From Siphonodentalium dalli (Eukaryota > Mollusca > Scaphopoda > Gadilida > Siphonodentaliidae), in contig CP136069.1 in the NCBI GenBank assembly GCA_032622095.1, positions 30,384,342-30,448,341 of the forward strand: DNA of 64,000 nucleotides, written 5' to 3'. Of the stretch, positions 1-64,000 are shown in pieces. The position numbers were made by a program, and so were the translations under genes. Below the pieces are notes generated by a model. It had not been told where the DNA came from, ran no database searches, and saw nothing but the letters and a program-made list of their open reading frames with translations. Position 1 is the first letter of the stretch. Each line of letters begins with the position of its first letter.

Positions 1-149
1 AAATATTGAATTTTCAACACTCATGAAAATATGATATTTCTTTCCAGACACTCATGAGATATTTTGGTATTCAAACAAAAACTGTAGGTATTCTCAAATT
101 TATTTTAATTTAAAAAAATATATTTGCTCTGGTTTCTTTTCTAACGATA

Positions 150-1110
150 AGCCCCTGTGACATACAAAACTGTAGTCGGCATTTTCAGCACAAGAATGCA
201 TTCCTGGGCAAACAGTAAAATGATATTGAGTACAAAACTGGCATTCATGTGCAAATTACCATGGCATTCAAAACTGACCACACAAAAGAGCATTCGATGA
301 TAATATGATATACTCACCCCTTACCAACTGGTCCTGCTACTCTGTTATGATGTTGGTGGGTCCTGCTGAATGCTATGATACTTGCAGGGCAAACTGATGC
401 TGTTACAAAAAAGAACTGCTATTTTTTTCCAAAGTTGTAATTTTCGTGATGTTCGGATAATCTGAACATATCCAGGAAAATCTATTATGTGTATCAAACA
501 TTCAAAAAATATATATTTGAGAAATATTTTAATACTGGTTGTATTTAAATAGTGTTGCACATCAACTATAATCAAGATGGCTATTCATGTTGATCGCAAA
601 CACCAGTGCATTTTAAGTGCATTTTAAGTGCATTTTAAGTGCAGCCTTTATTAATTTTTTCAATAATATATATGTTCTTGAATGTTTCATAGAAACACTG
701 GCTTTTTCTAGTATTTAGCCACACACCGCGAAAATGACATTTTTAGAAAAAAAATAACTAAACTTTTTTTTTACAGCATCAGTTTGTCCTAACAGCATCA
801 TAGCAATTCAGCAGGACCCATCAGCATCATAGCACATTGGTAGGACCATTTGACCAGGGGGGATTCCATGGCATTCAGGACAGGTTACAAAACAACATAT
901 CTTTGGCAATATTTACCATGGCATTCAATATAAAACTATATCAATTGTCCAATGTTACCATGGTATTCCATATACAATTGTAATAATTGTCCAATGTTAT
1001 GATGGCAATGAAATGACATTCATTTTTGGTTGCCCAAATTTGTCATGGCATTTAAACAGACCTTAGAAAATTGGCATTCACTGGCCGATGTTTCCATCAG
1101 ACATTCAGAA
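150..1110. repeat. Degenerate array built on 'ccatggcattca'
   Basis: Copies of a loose unit of roughly 50-80 bp containing 'ccatggcattca' or 'ggcattca' recur at about 190-290 and 880-1090. The two blocks are separated by the inverted-repeat element at 313-873, which appears to have landed inside the array. No coding potential is visible. Confidence 0.5.
313..873. mobile_element. Inverted-repeat element, about 560 bp
   Basis: The segment 322-405 (containing 'gtgggtcctgctgaatgcta') reappears inverted at about 770-860 with moderate divergence, giving arms of about 85 bp. The interior is AT-rich and includes a short tandem run of 'gtgcattttaa' at 605-645. No transposase or clear target duplication is seen, so the class is unknown. 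Confidence 0.5.
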
Positions 1111-1618
1111 TCAGCCCAAAGACCTATACATGTAAGCTTACAGAAAAGACATACATTTTACCAGTTTGTTCTTCATATTTTAAAAACAAGAATTTTCTAA
1201 ACGAATTTGCCACTATAGAATGAAGTTTCAATCTTACAATGATTAAATCTGAAATAAAATAAGTCCACTGTGCTTTCATCCAATGTAAATAGATTTAAAT
1301 GACACTATTATCCTCGTATCCCCATAATCAACAACTTTTTTCCTCTTTTAAGTCTTATAACTTCAAATTCATCAAAAATATATAACCTGTAAATGATATT
1401 ATTATCCATCCCTTAACTATTAACACTATTTCTGATTGGGCAAAAGCCGTCACATGATAATCTGGGAAAAGGTTGCACAGCAAGCCTAGATATAGTGTGT
1501 CTGACACAGCGGGCTAGCATCATCAAATGTCAGAGACACTTTCCAGACTTGGTTTTTAATGAGACAGCACTGCATCCAACACAAAACTTGTCTGAACAAA
1601 CATCGATACATGATAGAT
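1111..1618. other. AT-rich spacer, nothing recognised
   Basis: I see no exon, RNA gene or repeat shared with the rest of the window here. Confidence 0.5.
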
Positions 1619-1825
1619 ATAGTAATGCCCTAAATAATTGACTCCTTAACCACAGCATAATTATGGGTAACTTTTCAGGATTTAGTCAGAAATATGGCTT
1701 GTCATCGGAAAGCTCTCACAGAGCTTTCCGATGAATGGCAACAAGCCATATTTCCAACCAAATCCTGAAAAATTACTCATAATTCTGCTGTGGTTAAGGA
1801 GTTGATTATTTAGGGCATTACTGTA
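1619..1825. mobile_element. Family A palindromic MITE (TA-flanked)
   Basis: This is the reference description of family A. The element runs from TA-CAGTAATGCCCTAAATAATC to the inverse, ending GGGCATTACTG-TA. The two arms of about 105 bp are reverse complements, so a single strand would fold into one long hairpin. TA flanks and a CAGT terminus suggest non-autonomous Tc1/mariner-like derivation; that is inference, as no transposase is present. This copy lacks a few bases near its centre and its left end has lost the initial C. Confidence 0.85.
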
Positions 1826-1990
1826 CATGATAGATACACTGAAAACAATAAGAATATTCAGATCATAACATGAGAAAAACTTTATTGTTTGCATAAATGA
1901 CCAATTGAACTTTGATAAGCAAGTAAAGAGAACTGCACAAGCCAACAATCATAGACAAACAGACAGACGGACATCACACCAATATATAGC

Positions 1991-2156
1991 CAAAGGGTGA
2001 ATTTAACGATGCTAGCCATAACAGTGAGGCCTCAACAGAATGAGGTTCCCAGAGGGTGAATTTAGTGATGCTAGCCCGCTATGCAGGGTAGCGTCACTAA
2101 ATTCACCCTCTGGGGACCTCATTCTGCAAATGGCAGGCACGCTATAATCAGGCTTG
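1991..2156. mobile_element. Family C hAT-like MITE, left-truncated
   Basis: It contains a partial left hairpin (about 1995-2015) and a complete right hairpin running from 'agaatgaggttcccagaggg' to 'ccctctggggacctcattct', and ends in the right terminus 'caggcttg'. The left terminus is missing. Confidence 0.7.
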
Positions 2157-2559
2157 CTCCACACATTTCGGCAAGAACTCACTGGCAAAGAGGAGCAGTA
2201 GAGGGAGGAGAGGTATGAGTGGTGTCTGAAGCAACGTGACCCAAACACAAGGAGGACAGAATACCAAGAAAAGGGCACAAATTTTAGTCAGAAAAAAGCA
2301 TAAAAAAGACAATATTGAGTGACTCAAGCAAAATTTCTCAAGGATGAAGGTACGTGACATTATGACATCAATATTATTTTGTCATATTTGTCTTGCCAAT
2401 CTATCAAACTTAGAACGATTTATTCACAAAATGTTATGGTATAGATAGTTTATAGCAAATTGATTAACCACAGACATAATACTACTACCTGTCATCCCAC
2501 TCAGTCACCCAACCAAATATATAACTGATCGTTTGGTAAACAGATTATATCATTACAAC
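2157..2559. other. Spacer, nothing recognised
   Basis: No coding or repeat signal was recognised. Open frames here have no recognisable domain. Confidence 0.4.
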
Positions 2560-3545
2560 TGTGAGAATTTATAGCCATGAGCGTATGATCTACATGCCAC
2601 CACAGGCCACCGTAGATTATCAACATGTTAATTCACCCCACCCTTTCACCACATTCACCCCACCCTCTCACCACATTCACCACACCCTCTCACCACATTC
2701 ACCCCGCTCTCACCACATTCCTAAAAATAACTTTTTAGTAAAGAATCACTCTAAACCTAAACTCTCATTCCTTCCCCTCACCCCATCCCTATATATATAC
2801 ATGTATAACTGGTCAGTAATCAGAGCACGGGTGCACTCAACATGCAACCCTCGTTTCAGCCCATCACCCCATCCCTATATATGTGTACAGCTGTTGGGTA
2901 ATCAGAGCACCCATGAACACTTGGAAGTTTCTAACTATCATCAACACGTCACCCTCGTTTCACCCCATCCCTCCCCTATCCAATCACCTTACCCCCTCCT
3001 TTCACCCCATCTATATATACATGTATAAGTGTTAGGTAATCAGAGCACCTGTGAGCACTTGTAAGTTAATAACTCTGATCAACACGTCACCCTCGTTTCA
3101 CCCCATCCACCCCAAACCCACCACCTCACCCCCTCCTCTCATCCCATCCCTATATACATGTATATCTGTTTGGTAATCAGAGCACCCATGAGTTCTTGGA
3201 AGTTTATAACTGATCAACATGCCAACCTTGTTTTACCCCATCCACCCCCATCCCACCACCTCACCCCTCCTCTCACCCCATCCCTATATACATGTATAGC
3301 TGTTGGGTAATCAGAGCACCCATGAGCTCTTGGAAGTTTCTAACTATCATCAACACGTCACCCTCATTTCACCCCATCCACTCCCAACCAATCACCCCAT
3401 TCTAACTCTCATAACATGTCACCCTCGTTTCACCCCATCCAATCACCCCATCCCTCCCCCATCACTATATACATGTACAGCTGTTGGGTAATCAGAGCAC
3501 CAGCGAGTTCTTGGAGTTTATAACTATGATCAACATGCCATGGTA
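2560..3545. repeat. C-rich minisatellite, units about 135 bp
   Basis: 'gtaatcagagcac' recurs at about 2817, 2897, 3036, 3172, 3308 and 3488, mostly 134-139 bp apart. Each unit also carries 'ccctcgtttcaccccatcc' and 'tatatacatgtat'. The first part (2634-2722) is a shorter sub-array of 'caccacattcaccccaccct'. The long plus-strand open frame from 2561 is a translation of this array and shows no known domain. Confidence 0.85.
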
Positions 3546-3856
3546 GAATTAAGGCAGACCTGGCATCACTGCCAAAATCCATTCACTTCAATCCTATGAT
3601 ATGCAAGAATTGCAAGGACTTTTTTCTCTTCATTGGCAAGAAAAGTTTTCGTTTCCAGAGACAGAGCAGCTTTGTTTTATGAACTGCCGATGTGGCTATT
3701 GACGACTAGTAACCCTTCACATTTAGATGACTAGTACCCCATCATATTGGCAGCATGAACATTAGTTTTCCTGAATGTGGACATTATACCAAATTATTGT
3801 AACTCTTCACGTCTAGCAAACTTTCATGAGAATTTGTTCTTCGTGGGTAACAAAAT

Positions 3857-4072
3857 TACAGTAATGCCCTAAATAATCGACTTCTTAACCACATCAGAAT
3901 TATGGGTAATTTTTCAGGATTTAGTCGGAAATATGGCTTGTTGCCATTCATCGAAAGCTCTCACTGAGAGCTTTCCGGTGAATAGCAACAAGCCATATTT
4001 TCGACTAAATCCCGAAAAGTTACCCATAATTCTGCTGTGGTTAAGGAGTCATTTAATTAAGGCATTACTGTA
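3857..4072. mobile_element. Family A MITE
   Basis: Full-length palindromic copy with TA on both sides. It begins TACAGTAATGCCC and ends GGCATTACTGTA; the right arm has a few substitutions near its outer end. Confidence 0.85.
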
Positions 4073-4353
4073 TTGTAACCCTTCACATCTGGCAATCTAT
4101 CATGAGAATTAGTGCTTCGTGAATGTGAGTAACCAAACTATGGGGTATCAAACTCTGTATAAATAAATACCTGCTGGCCCCATGTCATTCTATTATATTC
4201 TACATATTACTCCAATGCCTTCAATTTACTGAAGATTATGCGGAGGTCCAGGTAGCTACCACGGTCGAGTAACTTTTTAACCCCGTGGTGACTCCAGTGG
4301 CATTCTTTAACATGCACACAGGTCAGCCATTAATGTCCGCGCCCGATCCCGCA

Positions 4354-4733
4354 CAGTGCATGGGATAGCGTCAACAAATTCACTCTCTGGGAAGCTCATA
4401 CTACTCAGACCTCAACTGCTATGGTTGACCTAGGATCATTTTGAAGTTCCCCAGTTGAGGTTGGTGATGTTCACCCATCAGTCACATTGATTACGTCATT
4501 TTATCTTCTGCAGATTAGGGGATAAAGAAACTTCCCAGAAGGGAAAAGTAACCACTAAAAACAATGTTAATTTAAGATTATCGATACTTCCCAGAAGATG
4601 AGGCCTATCAAGCAGAATGAGGTTCCCCTAGGGTGAATTTGGTGACACTAGCCCACTGTGCAGGACAGCATCACTAAATTCACCCTCTGGGGACCTCATT
4701 CTGCAAATGTCAGACCCACTATTTGAAGGCTTG
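4354..4733. mobile_element. Family C MITE with full internal region, left-truncated
   Basis: Half of the left hairpin is followed by the internal block ('gaagttccccagttgaggtt', 'cttctgcagattagggg', 'gatgaggcctatcaagcaga'). A complete right hairpin and the right terminus 'gaaggcttg' follow. The same internal block lies in the copies near 9.3, 12.0 and 16.4 kb. Confidence 0.75.
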
Positions 4734-4840
4734 GTGAGAATATCAGGTATATGATCCTAATGGGTGCATAACAATAGGAAACTGAATGGAGATCTATGAT
4801 GGATAATTCCAGACATGCATCATTCCGAGGGGATTCGACA

Positions 4841-5057
4841 TACAGTAATGCCCTAAATAATTGACTCCTTAACCACAGCAGAATTATGGGTAACTTTTCA
4901 TGATTTAGTCGGAAATATGGCTTGTTGCCATTCATCGGAAAGCTCTCACTGAGAGCTTTCCGATGAATTGCAACAAGCCATATTTCCGACTAAATTCTGA
5001 AAAGTTACCCATAATTCTGCTGTGGTTAAGGAGTCCATTATTTAGGGCATTACTGTA
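4841..5057. mobile_element. Family A MITE
   Basis: Full-length copy with clean TA flanks at 4841-4842 and 5056-5057 and arms nearly identical to each other. Confidence 0.88.
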
Positions 5058-5299
5058 GAATATTCAGACAGCATGCCATTAGTGAGATAGATGGAGTTTA
5101 TCTCACATTATCCGTGTGTATCAGGTATGCTAGCACTATATCAGGGAAACCAAACACGGACAGGCATGTTATAGCTTTTTGATAGGAGTTCAGTTAATAT
5201 CTAGTAGCAATATCTGGCATCATTAAAACTGCAGGTAAGGGGAGTGGGTACAGTTATTAATCAGCAGAATCCACCACACAAGAACATTGCTAGGGCGTG

Positions 5300-5515
5300 G
5301 CGAAATAAACCATTTGTAATTGCAATGAAGGGCCATAACTCTGGTGAAAATTGGTGGGCAGAACCCAAATTCGAAAAATTTACCTGTATTTTGAGATAGT
5401 AAAATACCAAATTTCATTCCATTCAGTTCAGAATTGCTAAAGTTATCATCCGGAAACAAAAATTGAATGCAAATTCCAACAAAAAAGGTCTTAACTCTGG
5501 TGAAAGTTGGCAGGT
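5300..5515. repeat. Bivalve-type dispersed repeat fragment
   Basis: It contains 'gaagggccataactctggtg', a 'caaatttcattccattcagt' block and 'gttatcatccggaaacaaaa'. The same ordered blocks recur at 23.9 and 56.2 kb, so this is a dispersed interspersed repeat, possibly SINE-like. Resemblance to bivalve repeats is from memory. Confidence 0.6.
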
Positions 5516-5517
5516 CA

Positions 5518-5610
5518 TGCAGAATGAGGTCCCCAGAAGGTGAATTTAGTGACGCTACCCCACACACAGGGTAGAATCACTCAATTCACCTACTGGGGAC
5601 CTCATTCTGC
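5518..5610. mobile_element. Solo family C hairpin
   Basis: A single 93-bp palindrome from 'gcagaatgaggtccccagaa' to its inverse, without the family C terminal repeats on either side. Confidence 0.7.
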
Positions 5611-5752
5611 ATTGTACAGCACCATATGCAAGGTACATTTATAAAACAAGAATATCTAATCCCTCAACCAATGAATGCCCACCTTTGCAATATGAACATT
5701 TTTTGGCAACATTTATTGGATTACACTATGGTGATGCACAAAACCAGATACA

Positions 5753-5950
5753 TTAAAACCCTTTCAGTGCCAAGTCCAATTTTTGTATCAACCGATATTT
5801 CCTCGATCATTTTTCAATTTATTGATTATAATAATGTAATACATTGATGGAAAGAGATCTAATATCACATTATTATAATCAATAAATTTGTAAAATGATC
5901 AAGGAAAAATGGGTTGATACAAAAATTGGACTTGGAACTGAAAGGGTTAA
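5753..5950. mobile_element. Family B-prime TTAA MITE without hairpin module
   Basis: Ends are TTAA..CCCTTTCAGTGCCAAGTCC and the inverse ..GGACTTGGAACTGAAAGGGTTAA. The interior is itself palindromic around 'ttgatggaaagag' and lacks the 69-bp hairpin module found in other B-prime copies. TTAA flanks and a CCCTTT start are typical of piggyBac-type elements; no transposase is present. Confidence 0.8.
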
Positions 5951-5965
5951 TGGATCATATACCAC

Positions 5966-6110
5966 AAAAATTCATGATATATTTATTATTCCGAAGATGT
6001 GCCAAATAAAATGGATGTCTGTGTTTAATAGCTAGGTATACTAACTTGATAGTCGGGGAAACCCTGCATAGGCATCAGATGTTGAATTATACATATTGGA
6101 AATTCATATC
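5966..6110. repeat. Dispersed repeat shared with 9062-9205
   Basis: 'gccaaataaaatggatgt' and 'catcagatgt' occur in the same order at 9.1 kb, and more weakly near 11.3 kb. Both this copy and the 9.1-kb copy lie directly upstream of a family C element, which points to duplication of the whole locus. Confidence 0.5.
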
Positions 6111-6176
6111 ACAGATATTAATGGAAGTTAATCTATTGTAATCAGTTTGAAAGCTTTAGAATTCAATCAATATAAA

Positions 6177-6418
6177 CAAGCCTGAGTGTGCCTGTCATTT
6201 GCAGAATGAGGTCCCCAGAGGGTGAATTTAGTGATGCTATCCCACATAGCAGGCTAGCATCACCAAATTCACCCTCTGGGGACCTCATTCTGCATGGCCT
6301 CATCTGCTATGGGAGACATAGACTCAGATTGAAGTTCCCAAATGGTTAATATTGTGACGTACACCCATTGGGAACCTCAATTATGTAATGTTTCATCTGC
6401 CAAATTAGGGATATAAGG
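6177..6418. mobile_element. Family C MITE, right-truncated
   Basis: It has the left terminus CAAGCCTGAGTGTGCCTGTC, a full left hairpin and part of the internal block ('ctatgggagacatagactca', 'cacccattgggaacctcaat'). It then stops abruptly where the G-rich array begins. Confidence 0.75.
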
Positions 6419-6750
6419 GAGGCGGTAGCATTCACCAGGGGAGGGGGTAGTATTCACTCACTGGGGGTGGCTTTTGGGTGGGGGTAGGGGGAAGTATATT
6501 GACTAGGGGAGGGGTAACATTGACCAGGGAAAGGGGGTAAAAGTCACCAGGGGAAGGGGTTATATTTACTAGGAGTGGGGGTTAAATTCATAAGGGGAGG
6601 GGTAATATTGATGAGGGGAGGGGGGATAATATTCACCAGGGGAGGGGGGTTTATATTCACCAGGAAAGGGGGTTATATTCAACACATGGATAGAGGCAGC
6701 ATCCACCAGGAACTTGGTAATGTTAACCGGGGGGGGGGGGGTAGCTTTGT
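6419..6750 (+). repeat. G-rich degenerate array with poly-G tract
   Basis: About ten loose units of the type 'attcaccaggggagggggta' are followed by an uninterrupted poly-G run at about 6729-6741. Several closely spaced runs of four or more G on the plus strand give G-quadruplex potential. Confidence 0.75.
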
Positions 6751-8960
6751 CCCCTGCACATGACCATCTAATTTAAGATCCAGATAAACATTCATCCCCT
6801 CCCCTGCACATGACAGACCATCTAATGGAACATACAGATAAACATTCATCCCACCCCCCTGCACATGACAGACCATCTAATGGAACATACAGATAAACAT
6901 TCATCCCACCCCCCTGCACATGATCATCTAATGGAACATACAGATAAACATTCATCCCACCCCCCTGCACATGACAGACCATCTAATGGAACATACAGAT
7001 AAACAGTCATCCCACCCCCCTGCACATGACCATCTAATGGAACATCCATATAAACAGCCATCCCACCCCCCTGCACATGATCATCTAATGGAACATACAG
7101 ATAAACAGTCATCCCACCCCCCTGCACATGACCATCTAATGGAACATCCATATAAACAGCCATCCCACCCCCCTGCACATGATCATCTAATGGAACATAC
7201 AGATAAACATTCATCCCACCCCCCTGCACATGACAGACCATCTAATGGAACATCCATATAAACTGTTATCCCCTCCCCTGCACATGATCATCTAATGGAA
7301 CATACAGATAAACAGCCATCCCACCCCCCTGCACATGATCATCTAATGGAACATACAGATAAACATTCATCCCACCCCCCTGCACATGACAGACCATATA
7401 ATGGAACATACAGATAAACATTCATCCCACCCCCCTGCACATGACAGACCATCTAATGGAACATACAGATAAACATTCATCCCACCCCCCTGCACATGAC
7501 AGACCATCTAATGGAACATACAGATAAACATTCATCCCACCTCCCTGCACATGACAGACCATCTAATGGAACATACAGATAAACATTCATCCCACCCCCC
7601 TGCACATGACAGACCATCTAATGGAACATACAGATAAACATTCATCCCACCTCCCTGCACATGACAGACCATCTAATGGAACATACAGATAAACATTCAT
7701 CCCACCCCCCTGCACATGACAGACCATCTAATGGAACATACAGATAAACATTCATCCCACCTCCCTGCACATGACAGACCATCTAATGGAACATACAGAT
7801 AAACATTCATCCCACCCCCCTGCACATGACAGACCATCTAATGGAACATACAGATAAACATTCATCCCACCTCCCTGCACATGACAGACCATCTAATGGA
7901 ACATACAGATAAACATTCATCCCACCTCCCTGCACATGACAGACCATCTAATGGAACATACAGATAAACATTCATCCCACCCCCCCTGCACATGATCATC
8001 TAATGGAACATACAGATAAACATTCATCCCACCCCCCCTGCACATGACAGACCATCTAATGGAACATACAGATAAACATTCATCCCACCCCCCTGCACAT
8101 GACAGACCATCTAATGGAACATACAGATAAACATTCATCCCACCTCCCTGCACATGACAGACCATCTAATGGAACATACAGATAAACATTCATCCCACCC
8201 CCCCTGCACATGACAGACCATCTAATGGAACATACAGATAAACATTCATCCCACCCCCCTGCACATGACAGACCATCTAATGGAACATACAGATAAACAT
8301 TCATCCCACCCCCCTGCACATGACATACCATCTAATGGAACATACAGATAAACATTCATCCCACCCCCCTGCACATGATCATCTAATGGAACATCCATAT
8401 AAACAGTCATCCCACCCCCCTGCACATGATCATCTAATGGAACATCCATATAAACATTCATCCCACCCCCCCTGCACATGACAGACCATCTAATGGAACA
8501 TCCATATAAACAGTCATCCCACCCCCCTGCACATGATCATCTAATGGAACATCCATATAAACATTCATCCCACCCCCCTGCACATGACAGACCATCTAAT
8601 GGAACATCCATATAAACAGTCATCCCACCCCCCTGCACATGATCATCTAATGGAACATCCATATAAACATTCATCCCACCCCCCTGCACATGACAGACCA
8701 TCTAATGGAACATCCATATAAACAGTCATCCCACCCCCCTGCACATGATCATCTAATGGAACATCCATATAAACATTCATCCCACCCCCCTGCACATGAC
8801 AGACCATCTAATGGAACATCCATATAAACAGTCATCCCACCCCCCTGCACATGATCATCTAATGGAACATCCATATAAACATTCATCCCACCCCCCTGCA
8901 CATGACAGACCATCTAATGGAACATCCATATAAACAGTCATGCCCTCCCCTGCACATGAC
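6751..8960. repeat. Large minisatellite of 51/55-bp units with higher-order pattern
   Basis: About 40 head-to-tail units of the form 'catctaatggaacatacaga', 'taaacattcatcccaccccc', 'ctgcacatga'. Units come in two lengths (55 bp with 'cagac', 51 bp without) and carry linked variants: 'acagat/ccatat', 'attc/agtc', 'cccccc/ctccc'. From about 8380 two unit types alternate strictly, giving dimers of about 106 bp; from about 7500 to 7930 'ccacctccc' and 'ccacccccc' alternate. Because 55 is not a multiple of three, the repetitive minus-strand open frames are not evidence of a protein. Confidence 0.95.
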
Positions 8961-9061
8961 CTTCTATGATATTTCTACCAGTAGCTCCAATTCAGCAGAT
9001 AAAAGTCTTATAGGATCATGCTATGTAAATAAAATGAGAAACTAGATCGACACCCACCACG

Positions 9062-9205
9062 GATCATTCCACAAAAATGTCGTTCCAAAGGAATTGATAA
9101 TACATTATTCAGAAGACCTGCCAAGTAAAATAGATGTGTAAGTGCTCTAAAATACTCTGGCTTTTGCTCAGTGAAACCATGCATGGACATCAGATGTGAA
9201 ATTAG
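9062..9205. repeat. Dispersed repeat, second copy
   Basis: Diverged copy of 5966-6110, including 'gccaagtaaaatagatgt' and 'catggacatcagatgt', again just upstream of a family C element. Confidence 0.45.
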
Positions 9206-9230
9206 AGATTCATTTGCAATTTAAGCATTG

Positions 9231-10034
9231 ACATAGTGTGTCTGACATTTGCAGAATGAGGTCCCCAGAGAGAGAATTTAGTGATGCTATCCTGCACAGC
9301 GGGCTAGCATCACCAAATTCACCCTCTGGGAAGCTCATAATGCTTAGGTCTCGACTGCTATGGGAGATCCAGGATCAGACAGAAGGGCCTTGTGCCAATG
9401 CATTCTCTTATATATGCGAGTCGACCATAGGTCGCATCGCATATATAAGAGAATGCATTGGCTTAACACATTAAAAATTATAAAATTGTTAAAGAATGTA
9501 AGAAAAAATGGTAAAAAGTGTTAAAAAAAGATTTTTTTTAGGCCAATGCATTCTCTTATATATGCGAGGCGACCTATGGTCGACTCGCATATATAAGAGA
9601 ATGCATTGGCACAGGGCATAACTGTAACTATCACAATGTGGTCAAGGAGCCGGTTCCAATGATATCCATATTTGTATGGTTTTATTGAGACAGACCGAAG
9701 ATATTTTAGGCTGTTGAAGCTTTATTTGGCCGGTTTTGGCCGGTTTGTTGGGTAAAGGGTTAAAGTTCCCCAGTTGAAGTTGGTGATATTCACTCATTAG
9801 TCATATATGCATTTTATCTTCTGCAAATTAGGGGATATAGAAACTAAACAGAAGAGAAAAAGTAAGTAAAACAATTATTATTTGAGACCATTGATACTTC
9901 CCAGAAGATGAGGCCTAAGCAGAATGAGGTCCCCAATGGGTGAATTTGGTGATGCTAGTCCACCGTGCAGAATATCATCACTAAATTCACCCTCTGTGGA
10001 CCTCATTCTGCAAATGACAGACACATTTCAAGGC
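9231..10034. mobile_element. Family C MITE split by a nested family B element
   Basis: Left hairpin at about 9250-9340, then the internal block. It is interrupted at about 9381 and resumes at 9764 with 'agttccccagttgaagttgg', continuing to the right hairpin and 'catttcaaggca'. Without the nested element the length is about 420 bp, like the copy at 4354. Confidence 0.75.
9381..9763 (+). mobile_element. Family B TTAA element, left end lost, nested in family C
   Basis: It contains both hairpin modules, the AT-rich spacer 'ttaaagaatgtaagaaaaaa', the unique segment 'ggagccggttccaatgatat' and the right end TTGTTGGGTAAAGGGTTAA. The left TTAACCCTTTACCC is missing; the element starts at 'agaagggcc'. 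Confidence 0.85.
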
Positions 10035-10050
10035 ACGTTCATATGGCCTA

Positions 10051-10391
10051 TAAATGTCAGAGGGGGTGAGAGGGGGTGGGTATAAATGTCAGATAATAAT
10101 CTATTAAGATTGAGAGGGGGTGGGTATAAATGTCAGATAATAATCTATTAAGATTGAGAGGGGGTGGGTATAAATGTCAGATAATAATCTATTAAGATTG
10201 AGAGGGGGTGGGTATAAATGTCAGATAATAATCTATTAAGATTGAGAGGGGGTGGGTATAAATGTCAGATAATAATCTATTAAGATTGAGAGGGGGTGAG
10301 AGGGGGTGAGAGGGGGTGAGAGGGGGTGAGAGGGGGTGGGTTGAGAGGGGGTGGGTTGAGAGGGGGTGGGTTGAGAGGGGGTGGGTATAAA
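10051..10391 (+). repeat. G-rich minisatellite, 44-bp units then 12-15-bp units
   Basis: Five nearly identical 44-bp units ('gagagggggtgggtataaat' plus 'gtcagataataatctattaa') pass into short runs of 'gagagggggt' followed by 'gagagggggtgggtt'. Near-identity indicates recent expansion. Confidence 0.9.
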
Positions 10392-10922
10392 TGGAATGTT
10401 TGGAACCTGGGAGTAATTGGTCTGGTTCTCTACTGCTTCATATAATATGAATCATACGTCACATAAAGTGGAGCAACCACACGCGCTGTACGTGCCTCGA
10501 ATTTGATTTGTATTGGTGACATAATGCTAAGAATAATTTATCTATTAAACAGCATGCAATGGCCCCTTTGGAGACGACATGACAAGTCATGGATTGTGCA
10601 ATCTTTTGTGGATTCTGCCCCCACCCCCCAAAACAAACATTACGTAAATGATGTCATGAACCGTGCCATGACGTCTTCTCTGGTTTTTGTTAAGCTAATG
10701 CCTAAATCACAACGGAATTCTTAGAAAGTTGTAAAGTTGAAAATTTTATTTTCATCTCGTTGGTCCACTGCCGATTCCACAATTTAACAATATTCAGACA
10801 GTTGCTAACAGGAAGTCACATGTCAATTTCACAAAAAAACGAACACGTCACTAGAATTAGGCTCATCGGGAAAGAAAATACAGAAAAATTTATATGACGT
10901 CATCATTCACCTGCACCTAAGG
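10392..10922. other. Apparently single-copy spacer
   Basis: No domain, exon or repeat was recognised. The short plus-strand frame from 10503 has no recognisable similarity. Confidence 0.4.
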
Positions 10923-11111
10923 TACAGTAATGCCATAATTAATCGACTCCATAACCACAGCAGAATTATGGGTAATTTTTCAGGATTTATTCGGAAATAT
11001 GGCTTGTTGCCATTCATGAATGGCAACAAGCCATATGTTCCGTCTAAATCCTGAAAAATTACCCATAATTCTGCTGTGGTTATGGAGTCGATTAATTAGG
11101 GCATTACTGTA
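10923..11111. mobile_element. Family A MITE, centre shortened
   Basis: TA-flanked, 189 bp. The central 'cggaaagctctcactgagag' part of the palindrome is absent, leaving 'cattcatgaatg' as the turn. Confidence 0.85.
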
Positions 11112-11720
11112 TAAGCAACAATGCACGCTTCGCGCGCTTGTGGTTACTATAAAATTTCCAGTCCAAAAATAATAAATAATACTGCTGATAAGATTTCTTA
11201 TTTTGAATCTAAAGTTATTTTTGATGCATTTTCATACATTCATAAAATATCTCACACACATGCGTTCAAATTCATAGCTGCATGCCATGCTTCCAGAATG
11301 TACTTATCGCACCCAAGAACCCAGGGTCGAATACTTAGTGTGGATGCCAAGTAAAATAGTATGTGTTTTTATATCCGGGTGTATTGACAGAGACAAGGGT
11401 AACATCAGACAAAGCAAAATCTTTATTCCCAGTATCTATGGCAGACTAAATAGGGATCCTCACATGTGATGGACAGACCATTCATTCCTTATCATTGAGA
11501 GAATCACAAATTAACCCTATGATAACTGGCTTATCGCTAATGATTAGTTAAATGATTGCCATTTATCAATACCCTAGGTATGCCATGCTAAGATATTAAG
11601 TTGAACAAACAGCCTTAGCTTGTTTGTTGAATTGATCTAAGTATCCCTAGAGATGAATAACATGGAATACGAAAGTTGTTTTTCTGTCTGTAGTTTGCTT
11701 AATAAATTATCAGTACAACG
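11112..11720. other. Spacer with weak repeat traces
   Basis: A weak match to the 5966/9062 repeat lies at about 11345-11420. Otherwise nothing was recognised. Confidence 0.35.
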
Positions 11721-11977
11721 CAAGCCTTGAAAAAGTGTGTCTGTCATTTGCAGAATGAGGTCCCCAGAGGGTGAATTTAGTGATGCTACCCCCGCATAGC
11801 GGGCTAGCATCACAAAATTCACCCTCTGGGGACCTCATTCTCTGCTGAGGTGTAAGCAGAATGAGGTCCCGAGAGGGTGAATTTGGTGATTCTAGCCCGC
11901 TATGCGGGGTAGCATCACTAAATTCACCCTCTGGGGACCTCATTCTGCAAATGACACACACCCTATTTCAAGGCTTG
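11721..11977. mobile_element. Compact family C element with both ends and target duplication
   Basis: Termini are CAAGCCTTGAAAAAGTGTG and the inverse ..CTATTTCAAGGCTTG. Two hairpins of about 100 bp are joined by 'tgaggtgtaa'. Flanking octamers GTACAACG (11713-11720) and GTACAATG (11978-11985) differ at one base. An 8-bp duplication fits the hAT superfamily. Confidence 0.85.
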
Positions 11978-12033
11978 GTACAATGCAATCATTATTTTGT
12001 GTCTGTAGTTTGATTCTGTTATCAGTACAATGA

Positions 12034-12300
12034 AGAATGAAGTTCCCAGTTGAAGTTGGTGATGTTAACTCATTTATGCATTGTATCTTCTGCAAATTAG
12101 GGGACATAGATACTGAACAGAAGGGAAAAGTAACTAAAAGCAATGCTAATTTGAGAATATAGATACTTCCCAAATGATGAGGCCTATCAAGCAGAATGAG
12201 GTCCGCAGAGGGTGAATTTGGTGATGATAGCCCACTGTGTGGCCTAGAATCACTAAATTCACCCTCTGGGGACCTCATTCTGCAAATATTTCCAGACTTG
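12034..12300. mobile_element. Family C fragment (internal block plus right hairpin)
   Basis: It begins inside the internal block ('gttcccagttgaagttggtg'), continues to 'gatgaggcctatcaagcaga' and a right hairpin, and loses the canonical right terminus. The 30 bp before it resemble the target region of the preceding copy ('gtctgtagtttg' and 'ttatcagtacaa'), suggesting a local duplication. Confidence 0.65.
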
Positions 12301-12324
12301 CATGAAATAAAAGATGGAAATTAA

Positions 12325-12542
12325 TACATGTAATGTCCAAAATAATCAACCCCTAAACAAGAGCAGAAATATGGGAAATTTTTCAGGATTTAGTCGGAAA
12401 TATGGCTTGCTGCCATTCATCGGAAAGCTCTCAGTGAGAGCTTTCCGATGAATGGCAACAAGCCATATTTCCGACTAAATCCTGAAAAATTTCCCATAAT
12501 TCTGCGGTGGCTAAAGTGTCATATACTTTGGGAATTACTGTA
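12325..12542. mobile_element. Family A MITE, diverged outer ends
   Basis: The inner arms are intact, but the outer 30 bp on both sides carry substitutions ('tacatgtaatgtccaaaata', 'ctttgggaattactgta'). Confidence 0.75.
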
Positions 12543-12966
12543 CATGTAAAGTATGCTAAGATGACAGATATCGCCTAACAACTATAAACATTTCTAAATC
12601 CAGAAAACAACTCCTAACACAAGAAACTCAGACACAGCAATACAGACCCAAATGATATGCCAAACGAATAGGAATGAATCAGGAGTGGAATATATATCAC
12701 TTGCAGAAGGATGTGCGAAAAAGTTCCTTATTCAGCAGTATTCAGCAAAGTAAAAGTGCAAGTGTTGGGAGACGAAGGAGTGGAGCAAAGACATAACACA
12801 CATCAGGATGGAGAATAGAATACATGTATGTAGTGGGACATTGGGATATATGTATAACCAAAGTGTGTGCTGTTTTAAGAGAACAACAGTATTGTGGAGG
12901 TTTATTATATGGGTGATATTGACAAATTAACCAAAATCTAGACAGTTTATTGTAGTAAGCAGCATA
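12543..12966. other. Spacer, nothing recognised
   Basis: No coding, RNA or repeat signal was recognised. Confidence 0.4.
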
Positions 12967-13312
12967 TTAAAGGGGTACTGTACACTAAATTCGGCCATTT
13001 AAGGGACCATCTCCTTTTATACTCAACAGAATATATGCAACAAATGAATGAAATTGGGCCATGGATTAGTGCAAAATACACTCATATGTTCTATGAATCA
13101 TGTAAAAACATGGTAATTATAATGAATTTATGACTCCAGCCATTTATTAATTTTCGTTATAATTACCATGTTGTTTTCATCGTTCATAGAGCACATGAGT
13201 GTATTTTGCACTAATCCATGGCTCAAATTCATTCATTTGTTGCATATATTCTGTTGAGTATAAAAGGAGACGGTCCCATAATTGGCCGGATTTAGTGACA
13301 GTCCTTCCTTAA
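12967..13312. mobile_element. Family E TTAA foldback element
   Basis: 346 bp with TTAA at both ends. The left end (TTAAAGGGGTACTGTACACT) and the right end (..GTGACAGTCCTTCCTTAA) are imperfect inverses. The arms continue inward through 'atatgcaacaaatgaatgaa' and 'tttgcactaatccatggc' to a loop near 13135. It is the only copy in the window, and no transposase is present. Confidence 0.75.
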
Positions 13313-13728
13313 GTGAAACTTTTATTTGACATCGAAATTCAATATTTATGAAGTATCACATTATAACGACATTAAAAACCCTTTTACTCATAATAGTGAA
13401 GACTTAGCTATATTTAACATACACCACATTGTACATTAACATGGAAGCATCTCAATATATAGTACTAATTTTGACCCATGTCAAGACAATGCAAATCGGG
13501 CCTGTCTTCTGAATTCAATTCTAATAACAGTGAAATTCGAATGACAAGATATATCAACACCTTCATAACAATGTGTAGTGAATGATGTCCGCAGTTTCCT
13601 GAGAATTGTGCCTATTTAAAGACTTTTATCACCTTGTGACCCATGTAACCAAGAGACGTTGAATTGGTTAAGTTCACATCGCTTCTCGAAATGTCGATTT
13701 CTGTATCCAGTATTTACAAAAATAATGG
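13313..13728. other. Spacer, nothing recognised
   Basis: No coding, RNA or repeat signal was recognised. Confidence 0.4.
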
Positions 13729-14061
13729 TTAACCCCTCCATGAATGGAGCTTCCTGAAATTTTGCGAAAAACCCTGTGCCAATGCATTCTCTTATATATG
13801 CGAGTCTTCCAAATATGGTTAGGCCAATGATATTTACTTTGACCTTGTAAGCCAGTGCATTCTCTTATATATGCGAGGTTCCCTATGGGAGACTCACATA
13901 TATAAAAGAATGCATTGGCCTAACCATAATTACCTTGACCTTGTAAGCCAGTGAATTTTCTTCTATATGCGAGGCTCCCTATGGGAGTCTCGCATATATA
14001 AGAGAATGCACTGGCTCAGGGTCTTTAATGCTGCACCAGCGCAGCGATATGAAAGGGTTAA
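13729..14061. mobile_element. Family B-double-prime TTAA MITE with three hairpin modules
   Basis: Ends are TTAACCCCTCCATGAATGGAG and ..GCAGCGATATGAAAGGGTTAA. It carries a half hairpin at about 13770 and two fuller hairpins with a 'ccctatgggag' core. The link 'ttgaccttgtaagccagtg' occurs twice, so one hairpin unit has been duplicated relative to the copies at 25.0, 36.4 and 63.1 kb. Confidence 0.8.
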
Positions 14062-14138
14062 TAGAAGACTCAGGGTCTCCAAATGACCAAATCACAGGAC
14101 AAACATGGAGGTATATAAATTAATTTTTTTTTATGTTC

Positions 14139-14584
14139 TTAAAGGCCCACTTAATTTTCGAATGACCAGATTACATTATACACAACATATCCCATATTAT
14201 ATACCATTGGGAAGAGGAACCAAAAATATATATATTCCACCAGAATACGAAACAGCTGTGGCCTTGAAGTGTCCACCAAGTGATAGAGGTTCTGAGATTC
14301 GTTCCAAGACATCCCCCCTTGTTAACCCAGAATGCATCAGAATTCAAACTAAGAGGTAGAGATATTCCCCTTCCATTGAGAATAATAGACTTTATAGTAC
14401 AATCTGGATCAAAATTAATCACAGAACACAACTCAGTACCTCAACAAAAACAATGTTGCCAGTTTATTCGACCGGACCAATTGATAATACAATGATTTGG
14501 AGCTTCCTCTTTCAAATGGTATATAATATGGAATATCTTGTTTATAATGTGATCTGGTGGTTCGAAAATTAAGTGGGCCTTTAA
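14139..14584. mobile_element. Family D TTAA element, 446 bp
   Basis: TTAA at both ends. The left end reads TTAAAGGCCCACTTAATTTT and the right end is its inverse (..AAATTAAGTGGGCCTTTAA). The arms extend inward through 'agattacattata' and 'tataatgtgatct'. Open frames on both strands inside it are palindrome shadows. Confidence 0.8.
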
Positions 14585-15180
14585 ATTGGAAAATATTGAA
14601 ATTCATTCATTCATCGAAATAAAGAAGAATAAACCATAATGTTTTGCAGATGATATAAAATGGTCCCTATATATAATAGATAAGGGCCTACCATTGAAAA
14701 TATTGGGGGCAGATAAAGGATATCACAAAATTAATTTTATGTGCAAAATTCATTGAGAAGATCTGGAGCTCAATGGTATCATAATCAACGTTTTAAACCT
14801 TTTGGAGTCCTAGGTACTTCAACCAAAGAAAGCATGCAAACTTGACCAATTCAGCTTTATAATATGGCATCAATGGTTAGTATGACTTTAAATTGACTAT
14901 TTAGAACAATTTAGAACAACATCGACTTTCACATGATTTAAACCTGCATCAACAAGCGCAGTTACGTTATTCAGCATTGCTTCTAACACAGGGTTCACTA
15001 ACAAGCTCAGACACAGCCAATCAGAACAGACAATGAGGGTCATGTGACTTACTTTGGTGAAGGCATTGACGAATAATGAACTGGACTTTGTTCTTGTGAC
15101 TTATTTGCTGCACTTTGTTTGTATTTGGTAACTTCCTCCGCTGGAATGTACGTAATACTGGAAAGAGATAATTTATTAAA
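14585..15180. other. Spacer, nothing recognised
   Basis: AT-rich DNA with no recognised exon or repeat. Confidence 0.4.
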
Positions 15181-15570
15181 CACATTAAAGACATATTATG
15201 TACTTATTCGGGTGCCTGAAAATAATAATTAAACAATAGTATTCAGGCACTATGCCAACTGGAGGGATATAGCATTCTAGTATCATCACTGAAAATTTCT
15301 AACCAATCGACCTTACCACTCCATAGAAAACATCGTCTGCAGAACTACACGCAATTGTACATATTTACTTCTCGATTCGGGACGCAACTATCTGTGATAA
15401 GCTAACAAAAATGATTTCGCCATCGAGAGTCATTGAATTTAATTAATATACAAGAATGACGGTGTTTATTGTCAATTTGGATATAATATTTGTGTAATAA
15501 TAATTACTACTTTGAGCAAGATTATTCTCCATTTCTATTTGATCACTCTACCGAAGTGTTTTACATCACT
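15181..15570 (+). repeat. Family H dispersed repeat, copy 1
   Basis: The block from 'aaagacatattatgtactta' to 'gatcactctaccgaagtgtt' recurs at 30545-30915 and, interrupted, at 37997-38550. Shared internal landmarks are 'accactccatagaaaacatc' and 'gcaagattattctcc'. No terminal inverted repeat or coding sequence is evident. Confidence 0.75.
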
Positions 15571-16074
15571 TTAACTCTTATGCTTAGCCATCACACCACA
15601 CGGACATACAAACCCCCAGTACCAAGCATTCTGGATGTAAATACAAGTATTTTATGTATATTACCAGCCACTGTGGAAAACACATTCAAGGTTATAGGGG
15701 TCATCATAGACATCTCGTGGCCTTGGCAGCCATCTTGGATTTGCTTTAATTTATGTCATATCCTAGTTTATTACCTTTATCCTCATTTTTTATCGCATTT
15801 TTGATTGCCTCGGCCATTTTGAATTAAGAAATTTATAACTCTTGTTTCGATTAAGGTTATGCAGTTATAACCGAAAAGTTTGAAGATAAATTCTATAATA
15901 TAACGCGCAAACAACAAACAAAATCATTGATGAATGTCAAGGACTACTAACATAACGATGAATAGTCACATATATCTTGATAATCAATCGGCAATTTTAA
16001 GCCATACCCAACCAATGTCTGTCATGATAATCTGTCATGATAATTGACCAAGTTCTAATTGTAAACTGAAGATA
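15571..16074. other. Spacer, nothing recognised
   Basis: The short plus-strand open frame crossing 15490-15804 begins inside the family H repeat and has no recognisable domain. Confidence 0.4.
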
Positions 16075-16287
16075 TTAATGCTCTAAATAATCGACTCCTT
16101 AACCACAGCAGAATTATGGTTAACTTTTCAGGATTTAGTCGGAAATATGGCTTGTTACCATTCGTCGGAAAGCTCTCACTGAGAGCTTTCCGATGAATGG
16201 CAACAAGCCATATTTCCGACTAAATCCTGAAAAGTTACCCATAATTCTTCTGTGGTTAAGTAGTTGAATAATTAGGGCATTGCTGTA
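16075..16287. mobile_element. Family A MITE
   Basis: Nearly full-length copy. The left terminus has decayed to 'ttaatgctctaaataatc', while the right end keeps GGGCATTGCTGTA. Confidence 0.82.
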
Positions 16288-16352
16288 TGTGTAGAACATG
16301 CAACTATGTAGATCCCAGACATTCTTGCTTTGGCAAATTTTTGCCAATTAAC

Positions 16353-16802
16353 CAAGCCTGAGTTTAGTGTGCCTGTCATTTGCAGAATGAGGTCCCCAGA
16401 GGGTGAATGTAGTGATGCTATCCTGCATAGCAGCTAGGCTAGCATCACTAAATTCACCCTCTGAGGACCTCACTCTGCTGAGGCCTTGTCTTCTATGGAA
16501 AGTTTCTTTATTATCAAATTTCTATAGAAACTTCTTCAATAGATTCTATTTCTTTTTTAGTTTAGTTTCTCTATATTCACAAATTGGCAGACGACACATT
16601 GCATAATCGAGGTTCCCAATGGGTGTACATCACAATATTCACCATTTGGGAACTTCAATCTGAGTCTATGTCTCCCATAGCAGATGAGGCCATGCAGAAT
16701 GAGGTCCCTGGAGGATAAATTTGGTGATGCGGAATAGCATCACTAAATTCACCCTGTGGGGACCTCATTCTGCAAATGACAGGCACACTAAACACAGGCT
16801 TG
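16353..16802. mobile_element. Full-length family C element with perfect 8-bp target duplication
   Basis: 450 bp from CAAGCCTGAGTTTAGTGTGC to ..CTAAACACAGGCTTG, flanked on both sides by CAATTAAC (16345-16352 and 16803-16810). Two hairpins enclose an internal block of about 200 bp ('ctatagaaacttcttcaata', 'gttcccaatgggtgtacatc'). This is the best reference copy of the long form. Confidence 0.88.
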
Positions 16803-16810
16803 CAATTAAC

Positions 16811-17235
16811 AGGGCTGACTGTCTTACTATAGGGTTTTATAGTCTATGGAAACAGCACCATATATGAGGGACAAGAGGATCCATGGGACTCGTCTGTCGC
16901 AGCGCGAATAAATCACTCATTAAAACGATACAATGGCATCCGGTAACCATGCACTATACCGTCTGTCTACAGCATGGCCCTGAACAGTACCATCGTCAAC
17001 ACTAAATATTTCACTTTGATACAGCGGCCTCGTATAACCACTATGTTGTCTACTGGACATTGGACAACCCCATTATCACCGCTAAATAATGCTTTTTCAT
17101 GTCCAGATTGACTCCAAGGCTTTACTGGACGCTCGATTAATAATTGTTCCGTATATAATTGGTTAGCGGTGACATGATGCGATATTTTCTCACCATCAAT
17201 TTGATTCACTGAATCGCCATGGTAGTGGAATCATT
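16811..17235. other. Apparently single-copy spacer
   Basis: Slightly less AT-rich than its surroundings. The short minus-strand frame at 16967-17209 has no recognisable domain and no splice context that I could defend. Confidence 0.4.
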
Positions 17236-17610
17236 ATGGTTCTAAGAAGTGGGTCAGAATTAACAATTTTGGCGGGCATCCTCCTGGCAGCAGAATCATT
17301 ACGATTCTTAAGAAGTGGGTCAGATTTAACAATTTGGTGGGCATCCTCCTGGCAGCAGAATCATCACGTTTCTTAAGAAGTGGATCAGAGTGAACAATTT
17401 TCGTGGCCATGAGGGGTAATTGGTTTAACCCTGTCTCTATTAACCCTTTCAGTGCCAAGTCCGATTTTTGTATCAATCCATATTTCCTTGATCAAATATG
17501 GGTTGATACAAAAATCGGACTTGGCACTGAAAGGGTTAAGTGGGTCAGAGTGAACAATTTTCATGGCCATGAGGGGTAATTGGTTTAACCATGTCTCTAT
17601 TAAATACTCA
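17236..17610. repeat. 66-bp tandem array interrupted by a TTAA MITE
   Basis: Units contain 'aagaagtgggtcaga', 'aacaatttt' and either 'gggcatcctcctggcagcag' or 'gccatgaggggtaattggtt'. The 100-bp element at 17440-17539 sits after a unit ending 'tctctatt'; the next unit restarts immediately after it. Confidence 0.8.
17440..17539. mobile_element. Minimal family B-prime TTAA palindrome, 100 bp
   Basis: Nearly perfect inverted repeat from TTAACCCTTTCAGTGCCAAG to its inverse. The centre 'ccatatttccttgatcaaat' has no hairpin module, making this an empty-site counterpart of the B-prime copies at 41.0, 42.3 and 55.3 kb. Confidence 0.9.
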
Positions 17611-17936
17611 TTGATGAGTAGTTACCTTATTAATCCTTTCTATATTAAATACTCATCGATGAGTAAGTTATCCCTTATGAATTCATCAGATGAAAGTCAC
17701 AGTGCAACTGGGCATGAACAAATATTTATAAAGCTCCCGGTTCACTTGATATGTCTGCACACAGTGGACTATGGTCGTTTGTAGAACTTATTTGTTTCTA
17801 TTCATTTATGATAAATTTTATTCTATTTTTATTTATGGACACACTTGTTGTATACGTGTTTCGCCCAATAAACAACGACAATTCGAATTTCTCTGAACAT
17901 TTACCTTCAATCAATAGGACCCTTCTGCGCATTTAT

Positions 17937-18252
17937 TATCTTCTCTGGAAAGTTTCTTTATTAAAAAATTTCTATAGAAACTTCTTCACATAGATTCTAT
18001 TTCTTTTTTAGTTTTAATAGTTTCTCTATATCCCCAAATTGGCAGATGACACATTGCATAATCGAGGTTCTCAATGGGTGTACATCACAATATTCACCAT
18101 TGTGGAACTTCAATCTGAGTCTATGTCTCCCATAGCAGATGAGGCCTAAGCAGAATGAGGTCCCCAGAGGGAGAATTTGCGGGATAGCATCACAAAATTC
18201 ACCCTCTGTATACCTCAGTATGCAAATGACAGGCACATCAAACTTAGGCTTG
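17937..18252. mobile_element. Family C element, left-truncated
   Basis: It starts within the internal block ('ctctggaaagtttctttatt') and reads through to a shortened right hairpin and 'aacttaggcttg'. It is closest to the long copy at 16353. Confidence 0.75.
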
Positions 18253-18359
18253 ATCACATTCCATGGTGAAGATAATGACTGCAGTTCTCTGATTTTTATC
18301 ATACAAGAGGTGATAATTACATCCCAAAAGTGCTAAGGTGTTTAAAGAGGATAATTACA

Positions 18360-18576
18360 TACAGTGATGCCCTAAATAATCGACTCCTTAACCACAGCAG
18401 AATTATGGGTAACTTTTCAGGATCTAGTCGGATATATGGCTTGTTGCCATTCATCAGAAAACTCTCCCTGAGAGCTTTCCGATGAATGGCAACAAGCCAT
18501 ATTTCCGACTAAATCCTGAAAAGTTACCCATAATTCTGCTCTGATTAAGGAGTCGATTATTTAGGGCATTACTGTA
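18360..18576. mobile_element. Family A MITE
   Basis: Full length with TA flanks. An isolated right-end fragment of the same family ('tctgtggttaaggaatcgat' to 'tactga') lies at about 18681-18718. Confidence 0.85.
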
Positions 18577-19544
18577 CATTTATAATAAGCAGAAGAGAAC
18601 ATTTAGTGCAGGAATCTTGCCACAGAAATATACAACATGGAGCAAACATCGCTATAAAGTTCCCAATATTCAATGATGTTCTGTGGTTAAGGAATCGATT
18701 ATTTAGGATATTACTGAACATTCAACACCAGTAAGAAACAGCATCTTTGATTGGTCAGAGAACCGCACAACATATCCCATGTTTACATCTAGAGCCGTGC
18801 GGTCAACATATGAGATACCTAGTCCGCAAATCTGACGTTAATTATTGAGAGCGTCTAGCTCTGTTTGAATAGTTGGGTCCACCAACTAATGAGATACCAA
18901 GACAGCCGTTTCATTGTCTCTCGCTGTTCTTTTTTATGACATCATTTTAATATGTTGATGATAGCGATGGATATTTTTACATTTTCTGCTGATCATTTTA
19001 CTGAATAAATGTCAAATTGCAATGAATGACCAGGACTGTTGGCTTGACCCCGAAGCCACGACAAATAGTTTTCGCGACTGGCTCAACCAATTTCGTGGCT
19101 GGTCAGCTAGCTAAGCCGGCTCAGATGCGATGCTCATGGCTGATGAAATATGGCGGCTCAGCCGGCTGAGACGTTATCATTCAGCATATTTTCATTTCCG
19201 AAATTTTCCTAATCCCTGGTTATAATGAGACCCTGTTTGTTTTAGAGTTTGTGGTGAACCCATAGAATCCCAATTCTTTATGGCGAAAATACATGAAGTG
19301 GCATGGATGTACTATGTAGTTTCCCATCTAATTGTTATAAATACATTGGGACTTCTGTCCACTTCAGACTTCTATCATCACTGGCATCTGGCAATAGATG
19401 CATGTATCATTGAATAATGAATCCAATAGTAATGATATAATATTTCAAACTATTTTCTATTCTCTTCTACAGGTTATGTGCATATATTGACAAATGTCAG
19501 CGATGTCTGAGACTTGAGTCGTGTCGAAATAAACAATTTATACT
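18577..19544. other. Spacer, nothing beyond one MITE end
   Basis: Apart from the family A end at 18681-18718, I see only a small local inverted pair around 'ggctcagccggctgag' (about 19164). No exon was recognised. Confidence 0.4.
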
Positions 19545-19640
19545 TTAACCCTTTCCATACTGAATGAAAGCATGTATTGGAATAGTCTATTGCACATTGA
19601 GAGGCCCGGGTGTTCTGATAACATAATGTCAATGCAAGTG
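19545..19640. mobile_element. Family F TTAA MITE fragment
   Basis: Starts TTAACCCTTTCCATACTGAAT and includes 'ggaatagtctattgcacatt', which matches the 5' part of longer family F copies. The right part is missing. Confidence 0.6.
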
Positions 19641-20137
19641 TACCAATATTAGGCAATGCAGTTTAGTTCTTTGCGATTGGCAGTACAGTTGTTCTTGACA
19701 TATAAGCCCATGCACGCGGCTCAGCCATTTTACAATTCCGGCGGTGGAGAATATTTCATGTAGCTGGCATTAGAGATAATATGGCTGGGGCAGCTTGTGG
19801 CCAATATGGCTGGCGGTGGCGGCGTGCAATGGCGGCTTCGGGCTCTACTGTTGGCAGACCATATACGTTATTGTGGTGGATTGATGGTAACATGGTGTGA
19901 CAATAAATTAAATGACATTGATGACTTGAAGCCTATAATAATCCTTAGTTCACTTGCGCTGGCATACACACACATGCATGGTGTGAATATTCAGTGTTTT
20001 CCATCATTAGTTGCAAATTGTAGAAAATTTATAAAAAAAAATATCATTTGTTTTACAATATACACCTGGATGTTTCATTCTGATACGACCAAATGGTAGG
20101 TGTTGTACATTCACCCACATAAGGCATATATATTGTG
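19641..20137. other. Spacer, nothing recognised
   Basis: The plus-strand open frame from 19797 (about 100 codons) has no recognisable domain. Confidence 0.35.
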
Positions 20138-20363
20138 TTAAATCTTTCTATAATGAATTCAGTTATGACAGCATACATTGAAATGGTCTATTATTCATTT
20201 GGAGGGGTGTTCAGGAAAAATCAACAGGTGATATAGTATGATGAAAAGATAATACAATGCTGAAGGATTCATATTCTATGATGGGAAATGTTCAGATAAT
20301 AAGTTATTATCTGCATATCTACTAAGGGAACTACTCATCAATGAGTATTTAGTATGGAAGGTG
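20138..20363. mobile_element. Family F TTAA MITE
   Basis: TTAAATCTTTCTATAATGAAT at the left and 'actcatcaatgagtatttag' near the right. The inner segment 'tcatttggaggggtgttcag' and 'gaaatgttcagataataagt' identifies the family. Both termini are worn. Confidence 0.65.
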
Positions 20364-20382
20364 TTCATTCATAAAACAAATC

Positions 20383-21800
20383 ACTGGTATTTCATAGTTG
20401 ACAACCTCCACCCTGCCCCCACATGCCTCCACACGTTCACAACAATCATTCACAAAAATTATCTCCTACAATGTTCAGGAAGAGAGGGTCAGGGTAGAAG
20501 CTCACCACACAGTTGGCAGCAGCTGGGAGAGATGTTCTCAGTGCATGTGCGAGACCTTCCAAAACCGTTCTAGTCGCTCATGCAACAAATTGGTATTATG
20601 AACAAGAAGTGTATTCACGACTGAAAATGACTACAATCACCCATTTATTCCAGGGTGGGAAGACATGCTGATTCACCATGCAGTGTATTGAGAGGGAAGG
20701 TACGATGCATGCACCAATAACCTTGAATCGCGATACATGCATACCACTGGTATTTCATAGTTGACGACCTCCACCCATGCAACATTCCACCCAGCACCAA
20801 CACGTTCACGACAATCATTCACAAAAACTATCCCCTGTAATATTTAGGCAGAGAGGGTCAGTGTAGAAGCTCACCACACAGTTGGCAGCAGACAGGAGAG
20901 ATGTTTTCAGTGCATGTGCCAGACCTTACAAAATGAAATGAAACAGTTCCAGTCACACATGCAACAAACTGGTGCTGGTATTAACCCTTTACCCAACAAA
21001 CTGGCCATAACCGGCCAAATAAAGCTTCAACAGCCTAAAATATCTTCGGTCTGTCTTAATAGAACCATACAAATATGGATATCATTGGAACCGGCTCCTT
21101 GACCACATTGTGATAGTTACAGTTATGCCCTGTGCCAATGCATTCTCTTATATATGCGAGTCGACCATAGGTCGCCTCGCATATATAAGAGAATGCATTG
21201 GCCTAAACAAAACAAAATTTAACACTTTTTACCATTTTTTCTTACATTCTTTAACAATTTTATAATTTTTAATGTGTTAAGCCAACGCATTCTCTTATAT
21301 ATGCGAGGCGACCTATGGTCGACTCGCATATATAAGAGAATGCATTGGCACAGGGCCCTTCTGTTGGGTAAAGGGTTAAATACAAGAAGTGTATTCAGGA
21401 CTCAAAATGAGAACAATCACCCATTTATTCCAGGGGTGGGAAGACATACCGATTCAGCATTGTATCAAGAGGGAAGACACCATGCATGCAATGATACAAA
21501 CACCCAAATAACATTGAATTGCGATACATGCATACCACTGGTATTTCATAGTTAACGACCTCCACCCATGCAACATTCCACCCACACATTCACGACAATC
21601 ATTCACAAAAATTATCTCCCATAATGTTCAGGCAGAGAGGGTCAGCGTAGAAGCTATACACACAGTTGTCAGCAGACGAGAGAGATGTTCTCAGTGCATG
21701 TGCATATTTACGACTCAAAATTACTACAAACACTCATTCATTCGCCAGTGTATATCGAGGGGAAGACCGATACCAACACCCAAATAACGTTGAAATGTAA
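20383..21800 (+). repeat. Tandem repeat of about 370-bp units, one interrupted by family B
   Basis: 'cactggtatttcatagtt' marks unit starts at 20383, 20745 and 21536. Each unit includes 'acaatcattcacaaaaa', 'agagagatgttctcagtgca' and 'aagaagtgtattca'. The middle unit is lengthened by the TTAA element at 20981-21379. Translated open frames across the units share no known domain. Confidence 0.85.
20981..21379 (-). mobile_element. Family B TTAA element nested in a tandem unit
   Basis: 399 bp with both TTAA ends, in the orientation starting TTAACCCTTTACCCAACAAA-CTGG. The first tandem unit supplies the unoccupied target ('ggtattatgaacaagaag'). Confidence 0.9.
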
Positions 21801-21865
21801 TGCATGCATATGAACGTTGTACACACAGTACATACAATATAGGCTACATTTGAGAGAGATCCAGT

Positions 21866-22197
21866 TTGCAGCATCCCCTGGGGGACCTCATTCTGCATGG
21901 CCTCATCTGCTATGGGAGACCTAGACTCAGATGTAAGTTCCCAGATGGTGATGTGCACCCATTGGGAACCTCGATTAATCAATGTGTCATCTGCCAATTT
22001 GGGGATACAGAGAAACTAAACTGAAAAAGAAAAAGAAACTTTCTAAAGAAACAAATTAAGTAAGTTAATTTGATAAAAAGAGATAGTTTCCAGAGAAGAT
22101 GAGGGCTAAGCAGAATGGGGTCCTGAGAGGGTAAATTTAGTGATGCTAGCCCACTGTGGACCTCTTTCTGCAAATGTCCAGCACCCTCTTTTGAGGG
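21866..22197. mobile_element. Family C element with eroded hairpins
   Basis: The right half of the left hairpin is followed by the full internal block ('ctatgggagacctagactca', 'catctgccaatttggggata'). A right hairpin with an internal deletion and a degraded right terminus 'ctcttttgagggg' follow. Confidence 0.65.
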
Positions 22198-22211
22198 GTG
22201 ACAAGTATGTG

Positions 22212-22610
22212 TTAACCCTTTACCCAACAAACCGGCCAGAACCGGCCAAATAAAGCTTCAACAGCCTAAAATATCTTCGGTCTGCCTCAATAGAACCATA
22301 CAAATATGGATATCATTGGAACCGGCTCCTTGACCACATTGTGATAGTTACAATTAGCCCTGTGCCAATGCATTCTCTTATATATGCGAGTCGACCATAG
22401 GTCGCCTCGCATATATAAGAGAATGCATTGGCCTAAAAAAAATCTTTTTTTAACACTTTTTACCATTTTTTCTTACATTCTTTAACAATTTTATAATTTT
22501 TAATGTGTTAAGCCAATGCATTCTCTTATATATGCGAGGCGACCTATGGTCGACTCGCATATATAAGAGAATGCATTGGCACAGGGCCCTTCTGTTGGGT
22601 AAAGGGTTAA
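22212..22610 (-). mobile_element. Family B TTAA element, full length
   Basis: 399 bp between TTAA 22212-22215 and 22607-22610, with two complete hairpin modules. The sequence is almost identical to the copy at 20981 in the same orientation. Confidence 0.92.
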
Positions 22611-22950
22611 TTCAAAATCTAAACTAGAAGCAAGAACTGCATGGATATTGACAGGTAGATCACAGGTCCTATCTACACTAAGTACAAAGTGTTTCTCACT
22701 GAAGTTGGTGCATTCTTATATATTATTATATAACTTGCGACATTGTAGATTCCAGGAGCAGTGTTATACTGTGTCAATAATTGTGAGCTTCGATATAAAT
22801 CGATAGACCTATACTTTCCGTTAGTTTCTCATAGCCTATAACAGTTGATAATGGCTGAGTTGGATGGCATTTACTGTTCTGAATATTACTCAAGGGAATA
22901 TATGTGTCTATAGTACCGTTTACGTGACACACGCAAATAGTAGGCCCATA
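22611..22950. other. Spacer, nothing recognised
   Basis: No coding, RNA or repeat signal was recognised. Confidence 0.4.
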
Positions 22951-23172
22951 TACAGTAATGCCCTAAGTAATCGACCTCTTAACCAAAGCAGAATTATGGG
23001 TAACTTTTCAGGATTTAGTCGGAAATATGGCTTGTTGCCATTTATCGGAAAGCTCTCACTGAGAGCTTTCCGATGAATGGCCACAAGCCATATTTCCGAC
23101 TAAATCCTGAAAAGTTACCTATAATTCTGCTTTGGTTATTTAAAGAGGTCGATTACTTAGGGCATTACTGTA
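22951..23172. mobile_element. Family A MITE, 'ctaagtaatcgac' subtype
   Basis: Full length with TA flanks. It shares with the copy at 37779 the outer-end variant 'taagtaatcgacctcttaac', so two subfamilies coexist here. A 4-bp insertion ('attt') lies in the right arm. Confidence 0.87.
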
Positions 23173-23221
23173 GTTGGTAATATGTTAGTAAAATAAAGAT
23201 GTACTTATTATGTTCTACTAT

Positions 23222-23396
23222 ATGTATCATAGGTTGTTTGTTAAACTTATTATACAAAACATTTCCCACCAATGAATATGAGTTTTTCTGCTCATTTTAT
23301 CTTGAACACCCCTCCAAATGAATAATAGACCATTCCAATGTATATAATGTTATAACCGAATGGGAGAGTCCATTTAGTAAGAAAGGGTTGAATTAA
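23222..23396. mobile_element. Family F MITE fragment, inverted orientation
   Basis: It contains 'acccctccaaatgaataata' and 'gagtccatttagtaagaaag' near a TTGAA remnant of the TTAA end. The left part is truncated. Confidence 0.6.
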
Positions 23397-23465
23397 AGAA
23401 AGCAAGAGTTTGCACCTGGATTTACCTGAGCTTAATTATAAGAAGCACCATTTTACCTCTAATCA

Positions 23466-23659
23466 TACAGTAATGCCCTAAATAATCGACTCCTTAACCA
23501 CAGCAGAATTGTTAGTAACTTTTCAGGATTTAGTCGAAAATATGGCATGTTGCCATTCATTGAAAAGCTCATTGAACAGCTCTCAGCGAGAGCTTTCCAA
23601 AGAATGGCAACAAGCCATATTTCCGACTACATCCTGAAAAATTACCCATAATTACTGTA
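23466..23659. mobile_element. Family A MITE with deletion near right end
   Basis: The left arm is complete. A small duplication in the centre repeats 'agctc', and the right arm jumps from 'acccataatt' directly to 'actgta'. Confidence 0.8.
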
Positions 23660-23799
23660 CAAGTGTGGAATGCAACTGATAATGATGTGCAATGATTTTG
23701 GAATTGTAAGACAAACTGCATATCAACTTATAATTAAAATATGTCCGATTAATAGTATAGAAATAAACTGAAATTATTGATATGATATAAGATATTTAT

Positions 23800-24125
23800 A
23801 GTAAATGTGGTATGTACCTGAGAAGAATATTCCAAATAAATGCCAAAAATATCCATACTTCCATATATTTAAATCCCAAACAAGAGCATTGCTATGGTGT
23901 AACAAAATGTACCAGTGGTAATTACAACAAAGGGCCATAACTCTGATGAAAATTAGCAAGCGGAACCCAAATTCAAACTTGACCTAAATTTTGGGCTATC
24001 AGTAAACCCACATACCAAAATTTCATTTCATTCGGTGCACACTTACTGAAGTTATCATCCGGAAACCAAAAGCGAACAGACGGACATCCAGACCAATAAC
24101 ATAATAGTTCCCGCTTTTATAAATG
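23800..24125. repeat. Bivalve-type dispersed repeat with 'gacggaca' tail
   Basis: 'aaagggccataactctgatg' is followed by 'atttcatttcattcggtgca', 'gttatcatccggaaaccaaa' and the tail 'cagacggacatccagacc'. Block order matches 5300-5515, and this copy preserves a longer 3' end. Confidence 0.6.
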
Positions 24126-24177
24126 GGCAAATAGAAAGCACCAATTTACACCTGGGTTTACCTGCGCTCGCTGACTC

Positions 24178-24707
24178 TTTCTATACTAGATCATGCCATG
24201 AATCTCTACTATATGGCTAACGCCCGTAGAGATCATATTGCACCAGTACAAAACCTTGGAACTTTTTGAAGTTTTGACAAGGAACCTTTAAATATAAAGT
24301 CGAAAAAATAACACGGGGAATATATTTATTAATGATTATCTGTTCCTTGATGAGTACTTCACTATATGTGAAGGACCCAACTCGAAATTGCAAATTTTTC
24401 TGTGACTTTTGTGAGCCGATATCGCAATAAACATTGAATTAATTACCCAGGAAAAGTTCCATAATTGTAAAAAACGCAAAGCAAAATCGCTCACAAAGTC
24501 ACTTAAAACGTGAAATATCGAGTTGGGTCCTTCACCTACAGTGAAGTACATTATTAACAAAGAAATAGTTTCCCCGTGTTATTTTTTCGACTTTATAAGG
24601 TTCCCTGTCAAAACTTCAAAAAGTTCCCAGGTTTTGTACCGGTGGAATATGATCTCTACGGGCGGCAGCCACAGTAGAGATTCATGGCATGATCTATTTC
24701 TATACTA
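24178..24707. mobile_element. Large foldback element of about 508 bp with 11-bp flanking repeat
   Basis: The outer arms 'gatcatgccatgaatctcta' and the inverse enclose further inverted pairs ('caaaaccttggaactttttg', 'ggacccaactcgaaat'), so most of the element folds on itself. The sequence TTTCTATACTA lies on both sides (24178-24188 and 24697-24707), consistent with an 11-bp target duplication in family F sequence. Long duplications plus long arms recall Mutator-type foldbacks; that is inference. Confidence 0.7.
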
Positions 24708-24956
24708 AATACTCATTGATGAGTTGTTCCTGTAGGATTTGTTCAGATAATAAGTTCAACAAATGACCATTAAAGTTGTTTGTTGAACTTATTATCTGAA
24801 CATTTCCCTGGAATAAATCTATAGGATTCCTGCTGTACTTGTATTATCTGTCGTCTGCTTATTTTTCCTGAAAACCCCTCCAAATGAATAATAGACCACT
24901 CCAAAGTATACTTTTACAATTGAATGGGAGAATCCACTTAGTAAAGAAAGGGTTAA
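24697..24956. mobile_element. Family F TTAA MITE
   Basis: It runs from 'tttctatactaaatactcat' to '..cacttagtaaagaaagggttaa'. The centre is palindromic ('gttcagataataagttcaac' and its inverse). The left end abuts the foldback element at 24178. Confidence 0.72.
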
Positions 24957-24995
24957 AATGTAAGTCTGGTATGTGAAATCAAGGCCAATAATTTA

Positions 24996-25257
24996 TTAAC
25001 CCATTCATGACTGAAGCTTCCTGAAATTTGGCGAAAACCCTGTGCCAATGCATTCTCTTATATATGCGAGTCACCAATAGACCGCCTCGAATATATAATA
25101 GAATGCATTGCCTAACAATATTTACCTTGACCTTGTAATCCAGTACATTCTCTTATATATGTGAGGCTCCCTATGGGAGACTCGCATATATAAGAGAATG
25201 CACTGGCACATGATCTGTAATGCTGCACCAGCGCAGCTCCCATCATGAAAGTGTTAA
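24996..25257. mobile_element. Family B-double-prime TTAA MITE
   Basis: Ends are TTAACCCATTCATGACTGAAG and ..CTCCCATCATGAAAGTGTTAA. Two hairpin modules are joined by 'ttaccttgaccttgtaatcc'. The first hairpin is decayed and the second is nearly perfect. Confidence 0.85.
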
Positions 25258-25639
25258 GAATGCATGCATATCGACCTGTACTTTAAATATTTTCAAAGAA
25301 TATAGGGAATATATCAAAATAAAATAAATTCGTCATCACAAGAGTGAAAAGCGTGCATGGTATATACCTGACAGAAGTATTCCAAGAAATCGCCAAATAT
25401 CCATACTTTAATCCAAAATCCAGCAGTATATTTTACCTGAGCTCATTGATATAAGAGTAGCAGTCTATGTCTAACGGAGTGCTGCTTTGTATATAAAGTG
25501 TGGAATGCGGCTGAGAATGGCTGGGAATCATTTTAGAAGCATGTTTATGTTAAGCCAGCAGGATGCTTTTTACACAGGGAGGTTTATAGTCTGTCTGTCA
25601 GGAAGAATCTCTCTGATATCTACATTAATTAGAGGAAAG

Positions 25640-25960
25640 ACAGCCAGATATAAAGGTGTAGACGCAATCATGAGCATTGAATACCGACACATTAACCCCT
25701 CAATTATAAGTCAGAGAATCAAAATTATCTATGTTTCAAACAGATATAAAGGTGTGCATGTACTCATAAACATTGAATACTGTCACATTTACCCCCTCAA
25801 TTATCTAAAACACGGGTTAATACGTCAGTGTCAACTTACTTTCAAGGTTATCTATGTTTCAAACAGATATATAGGTGCGCACATACTCATAAACATTGAA
25901 TACTGACACATTTACCCCTCAATTATCTAAATGACATGTTAATAATTCAGTGAATCAAGG
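25640..25960 (+). repeat. Three tandem units of about 95-125 bp
   Basis: 'cagatataaaggtgt' starts units at about 25647, 25741 and 25864 (the last as 'agatatataggtgc'). Each unit contains 'aacattgaatac' and 'cccctcaattat'. The plus-strand open frame from 25487 is a translation through these units. Confidence 0.75.
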
Positions 25961-26270
25961 TTTGGTTCGAAAAGGTAGTGTATCGGTTTTGGAGCGAAAT
26001 CACTTTTTTGCGGAATCAAATTCTACGGGTCTTAATACATCAGAAAAATTGCTTCAGCACCCAATTATCGAATAAGAAAGTGCCTTTTTTGTCATGTGAA
26101 AATATGTCTGTTTATTCATTGGTATATTTCTTAATTCTAAAGGGTTCTTTATGTTATACACCTTTCCAAACTGATGTCACTGTATAAATTCGCGATTTTC
26201 TCAGTTCGTGTATAACATTGCACAGTATAAAGAAGGGAGGGAGTTGAGGAGCGTTATTCACAGGATTTCG
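25961..26270. other. Spacer, nothing recognised
   Basis: No recognised coding or repeat signal. Confidence 0.4.
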
Positions 26271-26660
26271 TTAACCCTTTACCCAACAGAATGGCCCTGT
26301 GCCAATGCATTCTCTTATATATGCGAGTCGACCATAGGTCGCCTCGCATATATAAGAGAATGCATTGGCTTAACACATTAAAAATTATAAAATTGTTAAA
26401 GAATGTAAGAAAAAATGGTAAAAAAAGATTTTTTTTAGGCCAATGCATTCTCTTATATATGCGAGGCGACCTATGGTCGACTCGCATATATAAGAGAATG
26501 CATTGGCACAGGGCATAACTGTAACTATCACAATGTGGTCAAGGAGCCGGTTCCAATGATATCCATATTTGTATGGTTTTATTGAGACAGACCGAAGATA
26601 TTTTAGGCTGTTGAAGCTTTATTTGGCCGGTTTTGGCCGGTTTGTTGGGTAAAGGGTTAA
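26271..26660 (+). mobile_element. Family B TTAA element, full length
   Basis: 390 bp with TTAA at both ends. The AT-rich spacer between hairpins is shortened by about 10 bp relative to the copies at 35.4 and 50.2 kb. Confidence 0.92.
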
Positions 26661-27139
26661 CAGTTGAGTTATTGGGGTGTACCTAAAATACTCAGCAGAT
26701 TTCCCCTTCAGTTGAACTCATTCACAACGAAGATAGTAAGCTGTAGGTTGTGCAATTGACAAGTAATCTATGGGTTACATGTATATATATGGGTTACATG
26801 TATATCACAATACAGGGAGGGCAAATCATGCCATGCCCATTTCTTGCAGTTTCTCTCTATTATAATAAATATATTATGTTGCATAATATTAACTGTTGTT
26901 TAAATGACTTGTAAATGAATTCTGCTATAACAAAGTACAATGGGGGGACAATATTTGATGACCTCCACCCCAGCTCAGCAGTTCAAAATCCTGTTCAGCA
27001 GTTCAGATTCTCCCTAATGCAGTTTTACTCAATTAGAATAAAGATAGTCAGTGTGGGTTGTGAAAATGACTCCTAGTCAGTGGGTTATAACCCCAAATAC
27101 AGTGAGGGGACACCACTTTGACCGACCTCCACCGACAGT
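26661..27139. other. Spacer with a minor duplication
   Basis: Only a local duplication of 'tgggttacatgtatat' (about 26771-26808) was noticed. Confidence 0.4.
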
Positions 27140-27300
27140 GGCATGTGGCAGGAGAATCCCTGATGTTCATCGAGGCCAGTCCATGAGCACGGAGAATCCA
27201 GGATGTCTCCTCGCGGGGCTGTTCGGTGAGCACGGAGAATCCCAGATGTCTCCTAGAGGCCGGTCCAAGAATCCCAGATGTCTCTTCGAGGCTAGTTTAA
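27140..27300 (+). repeat. Minisatellite, about 45-bp units, block 1
   Basis: Three to four units of the type 'gagcacggagaatccca' and 'gatgtctcctcgaggcc' are present. The same unit occurs in block 2 at 28880-29130. The open frames reading through it show no domain. Confidence 0.75.
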
Positions 27301-28256
27301 TATATGCCTGGGAATTGAAAAAATAGGAACCGGGAATGAAACCCTTCAGAACTGGGAACCGGGTCTGTTCCCGGAAAATGTATGCACAAATTATATAAGA
27401 ATTATGCGCAATTTGGCTAGTTTAGGTGACAGGCATCATAATAATGATAATTTAGATTAACTAAAAGATATTCCAAATTGTTATTTTTGATCTCCTCATG
27501 AATGGGCCACATAATAAATTTAATGGTATACAATGAAACATAACACAAGTTGGAAAACATAACACCATATATTCTCGACTTCCAGAACTTCAAACAAAAT
27601 GACAAAATGTTGCTGACATTGCGAACTTCTCGTGGCATATCTCGAATCTTGTCTTCGTATGTTAACTTAAGAGAAAACAAAAGAAAAAGTCTATATATAG
27701 TTCCATGAAATTTGTGTGTTAATTTCTAATACTGTTTAGTGTCCTGATTTCTTCATTTTATTGGGAGTTGGACAAAGTCTTGATACGTAGTCATTCAGAG
27801 CAAAACCAAGTCCCTCAGTGACTTGTCAGTCTAGTAGCCAGTGTGCTGAGCATTATATATACGTTGCGTAACTTGCATTATACCAGAAGCTCGAAATGTC
27901 TGGCATAATATTCTATTTTAGTTTCTAACTGGAATCTACACTGACATTCACAAGACTTACAAGTTCTCAACTTGCACAAAACGATTTTCTCTCATGGAAA
28001 TTAGAATACGACATCAGCAGAATGCACGTGCAGCAAGGTCTATTCACGGCATAATGTACACTGCCCATTCAAGCAACTGCGTAGGAGTACCACATGCACA
28101 GTCGGTGCATTTTTCGCTAAGAATAGCCTGAAATTGCTGATTAAGCATAACCGCGATTGATAATTTGATACACGTTGCAAAAGTCTTGTTTCCCAAAAAA
28201 AGGTGCATGCCACTACATTGTGACCCGTGTCATGAGGTCATGGCTGTACATGGGTC
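27301..28256. other. Spacer between minisatellite blocks
   Basis: It opens with a 'gggaaccgggtctgttcccgg' inverted motif resembling one just before block 2 (about 28855-28880). Otherwise nothing was recognised. Confidence 0.4.
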
Positions 28257-28640
28257 ACTGTCTTGTTTGGCAAGATAGTGGATGGACTGGTCCCAGCTAT
28301 CGACACCAAAGGACTCTTGAGACCTAAACATCAAAGTGGGAGAAAAATCAAGGCCAAAAAATTTGACGGCTTCACTGCAAATAACTTTGTGCAAAGCCTA
28401 GAGTGTATAAACTCTAAACCATACGAAATTATTAAGGCTGATCGTGCAGAATTCCGAAATTCCTACTTTCCACGGACTATTCTTGACTGGAACCATCTTG
28501 AAGAGGATTATATGCGCTCTCTACTTCCATCAGAGGACGAACCAACATCTAACACCACGTCATAGTCTCATCCCGTGTGCTAATACATCCGACAGGATCC
28601 TGCACTGAAACCACATACAGATACAGATACAGAACAAACC
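28257..28640 (+). pseudogene. 5'-truncated LINE reverse-transcriptase C-terminus
   Basis: The frame from about 28263 to 28565 encodes a stretch that fits the thumb and C-terminal end of non-LTR retrotransposon reverse transcriptases. It begins 'FGKIVDGLVPAID', has a basic middle region with 'RPKHQSG', and ends in the hallmark 'FRNSYFPRTILDWNHLEED' before an acidic tail and stop. The catalytic reverse-transcriptase motifs and endonuclease are absent, as expected for 5' truncation on insertion. Past the stop, a 'cagatacagatacagata' tail near 28615 may be the element's 3' repeat. The clade (CR1, Jockey or RTE type) cannot be settled from this piece. Recognition is by pattern memory, not a search. 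Confidence 0.75.
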
Positions 28641-28879
28641 TTAAGTCATTAACCCTTAGATGATAGCATGGTCAATTCTACTCACACTTTATGTAGTATT
28701 ATTTGCAGATATATAACATATATAATGCACTGTGGATGAATTAAACAAAATTATGTGCCATTGGTGTTCACTGATGTATGATATACAAAGTGTTAACAAT
28801 GCACCTCATTCCTTGTTCCTACAAATCATATTCATGGGAATGAGTATGGGAAATGGGAACCGGGATATTCCAGTTCCCG

Positions 28880-29130
28880 GAATTAAACTCTACTCGAGGC
28901 CGGTACATGAGCACCGAGAATCTCAAATGTCCCCTTGAGGCCAGTCTGTGAGCACCGAGAATCAGACAATATCTCCTCGAGGCCAGTCCGTCGGCATGGA
29001 GAATCCCCAATGTCTCCTCGAGGCCTGTCCATGAGCATTGAGAATACCTGATGTCTCCTCGAGGTCGGTCCGTAAGCATGGAGAATCCCCGATATCTCCT
29101 CAAGGCTGGTCTGTGAGCACCGAGAACAAG
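28880..29130 (+). repeat. Minisatellite, about 45-bp units, block 2
   Basis: Five to six units of 'gagcaccgagaatc' with 'tgtctcctcgaggccagtcc'. The block is homologous to that at 27140-27300. The minus-strand open frames here are repetitive translations. Confidence 0.8.
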
Positions 29131-29452
29131 AGTGAAGGTTTATGCTCCAAATCACAAAGCTTTCATGAACCAAAGGTCTCAGACTACGAGTATGGATGCT
29201 CAATTCTTTGGCTATCTTAAAACCCAATATGAAGGAATAACAAATTGATTTTGATTGGCCGTGGCCATACACTGAAATAACAAATTGATTTTGATTGGTT
29301 CTGACAGTCTGGCTATCAGGGGTGTCCTAGCAGAAGATCGTATCAATTCTGCTTGATTGATCAATTATATTTGTGCGAGTGATCCGTTGGAAACTAATCT
29401 CGCAGGCATCAACTTTAGTGGACCCACACTGCTATGGCCTAACCCTATATAT

Positions 29453-30276
29453 ACTATGTATACACCCATCAGTAAGCCCGGGGGGGCTCGTGCACGTTTT
29501 TGCTCAAAAAGTGGGTACTGGGCTTACTCACGAGGACCCCCCCCCCCCCTGTGCAAATAATTCAGTTAGCTTTCAGGTGCCAACCTACCATCATATTTTA
29601 TACCAATACCATACTTTTGTATAGAATAAAGATAATAATGTATTTTATTTATATTATTAAGATAAAATCACATGATACTAACCAGAAACAGTGATAGACA
29701 GATACATTTGGAATCAATTTGAATAAGGTTGTAAATTTTTGGATTAATTTGCAAGCACAATAGCGTTGTATGAGTTCACAAGTTAATTTAGTGACATTAA
29801 TGGCTAATTCTTATAAAAACACAGAAGTGAGATGAAGATGAACATACATCACTCTTCTGCATTATCAAAGGATCCTACAAAAACACCAAGTGATTACATG
29901 TACTTCACATCTCATTGGATTTACTGATTTTACTCTGATAGAGGTGTGAACAATAAGTGACACATCCTTTGATTTTATTGATTTGACACCTCTTTGTTTG
30001 ATCCAACAACTAAGAATATAATAAATATATATAAATTCACAACAATATTAACACACAGGTGTATACTATTATGCATCTTTATTTTTTAAGAAAAACAACT
30101 GATAAAAATAATAAAAGCACAGATGTGCTTGGGTACTTCTCCTATTCTTCACTTTCCAAATGTTCAAAAATGGGGGTGGGCTTATCTACGAGGACCACCC
30201 CATGTTTTATTTAGGGTAAAAAACCCAGACTGGGCTTATCTTCGAGGATGGGCTTACTGACGGGTGTTTACAGTAC
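29453..30276. mobile_element. DNA element with 'acacccrtcagtaagccc' terminal repeats
   Basis: The left end 'tgtatacacccatcagtaag' and the right end '..cttactgacgggtgtttaca' are inverted. Inside, 'gggcttactcacgaggaccc' and 'gggcttatctacgaggacca' form further related pairs. A poly-C run lies at about 29538-29550. It has no coding capacity and its ends are approximate. Confidence 0.6.
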
Positions 30277-30500
30277 TAAATACTCATTGATGAGTAGTTC
30301 CCTTAGGAAATGTTCAGATAATAAGTTCAACTAACGACATGCAGGTTGTATTTATTATCTGAACATTTCCCACCAATGAATATGAATCATTCTGCTCTTG
30401 TATTATCTGTGTTTCTGTCTGTCGGCTGCTTTTATCACCTGAACAACCCTCCAAATGAATAATAGTCAGTTCCGATGTATATTCTTGCTGTTTAGCCTGT
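30276..30500. mobile_element. Family F MITE, end-truncated
   Basis: 'tactaaatactcattgatga' through 'gaaatgttcagataataagt' to 'ccaaatgaataatagtcagt'. The left TTAACCC part is replaced by the element at 29453-30276. Confidence 0.62.
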
Positions 30501-30544
30501 ACAGATTGAAAACCGCCTGACACTGTTCAACTTTAATGTGTAAT

Positions 30545-30915
30545 TAAAGACATATTATGGACTTGTTCGGGTGCGTGAAACTGATTAGTTGGTATTCAGG
30601 CGCTATACCAACTGAGTGAATGTAGCATTCCACTAACATCGCCGGAAATCTCAAGCAAATTGACCGTACCACTCCATAGAAAACATCATCTGAACTAAAT
30701 TGTAAATATTTACTTCTCGATTTGGGATGCAATTATTGAAGATAAACTAATGAAAATTATCTCACCAACGAGAGTCACTGCATTTACTTAATATATCAGA
30801 ATGACTGTGTTATAATAATGTTGTCAATTTGGATATACTATTTGTAAAAAATAACTAATTTTAGCAAGATTATTCTACATTTCTATTTGATCACCTTACC
30901 GGAGTGTTTCACATA
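30545..30915 (+). repeat. Family H dispersed repeat, copy 2
   Basis: Colinear with 15181-15570 from 'aaagacatattatggacttg' to 'gatcaccttaccggagtgtt', with scattered substitutions and small gaps. Confidence 0.75.
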
Positions 30916-31732
30916 ACGTTAAATGTATGGTGGATAATGATGAGAATAGTATTTTATGTACCAGGTACAACTTTGTTTATCTAGTATGGTAGTTTTCATT
31001 GTTAGTGTTATTTTTGTTTACACAATAAGACGAAATGCAAGCAAGCAACTTACAGAGGGATTTAAATGGGCATTTATTCTTAGTGTAAATAAAAAGAAAT
31101 GGATGTTGATTTTGTTGCATTCCATGGAGTACAAAATCAGCATCCATTTATTCAATATTCCACCACATTGGTTGTGGCAGTAACTAACTATACTCCAGCC
31201 CCAATAGTCTGCTGATGCTTCAAGTACAAAGTAAGATGTAGGCCATCTAAACCTGGCTATCATTAAGAGTGCAAGCAACTGAACAGCACTGATCTTTCAC
31301 TGAACAGAATTGCATTAAAGTCTCCAAAATGTACTCCAAAATGTACTCCAAATGCCATAAACGTAAGCAAATAAAACTGATCGATTTAAAATTTCAATAT
31401 CCTGTAACAATACATAGCATGTAAAATGGCTTTGTTAGAAAATCCTCATACTTCATATAGCCATAATGCAGAATGGCATTTAAAAGCCCTTTGGCAGCCT
31501 TCAAGGGGATATTACAGGCTGCAATTCAATTATCGAGCATCGACTGGTTTCCCTGAAAGCCCTCCATGCGGCTATTCAATGTCAGGCGTGGACGCCAAGG
31601 TAAACTTGCTACTGGATGTCTATTGTCTGCTACCTGCTTACTCCAATACAGCAACATGAAGTAGAATTAACCATTGATTTCTATAAGCACGGTATACCTG
31701 AGTGTGCAAATACACATCTATAGACATCTGAG
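30916..31732. other. Spacer with one small hairpin
   Basis: An inverted pair 'aaatggatgttgattttgt' and 'acaaaatcagcatccattt' spans 31099-31151. The open frame at 31426-31659 has no recognisable domain. Confidence 0.4.
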
Positions 31733-32400
31733 TTTCCATCCAATTAATTTCCTGCACAGAATAACAATATTTATCGATATATTTATTCAGTTTTTGAACG
31801 ATACTCTAAAATCCTGCAGTTTCCAGATTACTTGACCCAAGAGAAATAAAAATTTCCATTAAATTCAATTGAATCCACTCCATACCATGTACAGTAATGC
31901 CCTAAATAATCGACTCCTTAACCACAGCAGAATTATGGGTCACTGTTCAGGATTTAGTCAGAAATATGGCTTGTTGCCATTCATTGGAAAGCTCTCAGTG
32001 AGAGGTTTCCGATGGATGGCAACAAGCCATATTTCCGACTAAATCCTGAAAAGTTACCCATAATTCTGCTGAGGTTATGGAGTCGATTATTTAGGGCATT
32101 ACTGTATAAATATTTGTCCCTTCATAAATCTGTAACTTTGAATAATATTGACTATAAATACTGTTTTAATTTCCTTCACAAATGAAATTATTGAGTTTTT
32201 GAACCATTATTCCATGTAAAAGGTTTAATATATACAGAGATCAGAATTCCCATCCAACTAATATTTTTCACATGACAAGAATATTAATTGAATTTTATAT
32301 ATTATTCAGTTTTCAAATGATATGCTACATAAAACCCTGCATTCAGTTTACATGAGACCCAAGAGAAATCAGAATTTCCATCCTTACAATTTACACTAAT
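31733..32400. repeat. Degenerate array interrupted by family A
   Basis: Loose units of about 130-150 bp contain 'tttccatccaa', 'ttattcagtttt' and 'gacccaagagaaat'. The palindrome at 31890-32106 interrupts it, and another family A element begins at its right edge. Confidence 0.55.
31890..32106. mobile_element. Family A MITE
   Basis: Full length, TA-flanked. Its left flank (31848-31891, 'ttccattaaattcaattgaa') is found inverted next to the half copy at 43767-43874. Confidence 0.87.
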
Positions 32401-32626
32401 GCCCTAAATAATCGACTCCTTCACCACAGCAGAATTATGGGTAACTTTTCAGGATTTAGTCGGAAATATGGCTTGCTGCCAAAATATGGCTTGTTGCCAT
32501 TCATCGGAAAGCTCTCACTGAGAGGGTGAGTGACTACACGGGGGTCCACTAAGTGGTAACATATCTTAGAACTAATGAGATGGTGAATGACTATACACTG
32601 AGTCGATTATTTAGGGCATTACTGTA
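32392..32626. mobile_element. Rearranged family A copy
   Basis: The left arm contains a 15-bp internal duplication around 'atatggcttg'. Most of the right arm is replaced by foreign sequence at about 32525-32598 ('ggtgagtgactacacggggg'), and the outer right end returns as 'gtcgattatttagggcatta'. Confidence 0.78.
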
Positions 32627-32878
32627 TGTCGAAAGTGATTACTGCATGTAATTTTCGCTAGTTTTCACAAACCGGTAATACCTTCTATGTGTCTACATCA
32701 AACTGTCATCAAACAGTTAACCAACCGCAGTTAAAAAATGGCAGTCAGAAAATATAATGTTCTGCAAATTTTTCATTTGCAGAACATTCATGAGGCAGGT
32801 AAAAGGAATTTGTTTGCAATAAGGTAATTATAAATATGTTGTTACAGTTAATCCTCAATGCTATGCAATATTCAATAC

Positions 32879-33003
32879 TCAGCAGAATGAGGTTCCCAGA
32901 GGGTAAATTTGGTGATGCTAGCCCGCTATGCGGGGTAGCATCACTAAATTCACCCTCTGGGGACCTCATTCTGCAAATGACAGACACCCTATTTCAAGGC
33001 TTG
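32879..33003. mobile_element. Family C, single hairpin with right terminus
   Basis: One hairpin of about 100 bp is followed by 'caaatgacagacaccctatt' and the terminus 'tcaaggcttg'. The left half of the element is absent. Confidence 0.75.
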
Positions 33004-33031
33004 GCAATATTACTGGTGACATTGTACACCA

Positions 33032-35355
33032 GCAGTCAGATGCTCGTAGCCCGTTTATATATAACCATGGGTATATGCCAGATATAATTGTACAAAAAAA
33101 ACGCCGTTCTTTTTACCGTGTATTTATCCATGGTGTGCGTGCCTGTGGTTGTCCGTAACATGGTGCCCGGTGTTATTGCTTTGAAAGGTAATCATGTTCG
33201 ACTGGTGTCGTCAGATTGGTAATATGAGATTAGCGGTTTCTATGTCTTGTCTGGTCACATTTACAGTTTAAACTTTGTCTGAAATAGACGCACTTTGTAT
33301 ACTAGAATTTGCGCCACCGGAGCGCAGGGAAATCGCACGTCGAGTTGGTTTAAGGGTTTTTAGAAAAATTATTTATTGATATGGATAGAGACGTGGCGAC
33401 AGGGGGTTGGGGTGTCTCACCCCCCCCAACTTTGTTTGTCAAAATGTTCAACAGTTGGAAATTTCATACCTGCCAAAACATTAGTTGGAAATTTCACACC
33501 AACATTAAGTTGAAAAAGTTCTTGTAGTTTGATTTTCAAACAATTTATTTGCATATTAAATATTTTGGACTGAAATGGTCATCAGTCGGAAATTTCCAAC
33601 CTTAGGAGGGTGACAGGTAGAAAATTTCCAACACTTGGGCAGTTTGTGTCCTGGTCCCTCCCCCGTGGCCAGTCAAAAAACTGCTAGTTAATTTAAGAAA
33701 TCAATATTGTCATGCATTTGGTCAACATTGACATTGGAATTGTCATCAGTTGAAATTTTTCAACCTAAGTGGGGGTGTCAGGTTTGAAATGTCCAACTGT
33801 AGAAAGGTTTGAGGCTAGTCTAGATGCTAGGATTTTGAGATTTTCTTGTTCAGATTAAAAAAAAATTGCACACCGGGCCTATCGTTCTCATTGTCCCTTC
33901 TCCCGTGGCCAATACAAAACTGCTAATTAGTTTAACAAAACAATATTTTACTTCATTTGGTCAAACTTGTGGACTGAAATAGTCATCAGTTGGAGTGTTT
34001 TCCAACCTGAGGGGGAGTATGAGGTTTGAAATTTCGAATTCCAACACCAGGAAAGGTTCAGTTGAGGCCAGTCTAGATGCATGCTAGGATTTAATATGTT
34101 CTTTTATAGTTTTAAAATTTTTCTCACACCGGGCCGAAGAACCATGGTCAACCCGGTGTGTCCCCGCCTCTTGCCCGTAGTCGTGGGCATTTGTCTGGAG
34201 TTAGACCATTAGATGTTATGATTTATGCAATTGTTCAGGTTAAACTATCTGAATTTTCAAACCTGAAATATAGAACCATGTTTTTTTAAATATATATATA
34301 GGATATGTATAGGATAGTAGGCGTGAGCACTGATGTACAATGGGGATGGTGCAAATGGAATTTGTGTTTGGGGTTATTCTGATTCAAGGGGGTGCAGTTG
34401 GAATTTCCAATGGTGGACACCCCCTAACGGAAACCATATAGCCACGTCCCTAGATATAGAGAGGCAAACAGAACAATACCATATATATACAATATGCGGT
34501 TGCATCTATTGGGATGTCTTTAGTGCACGTTTGTGGTTACGAGAGCTCATTTCCCCCTGATTTCTGCTCAATATTTGGTCTTCTTCTTTAAAAGTTTTAT
34601 ATGATTTCAAACAGGGGTGGCACCAGGATATCCCCGACAGGGGGCGGGCTTTATCTGCCGGGTTGACCATTACATAACTCACCGACGGGGGTGGCTATGA
34701 CTCCCCGACATAAATTAAGAAATGATAGATCGGGGTGTAAATTTGTGTGGTGTTATATCACTAGATGTTAAGATGTTTTAATCTCATACTGGGCCGAACC
34801 ATCTTTTTCACCCCCCCCCACCCCCCCCCCCGCACGACAAGTGGCCACTATATTACTGTGGAATAGTCTACCATATGGTAGTCTGTGAGGGAACATTTGG
34901 GGAAAAGCAAAGGCGGGGGTGCAAATTGATTTACGCAAACTTATGAGTTTGGTGTGGTTCAATGGAGTGGGGTGCAGTTGGAAATTCCAAGATGGAGACC
35001 ACCCCAACGAAAACCCTCTAACCAAGTCTCGAGTGCCAAATATCCAACACTCAACCAGGGGTGCCTCTCGCAACTTTAGTTTCTGCCCTCGGCATAGGCC
35101 TATTTGTTTCTTGCGGCAATGTATTAACCATACTCTGAAAGAAAACGCTTCAGTGACGATCACACGATAAAGTCGTGCTGCAAGTAAGACGATAATTGTG
35201 TTGTAGAAATGATACGGAAGACCGATTGTCAAAAAAATCAACATCAAAATACACATGGCAAAACTTATCGATCCAAACTGTGGAGTGTGTTTTCGTTGTG
35301 TATTTTTCTCATATACCCATGGTTATATATAAACGGGCTACGAGCATCTGACTGC
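33032..35355. mobile_element. 2.3-kb element with perfect 46-bp terminal inverted repeats
   Basis: Positions 33032-33077 (starting GCAGTCAGATGCTCGTAGCC) and 35310-35355 are exact reverse complements over 46 bp. 'acc' continues the symmetry outside with one mismatch. The interior is non-coding as far as I can read. It contains a tandem repeat of about 244 bp (33420-34120), C-rich runs, and two related segments with 'gggtgcagttggaa' at about 34392 and 34970. No target duplication is obvious. Perfect termini imply recent movement or recent inverted duplication; the superfamily is not identifiable. Confidence 0.7.
33420..34120 (+). repeat. Tandem repeat of about 244 bp inside the 2.3-kb element
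   Basis: 'cccgtggcca' recurs at about 33663 and 33906, and 'gtcatcagt' at about 33579, 33740 and 33983. Shared neighbours include 'gaaatttccaac', 'gaggctagtctagatgc' and 'caaaactgctaatta'. Confidence 0.7.
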
Positions 35356-35438
35356 AGGTATTTATTATAGCTGTTTGTTGTAACCAGGGAGTATAAGACA
35401 ATAGGTTAATAAGTCGAATGTGAATGGCCAGGGAGAGA

Positions 35439-35838
35439 TTAACCCTTTACCCAACAGAAGGGCCCTGTGCCAATGCATTCTCTTATATATGCGAGTCGAC
35501 CATAGGTCGCCTCGCATATATAAGAGAATGCATTGGCTTAACACATTACAAATTATAAAATTGTTAAAGAATGTAAGAAAAAATGGTAAAAAGTGTTAAA
35601 AAAAGATTTTTTTTAGGCCAATGCATTCTCTTATATATGCGAGGCGACCTATGGTCGACTCGCATATATAAGAGAATGCATTGGCACAGGGCATAACTGT
35701 AACTATAACAATGTGGTCAATGAGCCGGTTCCAATGATATCCATATTTGTATGGTTCTATTGAGACAGACCGAAGATATTTTAGGCTGTTGCAGCTTTAT
35801 TTGGCCGGTTTTGGCCGGTTTGTTGGGTAAAGGGTTAA
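35439..35838 (+). mobile_element. Family B TTAA element, full length reference
   Basis: 400 bp. TTAACCCTTTACCCAACAGA is followed by hairpin 1, the spacer 'aaaattgttaaagaatgtaa', hairpin 2, and a unique tail ('gagccggttccaatgatatc', 'ggccggttttggccgg'). It ends TTGGGTAAAGGGTTAA. The terminal repeats are only about 19 bp; the unique tail makes the element asymmetric. Confidence 0.93.
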
Positions 35839-36000
35839 TTGGTGGCTAGGCTTTGTTGCCAACTAAGATACACGACCAAGTAATATGTATGCTATGATTG
35901 CTATGTAGTTTGATAAATTACTGTCTAGCAACATAATTTCCTGGTGTCGCTTAAATATTTATTGCTACTTTGATATATATATATTAATACTTAAGCTTGC

Positions 36001-36121
36001 CAGCCTTGAAATAGGGTGTCTGTCATTTGCATAATGAGGTCCCCAGAGGGTGAATTTAGTGATGCTACCCCGCATAGCGGGCTAGCATCACCAAATTCAC
36101 CCTCTGGGAACCTCATTCTGT
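36001..36121. mobile_element. Family C, left terminus with single hairpin
   Basis: 'cagccttgaaatagggtgtc' is followed by one hairpin of about 100 bp, then truncation at 'ctgtgttaac'. It lies on the other side of the 2.3-kb element from the right-end fragment at 32879. Confidence 0.72.
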
Positions 36122-36354
36122 GTTAACGTTTGACCACGCCCACGCTAAATTTTCGAGTTCCGAAGTGCACGATGCATGCGTTTGTAAAGACCACCCTTTC
36201 GGCATCTGTTCGCACATAGGAGTACCTTTCGAGCCACGTCTCTTTAAAAAGCTGATTTCCAGAGATGTAAATTTTCATCAGCTTTTTAAAGAGACATATT
36301 GCCAGGCTCAAATACAAAGGAGCTGACATTGGGATGTTTTGCATCTGACAGTGG

Positions 36355-36615
36355 TTAAACCTTTCATGACTGGAGCTTTCTGAAAATTTACAAAAACCCT
36401 GTGCCAACGCATTCTTTTATATATGCGAGGTGCCAATAGGGCACCTCGCATATTTAAGAGAATCCATTGGCCTAACAATACCTTGATCTTGTAAGCCAGT
36501 GCATTCTCTTATGTATAGGCAAGGCTCCCTGTGGGGGAGTCCCATGTATAACATAATGCACTGGCAAAGGGTCTTTAATGCTGCACCAGCGGAGCTCCTG
36601 TCATGAAAGGGTTAA
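36355..36615. mobile_element. Family B-double-prime TTAA MITE
   Basis: Ends are TTAAACCTTTCATGACTGGAG and ..CTCCTGTCATGAAAGGGTTAA, with two hairpin modules. The second has a 'ccctgtgggggag' core and an extra 'ggc' in one arm. Confidence 0.83.
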
Positions 36616-37030
36616 ATTCAGGTATGCATGAACACCGTAACAGTTCTGTACACTGCGGTGAATCCAGGTATAACAGGTCTGTAAACCGTGGTGGGTTTTA
36701 AAGGGAGAATGTTATACATATGACTTCCAAGGGCTGACAATTCCTTGTGTCAACTAAGAAACAATGCGATTATTGCGATAACTGTTTTATTATATGAAAC
36801 GCGCTTTGATTGGACAAGACGTTGTGACGTTGAATGTCGCTGGGAAACCTTGATCTATTTTCAGGTGTGATAATAAGTTATGGTTAACGCCTGAAGTATC
36901 TGACGTCACTCAGAACTGTTATTAACCTGTTGTTTCATTAATGAGGTGAACATCATTAGATATCTCAAGATTTTCGTTATGTTTTAACATAGGAATTGGG
37001 GAAAGAAACTTATGATCATATAATAAGTGT
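36616..37030. other. Spacer, nothing recognised
   Basis: No recognised coding or repeat signal. Confidence 0.4.
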
Positions 37031-37340
37031 AATTAAAGGTTCACTTAATTTTCGAACCCCCAGATTACATTATATAAAATATATGCCATATTATATACCA
37101 TTTGAAAGAGGAAGCTCCAAAACATTGTATTATCAACTTATCCGATGTAATAAACTGTGAACATGTTGTTTTTGTTGAGTTACCAACGTGTTTTTTTTTT
37201 AAAGTTTCATCTGGATTGTAGTGCAAAGTGCATTATTTTCAATGGAATGGAATAACTCTATATCTTAAGGAGTTATTCCCTTTCCATTGAAAATAAATAT
37301 ATAGTTTGAATTCTGTTGTATTCTGGGACTTATGAAACTC
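37031..37340. mobile_element. Family D TTAA element, right end lost
   Basis: The left end 'ttaaaggttcacttaatttt' followed by 'agattacattatataaaata' and 'gaaagaggaagctccaaaac' parallels 14139-14584. The copy then contains a different inverted pair ('aatggaatggaataactcta', 'gagttattccctttccattg') and fades out. Confidence 0.65.
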
Positions 37341-37778
37341 AGTTAAAAAATAACTTTATTTGGGGAAATGTCAACTGGGGAAATGTCAACAGATCTGTGA
37401 GCTGTGGTGATAGAAAATTGTGTTGGCAGAATCATGAGCATGGTCTGCCCACTCTAAAACATTATAATTTTATTAGGCTTTATTAGGTTAAATAATTATT
37501 TCTATTGGCAACCTGCATTACAAATCTAGAGGGGTTAGTGATAGAACTGTGGCAGAGGAATCGACCACTAGAAAAACATTATATTATTAGGCTTAGGGTT
37601 AAATAGGCCACCAAATAACTCTATATGGGGAAAGTATTAACAGATTTGTGGTGAATGTGGTAGTGAATTAGTGAGCATGAATGTGGTGCGTCCACTAGAA
37701 AACGTTATATTATTAGGCTTAATAGGGTTAAATAGATCACCAAATAATTAACTCTATCCATGGAAAGTGTTAAAGATA

Positions 37779-37996
37779 TACAGTAACACCCTAAGTAATC
37801 GACCTCTTAACCAAAGCAGAATTATGGGTAACTTTTCAGGATTTAGTCGGAAATATGGCTTGTTGCCATTCATCGGAAAGCTCTCGGCGAGAGCTTTCCG
37901 ATGAATGGCAACAAGCCATATTTCCGACTAAATCCTGAAAAGTTACCCATAATTCTGCTTTGGTTAAGAGGTCGATTACTTAGAGCATATACTGTA
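37779..37996. mobile_element. Family A MITE, 'ctaagtaatcgac' subtype
   Basis: TA-flanked with nearly identical arms. It shares diagnostic outer-end bases with 22951-23172, and its centre reads 'agctctcggcgagagct'. Confidence 0.88.
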
Positions 37997-38550
37997 TTAT
38001 GAACTTGTTCGAGTGCAATAAACTTATAAGTTAGTACTCAGGCGCTATGCCAACCTGGGGAATGTATCGTTCTACTAAGATCACCGAAAATTTCAAATTA
38101 ATCGACCATACCACTCCATAGAAAACATCGTCTGCACTATTGTAAATATTTACATCTCAATTCAGGATGCAACAATCGGCGATAAACTAATGCAAACGAT
38201 TTCGCCATCTGAAGTCATTGCATTTAATTAATATATATGAATGTGTGTTGTCAATTTGGATTAATATTCGTAAAATAGTTATACAGTAATGCCCTAATTA
38301 ATCGACTCCTTAACCACTGCAGAATTATGGGTAACTTTTCAGGATTTAGTCAGAAATATGGCTTGTTGCCATTCATCGGAAAGCCCTCCCCGAGAACTTT
38401 CCAATATGAATGGCAACAAGCCATATTTCCGACTAAATCCTGAAAAGCTACCCGTAATTCTGCTGTGGTTAAGGAGTCGATTAATTAGGACATTACTGTA
38501 CTTTGAGCAAGATTATTCTCCATATCTATTTGATCACCCTACAGAAGTGT
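37997..38550 (+). repeat. Family H dispersed repeat, copy 3, with nested family A
   Basis: Colinear with the other H copies from 'tattatgaacttgttcgagt' to 'gatcaccctacagaagtgtt', but split at a TA by the element at 38282-38500. The copies at 15.2 and 30.5 kb show the uninterrupted state. Confidence 0.78.
38282..38500. mobile_element. Family A MITE nested in family H
   Basis: It inserted between 'gtaaaatagttata' and 'tactttgagcaagattattc', duplicating TA. The open frame over its right half is a palindrome shadow. Confidence 0.88.
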
Positions 38551-38887
38551 TTAACACTTTAACAGATCTGAGGATTGTGGTGATGGAATTATGGTTGTGA
38601 AATCGTGAGCATGAGCATGGCACGGCCACTAGAAAACGTCATAATTATATTAGGCTTAGGGTTAATTAGGTAACACCAAATAATTAACTCTATCTGAGAA
38701 AAGTGTTAACAGATTTGTGGATTGTGGTGAATAGAAATGTGGTCGTTGATTAAATTTACTTGTGTCAAATTAGTTAGTAAATTAAATAAAATGAAATGAG
38801 TTCTAACCTGCATTCGACTGTCACCTCGTCCCTGTATTGGAAAGAGTGAAAACCAATAGTTATAAACAAAATACATTTATTTACTCC

Positions 38888-39013
38888 CAAGTCTGCAAAT
38901 AGTGTGTCTTTCATTAGCAGAATTACGTCCCCACATAGCGGGCTAGCATCACTAATCCACCCTCTGGGGACCTCATTCTGCAAATGACAGGCCCACTAAA
39001 CTACTCAGGCTTG
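38888..39013. mobile_element. Short family C element with both termini
   Basis: CAAGTCTGCAAATAGTGTG, one shortened hairpin ('ccacatagcgggctagcatc') and right end 'ctactcaggcttg'. At 126 bp this is the smallest two-ended copy. No matching 8-bp flanks were found. Confidence 0.7.
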
Positions 39014-39481
39014 GTCACCAACCATACTGTGTATACAGGAGAGGTGGCATTTTCAGTATACTGAAATTACTAAATAGTGAAATAGGGAGTCTTATACATG
39101 ATCAGATACCACATGCCTGCAAATTTGAAGCAAACAACCATTCAGTTCGCCTGGAGGTTACATGAAATTGAAATGACGCGAACTAGAAATAGGTCGTGTG
39201 AAAGTTTTCTGTAAGTCTCGCAATCACTGATTCTCGCCTTAATTATTGCTCAATCAAGTCCCAAAATGGACATTTTGAATTATTACTTCAATCAGTTACT
39301 CATTGCTGGGTAATAATACATGTAGTAGTGATACCTGTCTGACAATTTGTGTAACCCTTCATGTAACCTATGGGTTACCAAGGCACAAACTGGGTGAACG
39401 AAAAATAGGTTACACAAAATTATGAATTTTAACCTTGATTCGAGCCACGAAAAAGCTGATTGCTGTCATCTACCACTGTTG
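39014..39481. other. Spacer, nothing recognised
   Basis: No recognised coding or repeat signal. Confidence 0.4.
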
Positions 39482-39698
39482 TACAGTAATGCTCTAATTA
39501 ATCGACCTCTTAACCACAGCAGAATTATGGGTAACTTTTCAGGATTTTGTCGGAAATATGGTTTGTTGCCATTCATCGGAAAGCTCTCGCCGAGAGCTTT
39601 CCGATGAATGGCAACAAGCCATATTTCCGACAAAATCCTGAAAAGTTACCCATAATTCTGCTGTGGTTATGGAGTCGATTAATTAGGGCATTACTGTA
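39482..39698. mobile_element. Family A MITE
   Basis: Full length, TA-flanked. Both arms share 'gattttgtcgg' in place of 'gatttagtcgg', a paired change that keeps the hairpin fully matched. Confidence 0.88.
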
Positions 39699-40950
39699 TT
39701 TCAAAATGCACCACAATGAAATTATATTCCCATGCATGGCCATCAATTAAATAATACCCATTATAACTGGGTCACATTCAAATCTAATACTTTATAATAT
39801 AATTACACAAATGCTACTATATATGGTCAACATTTTATAATTCGATGATAGTTATTCAAGAAATTCGGTTACGTTATAGATGTCCATATAAACGTCAAAG
39901 CTACAATGACAGTGCAATTTTCTATATCTTCACTGCTTGGGGTGGATAACGATTATTATTTGTCAGCTATTTCTACTGTAATCTATTATTTGATATCCCT
40001 GAATATATATATTACTTGCCAGGAAGAGATACATTACTTCTAAATTTTTTTTTTTACCAGATAACTATAAAGATGTCTTTATTTCAAGATATTCTTCTTT
40101 GCGTCAGTATAAAATAATCAATATAATTTCAACACGACATGTGGCTACTAGAATCATACATACCCAAGCACCTTAGCCATGAAGCTAAGATTCAGAAGAC
40201 ACTTTTATAATCCAGCTCATAATATAGAGAGTAGTTAAGAAAATATCCAACTTGCAAAATTTCCAATCGTTGGTTAGTCTATGAAACACAGAAAATCCCC
40301 AAAAGTCTAGAATATTATTGCAAAATCTCCAATCATTGGTCAGTCTAGGTAACACAGAAAATAAAAAAAAACTCTGGAATATTATTGCAAAATTTCAAAT
40401 CACAGCATTCACTAGAGAATTTCAACTTCAAACAAAGTTAATCCCGAGTATAATCAATCACAGAAATGATAACGCATCATGCACTCCCAGGTCTGCGACA
40501 ATTAAACTGGCTCCCAGCACAGTATTTCAATTCGCGAGCCAAGTTTCAGTGACAACTCTCCTGTCGCGATATTCAAAGTAACATGGGGATAATTCAATGA
40601 ATTATTGTCCCGCTATACTCCAAGCTCTATCACAGACAAGACGGACGAGAAAGGAACCATGGGAAACGCTGACCGTATCCAGCGACGACGACGATATTAA
40701 CAAGCTACAGACAGACCAGTAGTGTATCAATAACTTTAATCCTGATCATAATTTCACTCCTCTCTTGTGTCGCGTATTGATCCTCTGCGCTGGGATTTCG
40801 CGCTGCTGTATTGCTTAGAATCAATTATTAACGGTAAATCAACGGCGAGTTGAACTTACTCAGGTGTCTACGATTAATTTAACATCGCAGGGCGCTACTA
40901 CAGAGTGAATGTCAAAATTAACGCCAACAAGTCTTTAAGCAATTTAACCC
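39699..40950. other. Longest stretch without mobile elements in the centre
   Basis: A 64-bp tandem duplication ('aaatctccaatcattggtca', 'attattgcaaaat') lies at about 40250-40400. No exon or conserved frame was recognised, including in the plus-strand frame at 40318-40581. Confidence 0.4.
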
Positions 40951-41960
40951 TTAACCCTTTCAGTGCCAGGTCCGATTTTTGTATCAACCCATATACCCTG
41001 TGCCAATGCATTCTCTTATATATGCGAGTCGACCATAGGTCGCCTCGCATATATAAGAGAATGCATTGGCCTAACAATTTTTCATCATTTGTTATTATTT
41101 TTTACAATTTTTTACAATTTTAATAATTTTTTCTTATATTCTTTAACAGACTTATTTTGTAGGTTTAGTGCCAGGAAATCTTACGTTTTTCATGGGCATC
41201 AAAATTATTACTATGAATACTTGGTAAGGCCAAAAAAAAAAAAGGTTTTGGTTCTCAGGCACCGCCGCATTGAATAAAAAGGGCCGCATTAGGCCTTTTT
41301 ATTGCAATGCCCGATGTTACGACAAAAAAAATTACGAAAAAAAAATTTTGAAACAAAAAAAAAAAAAAATTTTTTTTTTGGGATTTAATCAACATGTCCA
41401 TAGCAGATATGTGTTGAATATTAGTGTGCATTGAACTCTAACAATGAATGTGTTAAAAGGTGACTTGCAGGCTTACAACATAAAGTAGATGACTACAATT
41501 AAGAAAATGATTAGCTGATCCTCATGCTCTTCTTACAATTAGTCATTGTGAACAACTTACACTAATTGTAACTTTATACAATTGAAAGGCACAGGACTAA
41601 ATTCAGGATCACATATTAGAATGGGGAGTTATCAGTTTTTAGACAACAATAACAGTAGTTAATGTCAGGGGCATTATATATTGTTAGGTAATCCCAGTCA
41701 TACACTGGTAGTACAATGTCATTTTTATATAAGACTAAATGAGTTTATATGCATAACAGTTCCCTCTACCTTTCTGGTTATTACTAGACAGAGGAAGGTA
41801 TCTTTGTCCATGCTTACTATGTGCAGAAAAAAATAAAAAATAAAAATAAAACCCTCCCTCCCTCATTGATTTGAAAAAAAAATTGCCCGAGAACCAAAAC
41901 ACTTTTTTTTTTTGGCCTAATAGTTTTGAGTTATAACATACCATTAATCAGGCATGAAAT
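40951..41960. mobile_element. Family B-prime TTAA element with hairpin module, itself interrupted
   Basis: TTAACCCTTTCAGTGCCAGGT then 'tttttgtatcaacccatata', one hairpin module, AT-rich spacer and 'aatcttacgtttttcatggg'. At 41224 it is broken by another element; it resumes with 'atagttttgagttataacat'. The copy at 55301 is the same sequence without that interruption. The right TTAA end is not clear, so the end coordinate is approximate. Confidence 0.7.
41225..41919. mobile_element. About 690-bp TIR element nested in a B-prime element
   Basis: The ends 'aggccaaaaaaaaaaaaggt' followed by 'tttggttctcaggc', and the inverse 'gcccgagaaccaaaacactt' ending in 'ggcct', lie between TA dinucleotides. 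Terminal repeats are about 33 bp. The interior holds a small hairpin ('aaaaagggccgcattaggcc') and long A/T runs, with no coding capacity. Confidence 0.75.
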
Positions 41961-42309
41961 TTGCAACTGTTGAAATTTTTACCTAGACACCCCCCCCCCC
42001 AAAAAAAGGCCTTCTCTGTTGCCAAGTCACTAGTAATACTATGAATTTTTTTTAAACATTTGTGGGTAGAACGACATTTATGTCGCAGTATGGTTGGCGG
42101 GTGGAACAACACTAACATGTATGTTGTTTACGTTAGTTCGATCTAGGGTAATATCATGTTACTATGTAAATAACTTCCAAAAATCATTTAAAAATACTAA
42201 TTGGACTTTTACCACTGTAACAGTAATGTTTACATAACAATGGTTTATATGTCACATCTTGTTCTTGGAGAGTTATTAATATGAAAATAAGAACCAAAAC
42301 TTTAACATA

Positions 42310-42546
42310 TACATGTAATGCCCTAAATAATCGACTCCTTAATTAACCGTTTGAGTGCCAGGTACAATTTTTGTATTGACCCATATACCCTGTGCCAATG
42401 CATTCTCTTATATATGCGAGTCGACCATAGGTCGCCTCGCATATATAAGAGAATGCATTGGCCTAACCCAAAAAACAAACAAAAAGTCGGCCCCTGGCAC
42501 TAAAAGGTTAAACACAGCAGAATTATGGGTAACTTTTCAGGATTTC
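42310..42546. mobile_element. Left half of family A, split by a TTAA MITE
   Basis: 'tacatgtaatgccctaaata' and 'atcgactcc' are followed by an insertion; family A resumes at 42512 with 'acacagcagaattatgggta' and ends at 'cttttcaggattt'. The right half is missing where the 15-bp array begins. Confidence 0.78.
42343..42511. mobile_element. Family B-prime TTAA MITE nested in family A
   Basis: 169 bp from TTAACCGTTTGAGTGCCAGG to ..CTGGCACTAAAAGGTTAA with a single hairpin module. The host sequence 'actccttaaccacag' contains the TTAA target, which is duplicated around the element. Confidence 0.87.
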
Positions 42547-42762
42547 ACATGAACCCACTTCGCATGAACCCACTTCACATGAACCCACTTCACATGAACC
42601 CACTTCACATGAACCCACTTCAAATGAACTGACTTCAATTGAACCCACTTCACATGAACCCACTTCACATGAACCCACCATACATGAACCCACTTTGCAT
42701 GAACCTACTTCATATGAACCCTCTTCACATGAACCCACTTTGCATGAACCCACTTCACATAA
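42545..42762. repeat. 15-bp minisatellite 'cacatgaacccactt'
   Basis: About 14 units with few substitutions. As 15 is a multiple of three, the minus strand reads as an open five-residue repeat (EVGSC). With no start context or flanking domain I treat that as fortuitous. Confidence 0.9.
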
Positions 42763-43012
42763 AAAAAAAGCAACCTAAAAAATAGAGACCACTTCCATAA
42801 CGTACTGAGCGATGATTGAAGCCACGCTGATATACACGGCACAAAGTGAGCGTCAAAACAACCATCGGCTAATTAGCTCGCAACCTGGCCATCAATAATC
42901 ATCATGACGGCTAATTATCATCGAAAAGAAAAATCAATGAAGTTTGAAAAATAGTCCCAACAAGAAACAAGCAATATGTGTTGAGTGTGTTGCAGCTCCC
43001 ACATCAGATTGT

Positions 43013-43439
43013 TTAACCCTTTACCCAACAAAACGGCCATAAACGCCCAAATAAAGCTTCAACAGCCTACCGGTAAAACATCTTCGGTCTGTCTCAATAA
43101 CACCATACAAATATGGATATCATTGGAACTGGTTCATTAACACATTGTGATGGTTACAGTTATGCCCTGTGCCAATGCATTCTCTTATATATGCGAGTCG
43201 ACCATAGGTCACCTCGCATATATAAGAGAATGCATTGGCCTAACACTTTTTACCATTTTTTCATTTATAATTTTTTCTTACATTTTTTATAATATTTTTC
43301 TACATTCCTTGACAATTTTATCATTTTTAATATGTGTTAAGCCAATGCATTCTCTTATATATGCGAGGCGACCTATGGTCGACTCGCATATATAAGAGAA
43401 TGCATTGGCACAGGGCCGTTCTGTTGGGTAAAGGGTTAA
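43013..43439 (-). mobile_element. Family B TTAA element, longer spacer
   Basis: 427 bp with both TTAA ends. The spacer between hairpins is expanded by repeated 'ttttcttacattttttataa' type sequence. It shares with the copy at 49436 the variants 'aacaccatac' and 'gcccaaataaagctt'. Confidence 0.9.
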
Positions 43440-43491
43440 CCCCATCTGTACTATCTGTATATACAATGTATATATAAAATACACCCACAGT

Positions 43492-43608
43492 AGCCGAGAA
43501 TACCAAATTTTCACCATGAGTGGAATTGTGGTTTTAACCGTGAGCCTTTTGGCGAGTGGTTAAAACCATAATACCACAAGTTGTGAATTTTTTTTACTCT
43601 CGGCTATT
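43492..43608. repeat. Small foldback, 117 bp
   Basis: 'tagccgagaatacc' pairs with 'actctcggcta' at the other end, and 'ttgtggttttaacc' with 'ggttaaaaccata' inside. This may be an eroded MITE; no second copy was seen. Confidence 0.5.
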
Positions 43609-43766
43609 TATGCCATAATTATCATTTTTGATTTGTTCCGCGAATTCAACTACTCCGATGTTTAATTTTAATGTATAGCCCATCCTGACCGAGAGACAAG
43701 ATGCTATGAGGAATGTGCATCAGGCGTAGTGATGCAAACATTTATGTGTTAATATGTGTTAAGCCA

Positions 43767-43874
43767 CGAGAGCTTTCCGATGAATGGCAACAAGCCATAT
43801 TTCCGACTAAATCCTGAAAAGTTACCCATAATTCTGCTGTGTTTAAGAAGTCGATTACTTAGAGCATTACTGTA
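43767..43874. mobile_element. Right half of family A
   Basis: Begins at the palindrome centre ('cgagagctttccgatgaatg') and runs to 'agcattactgta'. The right flank 'catggtatggagtggattca' is the inverse of the flank of the element at 31890, so this is a duplicated locus rather than an independent insertion. Confidence 0.8.
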
Positions 43875-43935
43875 CATGGTATGGAGTGGATTCAATTGAA
43901 TTTAATGGAAATTTTTAGCTGTCTGTAAATAAATC

Positions 43936-44066
43936 TTAACCCTTTCTATACTAAATGGATTCTTCCAGTCAGTTAAAAAGTGTACATCAGAATGGTTTGC
44001 TATGGATTTGAAGGGATAAGCTGACGACAGATAAATAAAAGTACAGAAGGAGTCCTATTTATTTAG
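43936..44066. mobile_element. Family F TTAA MITE, shortened
   Basis: TTAACCCTTTCTATACTAAAT then 'atcagaatggtttgctatgg', ending in 'gtcctatttatttaggg' next to a family C element. The right end is lost. Confidence 0.65.
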
Positions 44067-44067
44067 G

Positions 44068-44484
44068 GAAATGAGGTCCCCAGAGGATGAATTTGGTGAT
44101 GCTAGCCCACTGTGCGGGGTAGTGTCACCGAATTAATCCCCTGGGAGTCCTCTTTCAGTATTGCCTCATCTGCCATGGAAGGTCTAGACACAGATTTAGG
44201 TACCCAGACGGTGAAGATGGTGATGCACACCCATTGGGAACCTTGATTATGCTATGTGTCGTCAGCTAGTTTGGGGATAAAGAGCAACTAAACAAAAAAA
44301 AGGAAAAAGAATCTTTCTAAAGCAACTGAAAAAACTTGTTAATTTGATAATAAATATACTGTATAGAAGAAGAGGCCTAAGCAGAATGAGGTCCCCAGAG
44401 GGTGAATATAGTGATGCTAGCCCACAATGCAGTATACATGTAGCATCACTAAATTCACCCTATGGGGACCTAAACTCAGGCTTG
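44068..44484. mobile_element. Family C long form, left terminus lost
   Basis: Left hairpin, internal block ('gatggtgatgcacacccatt', 'gatgaggcctaag'-like 'agaagaggcctaagcaga'), right hairpin and terminus 'aactcaggcttg'. Only 13 bp separate it from the next copy. Confidence 0.78.
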
Positions 44485-44497
44485 GTTCTGTTCCAAG

Positions 44498-44750
44498 CAA
44501 GCCTTGAAATAGTGTGCCTGTCATTTGCAGAATGAGGTCCCCAGAGGGAGAATTTAGTGATGCTACCCGCATAGCGGGCTAGCATCACCAAATTCACCAT
44601 CTGGGAACCTCATTCTGTTGAGTTGTAAGCAGAATGAGGCCCCCAGAGGGTGAATTTGGTGATGCTAGCCCACTATGCGGGGTAGCATAACTAAATTCAC
44701 CCTCTGGGGACCTCATTCTGCAAATGACAGACACACTATTTCAAGGCTTG
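44498..44750. mobile_element. Compact family C element with perfect 8-bp target duplication
   Basis: 253 bp from CAAGCCTTGAAATAGTGTGC to ..CTATTTCAAGGCTTG. GTTCCAAG lies on both sides (44490-44497 and 44751-44758). Two hairpins are joined by 'ttgagttgtaa', as in the copy at 11721. Confidence 0.9.
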
Positions 44751-44761
44751 GTTCCAAGGGG

Positions 44762-44890
44762 TAATAGTCTGGCTGTTGAAGGGTTGAACCCGGAAAAAAT
44801 TCTTAACAAGCTGAATTTGGTGTCATTCGATGCAGCATAACCCCATGGTGAACATATCCAAAATCCGCTAAAATCCGCCTTGGGGAATTT
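44762..44890 (+). repeat. Left terminal inverted repeat of the 4.4-kb element
   Basis: It begins directly after the target duplication of the neighbouring family C copy. The best-matched blocks against the right end are 'acccggaaaaaattcttaac' (44788) and 'tccaaaatccgctaaaatcc' (44857). The middle 'tgtcattcgatgcagcataa' is diverged. Confidence 0.75.
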
Positions 44891-45261
44891 TTTTAATTCA
44901 AGATGGCGTCCAACATGGCCGCTTGAAAGTTGAAAATTTCGAGAATTATATTGTTTGACGCACAATATAAAACTATCATCCCGTGTTATAACCAACAGTC
45001 CTTTTGTAGTGTATACAATATATTTCCAGAACAAACTATGTTGTTTCCGGGTAAAAGACTTAAACATGGCGGCCAAAATGTCAGCCAAAACCGGAAACTA
45101 TGTGTTTTTCTTTATTTTCCCACTAATTTTCCACATTATGAATGTATTGACTTTGAATCCCCCACCCATAAGAAAGATATATTAAATTGAGTGTTGAGAT
45201 TGCTTTCTGGCGATAAAGCCACATTCAATCCAGTTCCTGAAACAACAACCGTTCAAAAAAA

Positions 45262-48200
45262 TCGTGCAAATCTCACCACGACAATCCCCACAGGCAGTGA
45301 CACACTTAAGTCCATTTTTTCCGACATGAACATTGGATTGTGCCACAAGGATTTCTTGACGACATTTTTCAATTTCATCGAATGAATTTAAGAAGAATTT
45401 CTAGTGCTGGTTCTTGGTCAGTGATAGTTATTGACCCCTGCAGTTTCGATCCCCAATGTGTTGGTTCTAGATCTATTTTCCCGAGATATGCCCAGATTAC
45501 GTACAACCTGTAAGTGAACACCAAGACTATGGAAATGGGTTGCCCTCTCTAAATGTGGCAATTTCTGAGGTTCGATAGCAGACCTGCCGGATGAAATCGT
45601 GGTCATCAACTTCGCGTATCTTAGATGGTCGAGGGACTCTCCATCCTTGCCCGAGTACATTTGAATGAAAATCTTCGAACCTGCCTCGCCTAACTGTTGG
45701 GCTGACGCAGCCCGATTGCTGATTTCTATGGAAAGATGTTGCTGCTCCTTCGAATAGTATGAACACCATCCTCTATAAACACTTGTATAACCACGGATAT
45801 TTCTTGAGTAAGTCAAGCGTCATTTGCAAAAACAAGCCACAGCTCTTCGCATAGTGCACGTGCCCAGTGGCGGCAAACAAATTCAACATTTCCCGAACAA
45901 CTACTAAATGGAGATTCCAATCTCCTGTTCTCTCTCAGATGGAATAATATCTTTCAACATTTCTAGACTCTCCATATACTGTAACCAAAGTTTGGATGTT
46001 CTGGATTTCTCGCCAAGGTATGTCTTGTAATATAACATAAGTTCCTTCAATTTGAGCAGTTCTATTGAATCGGAAAAAGTCGAAACTGGGATTATACCAT
46101 CAATGACTTTTTCATACAGCTCAATTATTGCTTTCACTTCAACCTGACTAAGCTTCTCCCCTTCGAAACTGTCAGTACCAGTTGCAGCGATTCCTTCGAT
46201 TACCGATTCTTCGACATTTGATGCCGAAGGTACTTCGATATTTAACGTTGAAGGTACTTCGACATTTTATTTTGCAGACAATTCTGATGTCGCGTTTGAT
46301 GCCGCGTCATATGCTGTCCACTTGTAAATTTCATTTTAATCCTCAGAGATCAATTCATCCAACAGCTTATTAGTAAGGGCTCCGTCTACAAGGAAATGAC
46401 ATATGGGTGCTCGCGAGAATGCCTTTCCAGAAAGATTTGTGGCAACTACGTTTGAGCCATAAGCGTTTTCAAGAGCATCATCTAACCCTGACCCATTCAT
46501 CATGGTACCAATGCTACCCACGAAACTCATAATAAGATGGAAGCCGCCGAGTCTACAAACTATTCCAAGTGACTTGGCTTCAATGATCTCAATCGCTTTG
46601 AGTGACTGGTCAAAGGCCAAGCATGAAGTCACAATTCCAAACTGTGTCGCGTGATTCTGAATATACATCAAGGTGGAAAACAAACAAGACTCACCTGATG
46701 GGTTGAGGTCTATTATCGGTAGAAAAAGAATTTCTGACTTGGCTGAAGGTTCTGAGTTGTTTGAAGAAAAGATGTGTTCCATGAATCCAGACCAGTTCGG
46801 CCTGTTTCATTGCTCGATTTGAAGGCCAACCGCAATGCCAATCAGTGTTCAAACCTGGAGGCAGTGTGTGTGGGTTTTGTAACTCAAACATGGGTCGGTA
46901 CTTTATTGTGGATAATCCCAGCGTTGTAGGTTTCAAATAGTGTATGAAGGCACACCCCTGTTTTCGATTAGTTCTTCAACCATAACACGTTTTTTGACGA
47001 GTGATGAATTTTTATATAGGTGTAAATGGGTGTCGTCCTTCTGATTTGAAACTGCGATTATCCCCATACCATGAAATGAACCTTTACCATCAATAGTAGC
47101 GACGTTGTGGTCGACGTTATCTGCTGCCCACTGCGTAAAGGAACATGGAAATACTCCACTAGTGTACTCTCAAGACTTTCCACCTGGATCACTGATGATT
47201 TGTATCTGCTTACTTCGTCGCAAGTAATTGAATACCCCAATTTAGTCAGTTCATCAACAGGCCACCTTGAACCGAACACGCGATCCATTTCAAACCCAAT
47301 ACCAAAAAGGGAAGGGTAATAACAGATTGCACGATACTGTGACCATTGCTGTTCTGTTTTATTTCAGATGGAACTAGTATCTCCAGAAACATTTGTAAAT
47401 GGCGAGGAATCCATTTATTTCTGTTGTCAATATTCCCTATCTCCTCGCTGGTGGGGTACGTTTTCTTATCATATCTCATTTCCCGCAACTTTGCCCTAAT
47501 CATCTTCGCGGCGGTCACAACAACTGTGTATGGTATGCCGTCTTTCTTATCCGCATACCACTTGTAATTTATCGAGTTCTTAGCCATATCGTTGAAGCAA
47601 ATGTCGTTGCTATGCCCTTCGATTTCAGCAAACAAGATATACTCCCCATACCGTTCTTCACATTTATGTTTAAGGCGTTTTATTAAATTAAGGTTCTGAC
47701 CAAATTGCTAGCTCTACCATTTGAGTATGTAACTCGGACAGAGTATAAAGTTCGGTACCACCCAGACTCCAGCCATACACACAGCTAATCAAATGAGCGT
47801 TGCATTTCGACACTTGGTGTTCTGCCATGTGGTTTTCTCTCAGATGGATCCTCAGTTATTTCTCCAAGAACATGGTGAAACAAGAGGCATTGTATACGGC
47901 TTCTGCAGCAACGAGATCAGTGCAGCTTAGATTGAGTCTCTGAACCTTCAGTCAAGTTCATTGCTCACGAATCTTCTCTTATTCGGCAATGTTCTAAAAC
48001 TTTGTATCAAATAGGGAGAGTTGCTACTGTTCGCACTTGCCTTCTACCGGGATGACGGGGATCTGATATGGCACCCTTTCCACATATTAATCAGTCTTTG
48101 AAATTAAATGGGTCTTGTTTATACCTTATTTGCTTAGAGAGTGGAACCGTATCCATACACTCAGGATTGACACTGAAGGTTCTTTTCCAATCAGTGAAAT

Positions 48201-48440
48201 CACGCCTGCGGTCTTTATGGACCAAAACCTTAAAAATGGGTGTGGTTATTTGTTGGCCCTTTACATATTCAGATAAGTGGTTATATCTTCGCTTATCAGA
48301 GAAGTAAATTAAAGTCTCCAATCCTTTTTCCATAACGTTTACCAATGGATTTTCGTTAGTGTCCACATTACATTGACACATGCTATGAAAGGACAATGCG
48401 GACAATTCCTCTTGAACGTTGATGGCCCCAACTTACCAGG
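45262..48440 (-). pseudogene. Decayed member of an uncharacterised CXC-domain family
   Basis: Reading the minus strand from 48440 downwards, conserved segments appear in a consistent order across different frames. They are: an N-terminal piece with 'LVNVMEKGLETLI' and 'KVLVHKDRRRDFTD' (48405-48091); 'ELYTLSELHTQMVELA' (about 47752-47699); 'YGEYILFAEIEG' and 'TAAKMIRAKLREM' with 'HLQMFLEILV' (47680-47246); 'MDRVFGSRWPVDELTKLGY' (47288-47058); 'DNVDHNVATIDGKGSFHGMG' (about 47125-47065); 'RPNWSGFMEHIF' then 'GGFHLIMSFVGSIG' and 'SGLDDALENAYGSN' (46800-46336); an acidic linker; 'TGHVHYAKSCGLFLQ' (about 45880); 'ESLDHLRYAKLMTTISSG' (about 45640); and a terminal cysteine cluster, CxxxxxCxC then CVTACGDCRGEIC (45365-45262), resembling the tesmin/TSO1 CXC motif. 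At least five frameshifts or stops break it. I recall this order from many unnamed mollusc and cnidarian proteins; its function is unknown. The terminal inverted repeats around it suggest a transposon origin. Confidence 0.75.
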
Positions 48441-49011
48441 TTGGTTCTGCCATCGCCGAACACGTACCAGATCAAACGAGAGACTGGTATGATAATAAAA
48501 AAAAATCAACCAAGAACAATGCAGTTTGAATAGACAAGTATTAGCCTTCTGTGTATGTTGGCACCATTAGGTTTCAAAAGAAGGCGAAAAATAAATACAA
48601 TGTCACACAAAACACATATAAAACAACTACGAGTCACCGATATGGTTAAAATAATTAGCGTTAATTTACATGTAGACCCATCACTTCGTCTTTTCACAGT
48701 ATATCGCCACATTCAAGCAAGAATGATAAACTCGAGACTAACTATATATATAGTTTAATGAAAGCTATTAAAGAGCGTTTAATTAAACGGACTTTCACCA
48801 TAATATAAGAAATACGCTTTCCATTGTCCATATTTATGTAAATATATTATCTGACGACCTTGCAATTATATAATCGTTCATTTTATATAAATATATGTAC
48901 TGAAACAACTTTTATCTAGCTCACTTAGCGCACATACGGAGTCCCGTAGTCACAATTCCCTTCATAAATTGCGCCAGGCCCCTCCCCTATTCAGGGCGCT
49001 GTAGAAAATTT

Positions 49012-49147
49012 TCCCCAAAGCGGATTTTAGCGGATTTTGGATACGTTATACACAAAGCTCTCCTCTTTCCAACGGTACCAAATTTGGCTTGTTAAGAATT
49101 TTTTCCGGGTAGTTTCTATAATTCAGCTCCGACAGCGAGACTATAAT
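49012..49147 (-). repeat. Right terminal inverted repeat of the 4.4-kb element
   Basis: Reverse complement of the left repeat, from 'ttccccaaagcggattttag' inward of the edge to 'gacagcgagactata' at the outer edge. It is slightly longer than the left copy because of an extra 'ttatagaaact' block. Confidence 0.75.
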
Positions 49148-49379
49148 ATATGGAAGTGGGATCACATGGTGCCCATGGGGGATATGGAAGCGTTATCACA
49201 CGGAAGTAATGTCAACATCTGAAGCATCTCAAAGCGTATACAGTAGAAGCAAGATTATGTTGGAGTCTAGACAATCGAGAGTTTACATGTACGGGTGTAA
49301 TTGATGTTATTTCCATATTAGTACAAACCATTTTTCCCCCTAAGATTAAGATCATAAACAGAAAGTATAGATCGGATCA

Positions 49380-50040
49380 CAAACTAAATATGGACTATCA
49401 GCCACAAATATGTCAAATATATAACTCACACCTATTTAACCCTTTACCCAACAGAACGGCCCTGTGCCAATGCATTCTCTTATATATGCGAGTCGACCAT
49501 AGGTCGCCTCACATATATAAGAGAATGCATTGGCTTAATACATATTAAAAATGATAAAATTGTCAAAGAATGTAGAAAAATATTTAAAAAATTGTTAAAA
49601 AATGTAAGATAAAATTGTTAAAGAATGTAAGAAAATATGGTAAAAAGTGTTAAAAAAAGGATTTTTTTTTAGGCCAATGCATTCTCTTATATATGCGAGG
49701 CGACTTATGGTCGACTCGCATATATAAGAGAATGCATTGGCACAGGGCATAACTGTAACCATCACAATGTGGTCAATGAACCGGTTCCAATGATATCCAT
49801 ATTTGTATGGTGTTATTGAGACAGACCGAAGATATTTTAGGCTGTTGAAGCTTTATTTGGGCGTTTTTTGCCGTTTTGTTGGGTAAAGGGTTAATACTGA
49901 GTACGGAATGTGAGCTACAAATTTGTCAAATTGAAAACTGACACTGATTTACTGAGTATGGACTATGAGCCACAAATATGTGTCAAATATATAGCTTACA
50001 CCGATTACAGAGTATGGACATTGACATACAAAATTGTCAA
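49380..50040 (+). repeat. About 60-bp tandem array interrupted by family B
   Basis: Units resemble 'gagtatggactatgagccac' and 'aaatatgtgtcaaatatata'. One unit ends at 49435; the array resumes at 49895 with 'tactgagtacggaatgtgag'. The element between sits on a TTAA. Confidence 0.75.
49436..49894 (+). mobile_element. Family B TTAA element, longest copy
   Basis: 459 bp. The spacer between hairpins is enlarged by repeated 'aattgttaaagaatgtaaga' units. The tail carries 'gggcgttttttgccgttttg' instead of the usual 'ggccggttttggccgg', defining a subfamily with 43013-43439. Confidence 0.9.
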
Positions 50041-50139
50041 ATGGAAAATTCAAAGACCAATTTCGTTAATACATGTAACTTGTCAGTGCGCTCAGTTGTG
50101 AAGTGATACTGAAAGAACGATTAACAAACATGTACTAAG

Positions 50140-51300
50140 AGGTTCCTATAGACTCATTTCAATTGATGATATATTTTGGTTCATTTAACCCTTTACCCAA
50201 CAGAAGGGCCCTGTGCCAATGCATTCTCTTATATATGCGAGTCGACCATAGGTCGCCTCGCATATATAAGAGAATGCATTGGCTTAACACATTAAAACTT
50301 ATAAAATTGTTAAAGAACGTAAGAAAAAATGGTAAAAAGTGTTAAAAAAAGATTTTTTTTAGGCCAATGCATTCTCTTATATATGCGAGGCAACCTATGG
50401 TCGACTCGCATATATAAGAGAATGCATTGGCACAGGGCTAACTGTAACTATCACAATGTGGTCAAGGAGCCTGTTCCAATGATATCCATATTTGTATGGT
50501 TCTATTGAGACAGACCGAAGATATTTTAGGCTGTTGAAGCTTTATTTGGCCGGTTTTGGCCGGTTTGTTGGGTAAAGGGTTAACAGCATGAAAGTACCCA
50601 ATGCTATGGATGTGGAAAGATTTAAAATATTTTCCAGATCTGCTAGACCTAAAGATGTTCATTATTTGTTTAGTCCACTACATACCCAATTTGTACTGAA
50701 TCATTCCAGTAACTTCATGAGTAAACACTATTACCACTGAAGAAAGTACACAAAAAGTGTGACCAATTTCAATCGAGGTACATGTAATATGTTGGTACCT
50801 TTAATTTAATGGCATGGGACCATGTATGATTGTATGCAAAACTGTGACTGATTTCAATTGATAAAATATTAGGGTACATTCAACAGCAAGGAAGAACCCC
50901 AATGCCATGGATATGGAAAGATTGAAAATATTTTTAGTCCACTGCATACTCAATTTGTACTGAATCATTCCAGTATCTTCACGAGTAATCATTGTTACCA
51001 CCGAAGAAAGTACACGATAACAATGACTAATTTCAACTGAGGTAATATGTGGGTACCTTTAATAGCATGGGACCTTGTCTGAGTGTATGCAAAATGTGAT
51101 TCATTTCAATTGATAATTTATTTGGGTACATTTAAGTTCACAACGCAATGAATAATATGGAAGTTCCATCGATTGGGAAATCAATTCAATACTTCAATAT
51201 AATTCATGCAAAAACTGGTTCTGATGAAAATACATAAAACCCGTGACTCATTTTAATTGATATATTTGGGTGAATTTAACAGCATGGAACCCCCATCCAG
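50140..51300 (+). repeat. About 267-bp tandem array interrupted by family B
   Basis: 'aatttgtactgaatcattcc' occurs at about 50688 and 50955, with 'gatttcaattgat' and 'gcatgggacc' in each unit. The left edge (50151-50188) and the sequence after 50584 join to a continuous unit once the TTAA element is removed. Confidence 0.78.
50185..50583 (+). mobile_element. Family B TTAA element nested in the 267-bp array
   Basis: 399 bp with both TTAA ends. One arm of hairpin 2 carries 'gcgaggcaaccta', a single change from the consensus. Confidence 0.92.
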
Positions 51301-51648
51301 TCTTTAACGAAGACAGTTAAATGTACATCAATTCACAATCAGTCGCGCATGGCTTATCATCACAGAATAAATCCATAGCGTTGATTGCGGACTACGCTCA
51401 TGTGTCAATCGTCATCGAAGGTTTCCGATAGAGCACCCGTTACCAAGGAAATATCAGGAACATAGTTAAGAAGAGATAACGACATCAATATAGGAGTTTA
51501 TCTACCCGATCCGCACAGTGATTGGATGGTGTAATTGTTTGAGCCAGAACGTAACACATATAGATATTGTATCTTAAAATCTATACGGAGTATTTGTTCT
51601 AAGAAAGTATCGATGATATTAACTAGTACTGTCTTGAACTGGCTCCTT

Positions 51649-52027
51649 TTAACCCTTTACCCAACAGAACGGCCCTGTGCCAATGCATTCTCTTATATAT
51701 GCGAGTCGACCATAGGTCGCCTCGCATATATAAGAGAATGCATTGGCTTAACACATTAAAAATTATCAAATTGTTAAAGAATGTAAGAAAAAATTGTAAA
51801 AAGTGTTAAAAAAGAATTATTTTTAGGCCAATGCATCCTATGGTCGACTCGCATATATAAGAGAATGCATTGGCACAGGGCATAACTGTAACTATCACAA
51901 TGTGGTCAAGGAGCCGGTTCCAATGATATCCATATTTGTATGGTTCTATTGAGACAGACCGAAGATATTTTAAGCTGTTGAAGCTTTATTTGGCCGGTTT
52001 TGGCCGGTTTGTTGGGTAAAGGGTTAA
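51649..52027 (+). mobile_element. Family B TTAA element inside the satellite, damaged hairpin
   Basis: 379 bp. Hairpin 2 has lost its left arm ('ccaatgcatcctatggtcga'), so only hairpin 1 can fold fully. Satellite sequence continues on both sides. Confidence 0.9.
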
Positions 52028-52189
52028 CCCTCTGGTCCAAATGATAATTCAACACTGCGAGAAAATTACAGTTTTAATTCAAAATTTGGTGGTTAACGAA
52101 TATAGCTTACGTAACAAATAGCTCCTAATCAATATATTATTCAAGACTGCGATAAAAATTCTAGTATTCCCTTTGAATTAAGCCAGAGA

Positions 52190-52403
52190 TACAGTAATGC
52201 CCTAAATAATCAACTCCTTAACCACAACATAATTATGGGTAACTTTTCGGAAAAATGGCTTGTTAATTGCCATTCATCGGAAAGCTCTCAGTGAGAGCTT
52301 TCCTATGAATAGCAACAAGCCATATTTCCGACTAAATCCTAAAAAAAATTACCAATAATTCTGCTGTGGTTACGAAATTGATTATTTAAGTCATTCCAAT
52401 GTA
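52190..52403. mobile_element. Family A MITE inside the satellite
   Basis: TA at the left. The left arm is shortened ('acttttcggaaaaatggctt') and the right terminus is worn to 'cattccaatgta'. The satellite resumes at 'ttgtatcttaaaatctataa'. Confidence 0.8.
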
Positions 52404-55049
52404 TTGTATCTTAAAATCTATAAGAAGTATAACATTTTGTTCTAAGAAAATATCGTTGTGATTAACTAGTGCTATTTGAACTGTCAGCTATAACCCTCTA
52501 ACTTAACGATAATTCAGTTTTGCTTTAGAATAACCAAAATGTAAGCAATGTAGATAGATGTCTTATCTTAAAATCTTGAATATTTGTTATAAGAAAGTAT
52601 CGTTGTTACTAACTCGTACTGCATTAACTCACTGCTTTAACTCTCTAACTTAACGATAATTCAAAATAGCAGGCCAGAATCTGACAAATGGTCCTCTGAC
52701 CTTTTTTTATATATTTGATAATTTAGAAAGTATCGGTGTTACTAACTAGTACTATTTGAACTGGGTGCTTTAACTCTCTATCCATAAATAATTCAGTTTT
52801 GTGTTAGAATTAGCGAGACTGTAACCCATGCAGATGTCGTATCTTAAAATCTATACTGATTATTTGATACAAGAAAGTATCCGGGTTATTAACTCGTACA
52901 GGCGTGAACTGTCTGCTTTAACCCTCTAACCACAAATAATTCAGTTTTGCTTTAGAATCAGCCAGAATTTAACCCATATAGATGTCGTATCTTAAAATCT
53001 ATACGGAGTATTTGTTCTAAGAAAGTATCGATGATATTAACTGGTACTGTCTTGAACTGTCCGTTTTAACCCTCTAATCCTAACGATAATTAAACACTGT
53101 GAGAAAATTCATGTTTTACTTCAAACTTTGAATTTGTTGGATAACAAATATAGCTTACATATGGTTCCTAACAAAATATATTATTCAAGACTGTGATAAA
53201 AAAATAATTATAGTTTTCCCTTTGAATTAAGCCAGACAGTAAACCCTGTAGATATTGTATCTTAAAATCTATAAGAAGTATAACATTTTATTCAAAGAAA
53301 GTATCAATGTGATTAACTAGTACAATTTGAACTGTCTGCTGTAACCCTCTACCTTAATTATAATTCAGTTTTTCTTTAGAATATGCCAGAATATAATCAA
53401 AGTAGATGTCGTATCTTAAAATCTATACTGAATATTTGTTATAAGAAAGTATCAGTGTTATTAATTAGTACTATCGTGAACTGGCATAACGATAGTCATA
53501 ACCTTTTTTATATTTGATAACTGAGAATGTATCAGTGTGATTAACTATTGTTTTAACCCTCTAACCTAATAATTCAGTTTTGCATTAGAATTAGGCAGAA
53601 TATAACCCATGTAGATGTCGTATCTTATGATCTATACTGATTATTTGTTCTAAGAAAGTATCGTTGTTACTAACTATTACTGCATGAACTGGGTGGTTTA
53701 TCTCTCTAACATAATGATAATTCAGTTTTGCATTAGAATTAGGCAGAATATAACCCATGTAGATGTCGTATCTTATGATCTATACTGATTATTTGTTCTA
53801 AGAAAGTATCGTTGTTACTAACTATTACTGCATGAACTGGGTGGTTTATCTCTCTAACATAACGATAATTCAGTTTTGCATTAGAACTAGGCAGAATATA
53901 ACCCATGTAGATGTCGTATCTTATGATCTATACTGAATATTTGTTCTAAGAAATTATTGTTGTTACTAACTATTACTGCATGAACTGGGTGGTTTATCTC
54001 TCTAACATAACGATAATTCAGTTTTGCATTAGAACTAGGCAGAATATAACCCATGTAGATGTCGTATCTTATGATCTATACTGAATATTTGTTCTAAGAA
54101 AGTATCGTTGTTACTAACTAGTACTGCATGAACTGGGTGGTTTATCTCTCTAACATAACGATAATTCAGTTTTGCATTAGAACTAGGCAGAATATAACCC
54201 ATGTAGATGTCGTATCTTATGATCTATACTGATTATTTGTTCTAAGAAAGTATCGTTGTTACTAACTAGAACTGCATGAACTGGGTGGTTTATCTCTCTA
54301 ACATAATGATAATTCAGTTTTGCATTAGAACTAGGCAGAATATAACCCATGTAGATGTCGTATCTTATGATCTATACTGATTATTTGTTCTAAGAAAGTA
54401 TCGTTGTTACTAACTAGAACTGCATGAACTGGGTGGTTTATCTCTCTAACATAACGATAATTCAGTTTTGCATTAGAACTAGGCAGAATATAACCCATGT
54501 AGATGTCGTATCTTATGATCTATACTGAATATTTGTTATAAGAAAGTATCAGTGTTATTAATTAGTACTATCGTGAACTGGCATAACGATAGTCATAACC
54601 TTTTTTATATTTGATAACTGAGAATGTATCAGTGTGATTAACTATTGTTTTAACCCTCTAACCTAATAATTCAGTTTTGCATTAGAACTAGGCAGAATAT
54701 AACCCATGTAGATGTCGTATCTTATGATCTATACTGATTATTTGTTCTAAGAAAGTATCGTTGTTACTAACTAGTACTGCATGAACTGGGTGGTTTATCT
54801 CTCTAACATAATGATAATTCAGTTTTGCATTAGAACTAGGCAGAATATAACCCATGTAGATGTCGTATCTTATGATCTATACTGAATATTTGTTCTAAGA
54901 AAGTATTGTTGTTACTAACTAGTACTGCATGAAATGGGTGCTTTTAATAGCTCTCTAACATAACGATAATTCAAAACAGCAAGCCAGAATCCAGACATCT
55001 GCCAAATGGTCCTCAGACTTTTTTTTATATTTGGTAATTGAGAATCCAT

Positions 55050-55232
55050 GTGAAGAAGGTTCTATAGAAATTTAATAATAAAGAAACTTTCCAGAGAAGA
55101 TGAGGCCTAAGCAGAATAAGGTCCCCAGAGGGTGAATTTACCCCACATTTAGCCCACTATGCGGGATAGTCACTGAATTCACCCTCTGGGGACCTCATTC
55201 TGCAAATGTCAGGCACACTAAACTCAGGCTTG
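55050..55232. mobile_element. Family C fragment inside the satellite
   Basis: The internal-block end ('aagaaactttccagagaaga') is followed by a right hairpin with deletions and 'aactcaggcttg'. The right flank 'gttcctaac' is satellite sequence. Confidence 0.75.
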
Positions 55233-55300
55233 GTTCCTAACAATATATATAATTCAAGGCTGCGAGAAAGCTCAAGTTTCCTTTTGAACTTATCCAGAAC

Positions 55301-55620
55301 TTAACCCTTTCAGTGCTAGGTCCGATTTTTGTATCAACCCATATACCCTGTGCCAATGCATTCTCTTATATATGCGAGTCGACCATAGGTCGCCTCGCAT
55401 ATATAAGAGAATGCATTGGCCTAACAATTTTTCATCATTTGTTATTATTTTTTACAATTTTTTACAATTTTAATAATTTTTTCTTACATTCTCTAACAGA
55501 CTTATTTTGAAGGTTTAGTGCCAGGGAATCTTACGTTTTTCATGGGCATAAAAATTATTACTATGAATACTTGGTGATAGTTTTGAGTTATAACATGCCC
55601 CTAAGGTTTTAACCAGTTTG
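55301..55620. mobile_element. Family B-prime TTAA element with hairpin module
   Basis: TTAACCCTTTCAGTGCTAGGT, then 'gtatcaacccatataccctg' and one hairpin. The same spacer as at 40951 follows, then 'atgaatacttggtgatagtt', uninterrupted here. The right end is vague near 'ggttttaacc'. Confidence 0.78.
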
Positions 55621-55819
55621 TTTTTGGTGTGATTAACTAGTACTATTTGAACTGTATATAACCCTCTAGCCTAATGTTAGAGCACAATCCCATTCTTACA
55701 ATCATTTCCTGATTTTTGGTAAAGCAAACCAATTCCCAAAGGCTGGCAAAGGAATAGTTCAGTGATTATCCCATTGTTCGGCACAAGCAACTCACAAAAG
55801 ACAAAACGCACGGGCGCTT

Positions 55820-56790
55820 CAATTATTATACCAGAGGCCATGCACAGGGGCATGGACAGTGATCTGCTGCCCCCACACACACTGCCATTATTACACCGTT
55901 GCTATATAATACAAGTGCACCGCTAGGCGGAGGTAACGCCCCCGACTGTACAATCAGAGAAACTTTCTGGTTAAGCGCTATAAAAATGCCACATGTTGTT
56001 CTATATTAGCTTCAAATTTGGTCTGGTGCCACAAAAATAGAAGGAAAACTGAATTTTCTAAAAATAAAAATGAATTTTTTAAGTCGAAAAATGGTCATAA
56101 CTCTCACAACAATTATCCGATTGAACCAAAATTTTACCTTGACCTGTATTGCGATATTGGTAATACATGAAAAAACGGGTTTTGCAAATAAACAATCCAA
56201 AATCAAGTTATCATCTGGAAACAAAAAAAAGTAGCAGAAAACTGAATTTTCTAAGTCCAAAAAGGGGCGTAACTCTGGAAAAATTGGGCGGACGAAACCA
56301 CGGCTATGGGGAAATCTTGTCCCCCGGCTGCTCTATTGGCATACCAAAGATCAACTGAATTGAATTAGCGAAACCAAAGTTATGAGTTGAAACGTTCGTA
56401 TGCCACAGAAAACTGAATTTTCTAAGTCCAAAAAGGGGCGTAACTCTGGAAAAAATGGGCGGACGAAACCGCAGTTATAGGGAAATCTTGTCCCCCCGGC
56501 TGGTCTATTAGCATACCAAAGATCAACTGAATTGAGTTAGCGAAACCAAAGTTATGAGTTGAAACGTTCGTACGGACGGACGGAAGGACGGAAGGACGGA
56601 CGGAAGGACGGACGGAAGGACGGACGGAAGGACGGACGGAAGGACGGACGGACGGAGGGCTCCACTATATACCCCCAAATCTCCATCGGAGATCGGGGGC
56701 ATAACAATGTCGAATAAGGGACGTGTGGGTGGTGGCAATGGTGCGCTTCAACAAGCCCCCTGTGCGTGGCCTCTGGTATAATAGATATTT
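55820..56790. mobile_element. Element bounded by 'tattataccagaggcc' inverted repeats
   Basis: 'attattataccagaggccat' followed by 'gcacagggg' (55826-55855) is inverted at about 56750-56785. It encloses unique sequence and the dispersed repeat described at 56040. Whether the inverted ends belong to one element or to two opposed copies is uncertain. Confidence 0.5.
56040..56700. repeat. Bivalve-type dispersed repeat with tandem 3' part and GGAC tail
   Basis: Two tandem units of about 180 bp carry 'ggggcgtaactctggaaaaa', 'gaaatcttgtccccc' and 'gcataccaaagatcaactga'. They end in a (ggacggaa/ggac)n tract at about 56568-56655 and then 'gatcgggggcataac'. The same opening blocks occur at 5300 and 23800. 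Confidence 0.72.
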
Positions 56791-57946
56791 GATGCTATTT
56801 TTAAACGACACTGTTATTAGAGTGATGATTTGAACATAAAGTTTCCACATTTGAACCATTGTTTCATCATTTTAATTTAAATATTTCATATCTCCTATTT
56901 TTGTTATTTTGGCGACTACAGTGCGGGCCGATTTAAATTTTGCCAACGCATTTCGCCCTGGAGAACGCCCACTTGGTCCTATTTTTGTGACAGGGAGAAG
57001 TCACTTCGCCCTGAAAATCAGGCCTAGGCTGGTCCCTGAACGACAGTGCGATTTGTTTGTAATGAGCGGCATGTGTTGAACAATGGGATATCACTGAACT
57101 ATTTTGCCAGCCTTGAGAATTGGTGAGCTGTGATAAAATACAATATACATCAACAGGGTGAGCGGAAGGGGTGGCCATAGTAACACATGCGTTGGTTGAA
57201 TTATTTTTAAGTCTTATATAACACACAGACATACATACATAGACAGAAGTTCCAAAATATATAATAGATGATCCTATCCTTACTCCAGGCTTATATTAAA
57301 TCCCTTTAACTAAAGAACTAACAGAGGGCGGATGTACTTCGTGCCAACTTAGATATCAGAACTGGCCAGGGATGTTTGCAAGTTTATTTCATGTGTTTAT
57401 ATCCCCCACACTCCACAGGAAGCAGGAGAAATCTAACGAGTATTGATGTAGTCATACTATATTAATTACTGGAATGTTCATCACTAATTCCACGACTATA
57501 GGGGCATACCTCAAACATCAAACAATCCTCCGTAGTTTTTATATCCGCAATGAAAAGTCACTTAGGAAATGGCTCAGTCTTTGATTTTGTATGCCAGATT
57601 GGCTAAAAGGTGAAACATGATGAAAGCAAACATCCTGAATGCTGCAATAAAAGTACACAGATGTTTTATGTAAGTTAACTAGTTTCCGGGTCAAATGGAA
57701 TTAACATAGCTGTATGGGCACCCAAAATTTTCAGGGGGGGGGGGGTGAATTTTTTTTTTACATGATATATATTCATGGTTGTAACACAGTTGTGTAGAAT
57801 AAACCTTGTGCATGTACATAAACAGAAATATAACAAAATAGATTCAAATTAACCTTAAATATGAAAAATTCAGGCAGAAATGTGAAAAATATTGTAATTT
57901 GCCACAATTTCCCCCCTGAAATACCATTCAATTTGCCCAAAATTTG
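56791..57946. other. Apparently single-copy spacer
   Basis: The only structures noticed are a poly-G and poly-T tract at about 57736-57760. The minus-strand frame at 56933-57232 has no recognisable domain. Confidence 0.4.
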
Positions 57947-58052
57947 AGAGCTTTCCGATGAATGGAAACAAGCCATATTTCCGACTAAATCCTGAAAAAT
58001 TACCCATAATTTTGCTGTGGTTAAGGGGTCGATTATTTAGGACATTACTGTA
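57947..58052. mobile_element. Right half of family A
   Basis: From 'gagagctttccgatgaatgg' at the palindrome centre to 'aggacattactgta'. The left half is absent and the breakpoint coincides with the centre of the hairpin, as in the 43.8-kb half copy. Confidence 0.8.
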
Positions 58053-58101
58053 GGAATGGTGGGAGGGGGAAGGGTATTGGGGCACATTACAATCCCTATG
58101 C

Positions 58102-59103
58102 TTAACCCTTTCTACACTAAATGGATTCTCCCACTCAGTTTATACAGTATACATTTGAATGGTCTATTTTTCATTTGGAGGGGATGTTCATGTAATAAAA
58201 GCAGATGACAGAGACAGAAATACAGATAATACAAGAGCAGATGATTCATATTAAGGGGAATTTCCTGGGAAATGTTCAGATAATAAGTTATGGTCGTTTT
58301 TACTAAGGGAGCTACTCGCCAATGAGTATTTGGTATAAACACCTCAAAAAAAGAAAGCCCCCCCCTAATATATTTGGTAATATTTTATGAGATATTGGAT
58401 GGAATTTGACGAAACTTTACTTAAATGTTTAGTGGTATCTGAGACATGACCTTTGCGAGTCATGTACCTGTGAGTTATGTTATGGCCAGCTGAGCATGAA
58501 TTGAATGGAAGAGGGGTGCTTTCAAAAGTTGCAAAACACTGACATAAAGTGGGCAGTCACTCCAGTGTTCCATTGTTCACACAAATTGTTACTGGCTGTA
58601 AATGTGGTCCAAAAGTGACACTGTGAGTCCACGATAACATGCGTGTCATCCTCGGGACACAATGTGCCCGCTGCATGCCCAGACCATTCAGTCTAACCAC
58701 ATTCCTTTGGAATGACACCTTGAAGTTTCATACCGTGAGCAACATAGAGTTACTTTGAAGCAATTTTTCAGTAAACCATGTTTCCCATCATGTCGGCCAT
58801 TGAGGTACCAACAGATAAGGATGTTCCAAGCCTGTGCGAGAAGTGGGGGACCAAGGCACAGCAGAATGACTGTGATCACTCTACCTGTGTTTTTGCAACT
58901 TTTGTAAAGTGCTCCTCTTCCTTTCAATTCGTGCTCACTCAGCCACATCTCATCTCACAGCATAGTGCTTAGCACACTTGATGTCACTGGTACCACAAAT
59001 CATTTGTGGAAAGTTTCATCAAAATACATCCAATATCTCATAAAATATTAACGAATATATTAGGGGGGGACTTTCTTTTTTTGAGGTGTTTAGAAATGTT
59101 TAA
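58102..59103. mobile_element. Family F TTAA MITE, split by a nested element
   Basis: TTAACCCTTTCTACACTAAAT, 'catttggaggggatgttcat', 'gaaatgttcagataataagt', 'actcgccaatgagtatttgg'. It is then interrupted at 58336 and completed by 'gaaatgtttaa' at 59093. Without the insertion it is about 245 bp, matching other family F copies. Confidence 0.78.
58336..59092. mobile_element. About 757-bp TIR element nested at a TA in family F
   Basis: TAAACACCTCAAAAAAAGAAAG and the inverse '..ttttttgaggtgttta' are terminal. The inverted similarity continues for about 70 bp through 'tttatgagatattggatg'. The interior open frames on either strand show no recognisable domain. Confidence 0.78.
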
Positions 59104-59263
59104 CAATCTACCACTATGTTTGGAAGATTTCTTTTCTATGAGCACTAGGGTGTGCTTTCTACGGTACTTTAGCAGTTAAGCAAAAGTACCGTATAGAGCA
59201 CTTTAGCAGTTCGGCTATTAAAGTGCCGTATATGGCACTCTAGCCAGTCCATAAAAAATTTGA

Positions 59264-59625
59264 CAATTGTTCAATTTATTGTTTTAGCGATTTGCTAAAA
59301 ATAAACAAAGGGCCATAACTGAGGTAAAAATAATCCCGACAAACCTGGTTTTAGAACTTGATCAGATATTGTTGTAAAATATCAATATATGAATGGAATC
59401 ATCTGACATCTGTTTAATTTATCACGCTAATGGTCTTAAAATTGCTAAAAATAGACGAATTAATTAATGGCCGAAAAAAATGCACAAACCAGATTTTCGA
59501 ACTTGATCAAGATATTATTGCAGATGATCACATATGAATGCAATTGGTTGACATTGGTTATAAGTTATCATACCAAAGATCTTAAAATTGCTAACATTAG
59601 TACAAGTACAGCACCTGAGAAACCC
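59264..59625 (+). repeat. Two diverged tandem units of about 190 bp
   Basis: 'tgctaaaaataaacaaaggg' and 'tgctaaaaatagacgaatta' start the units; 'gaacttgatca.gatatt' and 'cttaaaattgcta' recur in both. The first includes 'gggccataactgaggt', linking it to the bivalve-type repeats. Confidence 0.6.
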
Positions 59626-59847
59626 AAACATACCACCCCAGACAGAGTAATACGATCGTATAGCCGGAACAAGAGAATTTAATGCAATCAATCTTTCCTC
59701 GCAGAAAGGACAACCATTATCTTGGGACCACTTGTCTAGAATGGTGTCCTTTAAGTCGCTAATAATATGATTACAAATTCACACATAGTCCCAGACTTAC
59801 ACGGATGTAGAGTACATGGCATAACAAGTACATAGAGGGCACATGGC

Positions 59848-59962
59848 CAAGCCTGCAAATAGTGTGTCTGCACAATGAGGTCCCCAGAGGGTGATTTTAG
59901 TGACACTATCATGCACGGTGGGCCAGCATCACCAAATTCACCCTCTGGGAACCTCATTTTGC
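59848..59962. mobile_element. Family C left end with hairpin
   Basis: CAAGCCTGCAAATAGTGTGTC and one hairpin, ending 'cctcattttgctg' directly against a TTAA element. The right terminus is absent. Confidence 0.75.
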
Positions 59963-59964
59963 TG

Positions 59965-60365
59965 TTAACCCTTTACCCAACAAACCGGCCAAAACCGGCC
60001 AAATAAAGATTCAACAGCCTAAAATATCTTCGGTCTGTCTCAATAGAACCATACAAATATGGATATCATTGGAACCGCCTCCTTGACCACATTGTGATAG
60101 TTACAGTTATGCCCTGTGCCAATGCATTCTCTTATATATGCGAGTCGACCATAGGTCGCCTCGCATATATAAGAGAATGCATTGGCCTAAAAAAAATCAT
60201 TTTTTAACACTTTTTACCATTTTTTTCTTACATTCTTTAACAATTTTATAATTTGTAATGTGTTAAGCCAATGCATTCTCTTATATATGCGAGGCGACCT
60301 ATGGTCGACTCGCATATATAAGAGAATGCATTGGCACAGGGCCCTTCTGTTGGGTAAAGGGTTAA
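59965..60365 (-). mobile_element. Family B TTAA element adjoining family C
   Basis: 401 bp with both TTAA ends and two intact hairpin modules. Its left TTAA lies 2 bp beyond the family C hairpin. Confidence 0.92.
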
Positions 60366-61051
60366 CCGTGTACTAACCTGGAATAACAACCTCAGATTCG
60401 TCACCCAGGTTGTCACAGGTTAATTAGGTTATTCCAAGGTTTAAAATCATTATTTTATCCTAGGAATACTAGGACGTGTCCAAGGTGATACCAGCTTTCG
60501 ATCCTAGAATAAACCTGGGATATCTCAAGAATGTCCAAGCAATTTTCGCAAGGGGGAGCTCCATGATGTTTTATTATGTCAGCTCTTGCGATTAGCCAAT
60601 CAGCATCGATTAATAGTGACGGTATATGAACCCATATTAGGTTAGTGACCCCATATGAAATCAATATTAGGTGCTTATCCACCATCTTGTTTTCAGAAAC
60701 TCTGTCGCCTTGGGAATATTTTTGGTGTATTTTGGCACCAAGAAAGGGGATTTCTGTCGGAAATCATTTTCTGCGAATTTAAAGACATAGTACCATGTAC
60801 CAAAACCTGCATTCGATATATTGGAGGAATTCTAAAGACTGATAAATTAACTATCAAACTCGACAAGTTGTCATACTTCTGGTGATTAGCAGTTGACTCA
60901 ATGCGTTGATGTTCAACGCCCATTGCGTGTCACTGTGACGTTACATAAGTTAATGGCCATAGACACATTTAACTTATCAAATTAAAATAAATTGCAACCA
61001 CGATTAATTAATTTGATATGCTGGATTTTGTCCACTGACATAATAAATACG
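60366..61051. other. Spacer, probably intron of the PDZ gene
   Basis: Only a weak local inverted pair near 60375-60440 ('aacctggaataac', 'gttattcc') was noticed. Intronic status is inferred from the exon at 61597. Confidence 0.4.
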
Positions 61052-61176
61052 TTACGGGACACTTAGTGGTCGTATATGGTGTCATGTGAGGCTTTAGGCT
61101 CGGCCTATGGCCTCGCCTAATATTGATCTCACTTCGCCTCACATGACACCATATCCGACCACTAAGTGTCCCGTAA
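61052..61176. repeat. 125-bp foldback
   Basis: 'ttacgggacacttagtggtc' followed by 'gtatatggtgtcatgtgaggc' pairs with its inverse, around a smaller inner pair ('aggctcggcctatggcctcg'). It resembles a MITE but shares no ends with the other families and has no evident target duplication. Confidence 0.75.
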
Positions 61177-61187
61177 ACTTATAATAC

Positions 61188-61600
61188 AAGTCGTTTGATT
61201 GGGGGGGATAGAATGAATGAATGAATGAATATTACAAGCTTACCTGATGCCAATAACAGGTGACGGATCTTCATGACGTAATACAAGTCGTTTGATTGGG
61301 GGGGGATAGAATGAATGAATAAATGAATAAATATTACAAGCTTACCTGATGCCAATCACAGGTGACGGATCTTCATGATGTTAAACAATTTGTTTGATGG
61401 GGGGGGGGGGGGTCAATATTAATGTTAATCCCAGGTGATTAAGATTAATGGTGTCACCACACAAGTCATTTGATGGGGGGGGGGGTAGAATGAATACTAT
61501 AAGCATACCCGATGCCAATCAAAGTTGACCAATCTACATGACGTTATACAAGTCGTTTGATGGGGGGGGGGGGGTAAATGAATATTAAAAGCTTACCTGA
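61188..61600. repeat. Intronic tandem repeat that copies an exon end and its splice donor
   Basis: Five units of about 80-100 bp start 'acaagtcgtttgat' and run through a G tract. Most then carry 'aagcttacctgatgccaat'. In minus-strand sense that motif is the last bases of the PDZ exon plus its donor (CAG/GTAAGC). Intact donor copies lie at 61238-61243 and 61340-61345, a weakened one (gcatac) at 61503-61508, and the real one at 61591-61596. The third unit lacks it. Confidence 0.85.
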
Positions 61601-61798
61601 TGCCAATCCCAAGTAACGAAGCTCGTCGAATGATGGCCCGGGCCTGAGCGTTAGTAATCCTTCGCAAACTCTCACTATTCACAGAAACAATGTAGTCGCC
61701 CACTTCAATGTGGCCGTCTTTGGCAATAGCACCATTAGGGGTGATAGTCTTTAGAACACAACCATTGACGCCTTTACCTACCGATTCAACTGTAATAC
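61597..61798 (-). CDS. Internal exon encoding a PDZ domain (MPDZ/PATJ-like)
   Basis: On the minus strand, an acceptor 'cacttacag' (ending at 61799) opens a 202-bp frame closed by the donor 'gtaagc' (61596-61591). The frame enters in phase 1 and leaves in phase 2, with no stop. It encodes a glycine-rich 'VGKGVNGCVLKTI', then 'PNGAIAKDGHIEVGDYIVSVN' minus its first residue, the classic PDZ betaC-alphaA-betaD pattern, then 'TNAQARAIIRRASLLG' for helix alphaB. The 'TNAQARA(M/I)(L/I)RR' helix is what I recall from MPDZ (MUPP1) and PATJ, cytoplasmic scaffolds at cell junctions; other multi-PDZ proteins are possible. No other exon of the gene was found, so flanking introns exceed the distance to the window edge or hold exons too short to see. 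Confidence 0.8.
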
Positions 61799-63045
61799 CT
61801 GTAAGTGGATGAAATGATTTAAAAGTTAAGAGACAAGCATCTACTGATTTAACTGTAAAACCGGCAAGTGGAGGAATAGATAGCCAGCCCTCTTAATTCA
61901 GATTGTTTGGCTTTGTCAATCCATTACGCAACCCTTTATCGTGGCCCCAGTTTGCTTCAGCAAATGGCTTTGCTGATTGCCATAGCAAATTGTGAGGACT
62001 AGATAACTGATTTAAAAGGACGGATGGCCTTCCTTGTAGGTTATAATTTAGAAATAATATTTATCAAATTAAGATCATTTCCTCAAGAATATACTAATAG
62101 TATAGCATAATGATGATATGAATGTGATATTATTCACAAAACACACTTTGTGTCAGAGAAAATGTAGTTCAAGTGTTGTTTAGTTTCTCGCAAAAAGCAT
62201 GGTGAATTGTTTATAATATGGAGAATCAACAGTATTACATCATTTTCTTATTTTTATTCGTGCGCATGTCAGTTGTAAAACCCCTAATTTGGTGCGTCTA
62301 CAACTTACAACTCACAATAGTATCATAGTAAATTCCTTATTTGCTATGTTATGTATAGGTTAGGAGAAAATACTAACTGGATTAAAAAATATTCATTTCT
62401 TTGCAAGAACAATATATTATGTACACGTTTTCTGTCTGATCATTTCCCAATCATGAAGTAATGTTGATTAGCTGGATTTTGAACTAACTGCGGGTAAAAT
62501 GTGTCGATTAAAATAAAAATTGGCGCAATTTGAATGAGATTCTTTATTGCGCCAATAATTTTATCTTGGCCTTCCACAGCGCAGCGGAACATTTTCATTG
62601 GACGATCAGGTAGTTCTGCATGTTTGTCTATAAACAAATGGTTCGGTAATGTTTTTGATGTTCATGTTTACATAACAAAGCGTACAAACGTGACAATAAC
62701 ATGCAATCTACACAATATTTATGATTTCTATAAGAACAACATCTGTCTATTATATAAAATTCTTTCTGTTTATGGTGGTTTTTGCGAATGAGACTATTTT
62801 AACAGCTATACCCACCACGAAGGCTGTCAGTATCTTTAAAAGTTAATATCTACATAGCCTGTGTGTCGCCTGTGTTATACTAAATCCTGTATGGTAATTG
62901 GTCAACAGCCAATTGGGTCATATGTTTCATATCCCAATTAAAAATAGACAATAACATGACCAAATGTAACGTCGTCTTGATTTAGATGCCTAACTGCAGT
63001 AGATAGAATAAATGTGCATGTTTTTTTAAGTGCGCTGCCATAGAT
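61799..63045. other. Probable intron upstream of the PDZ exon
   Basis: AT-rich DNA with no recognised exon. The only repeat noticed is a weak duplication of 'ctactgatttaactgtaa' against the acceptor region (61782-61795 and about 61840-61858), so part of the exon start has also been copied into the intron. Confidence 0.45.
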
Positions 63046-63305
63046 TAGCCCACTAATGACTGGAGATTCCTGAAATTTTGCAAAAATCCTGTGCCAATGC
63101 ATTCTCTTATATATGAGTCTCCCATAGGGAGCCTCGCATATATAAGGGAATACATTGGCCTAACAAAATTTACCTTGACCTTGTAAGGCAGTGCATTCTC
63201 TTATATATGAGAGGCTCCTTATGGGAGACTCGCATCTATAAGATAATGCACTGGCACATGATCTTCAATGCTGCACCAGCGTAGATCCCGTCATGAAATG
63301 ATTAA
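63046..63305. mobile_element. Family B-double-prime MITE
   Basis: Ends are TTAGCCCACTAATGACTGGAG and ..ATCCCGTCATGAAATGATTAA (the left TTAA has mutated to TTAG). Two hairpin modules carry 'ccatagggag' and 'ccttatgggag' cores. Confidence 0.82.
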
Positions 63306-63337
63306 TCAATCGATACTTCACAGATAGCATATTGGAC

Positions 63338-63450
63338 TACAGTAATGCCCTAGATAATCGACTCCTTAACCACAGCAGAATTATGGGTAACTTTTCAGGA
63401 TTTAGTCGGAAATATGAAATGTTGCCATTCATTGGAAAGCTCTCACTGAT
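63338..63450. mobile_element. Left half of family A
   Basis: TA-flanked left end to 'cattggaaagctctcactga', where it stops at the palindrome centre. A small substitution changes 'ggcttgttg' to 'gaaatgttg'. Confidence 0.8.
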
Positions 63451-63454
63451 TGAC

Positions 63455-63810
63455 CAAAAAATTGTAGGAATAAAAGCTCGGACAAAGGTATACCTCTGTA
63501 TTGAAAATTTTCTATTTCGAAAAATGGGGATAATTCCACAAAAATAAATCTGACAGACCTCATAATCGCAGGTGCACAGGTTCCCGTGGTACTAAATATC
63601 TATGCCAAGTTTGAACAAAATTGACAGAAATATGTAGGAATAAATGCTCGGACAATGGTACACCCCTGTATTGAACATTTTCTAAGTAGAATAAGGGGGA
63701 TAACTCCAAGAAAAAAGTCGGACAGACCTCATAATTGAAGCTACATAGGTTCCCATGGTACTAAATATCTGTGCAAAGTTTTAAACAATTGACCAAAAAT
63801 TGTAGGAACA
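63455..63810 (+). repeat. Two tandem units of about 170 bp
   Basis: 'gtaggaataaaagctcggac' and 'gtaggaataaatgctcggac' start the units; 'cagacctcataat', 'ggttccc.tggtactaaatat' and 'ggggataa.tcca' recur in both. This resembles bivalve dispersed repeats with 'gggataactcc' motifs. The remaining bases to the window end show nothing recognisable. Confidence 0.75.
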
Positions 63811-64000
63811 AGACAGTCAATGACTGTGGGGTCGCTCACCAGACTGCAAAGACTGATAAGACTGGGACTCTGGAGACCACAACAGTCAGAACTTTTCATA
63901 ATCACTTTAAAAGAAGTAGATATTTAAAGACTGTTAAATCTAAAACTAAAAATTTGGAGTTATGTCCCTGACCCCGCCCACATTTGACCCAGTGACCTGA

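Follow-up and report, generated by a model that had tools for sequence, protein, structure and literature searches.

The window, i.e. the whole 64,000-nucleotide stretch of Siphonodentalium dalli DNA analysed here, carries at positions 44765..49143 (no strand assigned) a 4,379-bp element that we classify as a non-autonomous internal-deletion derivative, type D in the series described below. The element begins with a left terminal inverted repeat (TIR; 44765..44893, plus strand) starting TAGTCT at 44765, closes with a right TIR (48991..49143, minus strand) ending AGACTA at 49143, and lies between two copies of the trinucleotide TAA, the left (44762..44764) and right (49144..49146) target-site duplications, likewise given without strand. 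The inverted repeats reported in the initial annotation are genuine: the local alignment of the pair scores 107, whereas the best of 500 dinucleotide shuffles reaches 31, and the 106-nt core is 78% complementary between the ends. As outward extension of the TIR alignment reaches TAGTCT/AGACTA with TAA on either side, the bounds proposed there (44762-49147) are correct to within one base. Other repeats are also found in the window: palindromic repeats of GCAGAATGAGGTCCCCAGAGGGTGAATTT... at 44066-44753 and 11750-11946, one of these arrays stopping some 11 bases short of the element's left end; repeats able to form hairpins, the stem of which contains ATTCTCTTATATATGCGAG, in several copies, at 49459-49748 and 13830-14015; a tandem array at 6762-8960 (55-bp unit, 41 copies, 92% matches); and a satellite-like array at 52725-54973 (148-bp unit, three blocks, matches up to 97%).

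The element encodes a broken protein on its minus strand. The transposase part (45744..48429, minus strand), which comprises a Cys/His-rich N-terminus and a predicted RNase H-like core, corresponds to residues 13-904 of the homologue P0001; in a frameshift-tolerant alignment over these residues, 522 of 870 aligned codons are identical (60%), with 10 frameshift steps and six in-frame stops. This confirms the frameshifted protein of the initial annotation, and the conserved blocks listed there, from VHKDRRRDFTD to the CXC cysteines, are present in the claimed order. A C-terminal remnant (45266..45753, minus strand; P0001 residues 1360-1523) holds the cysteine-rich CXC tail, which ends at 45266. 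About 455 residues (P0001 ~905-1359) are gone from between the two parts and with them the whole nuclease domain and the candidate catalytic residue E918; the copy still encodes D449 (47121) and D622 (46611). The gap falls between the GHVHYAKS and HLRYAKLMT blocks, and the stretch across the junction, where P0001 ~904 is joined to ~1360, lies at 45727..45770 on the minus strand; the 44-mer over the junction is identical in locus L022 and occurs at six places genome-wide (up to 3 mismatches). A Pfam search with the window's own protein pieces gave nothing meaningful.

When up to 3 mismatches are allowed, the initial 43 bases of the left TIR have 122 matches in the source genome (2.23 Gb, 9 contigs), as compared to 0 for a reversed-pattern control. 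We read 38 further loci, picked because their left TIRs were closest to that of the window, and the sample is therefore biased towards the window's subfamily. An inverted TIR match was detected in 37 of these 38 loci, and both ends were resolved for 36 elements of 3.7-6.2 kb, the window's included, the exceptions being L034, L035 and L040. Target-site duplications are exactly 3 bp in 29 of the 36, 5 bp in one and 4 bp in one, and five elements have none; the 5-bp duplication is ATATA, thus at least 3 bp, and is counted with the 3-bp class (30/36). The linkage of TIRs and protein that the initial annotation had proposed to check holds for all 36 resolved elements, each of which encloses a member of the window protein family (in loci picked by left TIR), and the flanks of the copies likewise define the duplication. 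Since 3-bp duplications are mostly present and the protein is found in 36/36 elements, the window element is a copy of a DNA transposon.

Some copies are arranged in pairs. L016 and L020 (C1:49470082-49487455) are 99.9% identical, lie in opposite orientation and are flanked by TAA/GAA and GAA/TAA respectively, the pattern that an inversion between the two would produce. L026 (C6:117278928-117285928) and L032 (C6:117274268-117281268) are the halves of a head-to-tail dimer with a single TAT outside. Head-to-tail joins at AGACTAGTCT, with TA in common, occur twice in the genome, in the L026/L032 dimer and at a third locus, L035 (C1:228234729-228241729), and could reflect either a joined-end intermediate or recombination. 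L019 is without a target duplication and without such an explanation.

Full-length relatives are encoded in the same genome. A search with P0001 yielded 39 alignment rows (30 scored of 5,497 candidates), at least six of which are stop-free from residue 13 or 17 to 1535, with frames of 1,575-1,585 residues and 68-69% identity; a seventh long row (70% identity) has one TGA. The left TIR lies 466 bases from the coding end in at least six of these seven rows. Three of the six open copies, for which the flanks were read, are elements of 5,922-5,923 bp with TIRs 94.9% and 93.5% identical to those of the window family and with 3-bp duplications in all three cases (CTA, TTA and CTA). While the initial annotation had left the protein as either cargo or mobility protein, its presence in 36/36 elements and the TIRs and 3-bp duplications shared by the three open full-length copies favour the latter. 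At least one further lineage of this kind, with approximately 53-60% identity to P0001 and several stop-free rows, is also present (C8:147228629-147233074, C3:231707690-231712033 and other rows of the search).

With the joined window pieces as query, 162 of 7,990 scored candidate proteins had E ≤ 0.001, and with a Mytilus member as query, 523 of 6,902; candidates needed short exact words in common with the query, and names were available for the best 120 of each search. Among the matches listed, homologues come from molluscs (bivalves and gastropods), corals and a sponge, the sources including Mytilus, Mercenaria, Littorina, Patella, Porites and Dysidea, and some are named only as Tesmin/TSO1-like CXC or 5'-3' exonuclease. 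The protein, with homologues of some 1,500 residues in these groups, is thus not the orphan it had been taken for. Full-length homologues are ~1,420-1,590 residues long, and in the alignment of 39 such members D449, D622 and E918 (P0001 numbering) are invariant, as are D1146, D1185, D1255, D1257, D1279, D1281 and D1340. Scans with only two peptide patterns each returned 26 stretches in viral contigs and 38 in genome contigs, none with a relative by tblastn, and a viral or bacterial origin was rejected on these scans.

A function can also be assigned to the protein, for which the initial annotation knew of none: the N-terminal portion is modelled as an RNase H/DDE transposase, with P-element transposase as the best match, and its C-terminal part is an XPG/FEN1/Exo1-type nuclease followed by a cysteine-rich tail. 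Of the two folds that the initial annotation had suggested looking for, the RNase H-like core is seen in the model, while a tyrosine recombinase has no Pfam or model support. A PDB profile search with the family matched only Exo1 chains at E ≤ 1; the profile was needed, with phmmer and the single P0001 sequence yielding 0 matches at the same threshold. Foldseek with the P0031 model gave 41 matches at E ≤ 10 but none at E ≤ 0.001, the transposases in the list (ISCth4, TnsB, Transib and RAG1) being weakly placed; with the long P0079 model the result was dominated by the nuclease, as it was with the viral library. In a Pfam scan of 33 full-length members, in which 14 families were matched at E ≤ 0.1, PF20231 (DUF6589) matched six members (best E 1.3e-6), the remaining 27 not reaching E 0.1; an NCBIfam search with four members gave nothing relevant. 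As the DUF6589 match in P0091 covers residues 595-881, within the transposase part, at least part of DUF6589 is probably a transposase of the kind found here.

A complete nuclease is present in none of the 36 elements, the most that is kept being 118 of 195 residues (1146-1340). The deletions fall into four types, which remove P0001 residues ~947-1352 (A), ~940-1223 (B), ~972-1404 (C) and ~904-1360 (D; the window and L022), with L017 having a larger deletion nested in type A; all four types have TIRs in common with the 5.92-kb copies that have open frames. Residues 1223-1351 are kept by B and lost from A, C and D, residues 948-972 are kept by C and lost from A and B, and residues 1352-1403 are kept by A and lost from C. 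Because these segments are reciprocally kept, the A, B and C deletions are independent and, as judged by the breakpoints, there are at least three independent events of nuclease loss. Type D forms its own branch, although it might in principle have arisen by enlargement of an A or B deletion. Types A, B and C start after the candidate catalytic E918 and mainly remove the nuclease. Identity within a type reaches 99.9% and the longest open frame in any of the 36 copies is 304 residues; such similarity among broken copies points to recent spread in trans. Junction matches with up to 3 mismatches number 10 for A, 17 for B, 33 for C and 6 for D genome-wide, C and B being the commonest, and the total of at least 66 is a lower bound, with L011, L013, L018 and L029 having A-like gaps in which 8-10 of the 44 junction bases differ. 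Copies lacking the nuclease seem to be more numerous than open ones (at least 66 junctions versus at least six open rows, the latter figure coming from a search in which 30 of 5,497 protein candidates were scored).

An Academ transposon with an XPG nuclease and a Cys8 finger is reportedly described in a Repbase report by Kapitonov and Jurka, and the AcademX lineage of the Academ superfamily is said to be that of Kojima 2020 (Repbase). According to passages of the published literature, AcademH generates 9- or 10-bp and AcademX 3- or 4-bp duplications, seemingly tied to the encoded helicase or nuclease (PMC10045372), Academ is counted among the DDD/E superfamilies (PMC9587614), and 100 curated bivalve Academ elements have a mean length of 5,565 bp, Academ among molluscs being almost limited to bivalves (PMC10294476). 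The passages of PMC10799480, PMC12210899, PMC5753468, PMC9004415 and PMC10941475 do not describe Academ protein anatomy, and among the matches listed in a literature search no text has both Academ and XPG as whole words. Since the combination of transposase and nuclease, the 3-bp duplications and the ~5.9-kb size agree, the window segment is very probably a dead, internally deleted cut-and-paste DNA transposon of the Academ superfamily (AcademX type), a placement made by published descriptions of anatomy, duplication length and size and not by sequence match to a reference. TIRs are present in the window and at 37/38 loci, 3- or 4-bp duplications flank 31/36 elements and 3/3 open copies, nuclease and transposase occur jointly in the homologues and open copies (the window copy having lost the nuclease by deletion), and the DDD/E transposase with an RNase H-like fold is predicted by modelling.

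The initial annotation had proposed an undescribed superfamily, which would merely resemble Academ in architecture. This is consistent with the likeness being drawn from description alone, without direct comparison to reference sequences, with DUF6589 being the only Pfam name (6/33 members), and with mollusc Academ being nearly bivalve-only in passages of PMC10294476, yet the window protein occurring in gastropods. However, a transposase and a nuclease in one protein, 3-bp duplications, a length of ~5.9 kb and presence in bivalves all fit AcademX/Academ, and given the agreement with AcademX in nuclease, duplication length and size, we set the undescribed superfamily aside as the main reading and regard it as very unlikely. 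The anatomy and duplication length fit AcademX as presented in passages of PMC10045372; that lineage is already in print, and the window family is very probably a further member. A host gene caught by chance between two repeat copies could account for a long protein conserved across phyla, but not for 122 left ends, the protein in 36/36 elements, the duplications, or the constant 466-base spacing between coding end and left TIR in at least six of seven long copies; rejected by copy number and target duplications, it retains practically no credence.

Some of the nuclease-less derivatives may have been more than passengers and, when they spread, have encoded a DDE-complete, nuclease-free transposase, working alone or sharing the nuclease of intact copies, an explanation compatible with, not exclusive of, that of AcademX. 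It draws on three of the four deletion types beginning past the candidate E918 (~940, 947 and 972) and mainly removing the nuclease, on breakpoints that give at least three independent events, and on the abundance of C and B (33 and 17 junctions). Still, we consider it unlikely: 36/36 frames are broken in copies up to 99.9% identical, so that the recent spread would have been in trans, and type D, that of the window, loses E918 as well.

For an AcademX element of this kind, the ~130-bp TIRs would be bound by cysteine-rich modules of the intact ~1,575-aa protein, DNA cutting and joining would be performed by a DDE centre in the RNase H-like domain (candidates D449, D622 and E918 of P0001), and insertion would proceed with a 3-bp stagger, while the XPG/FEN1/Exo1-like nuclease may trim (5') flaps or ends in excision or gap processing. 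Copies like that in the window probably arose when repair was left incomplete and the nuclease region was omitted; protein supplied by intact copies would then have mobilised them in trans. Of mild interest is that nuclease loss recurs, with the transposase sequence largely retained. It is possible, though unlikely, that the XPG/Exo1-like nuclease, which this AcademX family has lost in at least three independent deletions that mostly leave the DDE catalytic core in place, is dispensable or costly in cis and is provided to all by intact copies; if true, the family would be split into transposase-type and nuclease-bearing partners. As near-identical derivatives and open full-length copies reside in one genome, the role of the nuclease and its repeated loss are testable. 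Furthermore, a likely function is gained for widespread unnamed invertebrate proteins, which look not like host genes but like the fused transposase and nuclease of a DNA transposon, and part of Pfam DUF6589 is linked to a transposase.

The window family was also compared with other known systems. Cryptons have a tyrosine recombinase domain and no TIR; this assignment was rejected given the TIRs, the modelled RNase H-like core and the lack of a recombinase Pfam model in 33 members. Kyakuja-Dileera-Zisupton (KDZ) elements have a KDZ transposase and associated CxC Pfam domains, and were rejected with no such domain among the Pfam matches of the 33 members at E ≤ 0.1. P elements and hAT elements generate 8-bp target-site duplications, and membership was rejected on the 3-bp duplications; the window family differs from the P element and hAT (Hermes) also in its attached nuclease and CXC tail, and no sequence match to either was found, the PDB profile search giving only Exo1 chains at E ≤ 1. 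AcademH was rejected on the 3-bp duplications and the absence of a helicase among the 14 Pfam families (33 members, E ≤ 0.1). Unlike FEN1, XPG and Exo1, the nuclease here forms one protein with a transposase and is carried by a transposon, and PF20231 (DUF6589), matched by 6/33 members, is a Pfam family of unknown function. AcademX and the window family have in common a transposase of the DDE type to which a nuclease is added, as well as TIRs, 3- or 4-bp duplications and an element length of about 5.6-5.9 kb. While AcademX carries the nuclease, the window copy has lost its own by deletion, and while Academ is nearly bivalve-only among molluscs in passages of the survey PMC10294476, the window protein is found also in gastropods, corals and a sponge.
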